Part shown: piece by piece, positions 1 to 45,854 of the stretch
How positions within the stretch are numbered: the stretch's first letter is position 1
Layout of the letters: every line of letters begins with the position of its first letter
Source: Thermodesulfovibrionales bacterium
GTDB lineage: Bacteria; Nitrospirota; Thermodesulfovibrionia; Thermodesulfovibrionales; Dissulfurispiraceae
Length of the DNA: 45,854 nucleotides
NCBI GenBank assembly: GCA_026415695.1
Contig: JAOAGP010000006.1
Location: forward strand, 1 to 45,854
Direction: 5' to 3'
Made by a program: the position numbers and the translations under genes
Notes under the pieces: model-generated
Seen by the model: the letters and a program-made list of their open reading frames with translations, nothing else
What the model was told of the DNA's origin: nothing
Database searches by the model: none

Positions 1-323
1 AATTCACCTTTTATATCTTGCTTTGTAATAGGATGGTGGTCGTAGATGTGAATCTTTGGCTTGTGCTTACTTACAAAATCTCTAAACACGCCAAGACGGT
101 CAAGATTCTTTGTGTCAACGATAATTAATCTTTTAATCTCATCTAAATTTATGTCCTTTAGTTTTTTAAAGTCAAATGGTTTGAAGGTATCTACAAAATC
201 CCTTACTTTTTTTTCAAGTGAGCCGGAGAAGACAATTTGTGCTTGGGGATATAGTTTTTTTGCACACATAACTCCTGCAAAGGCATCAAAGTCTGCGTTT
301 ATATGCGTTGTAATGACATCCAT
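1..323 (-). CDS. DHH-family phosphoesterase, N-terminal part (runs off left edge)
   Basis: The reading frame starts at ATG 323 and is open to the window edge, so only about 107 N-terminal residues are visible. They show the first DHH-domain motif (THINADFDAFAG, near residue 6) and the DHH triad itself (IYDHHP, near residue 94). DHH proteins hydrolyse phosphoester bonds using two metal ions. An N-terminus of this style is common in the large fusions of DHH, CBS and CCA-adding polymerase domains found in Deltaproteobacteria-like genomes, so a tRNA nucleotidyltransferase fusion is likely. A stand-alone DHH phosphoesterase cannot be excluded because the C-terminus is missing. There is no Shine-Dalgarno sequence, and the porin terminator ends only about ten bases before the start codon. 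Confidence 0.75.
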   Translation of the reverse strand, partial: MDVITTHINADFDAFAGVMCAKKLYPQAQIVFSGSLEKKVRDFVDTFKPFDFKKLKDINLDEIKRLIIVDTKNLDRLGVFRDFVSKHKPKIHIYDHHPITKQDIKGE

Positions 324-332
324 AAAATAGAT

Positions 333-365
333 AAAAAAAAGGCGGCTAAAAGTAGCCGCCTTTTT
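333..365 (-). terminator. Rho-independent terminator of the porin gene
   Basis: An 8-bp perfect stem (341-348 with 353-360, GGCGGCTA/TAGCCGCC) closes a four-base loop. Read on the minus strand it is followed by a run of eight T. It lies 27 bases after the porin stop codon. The other flank is T-rich on the plus strand too, so it could work in both directions. Confidence 0.88.
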
Positions 366-386
366 GGGTTTAAGTTAATCTGAAAT

Positions 387-1721
387 TTAGAAGCTTACAG
401 ATATACCCTGCCTAAATGCATATGCATTGTCAGCCTTCTTTGTTGTTGTTGGGTCAAATGCACTGTCAGCAAAGAGGTAACCACCCTCTACCCAGTACTG
501 AAGGTTTCTATCAATCTTGTAGGTGATTTTACCATCAATTTCCCAGCCAAGGTTCTTTGAAGGATTGCCTTTGAATATTGCAACATCCTTGTGAGCCCTT
601 AACCAGAATACACCTAAATCAACATTAAGATCCTTCACGATATCAGCATTTGCACCGAGTTTGAGATAGTGGAGGTTTGAGATGTAAGAGTTATAAACAC
701 CAGCTGAAGTCTTTGTACGATAGTCATAAACATAGGTAAAATCTTCTTTCCAGATTCCGCTCTGGAATGTCTGGTATGTTTTAATCTTATCATCTGTCGC
801 ATCACCATCACCAGAACCAAAACCATAAACTAGGCTTAATTTTACTGGATCGATCTTGTAGTCAACGCCGACCTTTGCAGCCCAACCAGCAAATTTTATA
901 TCTGCAGTCTTAATCTTACCAGTCTGAATTTCAACATCGGCCTTGATTCCAAATCCAGCAATCTTTGTATCGCCCCTTAAACCAAAGTTCCAGAGGTGGA
1001 CTGGATATGGGATAGCAGTTGTGTAATTCTGTGCATCTACATAAGTTGCATCAAAACTAATGTTTGTGTTCTTATCTGGTGAGTATGCAGCTACAAAAGC
1101 ATAAAGATTGTGATCATCTTCTTTCTTTACATCATTCTCAGTAACCTTTGCGTAAACTGCTGCTAATGTAAGCTCTTTGATTGGGTTGATGAAGAACAAT
1201 GCTGCATCGTTACCAAACTTGCTGTGATCAAGGAACATACCATAACCAAGCTTTGTTGGTTGATGACCAATCTTAAAGCCTGCTGGTACTCCAAAAAGCC
1301 CTGAACCTTGGTGCTGTAACCATGCCTCTAATACATAGAGTGTACCTTGCTTGCCATTACCAACTGGGATTGTACCAAAAGCCTCGACTGTCTCAGTACC
1401 CCATGTATAATCACTCTTATTTGCATCACCATTTTCAAGCACTATCCTTGCAGTAGTGTTTGGTGTTACATCAGCCTGAACGCTTAACCTAACCTGTTGA
1501 TCCCAATAGTTTCTATTAGGTTCTGTGTCCTTGTTGAAAGTATCTGTTGCGTGTCTTACTTCACCTCTTACCCTTACGCTACCACCGATTGTAACCTGAG
1601 TGGTTCCCTTTGCTACAACTGCCTTTGTGTCCGCAGGAATCTCTGCAGGTGCTGCATATGCGCTAATTGCACATGCAAATACAAAAACTAAAGCCATAAA
1701 AATTGATACAGTTTTTTTCAC
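387..1721 (-). CDS. Outer-membrane beta-barrel porin
   Basis: The 444-residue product has a classical signal peptide (MKKTVSIFMALVF..., cleavage probably after AYA at residues 22-24). A body of alternating polar and hydrophobic stretches rich in aromatic residues follows, and the chain ends in phenylalanine (GISVSF), the usual C-terminal signal for BAM-dependent insertion. These are features of a 14- to 18-strand porin; the substrate cannot be told from sequence. The start is GTG at 1721. The next in-frame ATG (residue 9) would remove the Lys-Lys of the signal peptide. GGAGG lies about ten bases upstream, partly inside a hairpin. The gene follows the ATP synthase operon but has a 365-base gap of its own and a strong terminator, so it is probably a separate transcript. 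Confidence 0.85.
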   Translation of the reverse strand: MKKTVSIFMALVFVFACAISAYAAPAEIPADTKAVVAKGTTQVTIGGSVRVRGEVRHATDTFNKDTEPNRNYWDQQVRLSVQADVTPNTTARIVLENGDANKSDYTWGTETVEAFGTIPVGNGKQGTLYVLEAWLQHQGSGLFGVPAGFKIGHQPTKLGYGMFLDHSKFGNDAALFFINPIKELTLAAVYAKVTENDVKKEDDHNLYAFVAAYSPDKNTNISFDATYVDAQNYTTAIPYPVHLWNFGLRGDTKIAGFGIKADVEIQTGKIKTADIKFAGWAAKVGVDYKIDPVKLSLVYGFGSGDGDATDDKIKTYQTFQSGIWKEDFTYVYDYRTKTSAGVYNSYISNLHYLKLGANADIVKDLNVDLGVFWLRAHKDVAIFKGNPSKNLGWEIDGKITYKIDRNLQYWVEGGYLFADSAFDPTTTKKADNAYAFRQGISVSF

Positions 1722-1915
1722 TTCCTAACCCTCCATTGGTTAGTTCAGCATTTTACCGCCAAAGGCGGGATCTTCATGCCTAAACTCAAGAAATTAAGAA
1801 ACTTTAAACTACTAACCCTCTCTTTTCACCTCCCTTTAACTTTAGATTTAGCAGGTTCCAAAGGAACCGTTTTTAAGACATTAGATTTTAAACGAATTAG
1901 ATGACTAAAATCAAG

Positions 1916-1950
1916 GTTACAAAATAATGTTGCAAAATAGAGTTGCAAAA
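1916..1950 (-). repeat. Three direct repeats with a 13-bp period
   Basis: On the minus strand the 9-mer TTTTGCAAC occurs at 1950-1942 and 1937-1929, with a one-base variant TTTTGTAAC at 1924-1916. Unit starts are exactly 13 bp apart. They sit just downstream of the candidate -10 at 1973-1968, where a repressor operator or an early leader element would lie. The repeats are seen directly; the function is unknown. Confidence 0.6.
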
Positions 1951-1967
1951 CAGATACCATCTTATAA

Positions 1968-1973
1968 ATTATA
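1968..1973 (-). promoter_or_regulatory. Possible -10 element of the porin promoter
   Basis: A perfect TATAAT occurs on the minus strand 246 bases before the GTG start. At 17-base spacing the -35 would be ATTTAT, which is poor. A TTGACG lies at 2008-2003, but it is 29 bases away, too far for a normal sigma-70 pair. An activator-dependent promoter is possible. Confidence 0.35.
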
Positions 1974-2048
1974 GGGAAAACACCCCTTTTATAAATAGAA
2001 TGCGTCAAAAAGTGTATTTTGTATACCACACGATGTGGTTTTAATTCT

Positions 2049-2080
2049 ATAGTAGGAGCATATTAATATGCCCCTACTAT
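2049..2080. repeat. Large inverted repeat behind atpC
   Basis: Arms of 16 bases pair with one mismatch (A2057 against C2072) and no loop, centred between 2064 and 2065; the core is GCATATTAATATGC. It starts six bases after the atpC stop. The minus-strand flank has no T run, so it is not a standard terminator. It may protect the 3' end of the atp mRNA, or be a dispersed palindromic element. Confidence 0.6.
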
Positions 2081-2086
2081 TACAAT

Positions 2087-2491
2087 CTAAACCTTTTTAC
2101 TTACCAGTGAAATTCTTGTTGTAGCCCTTTGAAGTGCTGCGTTTGCCCTCGCAAAATCGATATTTTCTTGTTGTCTCAGCCTTTCTTCAGCCCTTTTCTT
2201 TGCTTCCATTGCCCTTTCAATATCAATGTCTTCAACTTTCTCAGCACTGTCTGCAAGGACTATCACCTTATCAGGTGATACCTCTGCATAACCAGTGTTT
2301 ACAAAGAGATAATCAGTCTTTGAGCCAGACCTAACTTGCATTGAGCCTATCTTAAGAGTTGTGATGAGATTTGCATGACCTGCCAAGACACCAAATTCAC
2401 CTTCTGAACCTGTTGCAGTGATCTCATCAACATCCTCACTAAGTACTACACCGTGTGGGGTTACAACCTCAAGCCTTATCTTATTTTCCAT
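2087..2491 (-). CDS. atpC: ATP synthase F1 subunit epsilon
   Basis: The 134-residue product has the usual length and layout. An N-terminal beta-sandwich carries the family signature (EFGVLAGHANLITTLKIG, residues 32-49), and a C-terminal helical hairpin follows from about residue 88 (ERAMEAKKRAEERLRQQ). Epsilon sits on the gamma stalk, joins it to the c-ring and can inhibit ATP hydrolysis. It is the last gene of the cluster, 18 bases after atpD. Confidence 0.95.
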   Translation of the reverse strand: MENKIRLEVVTPHGVVLSEDVDEITATGSEGEFGVLAGHANLITTLKIGSMQVRSGSKTDYLFVNTGYAEVSPDKVIVLADSAEKVEDIDIERAMEAKKRAEERLRQQENIDFARANAALQRATTRISLVSKKV

Positions 2492-2509
2492 TTTTTCTCA
2501 CCTCAGTGG

Positions 2510-4823
<2,314 letters not shown>

Positions 4824-4856
4824 TATCTATTTACCCCTCTCATTGCTTTATGAAAC

Positions 4857-6365
4857 TTACACTACAAATGTTTTCTTAAATTCTGCAATTGCCGCCAAAA
4901 GCCTTTCCTTGATTGAGTCATCAATCGCCTTCTTTTCTTTAATATCGTTCTTTATATCGGGCTTCTTATTAACAATAAAGGACAAAAACTCTGCCTCAAA
5001 ACGCTTTAAGGATTCTACTGGAAGGTCGTCTAATTGTCCCTGTGTCCCAGCAAATATTATCATGACTTGGTCTTCCATTGCCATCGGCACATATTGGTCT
5101 TGTTTCAGAATCTCAACCATTCTACGGCCTCTTTCAATCTGAGCCATCGTTGCCTTGTCAAGGTCTGCACCAAACTGTGCAAAGGCGGCAAGTTCCCTAA
5201 ACTGTGCAAGGTCCAATCTCAATGTTCCAGCAACCTGCTTCATAGCCTTGGTTTGTGCGGCACTTCCAACACGGCTAACTGACAGACCAACATTAACTGC
5301 AGGTCTTATACCTGCATAAAAGAGGTCTGGCTCAAGGTAAATCTGACCGTCTGTAATCGAAATGACATTTGTTGGGATGTATGCTGACACATCGCCTGCT
5401 TGTGTTTCAATGATAGGAAGTGCGGTAAGTGAACCTCCACCTAATTCATCGCTCATTTTCGCCGCCCTTTCAAGTAACCTTGAATGCAGATAGAAAACAT
5501 CACCAGGATATGCCTCTCTACCGGGTGGCCTTCTTAGTATCAAGGATAATTGTCTGTATGCAGCTGCCTGTTTGCTTAAATCATCATATATAATCAAGGC
5601 ATGTCTTCCATTGTCTCTGAAATACTCACCAATAGCACAGCCTACATAAGGTGCGATATACTGCATTGGAGCAGGCTCACTTGCAGTAGCAGAAATGACA
5701 ATAGTGTGGGCCATTGCACCGTATTCTTCTAATGTCTTGATAACACGGGCAACACTTGCCCTCTTTTGACCTACTGCAACATAGATACAGATGACATCAC
5801 CACCTTTTTGGTTTATGATGGCATCAATTGCGATTGCGGTCTTACCTGTCTGACGGTCACCGATGATTAACTCTCTCTGACCCCTTCCGATAGGTATCAT
5901 AGCATCAATTGCCTTAACACCTGTCTGTAGAGGTTCTTTAACAGGTTGCCTATCAACGATACCGGGTGCGACAACATCAACTATTCTCGTTTGTTTTGCT
6001 GTAATCGGGCCTTTGCCGTCAATAGGCTGACCGATAGCATTTAAAACCCTTCCAACCATCTCATCGCCCACAGACACGGACATAATCTTGCCCGTCCTTT
6101 TTGCGATATCCCCCTCTTTGATGAGCTTGTCATCACCAAATAAGACTGCACCAACGATGTCTTCTTCAAGGTTGAGAGCCATCCCAAACACACCATTTGG
6201 GAACTCGATCAACTCTGAAGCCATGCAATTGTCTAATCCATAGACCCTTGCAATTCCATCACCAACCATTACAACAACACCTACCTCGCTGACATCTACC
6301 CTCTTTTCGAAGTCAGCGATCTGCTTTTTTAATTGCTCACTAATCTCTTCTACCTTAATCTCCAT
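4857..6365 (-). CDS. atpA: ATP synthase F1 subunit alpha
   Basis: The 502-residue product has its P-loop GDRQTGKT at residues 169-176, the same position as in well-studied alpha subunits. It is followed by the conserved [12 protein letters not shown] and [20 protein letters not shown]-like segments (here LSLILRR). Alpha binds nucleotide non-catalytically and forms the hexamer with beta. The N-terminal region (residues 1-25) that contacts delta is present. The gene follows atpH after three bases. Confidence 0.98.
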
Positions 6366-6368
6366 TTG

Positions 6369-6908
6369 TCACCCCTTTATTAGCTTATCTCTTAACAGCC
6401 ATAACTGGCCTTGAATGCTACTATCATACATCTTGCTACCTAATTGAACCCTGATACCACCAATGAGGGTTGGGTCTGTGATATACTCAACCTCTGTTTC
6501 CTTACCTGTTACAGCCTTTAGCGTTTCCTCTAATCTCTTTTTGTTCTCCACTGAAACCTCTACCGCACTGGCTACCACCGCCTTTAACCTGTTTTTCATA
6601 TCAAGATAGAGGATTGAGGCGGCCCTTACTATCTCTGACAGTGCAATTATAGCCCCACATTCTCTGATGTATTTTAGGTAGCCTGTTAACTTATCAGACA
6701 TCTTCAGTTTATCTCCCAAAAGGGTAATTACCTTATCCACTTCTTCACCTGAGAAAACAGGGCTGACTAACATGTTTCTAAAACCTCTGTCCTTTTCCAT
6801 CATTGATGATACGGTCTGTAGTTGGGTTAATGCGGTTGGAACTTCACTGATATCAATCTTTCCTAACAATTGTTTAGCATACTTTTTTATACCTTTTACC
6901 TTTTTCAA
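6369..6908 (-). CDS. atpH: ATP synthase F1 subunit delta
   Basis: The 179-residue product matches the delta (OSCP) family in length and pattern: an N-terminal helical bundle (KKYAKQLLGKID..., FRNMLVSPVFSGEEV) and a C-terminal part ending in DPTLIGGIRVQLGSKMYDSSI. Delta ties the peripheral stalk to the top of F1. The start is TTG at 6908, sharing the tetranucleotide TTGA with the atpF stop, and GGAGG stands at good distance upstream. Translation is probably coupled to atpF. Confidence 0.94.
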   Translation of the reverse strand: MKKVKGIKKYAKQLLGKIDISEVPTALTQLQTVSSMMEKDRGFRNMLVSPVFSGEEVDKVITLLGDKLKMSDKLTGYLKYIRECGAIIALSEIVRAASILYLDMKNRLKAVVASAVEVSVENKKRLEETLKAVTGKETEVEYITDPTLIGGIRVQLGSKMYDSSIQGQLWLLRDKLIKG

Positions 6909-7498
6909 TTCTTACCCTCCAATAATTTAAGGGATTCTTGGAATAATCTGTCTTGGTCTTTTTCGGTAATGTTTTCCTTTATCAGTTCTTCTGCCCTTGC
7001 CATTGCAGCCTCAGCAGCCTCGGTTTGAATTGCCTCTTTTGCCTTCCTAACCTCGTAATCTATATTTATCTTGGCCTGTTCAAGTATCTTCACTCGCATC
7101 CTTTCGCCCTCTTCAATGAGACGAGCCTTTTCCTTCTCCCCTCCTTCCTTAGCAGCCTCAAGTATGCTTGCAATCTCCTTGTCCTTTAATACAAGCCTCT
7201 CCTCTACCTCGGTAAGAGCCTTTTGAGCAAGTTCTTTTGCCTCTTTTGCCTCATTGAGGGTCTTTTCAATGTTTTCTTTTCTCTGCTGGAGGTAATCCTG
7301 AATGGGCTTTTTTACAAACTTGACAAGCAAAAACACCAAGATACCAAAATTTAAAAACTTCCAAAACCAATCCATAAGGGTAAATCCGTGCTCACCGCCA
7401 CCAGCTGCAAATGACGGTGTTGAAAAACAAAGAGCTAATAAAAACACTGAAACACTCAAGGAACTTTTAAGTAAATAGTTTTTCATTTCTACCCTCAT
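6905..7498 (-). CDS. atpF: ATP synthase F0 subunit b, with signal-like N-terminus
   Basis: The 197-residue product has a hydrophobic, signal-peptide-like N-terminus ending near PSFAAGGG, then a second hydrophobic segment (FLNFGILVFLLVKFV, about residues 50-64), then a long charged helix typical of b stalks. This extended form is known from Deltaproteobacteria-like genomes. ATG 7498 shares ATGA with the preceding gene's stop. A second ATG at 7486 (MKNYLLKSSL) has GAGGG five bases upstream and is an equally good start. The subunit forms the peripheral stalk with b'. Confidence 0.92.
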   Translation of the reverse strand: MRVEMKNYLLKSSLSVSVFLLALCFSTPSFAAGGGEHGFTLMDWFWKFLNFGILVFLLVKFVKKPIQDYLQQRKENIEKTLNEAKEAKELAQKALTEVEERLVLKDKEIASILEAAKEGGEKEKARLIEEGERMRVKILEQAKINIDYEVRKAKEAIQTEAAEAAMARAEELIKENITEKDQDRLFQESLKLLEGKN

Positions 7499-7914
7499 AC
7501 CTTCACCAATTTGTTCATGATTTCTGAAGCCAATCTCTCAATGTCAGATTTCAATGCAGCCCTTGCCCTTTCTGTTTGCTCCCTAATATCCTTCCTCGCC
7601 TTTTCAATCATCTCAACTGCCTCTGCCTCAGCCTTACTCATGACATCCTTTTGGTAGGCAATGCCCTCTTGACGAAACTTCTCGTAAGTCTCTTTAGCCT
7701 TAATCTTTGCCTCTGTAAGATCAACATTGATCTTTTTAAGGAGTTCGTCTTTTTTGGCTATCATTGCCTTTGCGTCAGCGAGCATGTCATTGATTGAGCC
7801 TTCCCTCTCTTTTAAGACCTTTTTGAGAGGTTGAAATAGGATTGAGTTGAGAACTACAAGGAGGATTAAGAAGTTTGCAAGCAAGACAAAATACCAGTTG
7901 TTAAATTCTAACAT
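7495..7914 (-). CDS. atpF': ATP synthase F0 subunit b'
   Basis: The 139-residue product (from ATG 7914) has one N-terminal membrane segment (WYFVLLANFLILLVVLNSIL) and a long amphipathic helix (LKKVLKEREGS...). That marks a b-type stalk subunit; as the first of two in tandem it is the b' form. A GTG at 7923 would add three residues, but AAGGTGG is placed better for ATG 7914. Having b and b' together and lacking a and c in the cluster is typical of genomes where atpB and atpE lie elsewhere. Confidence 0.9.
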   Translation of the reverse strand: MLEFNNWYFVLLANFLILLVVLNSILFQPLKKVLKEREGSINDMLADAKAMIAKKDELLKKINVDLTEAKIKAKETYEKFRQEGIAYQKDVMSKAEAEAVEMIEKARKDIREQTERARAALKSDIERLASEIMNKLVKV

Positions 7915-7950
7915 AACCCCCACCTTTCTATTTTTATATTTGTGGCAAGA

Positions 7951-7981
7951 AAAATACCATAAACTTTCTTGAATTTGTCAA
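7951..7981 (-). promoter_or_regulatory. Sigma-70-type promoter of the atp operon
   Basis: On the minus strand a perfect TTGACA (7981-7976) is followed after 19 bases by TATTTT (7956-7951). The spacing is slightly long. The start codon at 7914 leaves a leader of about 30 bases with a ribosome-binding site. The cysteine desulfurase stop is only 42 bases upstream, so read-through from that operon may add to expression. Confidence 0.5.
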
Positions 7982-8023
7982 GAATTTGGCAATTATTTTT
8001 TTTTATATGTAATTTGAAGAATA

Positions 8024-9151
8024 TTATAACTTAAGTTTATTAACTGCTTTAATCAACCTTTTGCATGCCTCATTGATGTCATCTATTGTTGTATAAATAC
8101 CTGTGCTAACCCTGATAGCACTTAAGGCATCATCAGTCAGACCCATAGACTGTAGTGTTAGTGAAGGTTTTGGTATGCCTGAATGACAAGCAGAACCAGC
8201 AGATATTGCCACTGAATCAGATAGAGTAGCCACCAAATCATGTGCTTTTATGCCCCTTATTGAGATGTTGAGTGTATTAGGAAGCCTTTGTGTGAATGAA
8301 CCGTTTAACTTTACAGGGAAGCAAGAAAGTAGCATCTCATATAAGGTTCTTGTTAGCATTAGGCTATGCTCAGCAAAACTTGTAATCCCATCAAATACCA
8401 ATTCACACGCCTTACCAAGCCCTGAAATATAGGGGACATTTTCTGTGCCAGGTCTTATCCCCTTTTCTTGACCTGCACCTCTTAAAACTGGCTGTATTTC
8501 AACTCCATCCCTGATAAACAGTGCACCAACCCCTTTAGGTGCATAAAACTTATGTCCTGCGATGGTGTATAAATCAACATTTAAATCATACACCCTCGTA
8601 CTTATTTTCCCCAAGCATTGTGCCCCGTCTGAATGAAAAACTATGCCATGTTCCTTTGCAATCTTGCCGATCTCTGTGATGTGCTGTATCGCACCAGTTT
8701 CATTATTTGCATGCATGACTGTAATAAGACGAGTATCGCTCCTAATTGCCCTTTTTATGTCATCAGGGTCTATTATCCCATCACTGCCTATTGGCACAAA
8801 TGTGACTTCATAGCCTTCTTCTTTTAGTAACATCAGCGGATTTAAAACTGAAGGATGTTCAATTAGAGAGGATATGATGTGTCCCTTATTGAACCTTAAC
8901 ATATAACCTACTATTGCGAGGTTATTTGACTCGGTGCCACCTGAAGTGAATATTATCTCATCAGGATTACAGCCTAAGAGTTTTGATACCTGTAACCTTG
9001 CATTATCAACGATCTGTCTTGCAAGAATACCATAACGGTGTGAACTTGAAGGATTACCAAATATATCCAAACATCTTACTATCTCTTGCTTGACTTGAGG
9101 TGCAATAGGGGTTGTTGCATTGTAGTCTAAATAGATTGGTTCATTATTCAT
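8024..9151 (-). CDS. Cysteine desulfurase, NifS/IscS family
   Basis: This PLP enzyme releases sulfur from cysteine for Fe-S cluster and thio-cofactor assembly. Counted from the upstream in-frame codon at 9181, the PLP lysine is K211 in AGHKFYAPKGVGAL and the persulfide cysteine is C332 in SAGSACHSG. The opening IYLDYNATTP is the family N-terminus. I take ATG 9151 as the start (MNNEPIYLDYN). It overlaps the rapZ stop in ATGAATAA, leaves the normal short N-terminus and gives 375 residues. A 10-residue longer form from 9181 is possible. No IscU, IscR or tRNA-thiolation gene lies nearby, so the acceptor cannot be named. Confidence 0.92.
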   Translation of the reverse strand: MNNEPIYLDYNATTPIAPQVKQEIVRCLDIFGNPSSSHRYGILARQIVDNARLQVSKLLGCNPDEIIFTSGGTESNNLAIVGYMLRFNKGHIISSLIEHPSVLNPLMLLKEEGYEVTFVPIGSDGIIDPDDIKRAIRSDTRLITVMHANNETGAIQHITEIGKIAKEHGIVFHSDGAQCLGKISTRVYDLNVDLYTIAGHKFYAPKGVGALFIRDGVEIQPVLRGAGQEKGIRPGTENVPYISGLGKACELVFDGITSFAEHSLMLTRTLYEMLLSCFPVKLNGSFTQRLPNTLNISIRGIKAHDLVATLSDSVAISAGSACHSGIPKPSLTLQSMGLTDDALSAIRVSTGIYTTIDDINEACKRLIKAVNKLKL

Positions 9152-10022
9152 CAATGTCTCTGTAGAGTATGTCAACATCAAGATTGAATTTCTTTCTTAT
9201 CAGTTCTGCAATATGCAATGTTATCGCAGGTGAACGATGTCGTCCGCCTGTGCATCCAAACCCAATATTGAGATAACTCCTACCTTCATTAATAAACGCA
9301 TCTATCATAAACTCAAGCAGATTCATTACTAACATTACAAATTGCTGACCTGTCTGACTTTCAACTACATAGTCATACACAGGCTTATCGGTGCCTTTTA
9401 GTGGCTTTAAATCCTCAACAAAATAAGGATTTGGCAAAAAACGAAGGTCAAAAAGCAAATCAAGGTTGTTTGGCAGTCCATGTTTAAAACCAAATGATAT
9501 TAGTAATATATATAGGTTTTTATTATGTTCTTTATCACCGTAATAGGATTGCACTAACCTTCTTAATTCGTGAGGATTGTATTGTGATGTGTCAATAATC
9601 CTATCAGATATCTCCTTGATGTCTTTTAGCATAGACCTTTCAAGCCTAATAGCAGACAATATATCCTTACCTTCTTTAGAGCCAATCATCGGATGCGGTC
9701 TCCTCGTTTCTTTATACCTTTTTAACATCACCGAATCATCTGCTTCAAGGAAGACAACCTCTACAGGCATATTTCTTTTTAGTTCAAAAACAATATCTGG
9801 TAGATACATAAGCGACTCGTCGTCTCTAATGTCAAGGCATACTGCTAAATCTTTTTGATGTCTTCGTTTCTTAAGGGTGTCAATGAGGGATGTGATCAAG
9901 ACAGAAGGCAGGTTGTCTATACAATGATAACCTATGTCCTCAAGTGCCTTCAGGGCAACGGATTTACCCGCCCCTGAAATGCCACTTAGTATCAAAACCT
10001 TAAAACTATTTTTGTTATCCAA
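9144..10022 (-). CDS. rapZ: RNase adapter / nucleotide-binding protein RapZ
   Basis: The 292-residue product has a P-loop GISGAGKS at residues 14-21 and the family C-terminal signature IGFGCTGGRHRSPA near residue 262. In Enterobacteria RapZ directs RNase E to a small RNA that controls glucosamine-6-phosphate synthase; its role outside that group is less clear. The gene lies three bases after hpf in the conserved rpoN neighbourhood. In many Proteobacteria ptsN sits between hpf and rapZ; it is missing here. Confidence 0.94.
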   Translation of the reverse strand: MDNKNSFKVLILSGISGAGKSVALKALEDIGYHCIDNLPSVLITSLIDTLKKRRHQKDLAVCLDIRDDESLMYLPDIVFELKRNMPVEVVFLEADDSVMLKRYKETRRPHPMIGSKEGKDILSAIRLERSMLKDIKEISDRIIDTSQYNPHELRRLVQSYYGDKEHNKNLYILLISFGFKHGLPNNLDLLFDLRFLPNPYFVEDLKPLKGTDKPVYDYVVESQTGQQFVMLVMNLLEFMIDAFINEGRSYLNIGFGCTGGRHRSPAITLHIAELIRKKFNLDVDILYRDIDE

Positions 10023-10025
10023 TAC

Positions 10026-10541
10026 TTACTTTGTTTTTTCTATTAGACCGTAATTTCCGTCTTGTCGCTTATAGACAACACTTATAGAATCCGTTGCCTC
10101 ATTTACAAATACAAAAAAGTCCTTATCAAGTAACTCCATCTGATGCACGGCATCCTCTGGTGACATTGGTTTCATCTCAAACTTTTTGTGCTTTATTATC
10201 CTGCCTTTTTCTTCTTGTGGTGGTGCATGCTGAATTACCCTTTTTTCACCTTTTCTTTTTTCATGCAGTTTCTCTTTATACTTAATAACCTGTTTTTCAA
10301 GTTTGTCTATAACCTCATCTATGGCTGAATATAGTTCCCCAGTAGTGCCTTCAGCCTGAATCATAACCCCGTTTACCTTAAGAAGCACCTCTGCTTTATG
10401 CCTATGCTTCTGAACACTCAAGGTTACAATAGCCTCATTGATATTTGACAAAAACTTCCCAAACTTGCTGACCTTTTCAGTTGCATAATTCCTGATGGCA
10501 TCTGTAATCTCTAAATGACGACCGTTGACAATAATGTTCAT
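10026..10541 (-). CDS. hpf: Ribosome hibernation-promoting factor, long form
   Basis: The 171-residue product has an N-terminal S30AE domain (residues 1-100, starting MNIIVNGRHLEITDAIRNYA), a charged linker and a C-terminal dimerisation domain (about 112-168, KFEMKPMSPEDAVHQMELL). The long form makes 100S ribosome dimers in resting cells without a separate RMF. A strong AGGAGG lies before the ATG. The gene is 25 bases after rpoN. Confidence 0.95.
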   Translation of the reverse strand: MNIIVNGRHLEITDAIRNYATEKVSKFGKFLSNINEAIVTLSVQKHRHKAEVLLKVNGVMIQAEGTTGELYSAIDEVIDKLEKQVIKYKEKLHEKRKGEKRVIQHAPPQEEKGRIIKHKKFEMKPMSPEDAVHQMELLDKDFFVFVNEATDSISVVYKRQDGNYGLIEKTK

Positions 10542-10566
10542 AACACATTCCTCCTTTTTGTCGTTT

Positions 10567-12012
10567 TTAATGCCTGATTGTTCTCTTTCTTATATTTTGT
10601 GGTGGAATCTTTAATTCTTCTCTGTATTTAGTAACTGTCCGTCTTGCGATTGAAATCTTTTTACTCTTAAGCACATCAGCGATAGCCTGATCACTCAATG
10701 GTTTGGATGGATCTTCTGCCTCAATGACCTCTTTTATCAGTGCCTTCACCACGGTTGATGATACAACACCATCCTCACCACTAAGCGAGTTGCTAAAAAA
10801 ATATCTAAATGGAAAAACACCATGACTACATGCAAGGTATTTATTTGATGTTACTCTGCTAACAGTGCTTTCATGAAGATTAACATCCTCTGCTACATCC
10901 TTTAGGTTGAGAGGTTTTATGAATTGAGTGCCATGGTCAAAGAAATCCCTCTGAAATTTCAGAATGCTTTCTGATACCTTGTATATTGTCCTGTTTCTCT
11001 GGTCAAGACTCTTAGTAATATCAATAGCCCTTTTCATCTTTTCCTTGAGAAACTCTCTTTCCTCTTTTGACAGCATCTCTTTATTTAGAAGCAGTCTCTT
11101 GTAATTTTCGTTTATTGACAATCTTGGAATGCCTTCGTTGTTTAGGATGATAATATAATCATCCTCATCCTTTTTGATAATCACATCAGGGACAATGTAA
11201 TTGGTTTCAACGGTGGTAAATTGTCTTCCGGGTTTCGGTTCTAATCTCTCTATGATTTTGACTGCTTGTATTACCTCATCAACAGATACATTATGCATCT
11301 TTGCAATGTTTTGATACCGTTTGTTTTGTAAATCATTCAGATTGTCATTTATAATCTTTTGAACAAGTGTGTTTTCAAGTTGCAAAAACTCAATCTGTAG
11401 TAACAAGCATTCTTTAAGATTTCGTGCTCCTACACCAATTGGATCAAAACTCTGCACTAATTTAATTGCCTTTTCAACATCATCGGTAGTCACCTTCATC
11501 ATCTGCGCTATTTCCTCATTTGAGACCCTGAGATACCCGTCATCATCAAGATTACCAATTACTGCCTGTGCAATCTTCTTTGTAACCTCATCAGACCGAG
11601 ACAGTCTTAATTGCCACAAAAGATATTCGTACAAGTCTTGTTTTTTTGCGATAAAGGTCTCAAAGGATGGAGTTTCTTCGCTATCAGGCTCAAAATAGCC
11701 TAAATCCCTACCATCCATTGCCCTTTCTTCAAAGTATTCGTCTTTGCTGAATAAAAGATTTCTTTCAAAATCTATCTCACCGTGTTCATCAAGGTTTTGC
11801 CCGTTATTTACTAACTCGTTAGTCTCTTCAAACTCAAGATCATCACTTGAGTCAGATACCTCCTCCAATAAAGGATTCTCCATTAATTCTTGATTAATCG
11901 TTTGGATTAATTCCAAGTGAGTTTGCTGAAGGAGTTTTATAGCAAGTTGAAGTTGCGGTGTTAGGATTAGCCTTTGAGATAACCTTAAATCTAATCTATT
12001 TTCAAGTGCCAT
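10567..12012 (-). CDS. rpoN: RNA polymerase sigma-54 factor
   Basis: The 481-residue product has region I (residues 1-45, with SQRLILTPQLQLAIKLLQQT), an acidic linker (about 50-110), the core-binding region, an HTH near ESTVSRVTSNKYLACSHG and the RpoN box ARRTVTKYRE close to the C-terminus. Sigma-54 directs polymerase to -24/-12 promoters and needs AAA+ activators, none of which is encoded here. Its ATG overlaps the lptB stop by one base (TAATG). Confidence 0.97.
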   Translation of the reverse strand: MALENRLDLRLSQRLILTPQLQLAIKLLQQTHLELIQTINQELMENPLLEEVSDSSDDLEFEETNELVNNGQNLDEHGEIDFERNLLFSKDEYFEERAMDGRDLGYFEPDSEETPSFETFIAKKQDLYEYLLWQLRLSRSDEVTKKIAQAVIGNLDDDGYLRVSNEEIAQMMKVTTDDVEKAIKLVQSFDPIGVGARNLKECLLLQIEFLQLENTLVQKIINDNLNDLQNKRYQNIAKMHNVSVDEVIQAVKIIERLEPKPGRQFTTVETNYIVPDVIIKKDEDDYIIILNNEGIPRLSINENYKRLLLNKEMLSKEEREFLKEKMKRAIDITKSLDQRNRTIYKVSESILKFQRDFFDHGTQFIKPLNLKDVAEDVNLHESTVSRVTSNKYLACSHGVFPFRYFFSNSLSGEDGVVSSTVVKALIKEVIEAEDPSKPLSDQAIADVLKSKKISIARRTVTKYREELKIPPQNIRKRTIRH

Positions 12013-12734
12013 TACAGTCTAAAATCCTTTCCTAAATATGTATCTCTAACATCAGCATTGTTAACAATATCGGAAGGACTCCCGTGAGCCAATACCTGTC
12101 CATCATTGATTATGTATGCCCTGTCGGTAATGGATAATGTGTCTCTAACATTGTGATCTGTAATGATAATACCAATACCTTTTGATGCAAGATAGGACAT
12201 CACCCTCTTTAGATCATTTATCGCTATGGGGTCAATCCCGGCAAACGGCTCATCAAAGAGCATAAACTTGGGCTTTAGTGCAATTGCCCTCGCAATCTCT
12301 GTTCTTCTCCGTTCACCACCAGATAATCTATAACCATCTCTATCTGCAAATCCTCTGAGATTAAACTCATCAATGACATCTTCAACCATCGTTGAAATGG
12401 TCTTTTTGTCTCCAACACCTGCTATCTCAAGAACCGCATAAATGTTGTCCCTTACTGAAAGTTTCCTAAAAATTGATGGTTCTTGTGGCAAATATCCTAT
12501 TCCAGCCTTAGCCCTCTTGTGTATCGGTAATTGCTTGATACTGCTTGAATCCATTAGTATATCCCCACTTTCAGGGTCTATAAGTCCTACAATCATGTAA
12601 AATGTGGTGGTCTTCCCTGCACCATTAGGACCAAGAAGCCCTACTATCTCACCTGATGATACCTCAAGGTTTACATCCTTGACAACATATCTTTTACCGT
12701 ATGACTTCCTTAAATTGTTTACAGATAGTGTCAT
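12012..12734 (-). CDS. lptB: LPS export ABC transporter ATPase LptB
   Basis: The 240-residue product has Walker A GPNGAGKT at residues 35-42, signature LSGGERRRTEIARAI and Walker B FMLFDEPFAGIDP; the ERRR form of the signature is typical of LptB. It powers extraction of lipopolysaccharide from the inner membrane together with LptF and LptG, which are not in this window. Its start overlaps the lptA stop in ATGA. Confidence 0.96.
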   Translation of the reverse strand: MTLSVNNLRKSYGKRYVVKDVNLEVSSGEIVGLLGPNGAGKTTTFYMIVGLIDPESGDILMDSSSIKQLPIHKRAKAGIGYLPQEPSIFRKLSVRDNIYAVLEIAGVGDKKTISTMVEDVIDEFNLRGFADRDGYRLSGGERRRTEIARAIALKPKFMLFDEPFAGIDPIAINDLKRVMSYLASKGIGIIITDHNVRDTLSITDRAYIINDGQVLAHGSPSDIVNNADVRDTYLGKDFRL

Positions 12735-13231
12735 CTCGTCATTATTGATGATTTCTCGACAATCATCACCTTGCTGTCATCTACCACAGTCATATCATCG
12801 GATATGTAGTATGTCATCTTTGTCCCTACAATAACATTGTCACCATCAGAGGCCCTTGGCTCTCCTGTAAATACGAGTGTTTCTATGGGTTCTGCGTTAT
12901 AAACAGCATCTTTTGAGGTAAGGATGTGCTTGCCTCTTATTAATCTAACATTGCCATGAGCCTCAATCTTATATATCTTGCTTGATGTTTCGTTTCCATC
13001 ATCCTTGTAGTATATTTTCATAACATCGGCATAAAGATGCACATCTCCTCTTTTTGCATACACATCCCCTTCAAATATTGCTATCTTTGCCTTGTTATCA
13101 GATGTGAGTTTGTGTGATGTAATGACTATTGGTGTTTTTTTTACTGCATTAGTTTCCCCAAAACATAAATGTATTTCACAAGTAAGCAGCAAAAATATTA
13201 AAAAAATAGAGACGAATCGTTTATTTACCAT
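12731..13231 (-). CDS. lptA: LPS transport periplasmic protein LptA
   Basis: The product has an N-terminal signal peptide (MVNKRFVSIFLIFLLLTCEIHLCFG) and an OstA/LptA beta-jellyroll with repeats such as IAIFEGDVYAKRGDVHLYAD and VTRGKHILTSKDAVYNA-like strands (here VRLIRGKHILTSKDAVYNA). LptA forms the periplasmic bridge for lipopolysaccharide. ATG 13231 is preferred to a TTG one codon upstream. The gene overlaps lptC by 11 bases and lptB by four. Confidence 0.9.
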   Translation of the reverse strand: MVNKRFVSIFLIFLLLTCEIHLCFGETNAVKKTPIVITSHKLTSDNKAKIAIFEGDVYAKRGDVHLYADVMKIYYKDDGNETSSKIYKIEAHGNVRLIRGKHILTSKDAVYNAEPIETLVFTGEPRASDGDNVIVGTKMTYYISDDMTVVDDSKVMIVEKSSIMTR

Positions 13232-13733
13232 CAAAAACCGCCCTCACATTCTTATTTAAAATCGCCTTGTCTTTGGTAGCATTTAGGTCATCACCTTCAA
13301 TGCTAAAACCCTTTCCCTTTATCTTTATATCCCGTTCCGCCTTTAAGGTATTAGTTGTGGAATCCCAGTATAACTTACTTCCCTCAATGTTTGTATCCTC
13401 ACTAAATGCAAAGATCTCACCGGGTATATTAAAGTTTTTATTTGAAAGGTTATAGAAAGCCTTCTCCGCCTTTATTTTATACCCCTTATCAGGTAGTAAT
13501 ACAGTGATATCCTCAAGTTCTATCTCTTCATTGCTTATATTAGTAGCCTTTTTGGCTAATAGCTTCCACTTAATCTCTCCTGATTTCTTTTGTTCTATAA
13601 CAACATCTTCCATAAAAGAGGCATCCCCATATGAAAATTTAGGCATATAATTGTTCCCCCAATCAGTCCTCATATACAAAACACTAACCATCAAAAATAA
13701 CAGCGAGATTACAAAGGCTATCCTTTTTAACAT
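13221..13733 (-). CDS. lptC: LPS export protein LptC
   Basis: The 170-residue product has one N-terminal membrane anchor (residues 4-20) and a periplasmic LptC domain (DVVIEQKKSGEIKWKLLAKKA, then KIKAEKAFYNLSNK). LptC passes lipopolysaccharide from LptBFG to LptA. It is the first gene of the lpt-rpoN-hpf-rapZ run. Its own promoter is upstream, and the ferredoxin terminator separates it from the preceding gene. Confidence 0.9.
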   Translation of the reverse strand: MLKRIAFVISLLFLMVSVLYMRTDWGNNYMPKFSYGDASFMEDVVIEQKKSGEIKWKLLAKKATNISNEEIELEDITVLLPDKGYKIKAEKAFYNLSNKNFNIPGEIFAFSEDTNIEGSKLYWDSTTNTLKAERDIKIKGKGFSIEGDDLNATKDKAILNKNVRAVFDGK

Positions 13734-13762
13734 ATTAAACCTAACAATACCACATTTTTAAA

Positions 13763-13791
13763 AGTTTAACAAAAGAGTTTTAAAGTTGCAA
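13763..13791 (-). promoter_or_regulatory. Sigma-70-type promoter of the lpt-rpoN operon
   Basis: Minus-strand TTGCAA (13791-13786) and TAAACT (13768-13763) are 17 bases apart, between the ferredoxin terminator and lptC. The -10 ends 29 bases before the ATG, leaving a short leader with only a weak AGG ribosome-binding site. Confidence 0.5.
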
Positions 13792-13801
13792 CCATAATGC
13801 C

Positions 13802-13840
13802 AAAAAAAACAGACCGTTAAGGATGTTACCCTTAACGGTC
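13802..13840 (-). terminator. Rho-independent terminator of the ferredoxin gene
   Basis: A perfect 11-bp stem (13812-13822 with 13830-13840, GACCGTTAAGG) closes a seven-base loop. On the minus strand it is followed by TG and a run of eight T (13809-13802). It stands 25 bases after the ferredoxin stop. Confidence 0.93.
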
Positions 13841-13865
13841 AATAATCTTGATCTTGAGGTCTATA

Positions 13866-14051
13866 TTACATCTCTGTAATAGTTATAGCACTCGTTGGAC
13901 ACACACCAAGGCAGCTTTCACAAAAGACACACTCTGAAGACTGATAGGGATCGGACTTGCCATCAACCATCCTGAATACAGCTTGAGGACAAATATTTAC
14001 ACATTCCTCACAACCTTCACACTTCTCAGCATCCACTGTTACCATATACAT
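13866..14051 (-). CDS. Small 2[4Fe-4S] ferredoxin
   Basis: The 61-residue product has two CxxCxxCxxxCP motifs (CEGCEECVNICP and CVFCESCLGVCP), the signature of bacterial 2[4Fe-4S] ferredoxins that carry electrons in the cytoplasm. A strong AGGAGGTGA precedes the ATG. Promoter and terminator on both sides make it a single-gene transcript, so no redox partner can be deduced from context. Confidence 0.95.
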   Translation of the reverse strand: MYMVTVDAEKCEGCEECVNICPQAVFRMVDGKSDPYQSSECVFCESCLGVCPTSAITITEM

Positions 14052-14108
14052 AGTCTATCTCACCTCCTTTATTTAGAAGATTAAGCACACCAATTTTAGA
14101 ATGTGGAT

Positions 14109-14136
14109 TTTATACAAGACTTATAAAGACTGTCAA
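14109..14136 (-). promoter_or_regulatory. Sigma-70-type promoter of the ferredoxin gene
   Basis: Perfect TTGACA (14136-14131) and TATAAA (14114-14109) on the minus strand are 16 bases apart, 57 bases upstream of the ATG. The element begins nine bases after the stop of the STAS gene. Confidence 0.65.
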
Positions 14137-14144
14137 TGAAAAAT

Positions 14145-14438
14145 CTACACCTTCTTGACCTTAAATATTGAGATGAGATTTAAGATGTCTAAAAGGTTAT
14201 AGAGTCTATCATCTCCTACAAGGACGGTTACCCCTACATTGTCAACATGAACGAGTTTTAGCAAAAAACCTATAACTGAAGATGGCATTGACAGTGAATC
14301 AGGTATCCTTAAGGTCACTGATGTGATCCCCTTATCTGTCAGCGCCCTTACAGAATCCTTAATCTCCTGATAATCCTCAATACTTTGGATGTTACCCAAT
14401 ATTGTTATCTCTGATGCTCCGGTAACCTTAATCTCCAT
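14145..14438 (-). CDS. STAS-domain protein, anti-sigma-factor-antagonist-like
   Basis: The 97-residue product fits a single STAS domain: a beta-strand start, then VTLRIPDSLSMPSSVIGFLLKL and VGVTVLVGDDRLYNLLDIL. In partner-switching systems such proteins are phosphorylated on a serine and dephosphorylated by a PP2C phosphatase. The usual DSSG site is PSSV here (S53, S54), so a target serine remains but the aspartate is lost. It starts four bases after the REC-PP2C-ATPase gene, whose last codons contain its ribosome-binding site. It is therefore very likely the partner of that protein. Confidence 0.8.
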   Translation of the reverse strand: MEIKVTGASEITILGNIQSIEDYQEIKDSVRALTDKGITSVTLRIPDSLSMPSSVIGFLLKLVHVDNVGVTVLVGDDRLYNLLDILNLISIFKVKKV

Positions 14439-14442
14439 AAAT

Positions 14443-16143
14443 TTAGCCTCCTTTTTTTATCTTTTTTATCAAGGTTGCCTCATTACCCTTTTGATTGTAG
14501 TATATTCCATCAAGGATACTTTCAGCAATCTTTATCCCTCTGCCTGAAAATGCTGCATTATTTTTTTCTACCCTTTGCATGCTATCAACATCAAATCCAC
14601 ACCCACTATCCTTTATGCAAGCACAAATAAGATAGTCCTCTACTTCATCAAAAACCTCAATGGTCACCTCAATACAACTTTTACAGGTCTTTTCACATTC
14701 TCTTAAGTAATCATCATAAGTATCATTTGCAATGAGTTCTCTCTTCTTTGAGGTAGGCAACTCAATATGTCCGTGCTCGTAAGAATTCAGTATTATCTCA
14801 GAAAATGCACTCATAAACAAGATGGTATCATCACTTTTCATAAAAGCAGATAACACTTCCTTGACCTGTTCGGACAACAAGGTTATCTCTTTAATCTTGC
14901 TTAAGATAGTCATTGTCTTGCTAAAGATCTTAGATGCTGGCTTTTTCTTTAAAAAGACTATGGTTATATCATCATTTGGATTGGTCATTACCCTACGAAA
15001 CTTATCAAAAAGATCCTTTGCAGAACAACATGATTTAAAGTCAGCCCTTATGTAATCGTTGTAAAGTTCACCTTTTGTTGAATAGCACTCATTAAGACCA
15101 TCACTGTATAGCATTATCTTTGAGACATCAGAAATGTCAATATCTTGAATCCTTAAAGGTATATCTACCTTCATCAAGGGGAGATTATTGCTTTTTAGTA
15201 TCTCAACCTCTCCATTTATTTTTTGTAGCATTATTGGAGGCATTGAGAAGTTGGCATAGACCATCCTTGATAATCTAAAGTCCAGATAGACAAGTGAAAG
15301 ACAAACTATTTCCTCATCAATAAGTTCAGGTTTAATGAACCTCTGATATGACTCAATACAATCCTGAAGTGTGAAATTGCCATCCTTAATCATCTCAGAG
15401 GTTATGTGATTAATATAAGAGGTTGACAACATCGTTGTGACTGATGCAGAAAGACCCTTACCCATAGCATCAATCAAGAAAAAGAGGTATCTATCATCAC
15501 CTAATCTTCGTATTGAATAACTATCGCCACTCATTATATCTAATGGTTTAAAGATATAGCTACAAAACCATTGACTATCACCACTATTTTCATTTCTTAT
15601 GCTTATCTTTCGCATAAAAAGGTCATTTTTGATGATATTTAATTCCTTTCTAAACGCCCTTTCCTGCTGTAAGGAATGGTATTTTTCCCTGTATTTAAAA
15701 AGTTCTATCTCCTGCTGCCTTGTCTTTCTCTCAAGATTTTCTAAAATGACCCTTTGGGTGGCTATCTCAATGGCGTTAAATAGATTGTCAAAATTTATAG
15801 GTTTTGCCACAAACTGTGTAACGCCAAGATTGATAGACTTTATCAAGAAATCTGTGTCAATAAAACCAGTAACAAGTATGATTGGGGTCTTTGTGTCCTT
15901 TTTTCTTATTTCTTGTATCATCTCAAGTCCATTCATGACAGGCATGAGGTTATCGGTTATTAATAAATCAATGTCGTTTTCAAAGTATTTTTTCAATCCC
16001 TCTAACCCATTCTCTGCAAAGATAATCTCCTTAAAATGTCCTCGTAATTTACCTCCAACTGTCATTCTAAATAGATCCTCATCCTCTACATACAAGACCT
16101 TGAGTTGTGAGGTAATATCCTTAAGTCTATCCATTGTTTTCAT
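14443..16143 (-). CDS. Response regulator with PP2C phosphatase and ATPase/anti-sigma kinase domains
   Basis: The 566-residue product combines three modules. The receiver domain (about 12-130) has acidic pair E20/D21, phospho-acceptor D64 in LLITDNLMP, T92 and K114. A coiled linker follows (130-175). The SpoIIE-type PP2C domain (about 190-400) has DIMSGDSY, DAMGKGLSASV and DDITIVF. The HATPase domain (about 410-560) has an N-box around ILNSYEHGH, DSGCGFD and SGRGIKIAES. One protein thus holds the opposing phosphatase and kinase of a partner switch under control of phosphorelay input. The ATPase has a cysteine cluster (C483, C487, C490) between N-box and G1 box. The next gene encodes a STAS protein. 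AAGGAG lies 11 bases before the ATG. Confidence 0.88.
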   Translation of the reverse strand: MKTMDRLKDITSQLKVLYVEDEDLFRMTVGGKLRGHFKEIIFAENGLEGLKKYFENDIDLLITDNLMPVMNGLEMIQEIRKKDTKTPIILVTGFIDTDFLIKSINLGVTQFVAKPINFDNLFNAIEIATQRVILENLERKTRQQEIELFKYREKYHSLQQERAFRKELNIIKNDLFMRKISIRNENSGDSQWFCSYIFKPLDIMSGDSYSIRRLGDDRYLFFLIDAMGKGLSASVTTMLSTSYINHITSEMIKDGNFTLQDCIESYQRFIKPELIDEEIVCLSLVYLDFRLSRMVYANFSMPPIMLQKINGEVEILKSNNLPLMKVDIPLRIQDIDISDVSKIMLYSDGLNECYSTKGELYNDYIRADFKSCCSAKDLFDKFRRVMTNPNDDITIVFLKKKPASKIFSKTMTILSKIKEITLLSEQVKEVLSAFMKSDDTILFMSAFSEIILNSYEHGHIELPTSKKRELIANDTYDDYLRECEKTCKSCIEVTIEVFDEVEDYLICACIKDSGCGFDVDSMQRVEKNNAAFSGRGIKIAESILDGIYYNQKGNEATLIKKIKKGG

Positions 16144-16172
16144 CTTGAAGTTGTCTCCTTATAACCCTGTCT

Positions 16173-17093
16173 TTAATTAGTGTTGTATAGAAACCTCTTA
16201 AGCATTGACTCATCTGTTACTATAAAATATTCACACCTTGAGGTATCATCATTATTATGTCTGATAGATTCAAGATAACCCTTAAATTCACACTCAGCAA
16301 AGATGCTTCTAATCCTGTCCCAATCTGGACTGACTGTTTTTATATCCTTTATATCAACATCATAAGACAGATCAAGTGTGGCTAATCTCTTTGACAATCT
16401 GATTACATCAGCGTTTTCAGAGATAAGTCTTCTAATCCTGTTGTTGTTTATGATATCTGGGTTTGTCAATAATGCCTCCACACTGCCAGCCATAGATATC
16501 AACTCTTTTGCCTTTTTCTCACCAATACCCTTAACACCCGGTATGTTATCAATGCTGTCACCAGTAAGAGCCATGATATCGGTTATCCTTTCAGGCTCTA
16601 CACCGTATGTCTCTATTACCTTTTTTTTATCAATGACAGCATCCTTCATATAATCATAGATCCTAATCCTATCATCTACCAACTGAAGCAAATCCTTATC
16701 TCCACTTAAGATAGATACCTCATGCCCTTCATTAGCATATTTTTTTGCCAAACTGCCAAGTATATCATCTGCCTCATAACCCGGCATCTCAATTCGGTGT
16801 ATTCCCAATGCATCTATAATGTCCTTGATGACTGGTATCTGCACTATTAGGTCATCTGGCATGATTGGTCTATTTGCCTTATATTTATCATAAATCTCGT
16901 GTCTTTTGGTTGGTTGAGGGGAGTCAAAGACCGCAATTATTATGCTATTTTCCCTTTCTTTTAACATCTTTAATAACATGCCTGTAAATCCATAAATAGC
17001 ATTTGTAGGCAACCCCTTTGAATTGCTCAACCCTTTAACAGCGTAATAAAACCTATAGATGTAAGAATTACAGTCAATGAGATAAATCTTCAT
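16173..17093 (-). CDS. PolA-like 5'-3' exonuclease, ends just inside the next PolA domain
   Basis: From ATG 17093 (MKIYLIDCNSY) the product is 306 residues. It has the whole flap/5'-3' exonuclease domain of DNA polymerase I: GYEADDILGSL, LSGDKDLLQLVDDR and the helix-hairpin-helix segment ALTGDSIDNIPGVKGIGEKKA. It removes RNA primers and flaps. The last 20 residues (CEYFIVTDESMLKRFLYNTN) look like the beginning of the proofreading-type domain that follows in PolA, then a stop. A longer open frame starts at 17165 inside the SulP gene, and ATG 17105 is another candidate start; the start chosen here gives the normal N-terminus. No polymerase domain follows in any frame. Confidence 0.85.
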   Translation of the reverse strand: MKIYLIDCNSYIYRFYYAVKGLSNSKGLPTNAIYGFTGMLLKMLKERENSIIIAVFDSPQPTKRHEIYDKYKANRPIMPDDLIVQIPVIKDIIDALGIHRIEMPGYEADDILGSLAKKYANEGHEVSILSGDKDLLQLVDDRIRIYDYMKDAVIDKKKVIETYGVEPERITDIMALTGDSIDNIPGVKGIGEKKAKELISMAGSVEALLTNPDIINNNRIRRLISENADVIRLSKRLATLDLSYDVDIKDIKTVSPDWDRIRSIFAECEFKGYLESIRHNNDDTSRCEYFIVTDESMLKRFLYNTN

Positions 17094-17130
17094 AGTCTTG
17101 CCCATATCTTTGCTCTTACGATTACCCTCT

Positions 17131-18981
17131 TTATCTCTGTAGCTTTGCATCTTTGACGGTTTCACATTCCCAAAATACAGAATAAGGACATTTTGCCTTG
17201 CAATAATTATAATCTAACTGATTAAACAATCTTGTAATCGCATCTGCCTTTGAGACATAGCACTTCTTTTGTTTGAGGTGATTAAACATCCCAGCCCCCT
17301 CAAGCACCTTTTTAACTGGAGATTTTACATTAGCCAGATACACCTCTATACCCATAGCCCTTAATTCAGAGACGAGGTCTTTGAGTTCATCTATACCTGT
17401 TGCATCTATCTTATTTACCATCTCCATGTCTAACAATACAAACTTTAGTGCAAACTCATCGTGTTTTGCACCCTTTTCTTGCATCCTTTCTTTGAGGTCT
17501 TTAACAATATTTAACACATGCTCCTTAAAATACTCAGCATTTGCAAAATATATTGAGAAATCAGGCATTAGATACAGTATCTGCGGACATGTAGGAAGAT
17601 TTTTCATCTCTGCATTTACAAAAATCTCAGAACGAGGGTCTCTTGTTAGTATGACTATCCTTGGGTTCATTGACTCCCATAAAAATATCAACAAAGAAAG
17701 TGTTATACCAATAAACATGGCATAGTCAGGTTTTGTTATCAGGGCAAATGTGAATGTCGCTATGGCGATAATACCATCATTACGATTGGTCTTAAAAAGT
17801 CTTACAAATTGAGACTCCTTTATGAGTCCTACTACCGCAGAGATGACTATTGCAGCAAGAGTAGCCTTTGGGAGATATGTAAATGTTGATGTGAAAAACA
17901 AAAGGGTAAGTATTACTAAAAAACCAGAAATCACACCTGAAAGTGCTGTCTTTGCCCCTGCCTGCAGATTTACTGCACTTCTTGAAAAAGAACCACTAAC
18001 ACAAAAAGACTGAAAAAATGATCCCACGATATTAGCCATGCCTTGACCGATGAGTTCTTGATTAATGTTGACATGCTCCTTTGTCTTTTCAGATATTGAT
18101 TTGGTGATTGCCATCGCCTCCATAAATCCCACAATTGCAATAACAATCCCCGGACCTATCAAACGAAAAGAGGTTTCCACACTGATAAATGTTGGTATCC
18201 TTGCTATAACACCGGTTATGTCCTTTTCAACGAATACTTCTGTGTGCCCGGAAAAAGGCAGAGAAAAAGAGGGGAAACCAGAGGGCATATGACCAACGAT
18301 ATTAACGCCATACTGCTCTATCCTAAAAAAATATCCCCCTAATATAGCCAAAAGTGCTGCCACCATTGCACCCGGAAAGTGCTTGCTTATCTTTTTACCA
18401 CCTAAGATAATTGCAAGCGAGATTAGACCGATACCCAATGTGTATGGATTTGTATAAACAATATGGTTGAATAAATCTACAAACACAGGGAGTATAAACT
18501 CACTATCCTTGACATCAATACCAAAAAGGTGTTTTAACTGTGTAGTGGCAATGATTATTGCACCAGCGTTTGTAAATCCCACTATCACAGGGTGTGAAAC
18601 AAAACGCATGATAAACCCCATCTTAAAAACACCCATCAAAAACTGAAATGTCCCAACAATTGCAGCAAGGTTTATAGCCATAGCAACAAACTCTGGTGTG
18701 CCGGGTTTTGCATAAGGTAGTATTGAGGCAAAGGTTAGGAGGCTTACAATGGCAACAGGACCTGTTGACAAAAGTCTTGAACTACCCCATAATGCAGCGA
18801 TGATAGAAGGGATTGATGCAGCATAGAGCCCATAAATCGGTGGCAGTCCTGCAATCATTGCATAAGACATAGACTGTGGGACTAAAACAACCGCCACAGT
18901 AATCCCTGCTAATAAGTCCCTTAAAAGCCATCTTTTGTCGTATGTTTTTATCCAGTCAATAAATGGGAAAAGGTGATTCAT
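17131..18981 (-). CDS. SulP-family anion transporter with STAS domain
   Basis: The 616-residue product starts with the SulP signature (LLAGITVAVVLVPQSMSYAMIAGLPPIYGLYAA). It has some 10-12 membrane segments up to about residue 430 and a C-terminal STAS domain (about 450-575, KFVLLDMEMVNKIDATGIDEL). SulP proteins carry sulfate, bicarbonate or other anions; the substrate cannot be assigned. After STAS comes a short tail with cysteines C594, C598 and C606 (YCKAKCPYSVFWEC), which is not part of the standard fold. The gene is 36 bases behind the decarboxylase gene. Confidence 0.92.
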   Translation of the reverse strand: MNHLFPFIDWIKTYDKRWLLRDLLAGITVAVVLVPQSMSYAMIAGLPPIYGLYAASIPSIIAALWGSSRLLSTGPVAIVSLLTFASILPYAKPGTPEFVAMAINLAAIVGTFQFLMGVFKMGFIMRFVSHPVIVGFTNAGAIIIATTQLKHLFGIDVKDSEFILPVFVDLFNHIVYTNPYTLGIGLISLAIILGGKKISKHFPGAMVAALLAILGGYFFRIEQYGVNIVGHMPSGFPSFSLPFSGHTEVFVEKDITGVIARIPTFISVETSFRLIGPGIVIAIVGFMEAMAITKSISEKTKEHVNINQELIGQGMANIVGSFFQSFCVSGSFSRSAVNLQAGAKTALSGVISGFLVILTLLFFTSTFTYLPKATLAAIVISAVVGLIKESQFVRLFKTNRNDGIIAIATFTFALITKPDYAMFIGITLSLLIFLWESMNPRIVILTRDPRSEIFVNAEMKNLPTCPQILYLMPDFSIYFANAEYFKEHVLNIVKDLKERMQEKGAKHDEFALKFVLLDMEMVNKIDATGIDELKDLVSELRAMGIEVYLANVKSPVKKVLEGAGMFNHLKQKKCYVSKADAITRLFNQLDYNYCKAKCPYSVFWECETVKDAKLQR

Positions 18982-19017
18982 AAACTATCTCTATGACAGA
19001 ATATCTGCAGATGAGAT

Positions 19018-20151
19018 CTAAATAACAATAGTCTTTGGGATAGAGAATCCGTTGAATTCAGAAGCATAAGAAATAGTGTAAGCACCGCTTGATAGTATCA
19101 AAATCCTATTGCCAATATCAGGTTCTGGCAATTCCACTTCCTTATCAATAACATCAAAGCTATCACAGCTCGGACCGGCAATAGTCCATCTCTTTACAGG
19201 GTTTCTGCTGCCTACCACATAACTATACTTAATCCCCCCGATACTCTCCATTAATCCATTAAAAACCCCAACATCTATGTATAACCAATCTTCATTGCCT
19301 CTCTTTGCCTTGCCAATAACGGTTGAGACAAAAACCCCTGCATCTCCAACTACTGCTCTTCCCGGTTCAATAAAGACCTCAACCCCTTCTGGAAACTTTT
19401 GTCTGATTGATTGAGATATCCTTTTTTCAATGCTTTCAATACCGACCACATCCTTTGTATATCTTATTGGATAACCACCACCTATGTTTAAAACCTTAAG
19501 GTCAATACCCCTTTGTCTTGCCAAATCCCACAACTCACGGGATTTCTCTATAGCCATATGCCAATTATAAGCATTGTTACATTGTGAACCCACATGAAAT
19601 GTAAGACCTACAGGCAATAATCCTTTATCCCTTGCATACTCAAGGAGATTTGCTGCCTCATCTATCTCCACACCAAACTTCTTACTTAGTGGCCATTCAC
19701 TGCCTTCATTTGAGACAGAAAGCCTCACATAAACGAGACTATTTGGCACATATCGTGCTATTTTATCAACCTCTGAATATGAATCATAAGCAAAATACCT
19801 AACACCATAATCCCTTGCTGATATGAGAAACTTGAAGGTCTTGATAGGATTACTTGAGATAATCCTTTCAGGACCTACAGACAAGGATTTGAGCAGTTCT
19901 AATTCTCCCTCTGATGCTATCTCAAAACCTATGTCCATTTCTGCCAACAATTTCAATATCTCTATGTCAGGATTTGCCTTGACTGCATAATAGACCTTTG
20001 AGCCCTCAACCCCTTTACCAATCTGCTTTATCTTGTTTATAACCACATCCTTATTAACGAGCAAGTAGGGAGGGGGGATATCGTTTAATGCGATAAAGTA
20101 TAAGACCTTTTCCCATGTTTGTTTGTCTATCAAGTGGGACGGTATCTGCAT
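19018..20151 (-). CDS. Type III PLP-dependent amino-acid decarboxylase (ornithine/lysine-like)
   Basis: The 377-residue product has the alanine-racemase-fold decarboxylase layout: PLP lysine K58 in YYAVKANP, H186 in TFHVGSQ, GGG at 224-226, EPGR at 262-265, and catalytic C329-D330 in AGPSCDSFD. The size and GPSCD site fit ornithine or ornithine/lysine decarboxylases rather than diaminopimelate decarboxylase, which is usually longer and has a different C-terminal motif. It would make putrescine or cadaverine for polyamine synthesis. It lies 50 bases after the Rieske gene. Confidence 0.87.
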   Translation of the reverse strand: MQIPSHLIDKQTWEKVLYFIALNDIPPPYLLVNKDVVINKIKQIGKGVEGSKVYYAVKANPDIEILKLLAEMDIGFEIASEGELELLKSLSVGPERIISSNPIKTFKFLISARDYGVRYFAYDSYSEVDKIARYVPNSLVYVRLSVSNEGSEWPLSKKFGVEIDEAANLLEYARDKGLLPVGLTFHVGSQCNNAYNWHMAIEKSRELWDLARQRGIDLKVLNIGGGYPIRYTKDVVGIESIEKRISQSIRQKFPEGVEVFIEPGRAVVGDAGVFVSTVIGKAKRGNEDWLYIDVGVFNGLMESIGGIKYSYVVGSRNPVKRWTIAGPSCDSFDVIDKEVELPEPDIGNRILILSSGAYTISYASEFNGFSIPKTIVI

Positions 20152-20201
20152 TTATTCTCCTTTTGAACTTAATAATTACCTTGTTTAAAGGCTACATGAC
20201 A

Positions 20202-20654
20202 TCAACTTGTCTTGATATCCATTCCAACAAATACCTTGCCATTTTCTATCTGAATAGGCAACCTTGACAACGGTCTTGTTGGAGGGCCAGAAATAACATC
20301 ACCAAACATATTGTATCTACCCGCATGACAAGGACATACAAACTCCTTACTTATGCTATCCCAGTTTACAAGACAGCCCAAATGACTGCAAACAGGAGAC
20401 AACGCAATATGACCTTTGGTGGTTGGTGAAATGTAGATTTTATATGCGATATCCTTATCATCATTCCTGTAAGTAAACCTTGCAATCTTGACATGCTTAC
20501 TTGGTAACTCCTCGGCATCAAAAACTGGTATATAAGTTAATGTCCTTACAGGTTTCTTGTTTGGATATGCAAAATACAACAGACCTCCTGCTAACATCAC
20601 CAAAGAACCAAAAAAAAGATTGATAAATCCCTTCAACAACTCCCTTCTGCCCAT
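20202..20654 (-). CDS. Rieske [2Fe-2S] protein, membrane-anchored
   Basis: From ATG 20654 the product has 150 residues: a short N-terminus with a twin arginine (MGRRELLKGF), one membrane segment (about 12-30) and a Rieske domain. Cluster ligands are in CSHLGC (C89, H91) and CPCHAGRY (C107 or C109, H110); C94 and the other CPC cysteine can form the usual disulfide, and GPPTRPLSRL follows. AAAGGG lies nine bases upstream of this ATG; the TTG three codons earlier is less likely. The form suits a bc-type complex, yet no cytochrome b gene is adjacent, so its partner is unknown. Confidence 0.9.
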   Translation of the reverse strand: MGRRELLKGFINLFFGSLVMLAGGLLYFAYPNKKPVRTLTYIPVFDAEELPSKHVKIARFTYRNDDKDIAYKIYISPTTKGHIALSPVCSHLGCLVNWDSISKEFVCPCHAGRYNMFGDVISGPPTRPLSRLPIQIENGKVFVGMDIKTS

Positions 20655-20663
20655 TTCGTGCAA

Positions 20664-20933
20664 CCCTTTAGCATAAAAACCAAAAAATCACTATGTGATT
20701 AGTAGTTATTTAAAACAAACCTTCACTTTTTATAAAAATGATAAGTTAAGATTAAACTCTCCCCTTTTAGAACTGTTAACAATCTCAAGAACCCTGAATT
20801 TATTTATCGCTTATCCAAACCCTGTGCTGCTTTCAAGCCCTGTTTTTAATGAAGAGTTATTAGTCTAAAAACAATACTACTAAACGCTTTTTAAATTGCC
20901 CATCTTTTTGCCACCTGATGTGAAATTGCGTGT
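20664..20933. other. Intergenic stretch between the HU/IHF and Rieske genes
   Basis: These 270 bases hold no convincing gene. The only structure I see is a weak terminator-like hairpin near the Rieske end. A promoter for the Rieske operon is expected here, but I could not assign one. Confidence 0.4.
20682..20700 (-). terminator. Weak terminator-like hairpin before the Rieske gene
   Basis: On the minus strand a 6-bp stem (AATCAC/GTGATT, 20695-20700 with 20686-20691) with a three-base loop is followed by T residues (six in a row including the stem end). It could end transcripts from the ispH-rpsA-sppA-HU operon, but it lies over 230 bases behind that operon. Confidence 0.3.
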
Positions 20934-21242
20934 TTAAGTCACATCGGGCGACTTTGAAGCCCTTGTCTCATTTAATGCCTTGTGAAAGGGTTTGCCGATT
21001 TTAAAATGAACAGCCCTTTTTGCAGGGACTTCTACCTTTTCACCTGTGCGAGGATTTCTTGCAACCTTTGCCTTTCTGTGTTTTATCTTGAAATTACCAA
21101 AACCTCTAATCTCAATCTTTTCATTCTTTGCCAATGCCTCCTTCATACCATCAAAGACAGAGTCAACAATCATCTCCATCTGCTTTCTCGTGAAATCAGG
21201 AACCTTTTCTACTAATTTGTCAATCAAAACTGATTTTGTCAT
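20934..21242 (-). CDS. HU/IHF-family DNA-bending protein
   Basis: The 102-residue product starts MTKSVLIDKLVEKV and has the family signature GFGNFKIKHRKAKVARNPRTGE, whose beta-arm inserts into the DNA minor groove with a proline (NP). Position behind rpsA is typical of IHF-beta, but HU cannot be excluded by sequence reading alone. A strong AGGAGGGTT precedes the ATG. The gene follows sppA after 33 bases. Confidence 0.93.
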   Translation of the reverse strand: MTKSVLIDKLVEKVPDFTRKQMEMIVDSVFDGMKEALAKNEKIEIRGFGNFKIKHRKAKVARNPRTGEKVEVPAKRAVHFKIGKPFHKALNETRASKSPDVT

Positions 21243-21275
21243 CTTAAGAACCCTCCTTGAAATTAGTAATTAGGA

Positions 21276-22130
21276 CTATTGTATAAACATCATATAATTC
21301 AGATTGTAAGTTTGATAACCCAAGGTATTTGACCCGAATATCTTGTTTTCTAACATCTCCACCAAAAAATGCTTTGGCTTCTTGGTCACTACCTCTGGAT
21401 CTCCTTGTATCCCTGCTAATTTCCCAGCAAGCCTTATGGCATCTTCAAGCGTTCCTAACTGGTCAACGAGCCCTTTCTTTAGTGCCTGAGAGCCTGTAAA
21501 GACTGTGCCATCAGCAAACTCCCTTACCTTCTCAATCGGCAATTTTCTGCCCTCAGCAACTGCGTTGATAAACTGCTCATGCACATTGTCAAGGACACCC
21601 TGTAGTATTTCTCTTTGCTCCTTACCCATAGATCTAAAAACAGATGTCATGTCCTTGTATCTTCCACTTTTTATGACCTCTGTTTTTACACCAATCTTGT
21701 CCATAAGCCCTTGTAGGTTTGGGATCTCCATGATGACCCCGATAGAACCGGTTATAGTCCCCGGATTGGCAACTATCTGTGTGGCTGGGGCTGATATGTA
21801 ATAACCACCTGATGCCGCAAGAGACCCCATAGATACTACAACCTTTTTAATGGATGATGCCCTCTTTACCTCTGAGTATATCTCTTGGGCAGGCACTACA
21901 CCGCCACCCGGACTGTCAACCCTAATTACAATAGCCTTAATATGCTTATCCTTTGTGTATTCCTTTATCTCTTCAATAATGCCCTTTGATTGGATAATCG
22001 GACCTTCTACCCTAATAAGCGCAACCTTTTCTTTTACAGATACATCCTTTTTAGCAAAGGTCAATATCATGCTCGTGAAAACGAGAACAATGAAAAAAAC
22101 TAAAAGAGAAATAACAAACTTACTCTTCAT
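21276..22130 (-). CDS. sppA: Signal peptide peptidase SppA, short form
   Basis: The 284-residue product has an N-terminal membrane anchor (residues 5-25) and one protease domain of the S49 family. The nucleophile S107 is in GSLAASGGYY and the general base K159 in SGRYKDMTS; GTITGSIGV is also present. It cleaves leftover signal peptides in the membrane. The start overlaps the rpsA stop by 11 bases, suggesting coupled translation. Confidence 0.93.
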   Translation of the reverse strand: MKSKFVISLLVFFIVLVFTSMILTFAKKDVSVKEKVALIRVEGPIIQSKGIIEEIKEYTKDKHIKAIVIRVDSPGGGVVPAQEIYSEVKRASSIKKVVVSMGSLAASGGYYISAPATQIVANPGTITGSIGVIMEIPNLQGLMDKIGVKTEVIKSGRYKDMTSVFRSMGKEQREILQGVLDNVHEQFINAVAEGRKLPIEKVREFADGTVFTGSQALKKGLVDQLGTLEDAIRLAGKLAGIQGDPEVVTKKPKHFLVEMLENKIFGSNTLGYQTYNLNYMMFIQ

Positions 22131-23742
22131 TTGATCTCATCTTTATATTCTTCATGCTTAACCCAATCTTTCTTTCATCAAGATTTATCTTGATAATCCT
22201 CACCCATATCTCATCACCTTCTTGTAATGGGATAGAGTTATCTACCTCTGTAGAGTAAACCAATCCCTCAACCCCCTCTATTCCTCCCTGTATCTCAACA
22301 AACACTCCAAAATCGGTAATCTTTACGACCTTGCCTTTGTATTCCTGACCTTGCTGATACCTTGCTGGTATCTCCTTTATCCATGGATCCTCTGTCAGAT
22401 GTTTGATACTAAGCGCAAGCCTTTCCTTTTGGGGTTCTATATTTAAGACCACAGCCTCAACCCTCTGCCCTTTTCTAAACATATCAGACGGGTGTCGTAT
22501 ATGTTTTGTCCATGAAATATCAGATATGTGCACTAAACCATCCACACCTTCAGGTATCCTTACAAACAAACCAAAGTCTGTTATGGTCTTAACCCTACCT
22601 ACAATCCTGTCTCCTTTTTTGTATTTCTGTCCTACTATATCCCAAGGTTTTGGTTTGGTTTGTTTAAGGCTCAATGATAGTTTTCTGTTTTCCTTATTTA
22701 TTGACAACACAACAAGGTCTAAAACATCCCCAATTGACACATACTTTGATGGGTGTTTTGGTCTACTAACCCAGTCTATCTCTGAAAGATGCACCAAACC
22801 CTCAAGTCCCTCCTCCACCTCAACAAATATCCCATAGTCAACTATGCTTATTACCTTACCCTTTACCCTCATACCAGATTGGTATCTTGATTCGGCTGTC
22901 TCCCATGGATCAGGTTTTTTCTGTTTGTATCCTAATGTAACCTTACCATTTGCATCATCATACTTTAAGACAATGAATTCACCCTTATCCCCAACCTTAA
23001 AGAACTCAGAGGCATGATTAACCCTCCTCCACGAAATATCAGATATGTGTAACAAGCCATCAATACCTCCTAAATCAACAAATACCCCATAATCAGTAAT
23101 ATTCTTTACCGTCCCAGTAACTATCTCCCCTTCTTTAAGGATACCCTTTAATGCCTCTATCTTTTTTTCTCTTTCTTCTTCAATAAATACCCTCCTTGAA
23201 ACCACCATATGAGTCTGGTCTCCAAGAAGGGCACTATAATTCTTGAGATTGCTAAGTTTTATCACCCTAACATCTATCTCATTGTTCATGTAAATGTCAG
23301 TGTCTTTAATAGGTTTAATATCTACATGAGAAAAGGGTAAAAATGCCTTTAGCCCATTTATGTCTAATATATACCCACCCTTTGTCTTACCTTTGATAAC
23401 ACCTTTTACTATTTCCTTTGTATTGAATGCCTCTACAAGCCTTTCCCATACCTTTATAAGCCTTGCCTTTATCCTTGATATAGATACAATCTGCTCCTTT
23501 TCATTTATCCTATCAACAAAGACATCTACTAAATCACCTTCCTTAATACCCTCTATCTCATCCTCGGTAAACTCAGACTTATTGACAATCCCTTCTGTCT
23601 TATAACCCACATCAATCACATATGAGTCAGGTCTAATTGTTATCACCTTCCCTTTATGAATCGCGCCACCTTCTACCCTGTGTATTGTCTCTTCATAAAG
23701 TGTTTCAATATCTCCCAGATTTGTCTTTAATTGGTTTTCCAT
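22120..23742 (-). CDS. rpsA: 30S ribosomal protein S1
   Basis: The 540-residue product contains six S1 RNA-binding repeats. Domains 3-6 are well conserved (GVFVDLGGIDGLLHISDISW, GIFVEVEEGLEGLVHLSEIDW, GLFVRIPEGVDGLVHISDISW, GVFVEIQGGIEGVEGLVYSTE), and the first two are more diverged and bind the ribosome. S1 brings mRNAs without strong ribosome-binding sites to the 30S subunit. The gene overlaps ispH by 16 bases. Confidence 0.97.
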   Translation of the reverse strand: MENQLKTNLGDIETLYEETIHRVEGGAIHKGKVITIRPDSYVIDVGYKTEGIVNKSEFTEDEIEGIKEGDLVDVFVDRINEKEQIVSISRIKARLIKVWERLVEAFNTKEIVKGVIKGKTKGGYILDINGLKAFLPFSHVDIKPIKDTDIYMNNEIDVRVIKLSNLKNYSALLGDQTHMVVSRRVFIEEEREKKIEALKGILKEGEIVTGTVKNITDYGVFVDLGGIDGLLHISDISWRRVNHASEFFKVGDKGEFIVLKYDDANGKVTLGYKQKKPDPWETAESRYQSGMRVKGKVISIVDYGIFVEVEEGLEGLVHLSEIDWVSRPKHPSKYVSIGDVLDLVVLSINKENRKLSLSLKQTKPKPWDIVGQKYKKGDRIVGRVKTITDFGLFVRIPEGVDGLVHISDISWTKHIRHPSDMFRKGQRVEAVVLNIEPQKERLALSIKHLTEDPWIKEIPARYQQGQEYKGKVVKITDFGVFVEIQGGIEGVEGLVYSTEVDNSIPLQEGDEIWVRIIKINLDERKIGLSMKNIKMRSNEE

Positions 23743-24605
23743 AACCTTCCTTTATCCTCCTGTATATCCTTAATTCTTTCAACAAGTTCATTTATAATCC
23801 AATCAGGGGTTGAGGCCCCTGCAGTTATACCTATCTTTTTTACACCGTCAAGCCAAACATTTAGAACCTCTGCGGCTGTTTCTATGTGATATGTAGGTAT
23901 TCCCTGACTCATGCACAATCTTGCAAGTTGAGTTGTGTTGGCACTGTTTTTACCACCAACAACAAACATACAATCCACCTTTTTTGCAAGACTCCTCGTC
24001 TCTTTTAGCCTTAATTTGGTTGAATTGCATATCGTGTTAAACACCTTGAGTTCTTTAACCTTATCAAGTAACCTCCCGACTATCTCCTTTAATAGTGTCT
24101 CAGTCTGTGTAGTCTGAACAACCACTCCTACCTTGCTTCTTAACCTGTTTATGCCATCAGCAGAGTTAGTAACAATACAATCATCTCCTGCATAACTGAC
24201 AAGTCCCTCGACCTCTGGGTGATGTGCATCTCCTACAATGACCACTTGGTAGCCTTTATCACTAAGTAGTTTGGCATATTCTTGTGCCTTCTTAACAAAC
24301 GGGCATGTTGCATCAACTATCTTATACCCCTCTTTTTGCAGTCTATCTATTGTGATTAAAGGCACTCCATGTGTGCGGATTATTATAGTCCCTTTACAAC
24401 CTCCCGACCCATTTTTATTATAATCAAATGGCTCTACCCCTACCTTTTTAAGTTTTTCAACAACCTGAGGGTTGTGTATGATAGGTCCATAAGTGAAGAC
24501 ATTGTTTTCCCTTTTTGAATACTCAAATGCGATGTCAACTGCCCTTTTGACACCAAAACAAAATCCAGCGCGTTTTGCAACAATTATCTCAACATCCCCA
24601 AACAT
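23727..24605 (-). CDS. ispH: 4-hydroxy-3-methylbut-2-enyl diphosphate reductase
   Basis: The 292-residue product starts with VEIIVAKRAGFCFGVKRAVD and has the three cysteines of the [4Fe-4S] site (FCFG, DATCPFVKKA, NTICNSTKLR) plus conserved histidines in RTHGVP and DAHHPEVEG. It makes IPP and DMAPP in the last step of the MEP isoprenoid pathway. It is the first gene of ispH-rpsA-sppA-HU. No ribosome-binding site stands before ATG 24605, and a promoter -10 lies ten bases upstream. Confidence 0.96.
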   Translation of the reverse strand: MFGDVEIIVAKRAGFCFGVKRAVDIAFEYSKRENNVFTYGPIIHNPQVVEKLKKVGVEPFDYNKNGSGGCKGTIIIRTHGVPLITIDRLQKEGYKIVDATCPFVKKAQEYAKLLSDKGYQVVIVGDAHHPEVEGLVSYAGDDCIVTNSADGINRLRSKVGVVVQTTQTETLLKEIVGRLLDKVKELKVFNTICNSTKLRLKETRSLAKKVDCMFVVGGKNSANTTQLARLCMSQGIPTYHIETAAEVLNVWLDGVKKIGITAGASTPDWIINELVERIKDIQEDKGRLWKTN

Positions 24606-24615
24606 AAATTTTTAT

Positions 24616-24645
24616 AGAATACAGGATTGTAGAAAAAATAGGCAA
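24616..24645 (-). promoter_or_regulatory. Promoter of the ispH operon, close to the start codon
   Basis: Minus-strand TTGCCT (24645-24640) and TATTCT (24621-24616) are 18 bases apart. Only ten bases separate the -10 from the ATG, so the transcript would have a leader of about three or four bases. Confidence 0.45.
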
Positions 24646-24703
24646 GAATTAACTTAATCACCACCCTCCTGCTTATATTAATCTCTGATAAAGTGGAGTG
24701 AAA

Positions 24704-24733
24704 TTGACACAAAAGCATTAGCACAACTATAAT
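24704..24733 (+). promoter_or_regulatory. Strong sigma-70-type promoter of the lysS operon
   Basis: Perfect TTGACA (24704-24709) and perfect TATAAT (24728-24733) are 18 bases apart. The start codon at 24742 is only eight bases downstream of the -10, so transcription should begin within one to three bases of the ATG. Confidence 0.75.
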
Positions 24734-24741
24734 TATAAGAG

Positions 24742-26220
24742 ATGCAAGAGTTAAACGAACAGACAGAACAACGCCTGAAAAAACTTCAGGAATTAAGAGA
24801 AATAGACCTTGACCCCTACAAACAAACCTTCAATCCTGAGCACAGGGCAAGAGATTTAATAGACAGTTTCTCAAATCATTCAAAGGAAGAACTTGAAAGA
24901 CAAGATATACAAGTCTCTGTTGCTGGGAGAATCATTGCTCTTAGGGATTTTGGCAAGGCATCATTTGCTCATATACAAGATTCCACAGGTAAGATCCAGA
25001 TATACATCAAGAGGGATATCCTTGCAGAAGACTTTAGCATTGTAAAAAAGATTGATATTGGAGACCAGATTGGAGTAAAAGGCAGATTATTTAGGACAAA
25101 GACTAATGAGCTCACTATTGAGGTAAAAAACCTTGTCATCCTTACTAAATGCCTTTATCCTCTGCCTGAAAAATGGCACGGACTTAAGGACATAGAGTTA
25201 AGATACAGACAGAGATACCTTGATTTGATAGTAAACCCAGAGGTCAAGGAGATATTTGCAAAAAGAAGTGCAATTATCAAGGCAATAAGAGACTTCCTTG
25301 AGGCAAAAGACTTCATAGAGGTAGAAACCCCGATGATGCACCTCATACCCGGTGGGGCTACTGCAAGACCTTTTAAAACACATCACAATGCACTTGACAT
25401 AGACCTGTTTTTAAGAATAGCACCAGAGTTATACCTCAAAAGGCTACTCGTTGGAGGATATGAAAAGGTCTTCGAGATAAATAAAAACTTTAGAAATGAG
25501 GGCATCTCCACAAAACACAATCCTGAGTTTACCATGATGGAATTCTATGTCGCATACAAGGACTATAACTTCCTCATGGAATTCACAGAAGAACTTATAA
25601 CATCTGTTGCCATGAAGGTAATCGGTAGTCTTAAGATACCCTATGATGATGTGGTATTGGACTTCACACCTCCATGGAATAGAATCCCTATGCTTGAAGC
25701 ACTCATTGAGGCAGGAGTGCCAGAGAGCATATTGAATGACTCAGAAATGGCATCTACTTGGGCAAAACAAAAGGGGATAGATATACCAAAAGATGCCTCT
25801 TTAGGCAAGATTATAGATGAGATATTCAAAGAGATTGTTGAACCTAATCTAATACAACCGACCTTCATAATTGATTATCCTGTTGAACTTTCACCTCTTG
25901 CAAAGAAAAAGCCTGACAATCCCCAGTTGGTTGAAAGGTTTGAATTATTCATAGCAGGACGCGAGATTGCAAACGCCTTTAGTGAGCTAAACGACCCTAT
26001 TGACCAAAGACAGAGATTTCAAAAACAGGTTGAGGCAAAGATGAGAGGGGATGAGGAGGCTCATGAAATGGATGAGGATTTTGTGAGGGCTTTAGAATAT
26101 GGAATGCCGCCTGCAGCAGGTGAAGGTATTGGCATTGATAGATTGGTTATGCTGTTTACAAATAGTAAGTCTATCAGAGATGTCATACTCTTTCCCCTTT
26201 TAAAGCCTGAAAGAGCGTGA
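24742..26220 (+). CDS. lysS: Lysyl-tRNA synthetase, class II
   Basis: The 492-residue product has an OB-fold anticodon-binding domain (about 55-150, with VAGRIIALRDFGKASFAHIQD) and a class II catalytic domain. Motif 1 lies around FIEVETPMM, motif 2 is FEINKNFRNEGISTKHNPEF and motif 3 is GMPPAAGEGIGIDRLVML. It charges tRNA-Lys. The start has no ribosome-binding site and sits directly behind the promoter. It is the first gene of a run with lolC and lolD, a pairing common in Gram-negative genomes. Confidence 0.97.
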   Translation: MQELNEQTEQRLKKLQELREIDLDPYKQTFNPEHRARDLIDSFSNHSKEELERQDIQVSVAGRIIALRDFGKASFAHIQDSTGKIQIYIKRDILAEDFSIVKKIDIGDQIGVKGRLFRTKTNELTIEVKNLVILTKCLYPLPEKWHGLKDIELRYRQRYLDLIVNPEVKEIFAKRSAIIKAIRDFLEAKDFIEVETPMMHLIPGGATARPFKTHHNALDIDLFLRIAPELYLKRLLVGGYEKVFEINKNFRNEGISTKHNPEFTMMEFYVAYKDYNFLMEFTEELITSVAMKVIGSLKIPYDDVVLDFTPPWNRIPMLEALIEAGVPESILNDSEMASTWAKQKGIDIPKDASLGKIIDEIFKEIVEPNLIQPTFIIDYPVELSPLAKKKPDNPQLVERFELFIAGREIANAFSELNDPIDQRQRFQKQVEAKMRGDEEAHEMDEDFVRALEYGMPPAAGEGIGIDRLVMLFTNSKSIRDVILFPLLKPERA

Positions 26221-27452
26221 AAGTCCCCTTTTATCTCTTCATTGCACTTCGTTATTTCAAGTCAAAAAAGAAAAACAAAGGACTATCATTTAATGCAATC
26301 ATCTCCGTAGTGGGAGTAACGGTGGGGGTAATGGCATTGCTTGTAGTCTTATCAGTAATGAGTGGGTTCCACGAAGACCTACAAAAAAAGATACTCGGAG
26401 CAAATGCTCATGTCGTAGTTATGTCCTTTAACGGTAAGATTGACGATTATGAATCACTCATGAAAAGGCTCAAAAATGAAAAACAAATTGTTTCAACTGC
26501 ACCTTTTGTCTTATCACAGGTAATGATAACAAATGGCAAGAGAGGTCATGGTGTATTTATAAGGGGTATAAATGTAGATTTAGAAAAAGAAACTACTGAC
26601 ATCTTAAAAAAGATAAAACAAGGAAGTATTGAGAATCTAAAAACAAGGTCATCTGATGAAATCCCTTGGATAATTTTAGGTAAAGAACTTGCCAACATAC
26701 TTGGTGTGTTTGTAGGAGATGGTGTAAACATTATCTCTCCAACAGCAGAGATAGGTCCTCTTGGCATGTTACCCAAGGCAAAACACTTCAAGGTTGCAGC
26801 AATCTTTGAGATGGGCATGTTTGATTACGATACAAACCTTGTATTGATAGATTTGAAGGCAGGGCAAGAGTTTTTCGATTTAGGTCATGGGGTTACAGGT
26901 ATTGAGATTAGACTCAATGACATTTACACCGCTGATAAGGTAAGAGAGTCAATAAATCAGGAGATTGGTTACCCATATTATGCAAAGGACTGGATGCAGA
27001 TGAACAGGAACCTCTTTTCAGCACTCAAACTTGAAAAATTTGCCATGTTTGTCATACTGATACTTATCATTTTAGTTGCTGCCTTTAATATAGTGAGTAC
27101 TCTCATGATGAGTGTCATGGACAAACAAAAGGAAATAGCCATCCTTAAGGCGATGGGTGCAGATGACAAAGGTGTGATGCTTATCTTTATGATACAAGGC
27201 TTACTCATAGGTATTGTTGGCACTTTATTTGGTGTAGCAGGAGGATATCTATTGGGCAAGATACTCAATAATTACGAACTGATAAAGCTGCCAGCTGATG
27301 TGTATTACCTTAGCAAACTACCTGTAAAGATGAAACTGATTGACTTTATTGCTGTATCACTATCTGCTATAGTGATAAGTTTTTTATCAACTATATATCC
27401 ATCATACTATGCAGCAAAACTCAACCCAGTTGAACCATTAAGGTATGAGTAG
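26217..27452 (+). CDS. lolC: Lipoprotein-releasing permease LolC/LolE family
   Basis: The 411-residue product has an N-terminal membrane segment (about 25-48, SFNAIISVVGVTVGVMALLVV), a periplasmic MacB-type domain (about 50-265) and three C-terminal membrane segments with an FtsX-type core (KQKEIAILKAMGADDKGVM). With LolD it moves lipoproteins from the inner membrane to LolA. It starts with GTG, sharing GTGA with the lysS stop. Only one permease gene is present, as in genomes with a homodimeric LolF-like system; the LolC name is by family. Confidence 0.9.
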   Translation: MKVPFYLFIALRYFKSKKKNKGLSFNAIISVVGVTVGVMALLVVLSVMSGFHEDLQKKILGANAHVVVMSFNGKIDDYESLMKRLKNEKQIVSTAPFVLSQVMITNGKRGHGVFIRGINVDLEKETTDILKKIKQGSIENLKTRSSDEIPWIILGKELANILGVFVGDGVNIISPTAEIGPLGMLPKAKHFKVAAIFEMGMFDYDTNLVLIDLKAGQEFFDLGHGVTGIEIRLNDIYTADKVRESINQEIGYPYYAKDWMQMNRNLFSALKLEKFAMFVILILIILVAAFNIVSTLMMSVMDKQKEIAILKAMGADDKGVMLIFMIQGLLIGIVGTLFGVAGGYLLGKILNNYELIKLPADVYYLSKLPVKMKLIDFIAVSLSAIVISFLSTIYPSYYAAKLNPVEPLRYE

Positions 27453-27517
27453 AAATTAACAGTAGGAGGTATGCCTTCATCTTTAAGATTATTTGGAGAC
27501 TTATATTCTACAGCATC

Positions 27518-27712
27518 TTGCTTGCTGTTGCCTTTGTAATAGTCACCTTTTGGGGTGAGGGTGGTAATAAATTTAGGTATGTAGGTGAAAGGATTGGTGG
27601 TTTTGTTGAAAAATACACCGAAGAGTTAGCTAAGTTATCCGATGACCTCTATGGTTTAGTTGACGAGAAGAAAAAGGTAATTGAAAAAGGTAGGAAACTC
27701 TTTGAGGATTGA
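27518..27712 (+). CDS. Small membrane-anchored protein between lolC and lolD
   Basis: I do not recognise the family. The first standard start in this frame is TTG 27518 (64 residues), but the frame is open upstream and reads as protein from ATC 27479 (IFKIIWRLIFYS..., 77 residues). That gives a positively charged start and a full membrane segment (IIWRLIFYSILLAVAFVIVTFW). AGGAGG at 27464-27469 is nine bases before 27479 but far from 27518. An ATG at 27471 is in another frame and ends after 22 codons. The C-terminal half (FVEKYTEELAKLSDDLYGLVDEKKK) looks like a charged coiled helix. It fills a gap of 266 bases in the lol operon, so it is probably expressed. Confidence 0.6.
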   Translation: MLAVAFVIVTFWGEGGNKFRYVGERIGGFVEKYTEELAKLSDDLYGLVDEKKKVIEKGRKLFED

Positions 27713-27718
27713 ACAGAT

Positions 27719-28426
27719 TTGAATTCTTTGATAATCACACAAAACTTGCACAAGTCCTTTTTTACACCAGCTGGTGAGATAAAGGTTCTCAAAGGAATTG
27801 ATGTTGAGTTCAAGAAGGGCGAAATTGTGTCAATCATAGGGCTTTCAGGGGCTGGCAAAAGCACATTTTTGCATGTATTGGGCACCCTTGATAGACCTAC
27901 TGAAGGTCTGATTCAGTATCAATTAGAACAAGAAAAGACCATCAACCCTTTTTCTTTGAATTCTGTGGAACTATCACGGTTTAGGAATGAAATGATTGGT
28001 TTTATATTCCAATTCCACTATCTGCTTCCAGAGTTTTCGGCACTTGAAAATGTAGTGATGGCGGGTCTAATCAATGCACAATACAATAAATCTATTTCAA
28101 AAAATGAGATATACGATAAGGGTTGTCAACTCTTATCTGATTTAGGGATATACAACAGAAAAGACCACAAACCCGGAGAGTTATCTGGGGGTGAACAACA
28201 AAGGGTTGCAGTTGCAAGGGCACTTCTACTAAATCCTGCCGTTGTATTTGCAGATGAACCAACAGGAAACCTTGATTCATCAACAGGGGACGAACTCTTT
28301 AGACTCCTAATAAGGATAAACAATACCAAAGGCACAACATTTGTCATTGTAACCCACAACGAATACCTTTCAAAGCGGTGTAACCGCGTACTTGAAATGA
28401 TAGACGGTAGGCTTAATGCAGTTTGA
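27719..28426 (+). CDS. lolD: Lipoprotein-releasing ABC transporter ATPase LolD
   Basis: The 235-residue product has Walker A GLSGAGKS at residues 41-48, signature LSGGEQQRVAVARALLLNP and Walker B VVFADEPTGNLD. It belongs to the MacB/LolD/FtsE group; the operon with LolC decides for LolD. The start is TTG 27719 with GAGG about eleven bases before. It ends overlapping the next gene by four bases (TTGA). Confidence 0.92.
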   Translation: MNSLIITQNLHKSFFTPAGEIKVLKGIDVEFKKGEIVSIIGLSGAGKSTFLHVLGTLDRPTEGLIQYQLEQEKTINPFSLNSVELSRFRNEMIGFIFQFHYLLPEFSALENVVMAGLINAQYNKSISKNEIYDKGCQLLSDLGIYNRKDHKPGELSGGEQQRVAVARALLLNPAVVFADEPTGNLDSSTGDELFRLLIRINNTKGTTFVIVTHNEYLSKRCNRVLEMIDGRLNAV

Positions 28427-28971
28427 ATAACGATAAAAAAAGGGTAATCCTTGCATATTTCTTCGTAACAGGGATTAATATCTCAGGCACACTAATCCTT
28501 CCAACTATTACTGCTTACCTAATGCCCTTTTTATTCCTGCTAATACCAATCCTTTTACACAAGACAATCAACACAAGATTAGATATAAGGCACATTACCA
28601 TAGGAGTTGTAGCATCAGCCTTGATACTTATTCCAGCATTTATCTATAAGATGCTTTTAGGATTGGCGATTACACAGCCACCCATTGACTATATCCTTGT
28701 TACATACCTTCTTGTTGCCTTTCCTGAAGAGGTATTTTTCAGGGGTTTTTTGATGGAGAGTTTCGGATGTAACATAAAAGGTGTTGTTATCAGTAGCCTA
28801 CTATTTAGTATGGCACATTGGTATAGATATTTCCTTTTTGGCGATTATCTTGCACCACTGACCTTCTTTCCAGCATTAATAATGGGGTTTTTATACATGA
28901 AGACAAGAAACACTATCACATCAACCTTATTTCATGGGACATGTAACACGGTGTTGTTTACTTTGGGGTAA
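28423..28971 (+). CDS. CPBP-family intramembrane metalloprotease
   Basis: The 182-residue product has about six membrane segments and the three CPBP (CAAX protease and bacteriocin-processing) motifs: EExxxR in PEEVFFRGFL (about residue 103), a histidine in SMAHWYRY and FHGTCNT near the C-terminus. Such proteins are thought to cleave peptides inside the membrane; the substrate is unknown. The TTG start overlaps the lolD stop (TTGA), so it is the last gene of the lysS-lol operon. bamA, often next to lol genes, is not here. Confidence 0.86.
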   Translation: MNNDKKRVILAYFFVTGINISGTLILPTITAYLMPFLFLLIPILLHKTINTRLDIRHITIGVVASALILIPAFIYKMLLGLAITQPPIDYILVTYLLVAFPEEVFFRGFLMESFGCNIKGVVISSLLFSMAHWYRYFLFGDYLAPLTFFPALIMGFLYMKTRNTITSTLFHGTCNTVLFTLG

Positions 28972-28977
28972 GATAAA

Positions 28978-29050
28978 TCGGGGCGAGAGGATTTGAACCT
29001 CCGACCCCCTGCTCCCAAGGCAGGTGCGCTCGCCGCTGCGCTACGCCCCG
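28978..29050 (-). tRNA. tRNA-Pro (anticodon TGG)
   Basis: All four arms fold. The acceptor stem is CGGGGCG/CGCCCCG, the D arm GCGC/GCGC, the anticodon arm CCTGC-CTTGGGA-GCAGG with TGG at the reading position, and the T arm GGAGG-TTCAAAT-CCTCT with one wobble pair. The discriminator is A at 28978. CCA is not encoded. The gene is 73 bases and lies on the strand opposite to the lol operon. Confidence 0.96.
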
Positions 29051-29062
29051 AAAAGAATGTTT

Positions 29063-29092
29063 ATTTTAATACTTAAAAAACAAAAAAATCAA
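29063..29092 (-). promoter_or_regulatory. Promoter of tRNA-Pro
   Basis: Minus-strand TTGATT (29092-29087) and TAAAAT (29068-29063) are 18 bases apart, with the -10 twelve bases before the mature 5' end. The surrounding sequence is very A+T-rich, so chance matches are possible. Confidence 0.45.
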
Positions 29093-29142
29093 ACTTTTGC
29101 TACCATATGTAAACAATTGTCATATCCTTAAAGCAAAGGTAT

Positions 29143-31098
29143 TTAAATACTTTCATCTAAAAGCGATAGCCTCTCTTCTTCTGAATCAGCATAAGCAAGG
29201 GCAATCTCAAGAAATCTTTCATGCACCTCAATAAATGCATCAACAATGTCTGGGTCAAAGTGACTACCCCTACCAGACCTTATTATCTCTACAGCCATTT
29301 TGTGAGATAAACCTTTTTTATAAACCCTTTTACATACCAAGGCGTCATAAACATCTACAAGCCCCATAATCCTTGCAGACAATGGTATCTCCTCACCTTT
29401 CAGTCCTTGAGGATATCCGCTACCATCCCATTTTTCCTGATGGCTGTATGCTATTTCACGCGCAAGTTTTAGGAAGGAGTTTTCACCAAGTATTTGTTCT
29501 GCAGAGTCAATTACTTTTTTTCCATAAATGGTGTGTTTTTTCATAATCTCAAACTCCTCATCGTTGAATCTTCCCGGCTTCAGAAGTATCCTGTCTGGGA
29601 TACCCACCTTACCTATATCATGCATAGGTGCTGATAAGTAGAGGAGTTGTATATATTCATCGTCAAGTATATGTTTGTACTTTGGATTTTTCTTGAGTGT
29701 TCGTGAGAGTATCCTTACATACTCTTTTGTCCTCTTTATATGGCCGCCTGTTTCAGGGTCTCTTGTCTCCGTAATATTTGCAATTGCCTCAATCGCAGCA
29801 GTCTGTGTAAGTACAATCTGTTTGTTTCGCTCCCTAACCCTGTTTTCTTCCATTCTAACTCTGACAAAGGAAAGCAGTGAAAGATTTGATACATAAGTTA
29901 GTAAGGGATAAAATGGGGAAATGTAAATACCTTTTGAGAAGTACAAAAATGAAAGAACACAAATCAATAAACTTGTAATAAAAACAATCCCAATACACCA
30001 CAATGCTCTTAAATAGGCTATGAGAAATGTTGAAAAAAGACCAAGTATGATGACAAAACACATCTCAACTGAAAACGCATATGATGGTCTGATAATAAAG
30101 TCGCTTCTCAATATGCTATCAATTATATTTGCGTGTATCTCCACACCAGCCATAGTGGGGTCAAATGGAGTAGCCCTCAAGTCTTTAAGTCCTGCAGCAG
30201 TGGCTCCTATTAGCACTATCTTACCCCTAATATCTTCTAAAGATACCGTTTCTTTGATAATGTCTGATGCAGATATGTTTATGAAACTGCCTGAAGGCCC
30301 TTTGTAAGGTATCAACATCTTACTACCTTTAATAAGTGGTATTGCTGTATCATCCAAAAAAAGAATTGCCTCATCGGTCTTCTTCAATGACAACACAATC
30401 TGCGATATATCAGCCGCTGATAACAATGTAGATAGTGAAAGGTTTGGATAGATGTTATCCTTATATCGCATTATAATAGGTGCCGTTCTTACAATCCCAT
30501 CAATATCTGGACCTATGTTTATAAAACCAGCATCTTGTGAGTGTTTAAGCAATGTATCTACAGGGCAGAGAATATTTACAGGTTCAATTAGATTTGATGT
30601 TGCCCCCTCTGACATCTTAATAAAGACATCAAGAGGTTTTATGCTACATGCCTTGTTAGTTGTAGTATTGTCAAACAAAAACTGATATCCCAAAACCACT
30701 TTGCTATCCTTAATAGAATGAGCAAGTATTAAATCGTTATCATAGTATCTCGTTTCAATCCCTGTGATATTCATCTTTAATCCAAACTCTTTTGACATCT
30801 CCTGCTTAATCCTTCCTATTGATGTCCTATCAGGTTCAGCAAAGATTATATCAACACCTATGGCGATAGACCCCATCTGCTTTAGTTTATCAATCAGCCG
30901 TGCAACAAGATATCTTGGCCAAGGCCATTGTCCAAGGGTTTCAAGACTTTTTTCATCAATAGCCACAATGGTGACAATGCCTGTAGAATTGGGTTCTTTT
31001 CTTAATCTTAGAAAGGAATCATATACCTTGAGTTCAAGAAAGGTGAGGAAAAGTGGTTGCAACCAATAGATTAAACAGAAAAGGGCTGTAACCACCAA
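29143..31098 (-). CDS. CHASE2 sensor with HD-GYP c-di-GMP phosphodiesterase output
   Basis: The 651-residue frame has an N-terminal membrane segment, an extracytoplasmic CHASE2 domain (about 20-330, with IVTIVAIDEKSLETLGQWPW and GKIVLIGATAAGLKD) and three more membrane segments (about 341-412). A cytoplasmic HD-GYP domain follows, with HD at 493-494 in PMHDIGKVGIPD and GYP at 561-563 in WDGSGYPQGLKG; metal-site residues look intact. It should degrade cyclic-di-GMP in response to a periplasmic signal. The only standard start is TTG 31098, which cuts into the first membrane segment. The frame is open upstream to the ompA end and encodes a fitting positive N-terminus (LTKNKEKTLSIFIGL). The true start is uncertain. 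Confidence 0.88.
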   Translation of the reverse strand: MVVTALFCLIYWLQPLFLTFLELKVYDSFLRLRKEPNSTGIVTIVAIDEKSLETLGQWPWPRYLVARLIDKLKQMGSIAIGVDIIFAEPDRTSIGRIKQEMSKEFGLKMNITGIETRYYDNDLILAHSIKDSKVVLGYQFLFDNTTTNKACSIKPLDVFIKMSEGATSNLIEPVNILCPVDTLLKHSQDAGFINIGPDIDGIVRTAPIIMRYKDNIYPNLSLSTLLSAADISQIVLSLKKTDEAILFLDDTAIPLIKGSKMLIPYKGPSGSFINISASDIIKETVSLEDIRGKIVLIGATAAGLKDLRATPFDPTMAGVEIHANIIDSILRSDFIIRPSYAFSVEMCFVIILGLFSTFLIAYLRALWCIGIVFITSLLICVLSFLYFSKGIYISPFYPLLTYVSNLSLLSFVRVRMEENRVRERNKQIVLTQTAAIEAIANITETRDPETGGHIKRTKEYVRILSRTLKKNPKYKHILDDEYIQLLYLSAPMHDIGKVGIPDRILLKPGRFNDEEFEIMKKHTIYGKKVIDSAEQILGENSFLKLAREIAYSHQEKWDGSGYPQGLKGEEIPLSARIMGLVDVYDALVCKRVYKKGLSHKMAVEIIRSGRGSHFDPDIVDAFIEVHERFLEIALAYADSEEERLSLLDESI

Positions 31099-31154
31099 TC
31101 CAATAAAAATGGATAAAGTTTTTTCTTTGTTTTTTGTAAGAATATTTAATACTA

Positions 31155-31787
31155 TTACCTTACCACCACTTCCACTCTACGATTCCTCGGTTCACTTACA
31201 TTATCTCCAGTTGGTATAAGCAGGTCTCTCTTACCATGATAACTTGTAGTTATACTTTCTGCAGATATGCCTTTTGAAACAAGGAATTCCTTTACAACCT
31301 CTGCCCTCTGTGCAGAAAGTTTCATATTAAAGGCATCCGTGCCAGTTGTATCAGTATGTCCGATAACCGATATCTCATATGTTGGGCGGCTCTTGATTGC
31401 CTCCACAATTGAGGATATTTGTGCCTCAGATTCTTTAGTGAGCTTAGTAGTGCCACTGATGAAATAGAACAAAAACCTTGCTGGTTCCATAGGTTTTGCT
31501 TTAAGTGCCTCACCAAAAATAGCCTGAATCTCCTTACTATCTATCTCTTTAGGTTGTGAAGGAGGGGTTTTTGCATCCTCAATCTCTACAACTGTGTTTG
31601 CCTTTTGTAAGATACTCTCTCCTGCCTCATTCCTCACCGTAATCTGCCCGACCTTGCCGTCATCATCCGCTACAAGCACAACAATCTCATTGGGTTGTTT
31701 TGGTGGTGCAACTACCTTCTCCTTGGTAGCACAACCAACAAGGATAAAAACAGCCAATATCAAGATGTGATTTATTAGTAATTTCAT
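31155..31787 (-). CDS. OmpA-family peptidoglycan-binding lipoprotein
   Basis: The 210-residue product has a lipoprotein signal with lipobox LVGC (C19), a middle region of unknown fold (about 20-95) and a C-terminal OmpA domain (about 105-210) with ISVIGHTDTTGTDAFNMKLSAQRAEVV and NRRVEVVV. Such domains bind diaminopimelate in peptidoglycan. It sits between the FecR-domain gene (12 bases) and the CHASE2 gene, a combination seen in many Gram-negative genomes. Confidence 0.9.
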   Translation of the reverse strand: MKLLINHILILAVFILVGCATKEKVVAPPKQPNEIVVLVADDDGKVGQITVRNEAGESILQKANTVVEIEDAKTPPSQPKEIDSKEIQAIFGEALKAKPMEPARFLFYFISGTTKLTKESEAQISSIVEAIKSRPTYEISVIGHTDTTGTDAFNMKLSAQRAEVVKEFLVSKGISAESITTSYHGKRDLLIPTGDNVSEPRNRRVEVVVR

Positions 31788-31799
31788 TTTTTATTTCCT

Positions 31800-32237
31800 T
31801 TATTCGCTTACTTTAATGTAAAAACTCGTGCCTCTAATTCCAATAGTAGATGTTGGGGTTTGCACAGAAACTGATTGAGGAGAGAGTTTCCCTATCCTAC
31901 CTGAATTATAGGTGGCAGTTCCTTTACTTATCTTTGTTAGCATAGATAGATTCCCTTCGGCGGGCTTAAAGACAAACTTGCTGATGTCTAATCGTGAGTT
32001 CGGACCAATACTCATTCTTGAATCATCCTTAAAGATGATACCCATTAAACCATCCTTGCCTGTTTTAAGGATATCACCTTGTTGTATTTTAAACCCATCA
32101 GTAGCCTTTATATCCTTCCCACCTCTTTCTACAAATGCCTCACCACTTACATTTCTAAGACTTCCTGCGATCTCATCTGAAGCATATACTTGAACAACAA
32201 ATAGAGATAAAAAAATCACGATACATAAATTCCTCAT
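31800..32237 (-). CDS. Periplasmic FecR-domain protein
   Basis: The 145-residue product has a signal peptide (MRNLCIVIFLSLFVVQVYA) and a FecR-like domain (VSGEAFVERGG, IQQGDILKTGKDGLMGIIFKD and TPTSTIGIRGTSFYI at the end). It is not the transmembrane anti-sigma FecR of iron uptake: there is no cytoplasmic part and no sigma gene. It is the first gene of fecR-ompA-CHASE2. AAGGAGG precedes the ATG. Confidence 0.87.
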   Translation of the reverse strand: MRNLCIVIFLSLFVVQVYASDEIAGSLRNVSGEAFVERGGKDIKATDGFKIQQGDILKTGKDGLMGIIFKDDSRMSIGPNSRLDISKFVFKPAEGNLSMLTKISKGTATYNSGRIGKLSPQSVSVQTPTSTIGIRGTSFYIKVSE

Positions 32238-32278
32238 ATTAAATCCTCCTTCCCCTTTTTTAATTCACTACCACAACA

Positions 32279-32305
32279 AGTATAACCACATTACATAAAC
32301 CGCAA
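32279..32305 (-). promoter_or_regulatory. Possible promoter of the fecR-ompA-CHASE2 operon
   Basis: Minus-strand TTGCGG (32305-32300) and TATACT (32284-32279) are 15 bases apart. The -10 is good but the spacing is short, so this is a weak proposal. Confidence 0.33.
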
Positions 32306-32313
32306 CTCTTATA

Positions 32314-32682
32314 TCAGCTAATCTCAAGTGCTTTAATGAGCCAATTCCTAATCTCATCGTTTATTGGATACATCATAAAATACACCTTGTCTTTGTTTTC
32401 ATCAATTGCCCTTAAAAGCATATCTTCAGGTATCTCTGGTATCTGGGCAAGTGTCTCTGCGTAACCTGCAGCGGTATGTCTCATCAATGATAAAATAGGT
32501 TTTTTATCGGCACAGTCTATGTAAAACACATATCCCTTTATGTGCTCCTTCCTATGTAATCCATCGTCTTTTAAAAGACAAACTGGTGACATCAGATCCT
32601 TTGGCATTACATCCCATAATATGTGTTGTTTTACAAATGGCTCTTGTTTTATTTCTTGTAGTGTCAAAATCCTCAAAAACAT
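32314..32682 (-). CDS. Unknown protein, 122 residues
   Basis: I do not recognise the family. The product has no signal peptide or membrane segment and seems a small cytoplasmic globular protein with two cysteines (SPVCLLKDDG, YIDCADKK). The C-terminal half is rich in acidic residues (IPEIPEDMLLRAIDENKDK). It lies 19 bases behind a glutaredoxin gene and has a ribosome-binding site (AGGAGG) before the ATG, so it is likely real and co-transcribed. Confidence 0.7.
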   Translation of the reverse strand: MFLRILTLQEIKQEPFVKQHILWDVMPKDLMSPVCLLKDDGLHRKEHIKGYVFYIDCADKKPILSLMRHTAAGYAETLAQIPEIPEDMLLRAIDENKDKVYFMMYPINDEIRNWLIKALEIS

Positions 32683-32701
32683 CTTATAAAAACCTCCTAA
32701 A

Positions 32702-32947
32702 CTAATTATTTAGATTTTTAAGCATATCTTCACTATACCCTACAATCACATCTGACACAACTATTGTAGGGAATGTTAAATCTGGATTAAATCTCTTTAT
32801 CTCATTACATAAAAAGTTCTGCTCATTTTGAGGAAACTTATCAACCTCAATGTATTCATAATGTATTCCTTTTGCATCCATAAACTGTCTCGCCTTTTTA
32901 CATGCAGGACAGCCACTAAGTGAATAAAATATTATCTTCTTAGCCAT
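32702..32947 (-). CDS. Glutaredoxin-like protein
   Basis: The 81-residue product has the thioredoxin fold of glutaredoxins: active site CPAC (C13, C16) in SLSGCPACKKA and the cis-proline segment LTFPTIVV. CPAC instead of CPYC suggests a NrdH-like or divergent glutaredoxin with thiol-disulfide exchange activity. It lies between an HTH-like protein and an unknown protein with gaps of 14 and 19 bases. Confidence 0.88.
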   Translation of the reverse strand: MAKKIIFYSLSGCPACKKARQFMDAKGIHYEYIEVDKFPQNEQNFLCNEIKRFNPDLTFPTIVVSDVIVGYSEDMLKNLNN

Positions 32948-32961
32948 CTATACCTCCTCCG

Positions 32962-33321
32962 TTATGCATTACCAAAAGTGCCATGTCCATGTATCATCAT
33001 TTGATATTCTTGTGATGTATGCCCAACATCTTCAAGCATCTCAAATACTGCCTTTTGAATGATTGTTAAATCAAGATTAAGGATTTGAGACATTTCCGTA
33101 AGAGGCATGCCTAAAACAAAATGTCTCTCTGCTATGAATATCTTAAGGGCATCATCTAAAATAAAATCCTTTAACTCCTTATCCTCAACATTAATAATAT
33201 CTGCAGCCTCATTAAAGGTCATACCTTCGTTCATATACCTTCTAACCTTATCAAGATTCTCCTCATAAATCCTTGTCTCTTCTTCATCATACTGCTTGTA
33301 CTTAATTTCTGACATTTCCAT
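32962..33321 (-). CDS. Small protein with two HTH-like repeats
   Basis: From ATG 33321 the product has 119 residues. The longer open frame from 33405 would run into yihY and lacks a ribosome-binding site, while AGGAAGGGG stands directly before 33321. ATG 33315 is also possible. Residues 33-54 (GMTFNEAADIINVEDKELKD) and 71-92 (GMPLTEMSQILNLDLTIIQK) are an internal repeat whose pattern resembles helix-turn-helix units. I do not recognise a named family. A DNA-binding role is inferred only. Confidence 0.7.
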   Translation of the reverse strand: MEMSEIKYKQYDEEETRIYEENLDKVRRYMNEGMTFNEAADIINVEDKELKDFILDDALKIFIAERHFVLGMPLTEMSQILNLDLTIIQKAVFEMLEDVGHTSQEYQMMIHGHGTFGNA

Positions 33322-33361
33322 CCCCTTCCTCTTATTATGATTTTTTATTATAACACTATAT

Positions 33362-34195
33362 TCAGTTTCTTGACCTCTGAAGATTATATACCAGTTCTGC
33401 ACCAATCAACATGATACAAGCCGAATAGTAAATCCACAATAGGAATATAACAAAGGCTGTAAGGGGTCCGTATATTGCACCCAATTTTAAGAGGTTACCA
33501 ACATATATTGTAAAGATGTGTTTGGCAATCTCCATAAAAACACTACTGAATAAAGCACCAATTGCTGCATGTTTTACCTTAATCTTCTGATTAGGCAGTA
33601 TGAGATAAAGACTGAATAAGGTGAAAAATATTACAAGAAAAGGCAAAATAAAACCAACTATAAAACCTGTAAAAACACCAATCTCAAGGTTAGGCAAAAA
33701 CCTTTTTAATACATAAGCCTCGGCTACTATATAAGTTGATACAAAGGATGCTAAAACAAGGGCAAAGGTAAATGTAACTAACAAAAATGACAACAGTAGT
33801 GACAATAAAAAATGCCGAGAGTGTTTTACCTTAAATATCTTGTCCATTGAGTATTCAAGGCTGGATAACAATTCATAACATAAAAAGGCATATAGGATTA
33901 AGGTTATGTTGCCTATTTTCTTGTATGTAATCAAACTGCTTAAACCCTCTGAAATACCTTTAGTAACAGAAGGAAACATGTTGATTATCCTCTCAGTAAA
34001 AAACATGTAAAACTCCTGCCTCTCCCCAAGGATGTATCCTAATATTGTCAACAATAAAAGGCAATAAGGAACGAGGGCAAGGATGAAGAAGAAGGATACT
34101 GCCGCTGCAAGCATATGCCCACTGTCTTTGAAAAAATCGGCAAAACTTCTTACTAATATCCTGACAAACCTAATCTTTTTGTTGAAGATTACCAT
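33362..34195 (-). CDS. YihY/BrkB-family inner-membrane protein
   Basis: The 277-residue product has about six membrane segments and family features such as DSGHMLAAAVSFFFILALVPY near the N-terminus and YGPLTAFVIFLLWIYYSACIMLIGAELVY at the end. The family is widespread; its function is not settled (it was once misnamed RNase BN). No ribosome-binding site precedes the ATG. TACAAT lies ten bases upstream on the minus strand, so the transcript may be nearly leaderless. Confidence 0.88.
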   Translation of the reverse strand: MVIFNKKIRFVRILVRSFADFFKDSGHMLAAAVSFFFILALVPYCLLLLTILGYILGERQEFYMFFTERIINMFPSVTKGISEGLSSLITYKKIGNITLILYAFLCYELLSSLEYSMDKIFKVKHSRHFLLSLLLSFLLVTFTFALVLASFVSTYIVAEAYVLKRFLPNLEIGVFTGFIVGFILPFLVIFFTLFSLYLILPNQKIKVKHAAIGALFSSVFMEIAKHIFTIYVGNLLKLGAIYGPLTAFVIFLLWIYYSACIMLIGAELVYNLQRSRN

Positions 34196-34319
34196 CTGTT
34201 TTGGTATTGTAACCTTTTAGACAAAAATTACACCATAAAATAATGATAAACCTGTATCTAACAAATAAATGTAAATGTGCAGATTTTTAGGTTAAAATAC
34301 AAAACGGTAAGGATTGGGT

Positions 34320-36008
34320 ATGCTTTCAGAATTAGGCATAAAAAACTTCGCAATAATAAAAAACCTGTCGGTTAACTTTAGCAAAGGACTAAATCTCATC
34401 ACAGGTGAGACAGGGGCTGGTAAATCAGTCATCGTTGATGCCATTTCAATGCTTATTGCCCAAAGGGCATCCGCTGAATACATCAAATCTGGTGAAAAAG
34501 AGGCACAGATTGAGGCAGTATTTCAGGACATCCCGGAGTCAATTAAATCCATTCTTGATGAGATTTCAATAATGCCATCTGATGAGTTAATACTTCGTAG
34601 GATCATCTCAACACAAGGTAAAAACAAGGCTTACATCAATGATACCCCTGTAAACATTCAGACTTTCTTAAACATCACAAATAATCTCATAGACATCCAT
34701 GGACAATCACAACATCAAAATCTATTACGGAGAGACACCCACTTACAATTACTTGATACATTTGCAAAACTCACAGACAAACTTTCACAATACAAATCTA
34801 TTTATCTGGATGTTCAATCAATAAAAAACAAACTTGAAACCATTAGAAATAACCTTAAGGATGCCATTCAGCGAGAGGATTTTTTGAGATACCAGATAAG
34901 AGAGATAGAGTCTGCAGACCCAAAGATTAATGAGTTAGAAGAACTATTAGATGAGTTTAAAGTGCTCTCACATATTCAAAGATTAAAGGAATTAATGCAT
35001 GATGCCTACGAAAGCCTATACGGTGCTGAGATCTCCTGTTATTCAAGATTGAGGGCTGCATATGAGTATATTGAAAAGGTTTGTGAGTTAGACTCCACAC
35101 AAGCAGACATACTAAACAGTCTAAAGGACGCCATGATAATCATTGATGACACATCAAATATGCTTAGAAATAAAAAATCCATTTATGAAGAAAATCCTGA
35201 AAGGCTTAACTATGTCTCTGACAGGATAGACCTTCTTAAAAGGCTAATGAAAAAATACGGAAATTCCATTGCAGAGGTCATCCAACACAAAAAAAATGCT
35301 GAAGAGGAGATTAAAAATTTACAATTATCTAACGAGGAAGAGAAAAGATTATCTGATGAATTGCTTCTCCTTGAATCAAAGCTGTTTGATTTAGCACAAG
35401 AGATTAGTTCAAAGAGAAAAAGTGCATCAGATGAGATGACAGCACTTGTAAATGATGAACTCAAGAGATTAGGTTTTCAAAATCCCAATTTTTATGTATC
35501 CATTTCAACAAAACAACATCCTTCAATCAATGGAATGGATGTAGTAGAATTCTTTTTTTCTGCTAATCCGGGTGAGCCTCCTAAACCTCTTAATAAGGTT
35601 GCATCAGGGGGGGAATTGTCAAGGCTGATGCTTGCCCTCAAAGTCGTTTGCATGAATGAACAATCTGATAGCATCTATGAGCCAAATACCCTCATATTTG
35701 ATGAGGTGGATGCTGGCATTGGAGGTATTACAGCAAATAATGTTGGGGTAAGGTTAAAAAAATTGGCAGAGAGATATCAGGTTTTGTGCATAACTCACCT
35801 TCCACAGATAGCAGCCTTTGCAGATTACCATTTAATGATTGAAAAACTGACAGATACCCAAGGTGTAAGGGTCAAGATATCACATCTTACAGATGACGAG
35901 AGACTTTTTGAGATTGCAAGGATGCTAAGTGGTAGTGTTACTGAAACATCATTGATGCACGCAAAAGAGATGCTACAGTCTAAAGCATTACAAGGAGAGC
36001 CCCGTTGA
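34320..36008 (+). CDS. recN: DNA repair protein RecN
   Basis: From ATG 34320 the product has 562 residues. It shows SMC-like organisation: an N-terminal P-loop in TGETGAGKSVIVDAI, long coiled coils (about 150-365, with a head-proximal IHGQSQHQNLL before them), and a C-terminal ATPase half with ASGGELSRLMLALK and IFDEVDAGIGG. RecN acts in double-strand break repair. AAGGA lies six bases before this ATG; a TTG two codons upstream is less likely. Confidence 0.96.
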   Translation: MLSELGIKNFAIIKNLSVNFSKGLNLITGETGAGKSVIVDAISMLIAQRASAEYIKSGEKEAQIEAVFQDIPESIKSILDEISIMPSDELILRRIISTQGKNKAYINDTPVNIQTFLNITNNLIDIHGQSQHQNLLRRDTHLQLLDTFAKLTDKLSQYKSIYLDVQSIKNKLETIRNNLKDAIQREDFLRYQIREIESADPKINELEELLDEFKVLSHIQRLKELMHDAYESLYGAEISCYSRLRAAYEYIEKVCELDSTQADILNSLKDAMIIIDDTSNMLRNKKSIYEENPERLNYVSDRIDLLKRLMKKYGNSIAEVIQHKKNAEEEIKNLQLSNEEEKRLSDELLLLESKLFDLAQEISSKRKSASDEMTALVNDELKRLGFQNPNFYVSISTKQHPSINGMDVVEFFFSANPGEPPKPLNKVASGGELSRLMLALKVVCMNEQSDSIYEPNTLIFDEVDAGIGGITANNVGVRLKKLAERYQVLCITHLPQIAAFADYHLMIEKLTDTQGVRVKISHLTDDERLFEIARMLSGSVTETSLMHAKEMLQSKALQGEPR

Positions 36009-36679
36009 TACCATTTAAAGATGACAACCCAACTCGCACTTTCCCATTTATCACTATCACCATAATTGTGCTAAATTGCCTGATATACCTATACGAGATA
36101 TTCAGCCCCCCAAGGAAGATACCTTTTGCATCCTTATTTGGTGTGATACCTTATAGCATTATCACCTTTGACCAGATTCAACCAATACATCCAGTTTTGT
36201 CCATATTCACCTCCATGTTTTTGCACGGAGGACTATTCCACCTTGGCGGAAACATGCTTTACCTATGGATATTTGGTAATAACATTGAAGACGCCATTGG
36301 ACACTTTAGGTTTCTAATATTCTATCTCTTTGCAGGTATCATAGCAGCGTACAGTCAGGCGATAACTAATCCTTCATCCATGATCCCAATGATAGGTGCA
36401 AGCGGTGCAGTGTCTGGGGTGCTTGGTGCATATCTACTTTTGTATCCACATGCAAGGGTTTACACACTTTTTATATTCTTCTTCTTTGTGCAGATTATTA
36501 GGGTGCCAGCATACATTGTCATAGGCTTTTGGGTAATAATACAAATCGTAAATGGGTTAATAAGCACTACATTTGCCGCTCATGGTGGCGTTGCATGGTT
36601 TGCCCATATTGGCGGTTTTGTCGCAGGACTCCTTACAATAAGATTGTGGCTACCAAAGAGACGATATTATTACTGGTGA
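36005..36679 (+). CDS. Rhomboid-family intramembrane serine protease
   Basis: The 224-residue product has about six membrane segments. The catalytic serine is in GASGAVSGVLGAY and the histidine in AHIGGFVAGLL; HGGLFHLGGNMLYLWIFG is the typical oxyanion region. The start is TTG, sharing TTGA with the recN stop. Substrates are unknown. Confidence 0.92.
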   Translation: MIPFKDDNPTRTFPFITITIIVLNCLIYLYEIFSPPRKIPFASLFGVIPYSIITFDQIQPIHPVLSIFTSMFLHGGLFHLGGNMLYLWIFGNNIEDAIGHFRFLIFYLFAGIIAAYSQAITNPSSMIPMIGASGAVSGVLGAYLLLYPHARVYTLFIFFFFVQIIRVPAYIVIGFWVIIQIVNGLISTTFAAHGGVAWFAHIGGFVAGLLTIRLWLPKRRYYYW

Positions 36680-36739
36680 TAACCACCTTCGCAGTAAGAT
36701 AAGATGTATCTAACGAATAGGGATTGTTAACAAACATAA

Positions 36740-37933
36740 ATGCAACAGGTTAATCTTCTTAACTACTACCTTCTTGGAAGGGTCATATTTGCAATAGCCC
36801 TACAGATATCTTTCCACTTTGCTGCTGACTATTTTAGTATTGGGAAGGTTCCTCTGTTGATAGGTGTATATGGTTTTATTGCCTTTTTAAGATTGATAAT
36901 CAATCCTGATAAATGTCACCCTTTAGACTTTGTGCTTGATATTCTATTCGTTACAGGGATTGTGTATGTGAGTTTCAATTACTATTCTTACACATATCTA
37001 ACGATGCTTTATCTGTTTCCAATATTCTTTGCATCAGTTGCAATAAAGGACACGAAGGCGTATGTGTTTCCTATATTAGGTGTTGCACTTTACTCCGGGG
37101 TTTATCTATCTTCTGAAATACTATTAGAGAAGACAAGCCTTATAAACATCTTCCTTCATGGGATTGCCTTCGTCTTAATCTTTTATGCAGGAAGGCAATT
37201 GAGTATCAAGATAACAAATCAGGAATCCCTGATAAAGAGACTTGAGGAGGAAAGGATAAGGATACAGGGCTATGAAAGGCTTTTCAGAGTAAGTGCCGAT
37301 TTAGCACATGAGTTAAGAAATCCCCTTGCCAGTATATCAGCAGCGATACAGTTTATTAAGGAGGGCAAGGATGCAAAATATTTTATAAACATGCTTGATG
37401 AAGAGGTCAATAGGGTATCAAGGATTATAAAGGAATTTTTGATGTTTGCAAGACCGTCAGATGCCCCAAAGGAGATGGTTGATATATCGGACATCATAAA
37501 AAAAGTCGTATCCGACAATACTGTTAGCACCGTAAAAATTAGTTTGGATATTGACAATAGCATTGTAATCAATGCAAACAGGACTTTCATGGAGATTGCC
37601 ATAGGTAATATCATCAAAAATGCATTTGAATCTGGTGGAGACACAGTGTTTATTAGTGCCAAGAAAAAACCATCTAATCTTATTAGTTATCTTAACCACC
37701 TTAATAAAAACAATCCCCAAGAGGTCATCGTCATTGAGATACACGACAGTGGCAAGGGGATTTCAGATGATATAAAGGAAAAGATATTTGAGCCATTTAT
37801 GACTACAAAACCTCAAGGCACTGGATTAGGACTTGCAATAACATACAGAGTGATTACAGATTTAGGTGGCAGTATAAATATTGAAAAGTCACACCTTGGT
37901 GGTGCACTCTTTAGGATAATCTTGCCAAATTAG
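36740..37933 (+). CDS. Membrane sensor histidine kinase, PilS-like
   Basis: The 397-residue product has about six membrane segments (residues 10-150), a short coiled linker, a HisKA domain with H190 in SADLAHELRNPLASI, and an HATPase domain with IGNIIKNAFESGG, DSGKGIS and GTGLGLAITYRV. There is no PAS domain. The membrane part and kinase style resemble PilS, which regulates pilin genes. Pilus motor genes lie 4 kb away, but no response regulator is adjacent, so the pairing is a guess. The gene ends four bases into the convergent MazG-like gene. Confidence 0.86.
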   Translation: MQQVNLLNYYLLGRVIFAIALQISFHFAADYFSIGKVPLLIGVYGFIAFLRLIINPDKCHPLDFVLDILFVTGIVYVSFNYYSYTYLTMLYLFPIFFASVAIKDTKAYVFPILGVALYSGVYLSSEILLEKTSLINIFLHGIAFVLIFYAGRQLSIKITNQESLIKRLEEERIRIQGYERLFRVSADLAHELRNPLASISAAIQFIKEGKDAKYFINMLDEEVNRVSRIIKEFLMFARPSDAPKEMVDISDIIKKVVSDNTVSTVKISLDIDNSIVINANRTFMEIAIGNIIKNAFESGGDTVFISAKKKPSNLISYLNHLNKNNPQEVIVIEIHDSGKGISDDIKEKIFEPFMTTKPQGTGLGLAITYRVITDLGGSINIEKSHLGGALFRIILPN

Positions 37934-38283
37934 AGTCTATCGTATTTTTCATACCTACCTTTTGATTTATCAACGGGGTATTTAGCCCTATTTTTTTCAA
38001 TCTTGTTTTTGACAATATCCACAATGTTAAAACCCAAATCGTTGCATAAAATCAAAAGATAAATAGCGATATCGGCAACCTCTTCTTTGATCTCTTGGAT
38101 TGCCTTATCATCCTTAAGATATTGCTCGCAATCAGTATCATCCTTCCACTGAAAATGCTCAAGTAATTCTGCTGACTCAAGACAGATGGATATTGCAATA
38201 TCCTTTGGTTTGTGAAATCTTTTCCAGTCCCGTTCATCTCTAAATTCAATGAGACTTTTGGTCAGCATCATCAAGTCGTCCAT
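37930..38283 (-). CDS. MazG-like nucleotide pyrophosphohydrolase
   Basis: From ATG 38283 (MDDLMMLTKSL) the product has 117 residues, the usual size for single-domain MazG-like enzymes such as RS21-C6/dCTPase. ESAELLEHFQW and EEVADIAIYLLILCNDLG supply the acidic metal-binding helices. It hydrolyses non-canonical NTPs or dNTPs to NMP. GGAG lies six bases before this ATG; longer frames start further inside the Lon-like gene. It overlaps that gene by 38 bases. Confidence 0.88.
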   Translation of the reverse strand: MDDLMMLTKSLIEFRDERDWKRFHKPKDIAISICLESAELLEHFQWKDDTDCEQYLKDDKAIQEIKEEVADIAIYLLILCNDLGFNIVDIVKNKIEKNRAKYPVDKSKGRYEKYDRL

Positions 38284-40687
38284 CTGGATCTCCTTCTTTT
38301 TTGTTGTCATCCTTTTCAGAGATACTGAATTGCTCAAGCCTCTTTTTAACTAAGTAATAGATACTCCCATCACTAAAGTCTCCTTTTTCATCCATCTCCC
38401 CAGCAACCATACCAGTTAGTATCTCAAGCCCATCTTCAACACTATCAATAGCATAAATCGTAAACAAACCCTTTTCTACTGCATCTATCACCTCTGTTTT
38501 TAGCATGAGATTTTGTATGTTTCTTGAGGGGATTATCACGCCATGACTACCATCTAATCCCCTGTGCTTGCAGACTGCAAAGAATCCCTCTATCTTCTCA
38601 TTAATGCCACCAACAGGTTGCACAAGACCCATCTGATCCATTGAACCTGTAACAGCAATTGATTGCTTTAAAGGAACCTTTGATAGACTACTAATGATTG
38701 CATAAAACTCTGCACAGGTGGCACTATCACCCTCAATCATATCATACAACTGCTCAAATGCAAGGTGTGCTGACAGATTGGCTGGTTTCTTTACGGAAAA
38801 CTTACTGTTTAGGTAACTTGTAAGTATCATCACTGCCTTGTTGTGAATCCTGCCCGACATCTTAGTCTCACGCTCAATGTTTACGACCCCTCCTTTTCCA
38901 GCATATGTCTGGGCAGTTATCCTTGAAGGCTTACCAAACATGTAATCACCAAGATCAAGAACTGCTATTCCATTTACCTGTCCTACCTTCACTGATTCAG
39001 TCTCTATGATGATTGTCCCTTCATCAATCAACTCCTGTATCTTTGTCTCAATACGGTTACAACGATAAATTTTCTCATCTATTGCCTTTTGGATATGACT
39101 TCTTCTAATAATCTGAGAACCCTCACTGTTAGCCCAATAGTTAGCCTCCCTGATTAGATCTGCAAGGTCGCTAAAACGGGTTGTAAGTCTTCGTTTGTGA
39201 TTAGCAATCCTTGAACCAGTCTCAACGATAAGGCAAAGTCCATCTCTATCAATAGGTTTAAGCCCTTCTGTATTTTGACAACTTGCAGCAAATGCCGCAT
39301 AGAGTTTCACTGTCTCGTCATCCCTGACCATTGTGCTATCAAAATCCGCCTTTATCTTGAAAAGTTCCCTAAACTCATCATCAAGATTGTACAAGAGGTA
39401 ATACAGATAAACGCTTCCAATGAGGATGACCTTTACATTTAGTGGTATCCCCTCTGGTCTTAGAGATGATGTGCTAACAAGTCTGTATTGCTCCCATGCA
39501 TCCTCAATCTTTATCTCTCTGTGTTTTATTGCCCTCTTTAGTGCATCGTAACTGAATATGTTTTTTAAAACATCAAGGATATTAACTATTAAATAACCTC
39601 CATTTGCCTTGTGAAGTGCCCCACCTTTAATCATCGTGAAGTCCGTTATTGCCATACCGTATTGAAACCTGTATTCAATCCGACCGCATATATTTAAAAA
39701 GGTAGGGTTGTGTTCAAATACAACAGGAGCCCCCTCTAAATCACTATTATCAACGATTATATTAACTGAATACTTCTGCAGATTTGCCTCTTGTTTTGGT
39801 GGTTTAAAGAATGGAAAAGGTGATGGCTGCTCTTCAGTGGGTTTAAAATCATCAAGGTGTGCTACAACATCATCCATGATCTCCTTTAGGTAAAATACCA
39901 CCTTTTCATTATCATTATACTTGTGCTGTAGCCTATCAAATAGATGACCTGTGGTGTTTATAACCATCTCTTTGTCTAACTGTGAGATTGAGTCTTTTAG
40001 CCTCTTTTCTTCATCCCTTACCATTCTAACCACATCATCAAGTTTTTCCTGAAGTGCCCTACCTGTCTGCTCAATCACCCTTTTGGTATCATCACTTAAG
40101 GCAGCATACTCCTCTTCAGTAAGTGGCTCACCATCAGGCTTGACAGGAACTATGATCAATGAAGTCTGTCTTTTCCTAATTGAAAAGGATTTTTCCTTTG
40201 CCTCGTTTTCAATGCCTTCAAACAGTTCGTTTTGCCTTTTCTGAAAATTCTCAATGAGCTTAGCACGGCTTTTTTCATAGTCCTTTGACTCAAAGACCTT
40301 TGGTATCTCTGTCGTTAGACCCTTGACAAGATCCTCAATGTCCTTCTTAAACTCCCTCACATTGCCTGCTGGCAGGGATATAGCCATTGGTGCATCAGGG
40401 TTTTTGAAGTTATACACATAGCACCAATCAGGTGGCACTGGTTTGAGTCTTGCCTTGTCAGCAAGGAGCTTTTTGATTGCGGTAGTCTTACCTGTGCCTC
40501 CGTCTCCAAGTGCATAGATATTAAAGCCTTTACTATCTATGCCTAACCCAAAATTCAAGGCATTTAATGCCCTTTCCTGCCCTATTATTGAATTGAAATG
40601 CCCTTTTAGATCATCGGTGGTGTTGATGTCAAAGAGCACACGGTCACAGATATGTGTTAGTTCATTGGGTTTTAACCTGTTTATCAC
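38246..40687 (-). CDS. Lon-like ATP-dependent protease (LonB/LonC-type, AAA_32 family)
   Basis: The 813-residue product has a Walker A GDGGTGKT at residues 61-68, split from the rest of the AAA module by a long coiled insertion (about 130-280). The second half of the AAA module (about 310-540) and a C-terminal Lon protease domain follow, with S655 in EGDSATCAEFYAI and K698 in GGINEKIEGFF as catalytic dyad. It lacks the N-terminal domain of classical Lon. Starts with GTG behind AGGAGG. Substrates are unknown. Confidence 0.92.
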   Translation of the reverse strand: MINRLKPNELTHICDRVLFDINTTDDLKGHFNSIIGQERALNALNFGLGIDSKGFNIYALGDGGTGKTTAIKKLLADKARLKPVPPDWCYVYNFKNPDAPMAISLPAGNVREFKKDIEDLVKGLTTEIPKVFESKDYEKSRAKLIENFQKRQNELFEGIENEAKEKSFSIRKRQTSLIIVPVKPDGEPLTEEEYAALSDDTKRVIEQTGRALQEKLDDVVRMVRDEEKRLKDSISQLDKEMVINTTGHLFDRLQHKYNDNEKVVFYLKEIMDDVVAHLDDFKPTEEQPSPFPFFKPPKQEANLQKYSVNIIVDNSDLEGAPVVFEHNPTFLNICGRIEYRFQYGMAITDFTMIKGGALHKANGGYLIVNILDVLKNIFSYDALKRAIKHREIKIEDAWEQYRLVSTSSLRPEGIPLNVKVILIGSVYLYYLLYNLDDEFRELFKIKADFDSTMVRDDETVKLYAAFAASCQNTEGLKPIDRDGLCLIVETGSRIANHKRRLTTRFSDLADLIREANYWANSEGSQIIRRSHIQKAIDEKIYRCNRIETKIQELIDEGTIIIETESVKVGQVNGIAVLDLGDYMFGKPSRITAQTYAGKGGVVNIERETKMSGRIHNKAVMILTSYLNSKFSVKKPANLSAHLAFEQLYDMIEGDSATCAEFYAIISSLSKVPLKQSIAVTGSMDQMGLVQPVGGINEKIEGFFAVCKHRGLDGSHGVIIPSRNIQNLMLKTEVIDAVEKGLFTIYAIDSVEDGLEILTGMVAGEMDEKGDFSDGSIYYLVKKRLEQFSISEKDDNKKEGDPDGRLDDADQKSH

Positions 40688-40718
40688 CTATCCTCCTTTT
40701 TTTTCTACCAGTTAGATT

Positions 40719-41783
40719 TCATCTCTTAAGTCCACCCTTTGATATCATCAGATTTAGTTCCTCCACAGCATATGATGCACTTAAGGCAGTATCTTTATCT
40801 ATGTGTTTTTTTTCATAAAGTTCAAACAAGGATTGATTCATCGTCTGCATGTCCCCCATAGTCTGCATTAGAGAGTAAACCTGTTTGGTGTTGTCCTCTT
40901 TGATAAGGTTTCTGACCGCAGGTGTAGCTAGCAATATTTCACAGGCAGGAACTATACCTTTGCCATCCTTTCTGCTAAGTAACTGCTGACAAACTATACC
41001 TTCAAGCACAAAAGACAACCTAAACCTAATCTGCTCCTGCTGATGAGGGGGAAATTGCTCAATAATGCGTTTGATTGTCAACAGTGTAGATGAGGATGTC
41101 ATGCTTGTAAGAACGAGATGCCCACTTTCAGCAGCAGTTATTGCAAGTTCAGTAACTTGTGGGTTTTCTAAATCCGCTATCATCAATACATCCGGGTCTT
41201 GCCTTAAGGCAGACCTGATTGATGTGATTATGTCCGTTGTGTCTGTGTCTATCTCCCTTTGGTTGACTAATGCCTTTTTATGACTGTGCAAAAACTCAAG
41301 CGGGTCTTCAATGGTAATAATGTGACATTGCCTTGTGTTGTTTATAAAATCTATCATTGAGGCAAGGGTTGTGGACTTACCACTTGACCTCTGTCCACTT
41401 ATGATTACAAGCCCATGTCCCTTAAGTGCAAGGTCTGATACTATTTTAGGCAACCCTAATTCGTTAAGGGGCTTTATGTTAAAGGGGATTGCCCTAAATA
41501 CCCCTGTGACAGCCCCTCTTTGAATAAATATATTTGCCCTAAATCTACTCAGTCCCTTGATACCAAATGACAGGTCAATCTGTAGTTGCTTTTCAAATCT
41601 TTCTATCTGTGAATCTGAAAGAATGCTGTAGCAAGCCTTCTTTGTATCCTCTGGCGTTAATATGGGATACTCTTCAATGTCAACAAGATGCCCACCCCTT
41701 CTAATCCTTGGTCTTGCACCTGTTGTAATATGAAGATCTGATGCCTCTTTTTGAATCATCAATGTTAGCAAATCTATAAGCAT
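40719..41783 (-). CDS. PilT-like pilus ATPase with altered catalytic motifs
   Basis: The 354-residue product aligns over its length with PilT/PilU retraction ATPases: KEASDLHITTGARPRIR at the N-terminus, Walker A GQRSSGKS (130-137), ITIEDPLEF (Asp box, 156-164) and AVRNLIKEDN near the end. Where PilT has GEMRD in Walker B this one has ADLEN (203-207), so the catalytic glutamate position is aspartate (D204). Where PilT has GTLHT it has TSMTS (226-230), so one His-box histidine is replaced. It may be an accessory or weak motor. It starts six bases after pilB. Confidence 0.9.
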   Translation of the reverse strand: MLIDLLTLMIQKEASDLHITTGARPRIRRGGHLVDIEEYPILTPEDTKKACYSILSDSQIERFEKQLQIDLSFGIKGLSRFRANIFIQRGAVTGVFRAIPFNIKPLNELGLPKIVSDLALKGHGLVIISGQRSSGKSTTLASMIDFINNTRQCHIITIEDPLEFLHSHKKALVNQREIDTDTTDIITSIRSALRQDPDVLMIADLENPQVTELAITAAESGHLVLTSMTSSSTLLTIKRIIEQFPPHQQEQIRFRLSFVLEGIVCQQLLSRKDGKGIVPACEILLATPAVRNLIKEDNTKQVYSLMQTMGDMQTMNQSLFELYEKKHIDKDTALSASYAVEELNLMISKGGLKR

Positions 41784-41789
41784 GATAGA

Positions 41790-43541
41790 TTAGTCCTCAA
41801 AGGTTACCCTTAAGACCTCTTCAATAGTTGTTAGTCCCTGTTTAATCTTATTTATACCACTTTGACGAAGTGTTGACATCCCTAATCTTATAGCCTCTTT
41901 TTTTATATCAGCAGCAGAAGCACCACTTAATATCAACTCCTTTATCTCCTCTTTGATAGGCATGATTTCGTGTATTGCAAGCCTTCCTCGGTATCCTGTG
42001 TTGTTACATTCAGGACATCCCCTACCAATGTAACACTTCATGTCCTTTACCTCATCAGGTGAACAACCCAACTTAAGAAGAACCTTCTCTGAGACATTCT
42101 CTTCAGTCTTACACGAGGTGCAGATCTTCCTTGCAAGCCTTTGGGCTAATATCAGGATTACCGATGTGGATATCAAAACAGGCTCTATCCCCATATTTAC
42201 AAGCCTTGTAATTGTGCTTGGTGCGTCATTTGTATGGAGTGTGCTCAAGACAAGATGACCTGTAAGTGCAGCCTTGATGGCAATCTCTGCGGTCTCAAAA
42301 TCCCTTATCTCGCCTACGAGTATTATATCAGGGTCTTGCCTCAGAAAAGACCTCAAGACAGTTGCAAAGTTTAATCCTATATCCTCCTTCATCTGCACCT
42401 GATTTATACCAAAAAAGTTGTACTCCACAGGGTCTTCTGCAGTCATGATATTAACCCCCGGTTTATTGAGATGCGATAGTGCTGAATACAAGGTGGTTGT
42501 CTTACCACTGCCTGTAGGACCTGTGACGAGTATCATGCCATATGGCTTTTCTATAGCCTCAAGAAAATCAAGCAATTGTTTTTCATCAAAACCTAATTTG
42601 TTTAATTCCAACTGAAGATTGGACTTATCAAGAAGCCTCATTACTATCTTTTCACCAAAGATAGTTGGAAGTGTAGAGACCCTAAAGTCAATCTCCTTAT
42701 CACCACCAATCTTCAATTTAATCCTACCGTCTTGAGGCAGTCTCCTTTCGGAGATATCAAGGTGAGACATAATCTTTATCCTTGAGGTTATAGCATTTTT
42801 CATCTTTACAGGCAGTTTCAAGACTGGTTGTAACACACCATCAATCCTATATCTTACCCTGAGCATCTCCTCAGAGGGTTCAATGTGGATATCACTTGCC
42901 CGTGACCTCAATGCATTCATCAAGATACCATTTACAAGTTTTACTATCGGTGCATCTACTTGCTCAATAGGTGCCTCCTCTTTGTCTTCTATAACCGTGA
43001 GGTCATCCATTGCACTACCTATAACCTTTGTTAAGTCCTCTACTGTAACATCATCCTGTTTCTTGCCGGGTTGTTTCATCTTGTTATCAAGAACTACCTT
43101 CTGGTCTTTTTGGGCATAGTATTTTTCTATGGCAGACAATATTGAGGACTCCGAGGCTACATATACCGCTACCTTCATCCCTGTTATAAACTTTACATCG
43201 TCTATGGCAAGGGAGTTTGAGGGGTCTGAAATTGCTATCTTGAGTGCACCACCTTCCTTTGAAACTGGTATCAACTGATACCTCTTTGCTGTTTCATAGG
43301 GGATTAACTTCAACAATGTAGTATCTACTCTTTGTTCTGTTAGATTTATTGGTGGGGCGTTGTACTGGCGGCTTAAAAATGTGATGAGGCTCTCTTCGTT
43401 TATGTAGCCTAATTTAACTAATACCGATCCGAGCCTCTTGCCCTCTAATCTTTGAACCCTAAGGGCCTCGTTTAGTTGGGCCTCGGTAATCAGATTTGCC
43501 TTGATTAGAAGTTGACCAAGCAGTGGCGTTCCAACAGACAT
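41790..43541 (-). CDS. pilB: Type IV pilus assembly ATPase PilB / GspE family
   Basis: The 583-residue product has the N-terminal T2SSE domain (about 1-150, LGQLLIKANLITEAQLNEAL), Walker A GPTGSGKT at 341-348, Asp box TAEDPVEY, Walker B ILVGEIRD, His box STLHTNDA and a tetra-cysteine zinc site (CTSC and CPEC). All catalytic motifs are standard. It polymerises pilin at the inner membrane. GspE of type II secretion has a very similar sequence; the PilT-like neighbour favours PilB. Confidence 0.92.
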   Translation of the reverse strand: MSVGTPLLGQLLIKANLITEAQLNEALRVQRLEGKRLGSVLVKLGYINEESLITFLSRQYNAPPINLTEQRVDTTLLKLIPYETAKRYQLIPVSKEGGALKIAISDPSNSLAIDDVKFITGMKVAVYVASESSILSAIEKYYAQKDQKVVLDNKMKQPGKKQDDVTVEDLTKVIGSAMDDLTVIEDKEEAPIEQVDAPIVKLVNGILMNALRSRASDIHIEPSEEMLRVRYRIDGVLQPVLKLPVKMKNAITSRIKIMSHLDISERRLPQDGRIKLKIGGDKEIDFRVSTLPTIFGEKIVMRLLDKSNLQLELNKLGFDEKQLLDFLEAIEKPYGMILVTGPTGSGKTTTLYSALSHLNKPGVNIMTAEDPVEYNFFGINQVQMKEDIGLNFATVLRSFLRQDPDIILVGEIRDFETAEIAIKAALTGHLVLSTLHTNDAPSTITRLVNMGIEPVLISTSVILILAQRLARKICTSCKTEENVSEKVLLKLGCSPDEVKDMKCYIGRGCPECNNTGYRGRLAIHEIMPIKEEIKELILSGASAADIKKEAIRLGMSTLRQSGINKIKQGLTTIEEVLRVTFED

Positions 43542-43588
43542 TAGATAAAATAACCTAAATGGACTGTATTGTCAAATAAAGACACTAA

Positions 43589-45854
43589 TCACAAAAGGTG
43601 AGGAGCGGGCTTCCCAATGAAGTATCCTTGGGCATAATCAACCCCTAATTCTCTGAGAATACTGAGCGTTTCTTCAGTATCGGCAAATTCAGCAATGGTC
43701 TTAATATTTAAACCTCTTGCAAGGTCAGCAATGGTCTTTACAAGAAGCCTATTTCTTTTGGAAAGAGAGATATTCCTAACAAACGAACCGTCTATCTTTA
43801 TGAAATCAACCTCCATCTCAATTATGTGAACAAATGAGGTAAAACCAACGCCAAAATCATCAAGTGAGAATTTACACCCCATAGATTTGAGTTCTTTGAC
43901 AAATCTCACTGCTGCTGTGAAGTCCTGAATGGCTGCAGTTTCTGTCAACTCAAAAACGATATTTTCTGGTTGAGCCTTTGTATCATCAAGACTCTCTTTC
44001 AGATATTTAAGCATGCTCTCATCCCCGAGGTGCTTACCAGAAAGATTTATACTAAAAGAAACAATCCTGCCTAACCTCCTCAATTCAGCCTGTATCAACA
44101 TCGTTTTGTAGGTTATTATCTTATCAATACCAGATATCAAACCATACCTTTCTGCTGTGAAGATGAAAGAACTTGGTAGCATAACGGTATCATCAGGTGC
44201 TATAAGCCTTGCAAGTGCCTCATAGTGGTGAATAGAATTTGTCTTGAGATCAAGTATAGGTTGAAAATAAGGAACAAACCTATCCTCCTCCATAGCGGTT
44301 ATTATCCTTTGCTTTTCCTCAAGGCTTGACTGTGCAGTTTTTAGGTATGTATCGTTTTCTTGATATAAATACCATCTGTTTTGTCCTAACTCCTTTGCCT
44401 TGATTACCGCTGCATTTGCCTTTGTAAGAAGATCAGATACCCCTTGTGACTGTTCAGGATATAAAGATATCCCTATGCTTGCTGTAACCCTTATCATCTC
44501 ATTTAGGAATCTGGTCTTCTCAATCCTTTGTCTTAAATCCTCAACAATTATCAATGCCTGTTTCTCATCCCGTTCTGCTAAAAACAGGGCAAACTCATCA
44601 CCACCTAAACGCCCTACAATACTATTAATCTCTGGCTTTGCTACGATATCAAGTTCTACAACGAAGCCCTTTAAAAATTCAGCAAACTGCTTTAAGAATT
44701 GATCCCCTATGCTGTGCCCGTAGCTATCGTTGATGAGTTTGAAGGCATCAATATTGACTATTATAAGGCATCCAGATTTTACTTCTTGTTTTGCTATCAA
44801 TTCTGTCAGTAACTCTACAAATCTTGCCCTATTTATAATACTTGTTACAGGATCATATGATGAAAGATATTGAAGTTTTGACTCGGCAAGCATTTTGTCT
44901 GTTATATCTTCCTGAATAGCCATAAAATGAGTAATCTCTGACTTTTCATTCCTTATAGGAGAAATAAAACCATTAGCCCAGTATAACTCGCCGTTTTTCT
45001 TTTTGTTTTTGAATACACCCCTCCATGTCTTACCAGATTTTATCGTAGTCCAAAGATTTTTATAATTTGCCTGAGAGGTCTCGCCAGATGCAAGTATACG
45101 AGGATTCTTTCCAATAGCCTCATCCTTTGAAAAACCCGTAATCTTTTCAAATGTTGAGTTTACATACTCTATATTGCCTTCATAGTCTGTAATAAATACG
45201 ATATTGATGCTCTCGTCAATCACCCTTTTGAGTTTATTAAGTTCACCCTCTACAAGTTTTTTATGGGTTATATCATCAGCGGTTATAAATAAAACATCCC
45301 TGCCTGCTAAAGGAACAATGGTAAAATCGTATATCTTGTCCTTGTATGGAAGTTCGAGATTAAATCTCTCCTCCTTTTCTATCGTTAAACACATGAAGGA
45401 TTCTGGTAATACGGTACCTACATCAGAGCACCATTCCGCAAAAAAGTTCTTTGCAGTTGAGTTGCCATACAAAATGGTGCCATTTCTCCTCAAACATATA
45501 ACAGGATTAGGGTTTTCCTCTGTAAAAGAAACGAGGAGTTCCTTTAGGTTTTTATCTTCAATCTGTCTCCTACAGACTTGAGAGCCTGACTCAGTAGTCA
45601 TTGTCTCTTTTGAAAGAAAGACAAACCGATTTCTGCCTTCAGATTTAGCCTGATATAAAGCCCTATCTGCACTAAGGAGCAAGATATTTTTGTTAATATC
45701 ATCAGATGCTATCACAGTGCTTACACCTAAACTTACTGTCACAACATCACAAATCTGGGAAGACGGGTGGGGCAATTTGAGGCTTTCAATATTTTCTCTT
45801 ATCCTTGATGCTGTAAGTTTAGCACCATAGTCATCAGTCTCTGGGAGCAAACAG
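43589..45854 (-). CDS. GGDEF-PAS-PAS-GGDEF-EAL signalling protein, 5' end outside window
   Basis: The frame is open to the right edge, so the start is missing; 755 residues are visible. Numbering from L at 45850: residues 1-80 are the end of a first GGDEF domain (LPETDDYGAKLTASRIREN, ADRALYQAKSEGRN). PAS-like domains are at about 105-195 and 205-320. The second GGDEF is complete (325-495, RLGGDEF at 414-420), and the EAL domain (about 515-750) has YEALARL, ELTETAAI, DDFGVGF and IKIDGSFV. Both cyclic-di-GMP synthesis and breakdown motifs look intact. It lies 47 bases upstream of pilB, and c-di-GMP commonly controls pili, so a link is plausible. Confidence 0.9.
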   Translation of the reverse strand, partial: CLLPETDDYGAKLTASRIRENIESLKLPHPSSQICDVVTVSLGVSTVIASDDINKNILLLSADRALYQAKSEGRNRFVFLSKETMTTESGSQVCRRQIEDKNLKELLVSFTEENPNPVICLRRNGTILYGNSTAKNFFAEWCSDVGTVLPESFMCLTIEKEERFNLELPYKDKIYDFTIVPLAGRDVLFITADDITHKKLVEGELNKLKRVIDESINIVFITDYEGNIEYVNSTFEKITGFSKDEAIGKNPRILASGETSQANYKNLWTTIKSGKTWRGVFKNKKKNGELYWANGFISPIRNEKSEITHFMAIQEDITDKMLAESKLQYLSSYDPVTSIINRARFVELLTELIAKQEVKSGCLIIVNIDAFKLINDSYGHSIGDQFLKQFAEFLKGFVVELDIVAKPEINSIVGRLGGDEFALFLAERDEKQALIIVEDLRQRIEKTRFLNEMIRVTASIGISLYPEQSQGVSDLLTKANAAVIKAKELGQNRWYLYQENDTYLKTAQSSLEEKQRIITAMEEDRFVPYFQPILDLKTNSIHHYEALARLIAPDDTVMLPSSFIFTAERYGLISGIDKIITYKTMLIQAELRRLGRIVSFSINLSGKHLGDESMLKYLKESLDDTKAQPENIVFELTETAAIQDFTAAVRFVKELKSMGCKFSLDDFGVGFTSFVHIIEMEVDFIKIDGSFVRNISLSKRNRLLVKTIADLARGLNIKTIAEFADTEETLSILRELGVDYAQGYFIGKPAPHLL

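Follow-up and report, generated by a model that had tools for sequence, protein, structure and literature searches.

What do three short repeats, lying in step ahead of a porin gene, contribute to the expression of that gene? The window, by which we mean the whole analysed stretch of 45,854 nucleotides from a Thermodesulfovibrionales bacterium, carries the porin gene on the minus strand (387-1721; 444 aa, GTG start at 1721; Pfam Alginate_exp and Porin_4), and porin matches were obtained in 37 of 40 genomes searched, the window's own counted. The upstream regions of these genes have elements that are common to a Nitrospirota order: an enhancer, a sigma-54 promoter, a sigma-70 promoter and a structured leader, all predicted. 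Comparison shows that the predicted sigma-54 sites are conserved, establishes the motif of the enhancer and how far upstream it lies, and shows the repeat array to be unique and the leader to covary. Immediately upstream of the porin, and on its strand, are ATP synthase genes (2087-6365; epsilon by Pfam, beta, gamma and alpha by eye), and an inverted repeat at about 2050-2080 may terminate their transcript.

The repeats and the predicted promoter they overlap

The original prediction described three minus-strand repeats spaced 13 bp apart, and this description is confirmed. Repeat 1 (TTTTGCAAC, 1950-1942), repeat 2 (TTTTGCAAC, 1937-1929) and repeat 3 (TTTTGTAAC, 1924-1916) follow one another at exactly 13 bp, and the copies are already diverging. 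They form a tandem array, which has no strand, at 1907-1950 (TRF: period 13, 3.3 copies, 83% matches, score 51), the sole array with a score of at least 45 in the 45.9-kb window. The pattern TTTTGYAAC-N4-TTTTGYAAC has two overlapping matches in the window, both exact, compared with an average of 0.04 over 100 window shuffles searched at up to two mismatches, of which one reached 2; that the order of the repeats exceeds chance is thus borne out. The same search of the whole 2.2-Mb assembly, again at up to two mismatches, returned the window's two matches and one two-mismatch pair on contig C46. A repressor regulon carrying the same repeats genome-wide was rejected on this count, one extra pair comparing with four matches of a reversed-pattern control.

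Conservation upstream of orthologous porins had been proposed as a test of the repeats, and it was not found. The array is absent from the 420-bp upstream stretches of 29 out of 29 relatives, both same-genus genomes included (in two of the 29, L016 and L017, the protein match does not start at the N-terminus), and from 71 of 71 other leader-bearing places, with a single copy of the word in L064; some of the 29 are the same places as in the 72-locus leader set, under different locus numbers.

What is conserved is the predicted promoter beneath the repeats. Sigma-54 sites were scored against the consensus GG-N10-GC with TGGCAY and TTGCW context, to which a predicted minus-strand promoter at 1959-1944 conforms (TGGTATCTGTTTTGCA; score 6, p 0.005, from a scan that omitted L016 and L017, whose match does not start at the N-terminus). 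Given this site, the TTTTGC of repeat 1, with its TTGC element, would be the -12 box, and setting the C of GC at -12 places the predicted start near 1933, within repeat 2; the proposal that the repeats sit at a transcription start therefore holds for the predicted sigma-54 start. By position and form, the site is the counterpart of sites in 55 of the 72 leader-bearing upstream regions. Sigma-54-like sites scoring at least 6 were expected by shuffling in 0.88 of the 72, and 1 was found on the reverse strand; several loci are close relatives, and the rows in these and other locus counts are not independent. Many relatives reach 7.5, compared with the window's 6. Within the genus, G001 reads TTGA in place of TTGC at -12 (promoter word TGGCATGTTTATTGAT), and a search of G002 found no sigma-54 site. 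The genome has a single rpoN gene, which lies inside the window at 10582-11055, some 9 kb from the porin (PF04552, E 9.1e-61), together with 19 matches to PF00158, the domain of enhancer-binding proteins (EBPs).

The repeats were also considered as additional sigma-54 promoters. In copies 2 and 3 the G-pair is not preceded by a GG at ten bases, and a 13-bp period is incompatible with GG-N10-GC; this candidate was dropped. Other sigma-54-like sites in the window lie at 13802 (minus strand, score 7) and 19744 (plus strand, score 6.5), and two loci, L007 and L020, have their sigma-54 site upstream of the porin by more than 500 bp.

A predicted sigma-70 promoter follows on the minus strand just downstream of the repeats, TTGATT (1914-1909)-18-TAAAAT (1890-1885), with repeat 3 ending 2 bp from its -35 element. 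The window sequence is weak on its own, matching 9 of 12 consensus bases, a value that about 29% of shuffled segments reach (14.8 of 51). Its place is that of strong TTGACA/TATAAA promoters in relatives: among the 51 of 72 loci taken for this count, 28 score 11 of 12, against 0.2 expected.

The enhancer motif and its reversed match

An unsupervised motif search drew on the 61 of 72 loci with a sigma-54 score of at least 5.5 and more than 100 bases upstream; run on 60 loci, with the window excluded and no position supplied, it converged on a 27-bp motif, TccACAC..TGTTGCAAAAtAGACACA. The window's best match to this motif is a predicted enhancer (UAS) on the minus strand at 2039-2013 (ACCACATCGTGTGGTATACAAAATACA), 80 bp upstream of the TGG. 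It scores 15.0, compared with -3.0 (sd 4.3) for shuffles, and none of 500 shuffles scored as high. A UAS score of at least 10 was found in 54 of the 61 loci: 13 have the motif at -67 to -70, 26 at -76 to -81 (the window, at -80, included), 6 at -89 to -93, one at -100 and 8 at -136 to -162, the first three clusters being about one helical turn apart. G001 has its UAS at -79 from TGGCATGTTTATTGAT, and in G002 the best enhancer-like word scores just 5.0, some 524 bp upstream of the leader match.

This arrangement resembles sigma-54 promoters with an upstream enhancer, such as those served by NtrC, NifA and related EBPs, in its GG-N10-GC core, in an enhancer dyad about 80 bp upstream of that core and in the presence of rpoN and EBPs in the genome. 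It differs in its porin target, in the sigma-70 promoter that follows and in the enhancer word, which has a third half-site ahead of TGTTGC-N6-GACACA and matches no EBP site known to us. A candidate EBP would bind at 2039-2013 and loop to sigma-54 RNA polymerase at TGGTATCTGTTTTGCA, with transcription from near 1933, while the sigma-70 promoter just downstream would provide basal expression, giving a porin promoter region with two conserved start sites. On sequence grounds we consider this sigma-54 and enhancer layout, with repeat 1 as the -12 box, highly probable. An outer-membrane protein gene under sigma-54 would fit the theme of sigma-54 as a controller of the bacterial exterior (PMC3162934); in the available part of that article, the main text does not use the word 'porin'. 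The accessible literature on porins, sigma-54 and this lineage yielded no description of this promoter or of the leader discussed below.

Two routes to the activator and its targets were tried and set aside. Among 40 relatives the enhancer word matched in 10 genomes, nine times in what is by place the porin region and once elsewhere (L108, G037:C1:902449). EBP genes near porins were found in 2 of 20 neighbourhoods (L120 and L133, both of genus g27), 6-7 kb off in stretches of 13-19 kb, in a survey that also took in the window.

On the plus strand the repeated word reads GTTGCAAAA, a portion of the conserved activator motif. One 27-bp copy of this motif takes in repeats 1 and 2; it is a second UAS-like site, at 1932-1958 on the plus strand (GCAAAATAGAGTTGCAAAACAGATACC), oriented opposite to the enhancer and spanning repeat 1, the greater part of repeat 2 and the sigma-54 core. 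The single-stranded or wrapped binding once deduced from the 13-bp period thus need not be invoked. With a score of 14.3 this second site is the second-best match to the motif in the whole window, behind the UAS (the third scores 13.7), and the half-site at 1928-1938 on the plus strand (TGTTGCAAAAT), which is repeat 2 with its neighbours, has the top activator half-site score in the 45.9 kb. At this register none of the other 60 sigma-54 promoters scores above -1.2 (median of all 61, -19.2), from which it follows that the second-site match, as far as sequence scores go, is peculiar to the window's species and does not characterise the promoter class. It is important to point out that the sigma-54 box bases (-12 and -24) contribute 8.5 of the second site's 14.3 bits, which makes the match only partly independent of them, and that its 18-bp core, reached by 4 of 400 region shuffles, belongs to a site spotted post hoc in one genome. 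The half-sites that would pair with repeats 2 and 3 match poorly, with a core score of 5.3 at repeat 2. Overall, the array looks like a species-specific set of activator-like half-sites over a conserved sigma-54 promoter, and thus like an extra control site.

Readings of the repeats

How the array arose and whether it does anything are separate questions from the layout around it. A 13-bp piece around the -12 box would have been copied in tandem in the window's species, and on the other strand the copied word would be the core of the EBP half-site TGTTGCAAAA, so that repeats 1 and 2 would together add an EBP-like site, in reverse orientation, on top of the promoter core. If bound by the EBP, this site would in the simplest case restrain the sigma-54 start when EBP is abundant, as has been proposed for NtrC governor sites. 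We infer both that an EBP and sigma-54 act here and that the EBP binds the reversed site. The governor sites at glnAp2 were reportedly first studied by Atkinson et al. in 2002. In the accessible text of PMC3870243, those of Escherichia coli glnAp2 are low-affinity sites proposed to limit transcription at high activator; they share with the window's putative site a position downstream of the enhancer as extra activator sites, and the window's site differs in overlapping the promoter core, in being reversed and in being known from sequence alone. The result would be a self-limiting switch in which the activator, besides its enhancer, occupies the reversed site that spans the -24/-12 core and the start, and in which high activator shuts the sigma-54 start and leaves the sigma-70 start, the array having arisen by tandem copying of the half-site in the -12 box. 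We put this forward tentatively, as a possibility to which we give a rather low probability.

Neutral slippage is the strongest competing account of what the repeats do, and we rate it above the governor reading, at close to an even chance. On this account tandem duplication of the 13-bp stretch that surrounds the -12 box left repeats 2 and 3 without a function; the likeness to an activator half-site would then be a by-product of the TTGCAA that the -12 box and the motif have in common. This explanation concerns the repeats only and is compatible with the sigma-54 and enhancer layout. The uniqueness of the array to the window's genome among all places examined, the divergence of its copies and the large share of second-site bits supplied by sigma-54 bases all favour it, whereas the rank of repeat 2 as the top-scoring half-site is harder to reconcile with it, as is the failure of the 60 other promoters in the same register, which implies that shared bases alone are insufficient for the match. 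We regard as improbable a further possibility, that a protein on 1950-1916, just upstream of the -35 element, acts on the sigma-70 promoter and either stimulates or obstructs basal transcription. Repeat 3 ends 2 bp from TTGATT, and positions of this kind are used by class I and II activators; relatives with a strong sigma-70 promoter, however, have no repeats there, and the window's own sigma-70 match is weak.

The original prediction had taken a TATAAT next to the repeats as the porin promoter. The hexamer is present on the minus strand at 1973-1968, and TTTATA-16-TATAAT has 10 of 12 consensus bases; combined with the equal spacing, which suits repeated protein contacts, this could indicate a sigma-70 promoter at that place with a separate repressor or RNA-binding protein reading the repeats side by side. 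Against this, promoter-like sites in 1500-2500 are at chance level (3 found, shuffle mean 2.3), the conserved promoters, sigma-54 and downstream sigma-70, lie elsewhere, and the repeats lack conservation. The TATAAT was therefore rejected as main promoter and is probably not that of the porin, the sigma-54 promoter with its -12 box in repeat 1 being favoured, and the combination with a separate reader of the repeats appears very unlikely. Of the two kinds of reader originally suggested, a DNA-binding protein is plausible; a motif in the leader RNA of the sigma-70 transcript is not, since TTGATT/TAAAAT lies downstream of the repeats.

The sigma-54 and enhancer layout predicts a specific porin switch across a Nitrospirota order, with one enhancer word, two promoters, a structured leader and usually one porin per genome, and this predicted switch offers a concrete route to finding the activator. 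A governor role, if true, would mean that slippage can turn a core promoter box into an operator.

The porin leader RNA

The leader between the sigma-70 start and the porin is conserved. In the window it comprises, all on the minus strand, hairpin 1 (GGTTCC-TTT-GGAACC, 1854-1868), a Shine-Dalgarno-like word with no start codon behind it (GGGAGGTGA, 1826-1834; read by eye, with counterparts in relatives), hairpin 2 (CCGCC-TTT-GGCGG, 1756-1768), to which covariation and folding point, and hairpin 3 (GCU-GAA-CUAACC...GGUUAG-GA-AGU, 1720-1749), whose loop and stem contain the Shine-Dalgarno sequence and which reaches into the GTG start codon. A covariance model of the leader gave matches in 69 of the 230 class genomes and in 47 of 295 genomes sampled from the phylum, and among the leader matches listed, all are in the window's order. 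The leader (1720-1768; loci L036-L100) usually occurs once per genome, ahead of a porin: in 69 of 72 places the frame that follows it has a porin match at E of at most 3e-10, the exceptions being L096, L097, where the porin match starts 176 bp further on, and L099.

Across 20 aligned leaders, both partners vary at 8 of 15 hairpin pairs, and pairing is kept in 97% of cells; 0 of 500 shuffles reach the pair values or the covariation score, and slid partners pair in 29-50%. The alignment holds 20 of 28 leaders, L002, L004 and L013 being excluded for insertions in the hairpin 3 loop and L012, L014, L027, L029 and L030 for having no CTGAAC form, and the pair counts therefore lean to fitting rows. 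The window sequence folds into hairpins 2 and 3 if the stretch is taken alone (z -2.14), and for a longer stretch minimum energy favours a different fold over them. In L004, L006 and L013 the start codon is shifted downstream and GGAAGTG is kept in place, which suggests that hairpin 3 does more than hide the start.

The GGAGGTGA word without a start codon was found in 33 of the 51 places that also served for the sigma-70 count, against 0.8 expected. By a wider pattern, a Shine-Dalgarno word is present in 55 of 72 leaders and is followed by a start codon 3-12 nt behind in merely 3 of the 55, on which ground a leader peptide behind GGAGGTGA was rejected; the window's GGGAGGTGAA falls outside this wider pattern and was identified by eye. 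An extended form of the word (AAGGAGGTGAT-like) lies far upstream of the start codon in most leaders, with no reading frame of its own. A 16S-like end, TGGATCACCTCCTT, was sought in the window's assembly, where it was not found, and is present in 2 of 7 relatives searched. The upstream word may be an mRNA stabiliser or a ribosome standby site. Most of these leaders share one feature of a STAB-SD, a 5′-UTR Shine-Dalgarno word that initiates no reading frame, as in that of cry3A according to the available part of PMC4113751; they differ in belonging to Nitrospirota, in the two conserved hairpins that follow and in being known from sequence alone.

No Rfam 15 family matched the leader at its gathering threshold, and a known RNA family was rejected, the weak matches listed being far below gathering scores. 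With its covarying start-codon hairpin and frameless Shine-Dalgarno word, the leader looks like an undescribed RNA element. The long loop insertions in hairpin 3 of L002, L004 and L013 leave both stem halves intact, and right before the leader of L004, L006, L007 and L020 there is coding-like sequence, apparently for a small coiled-coil protein.
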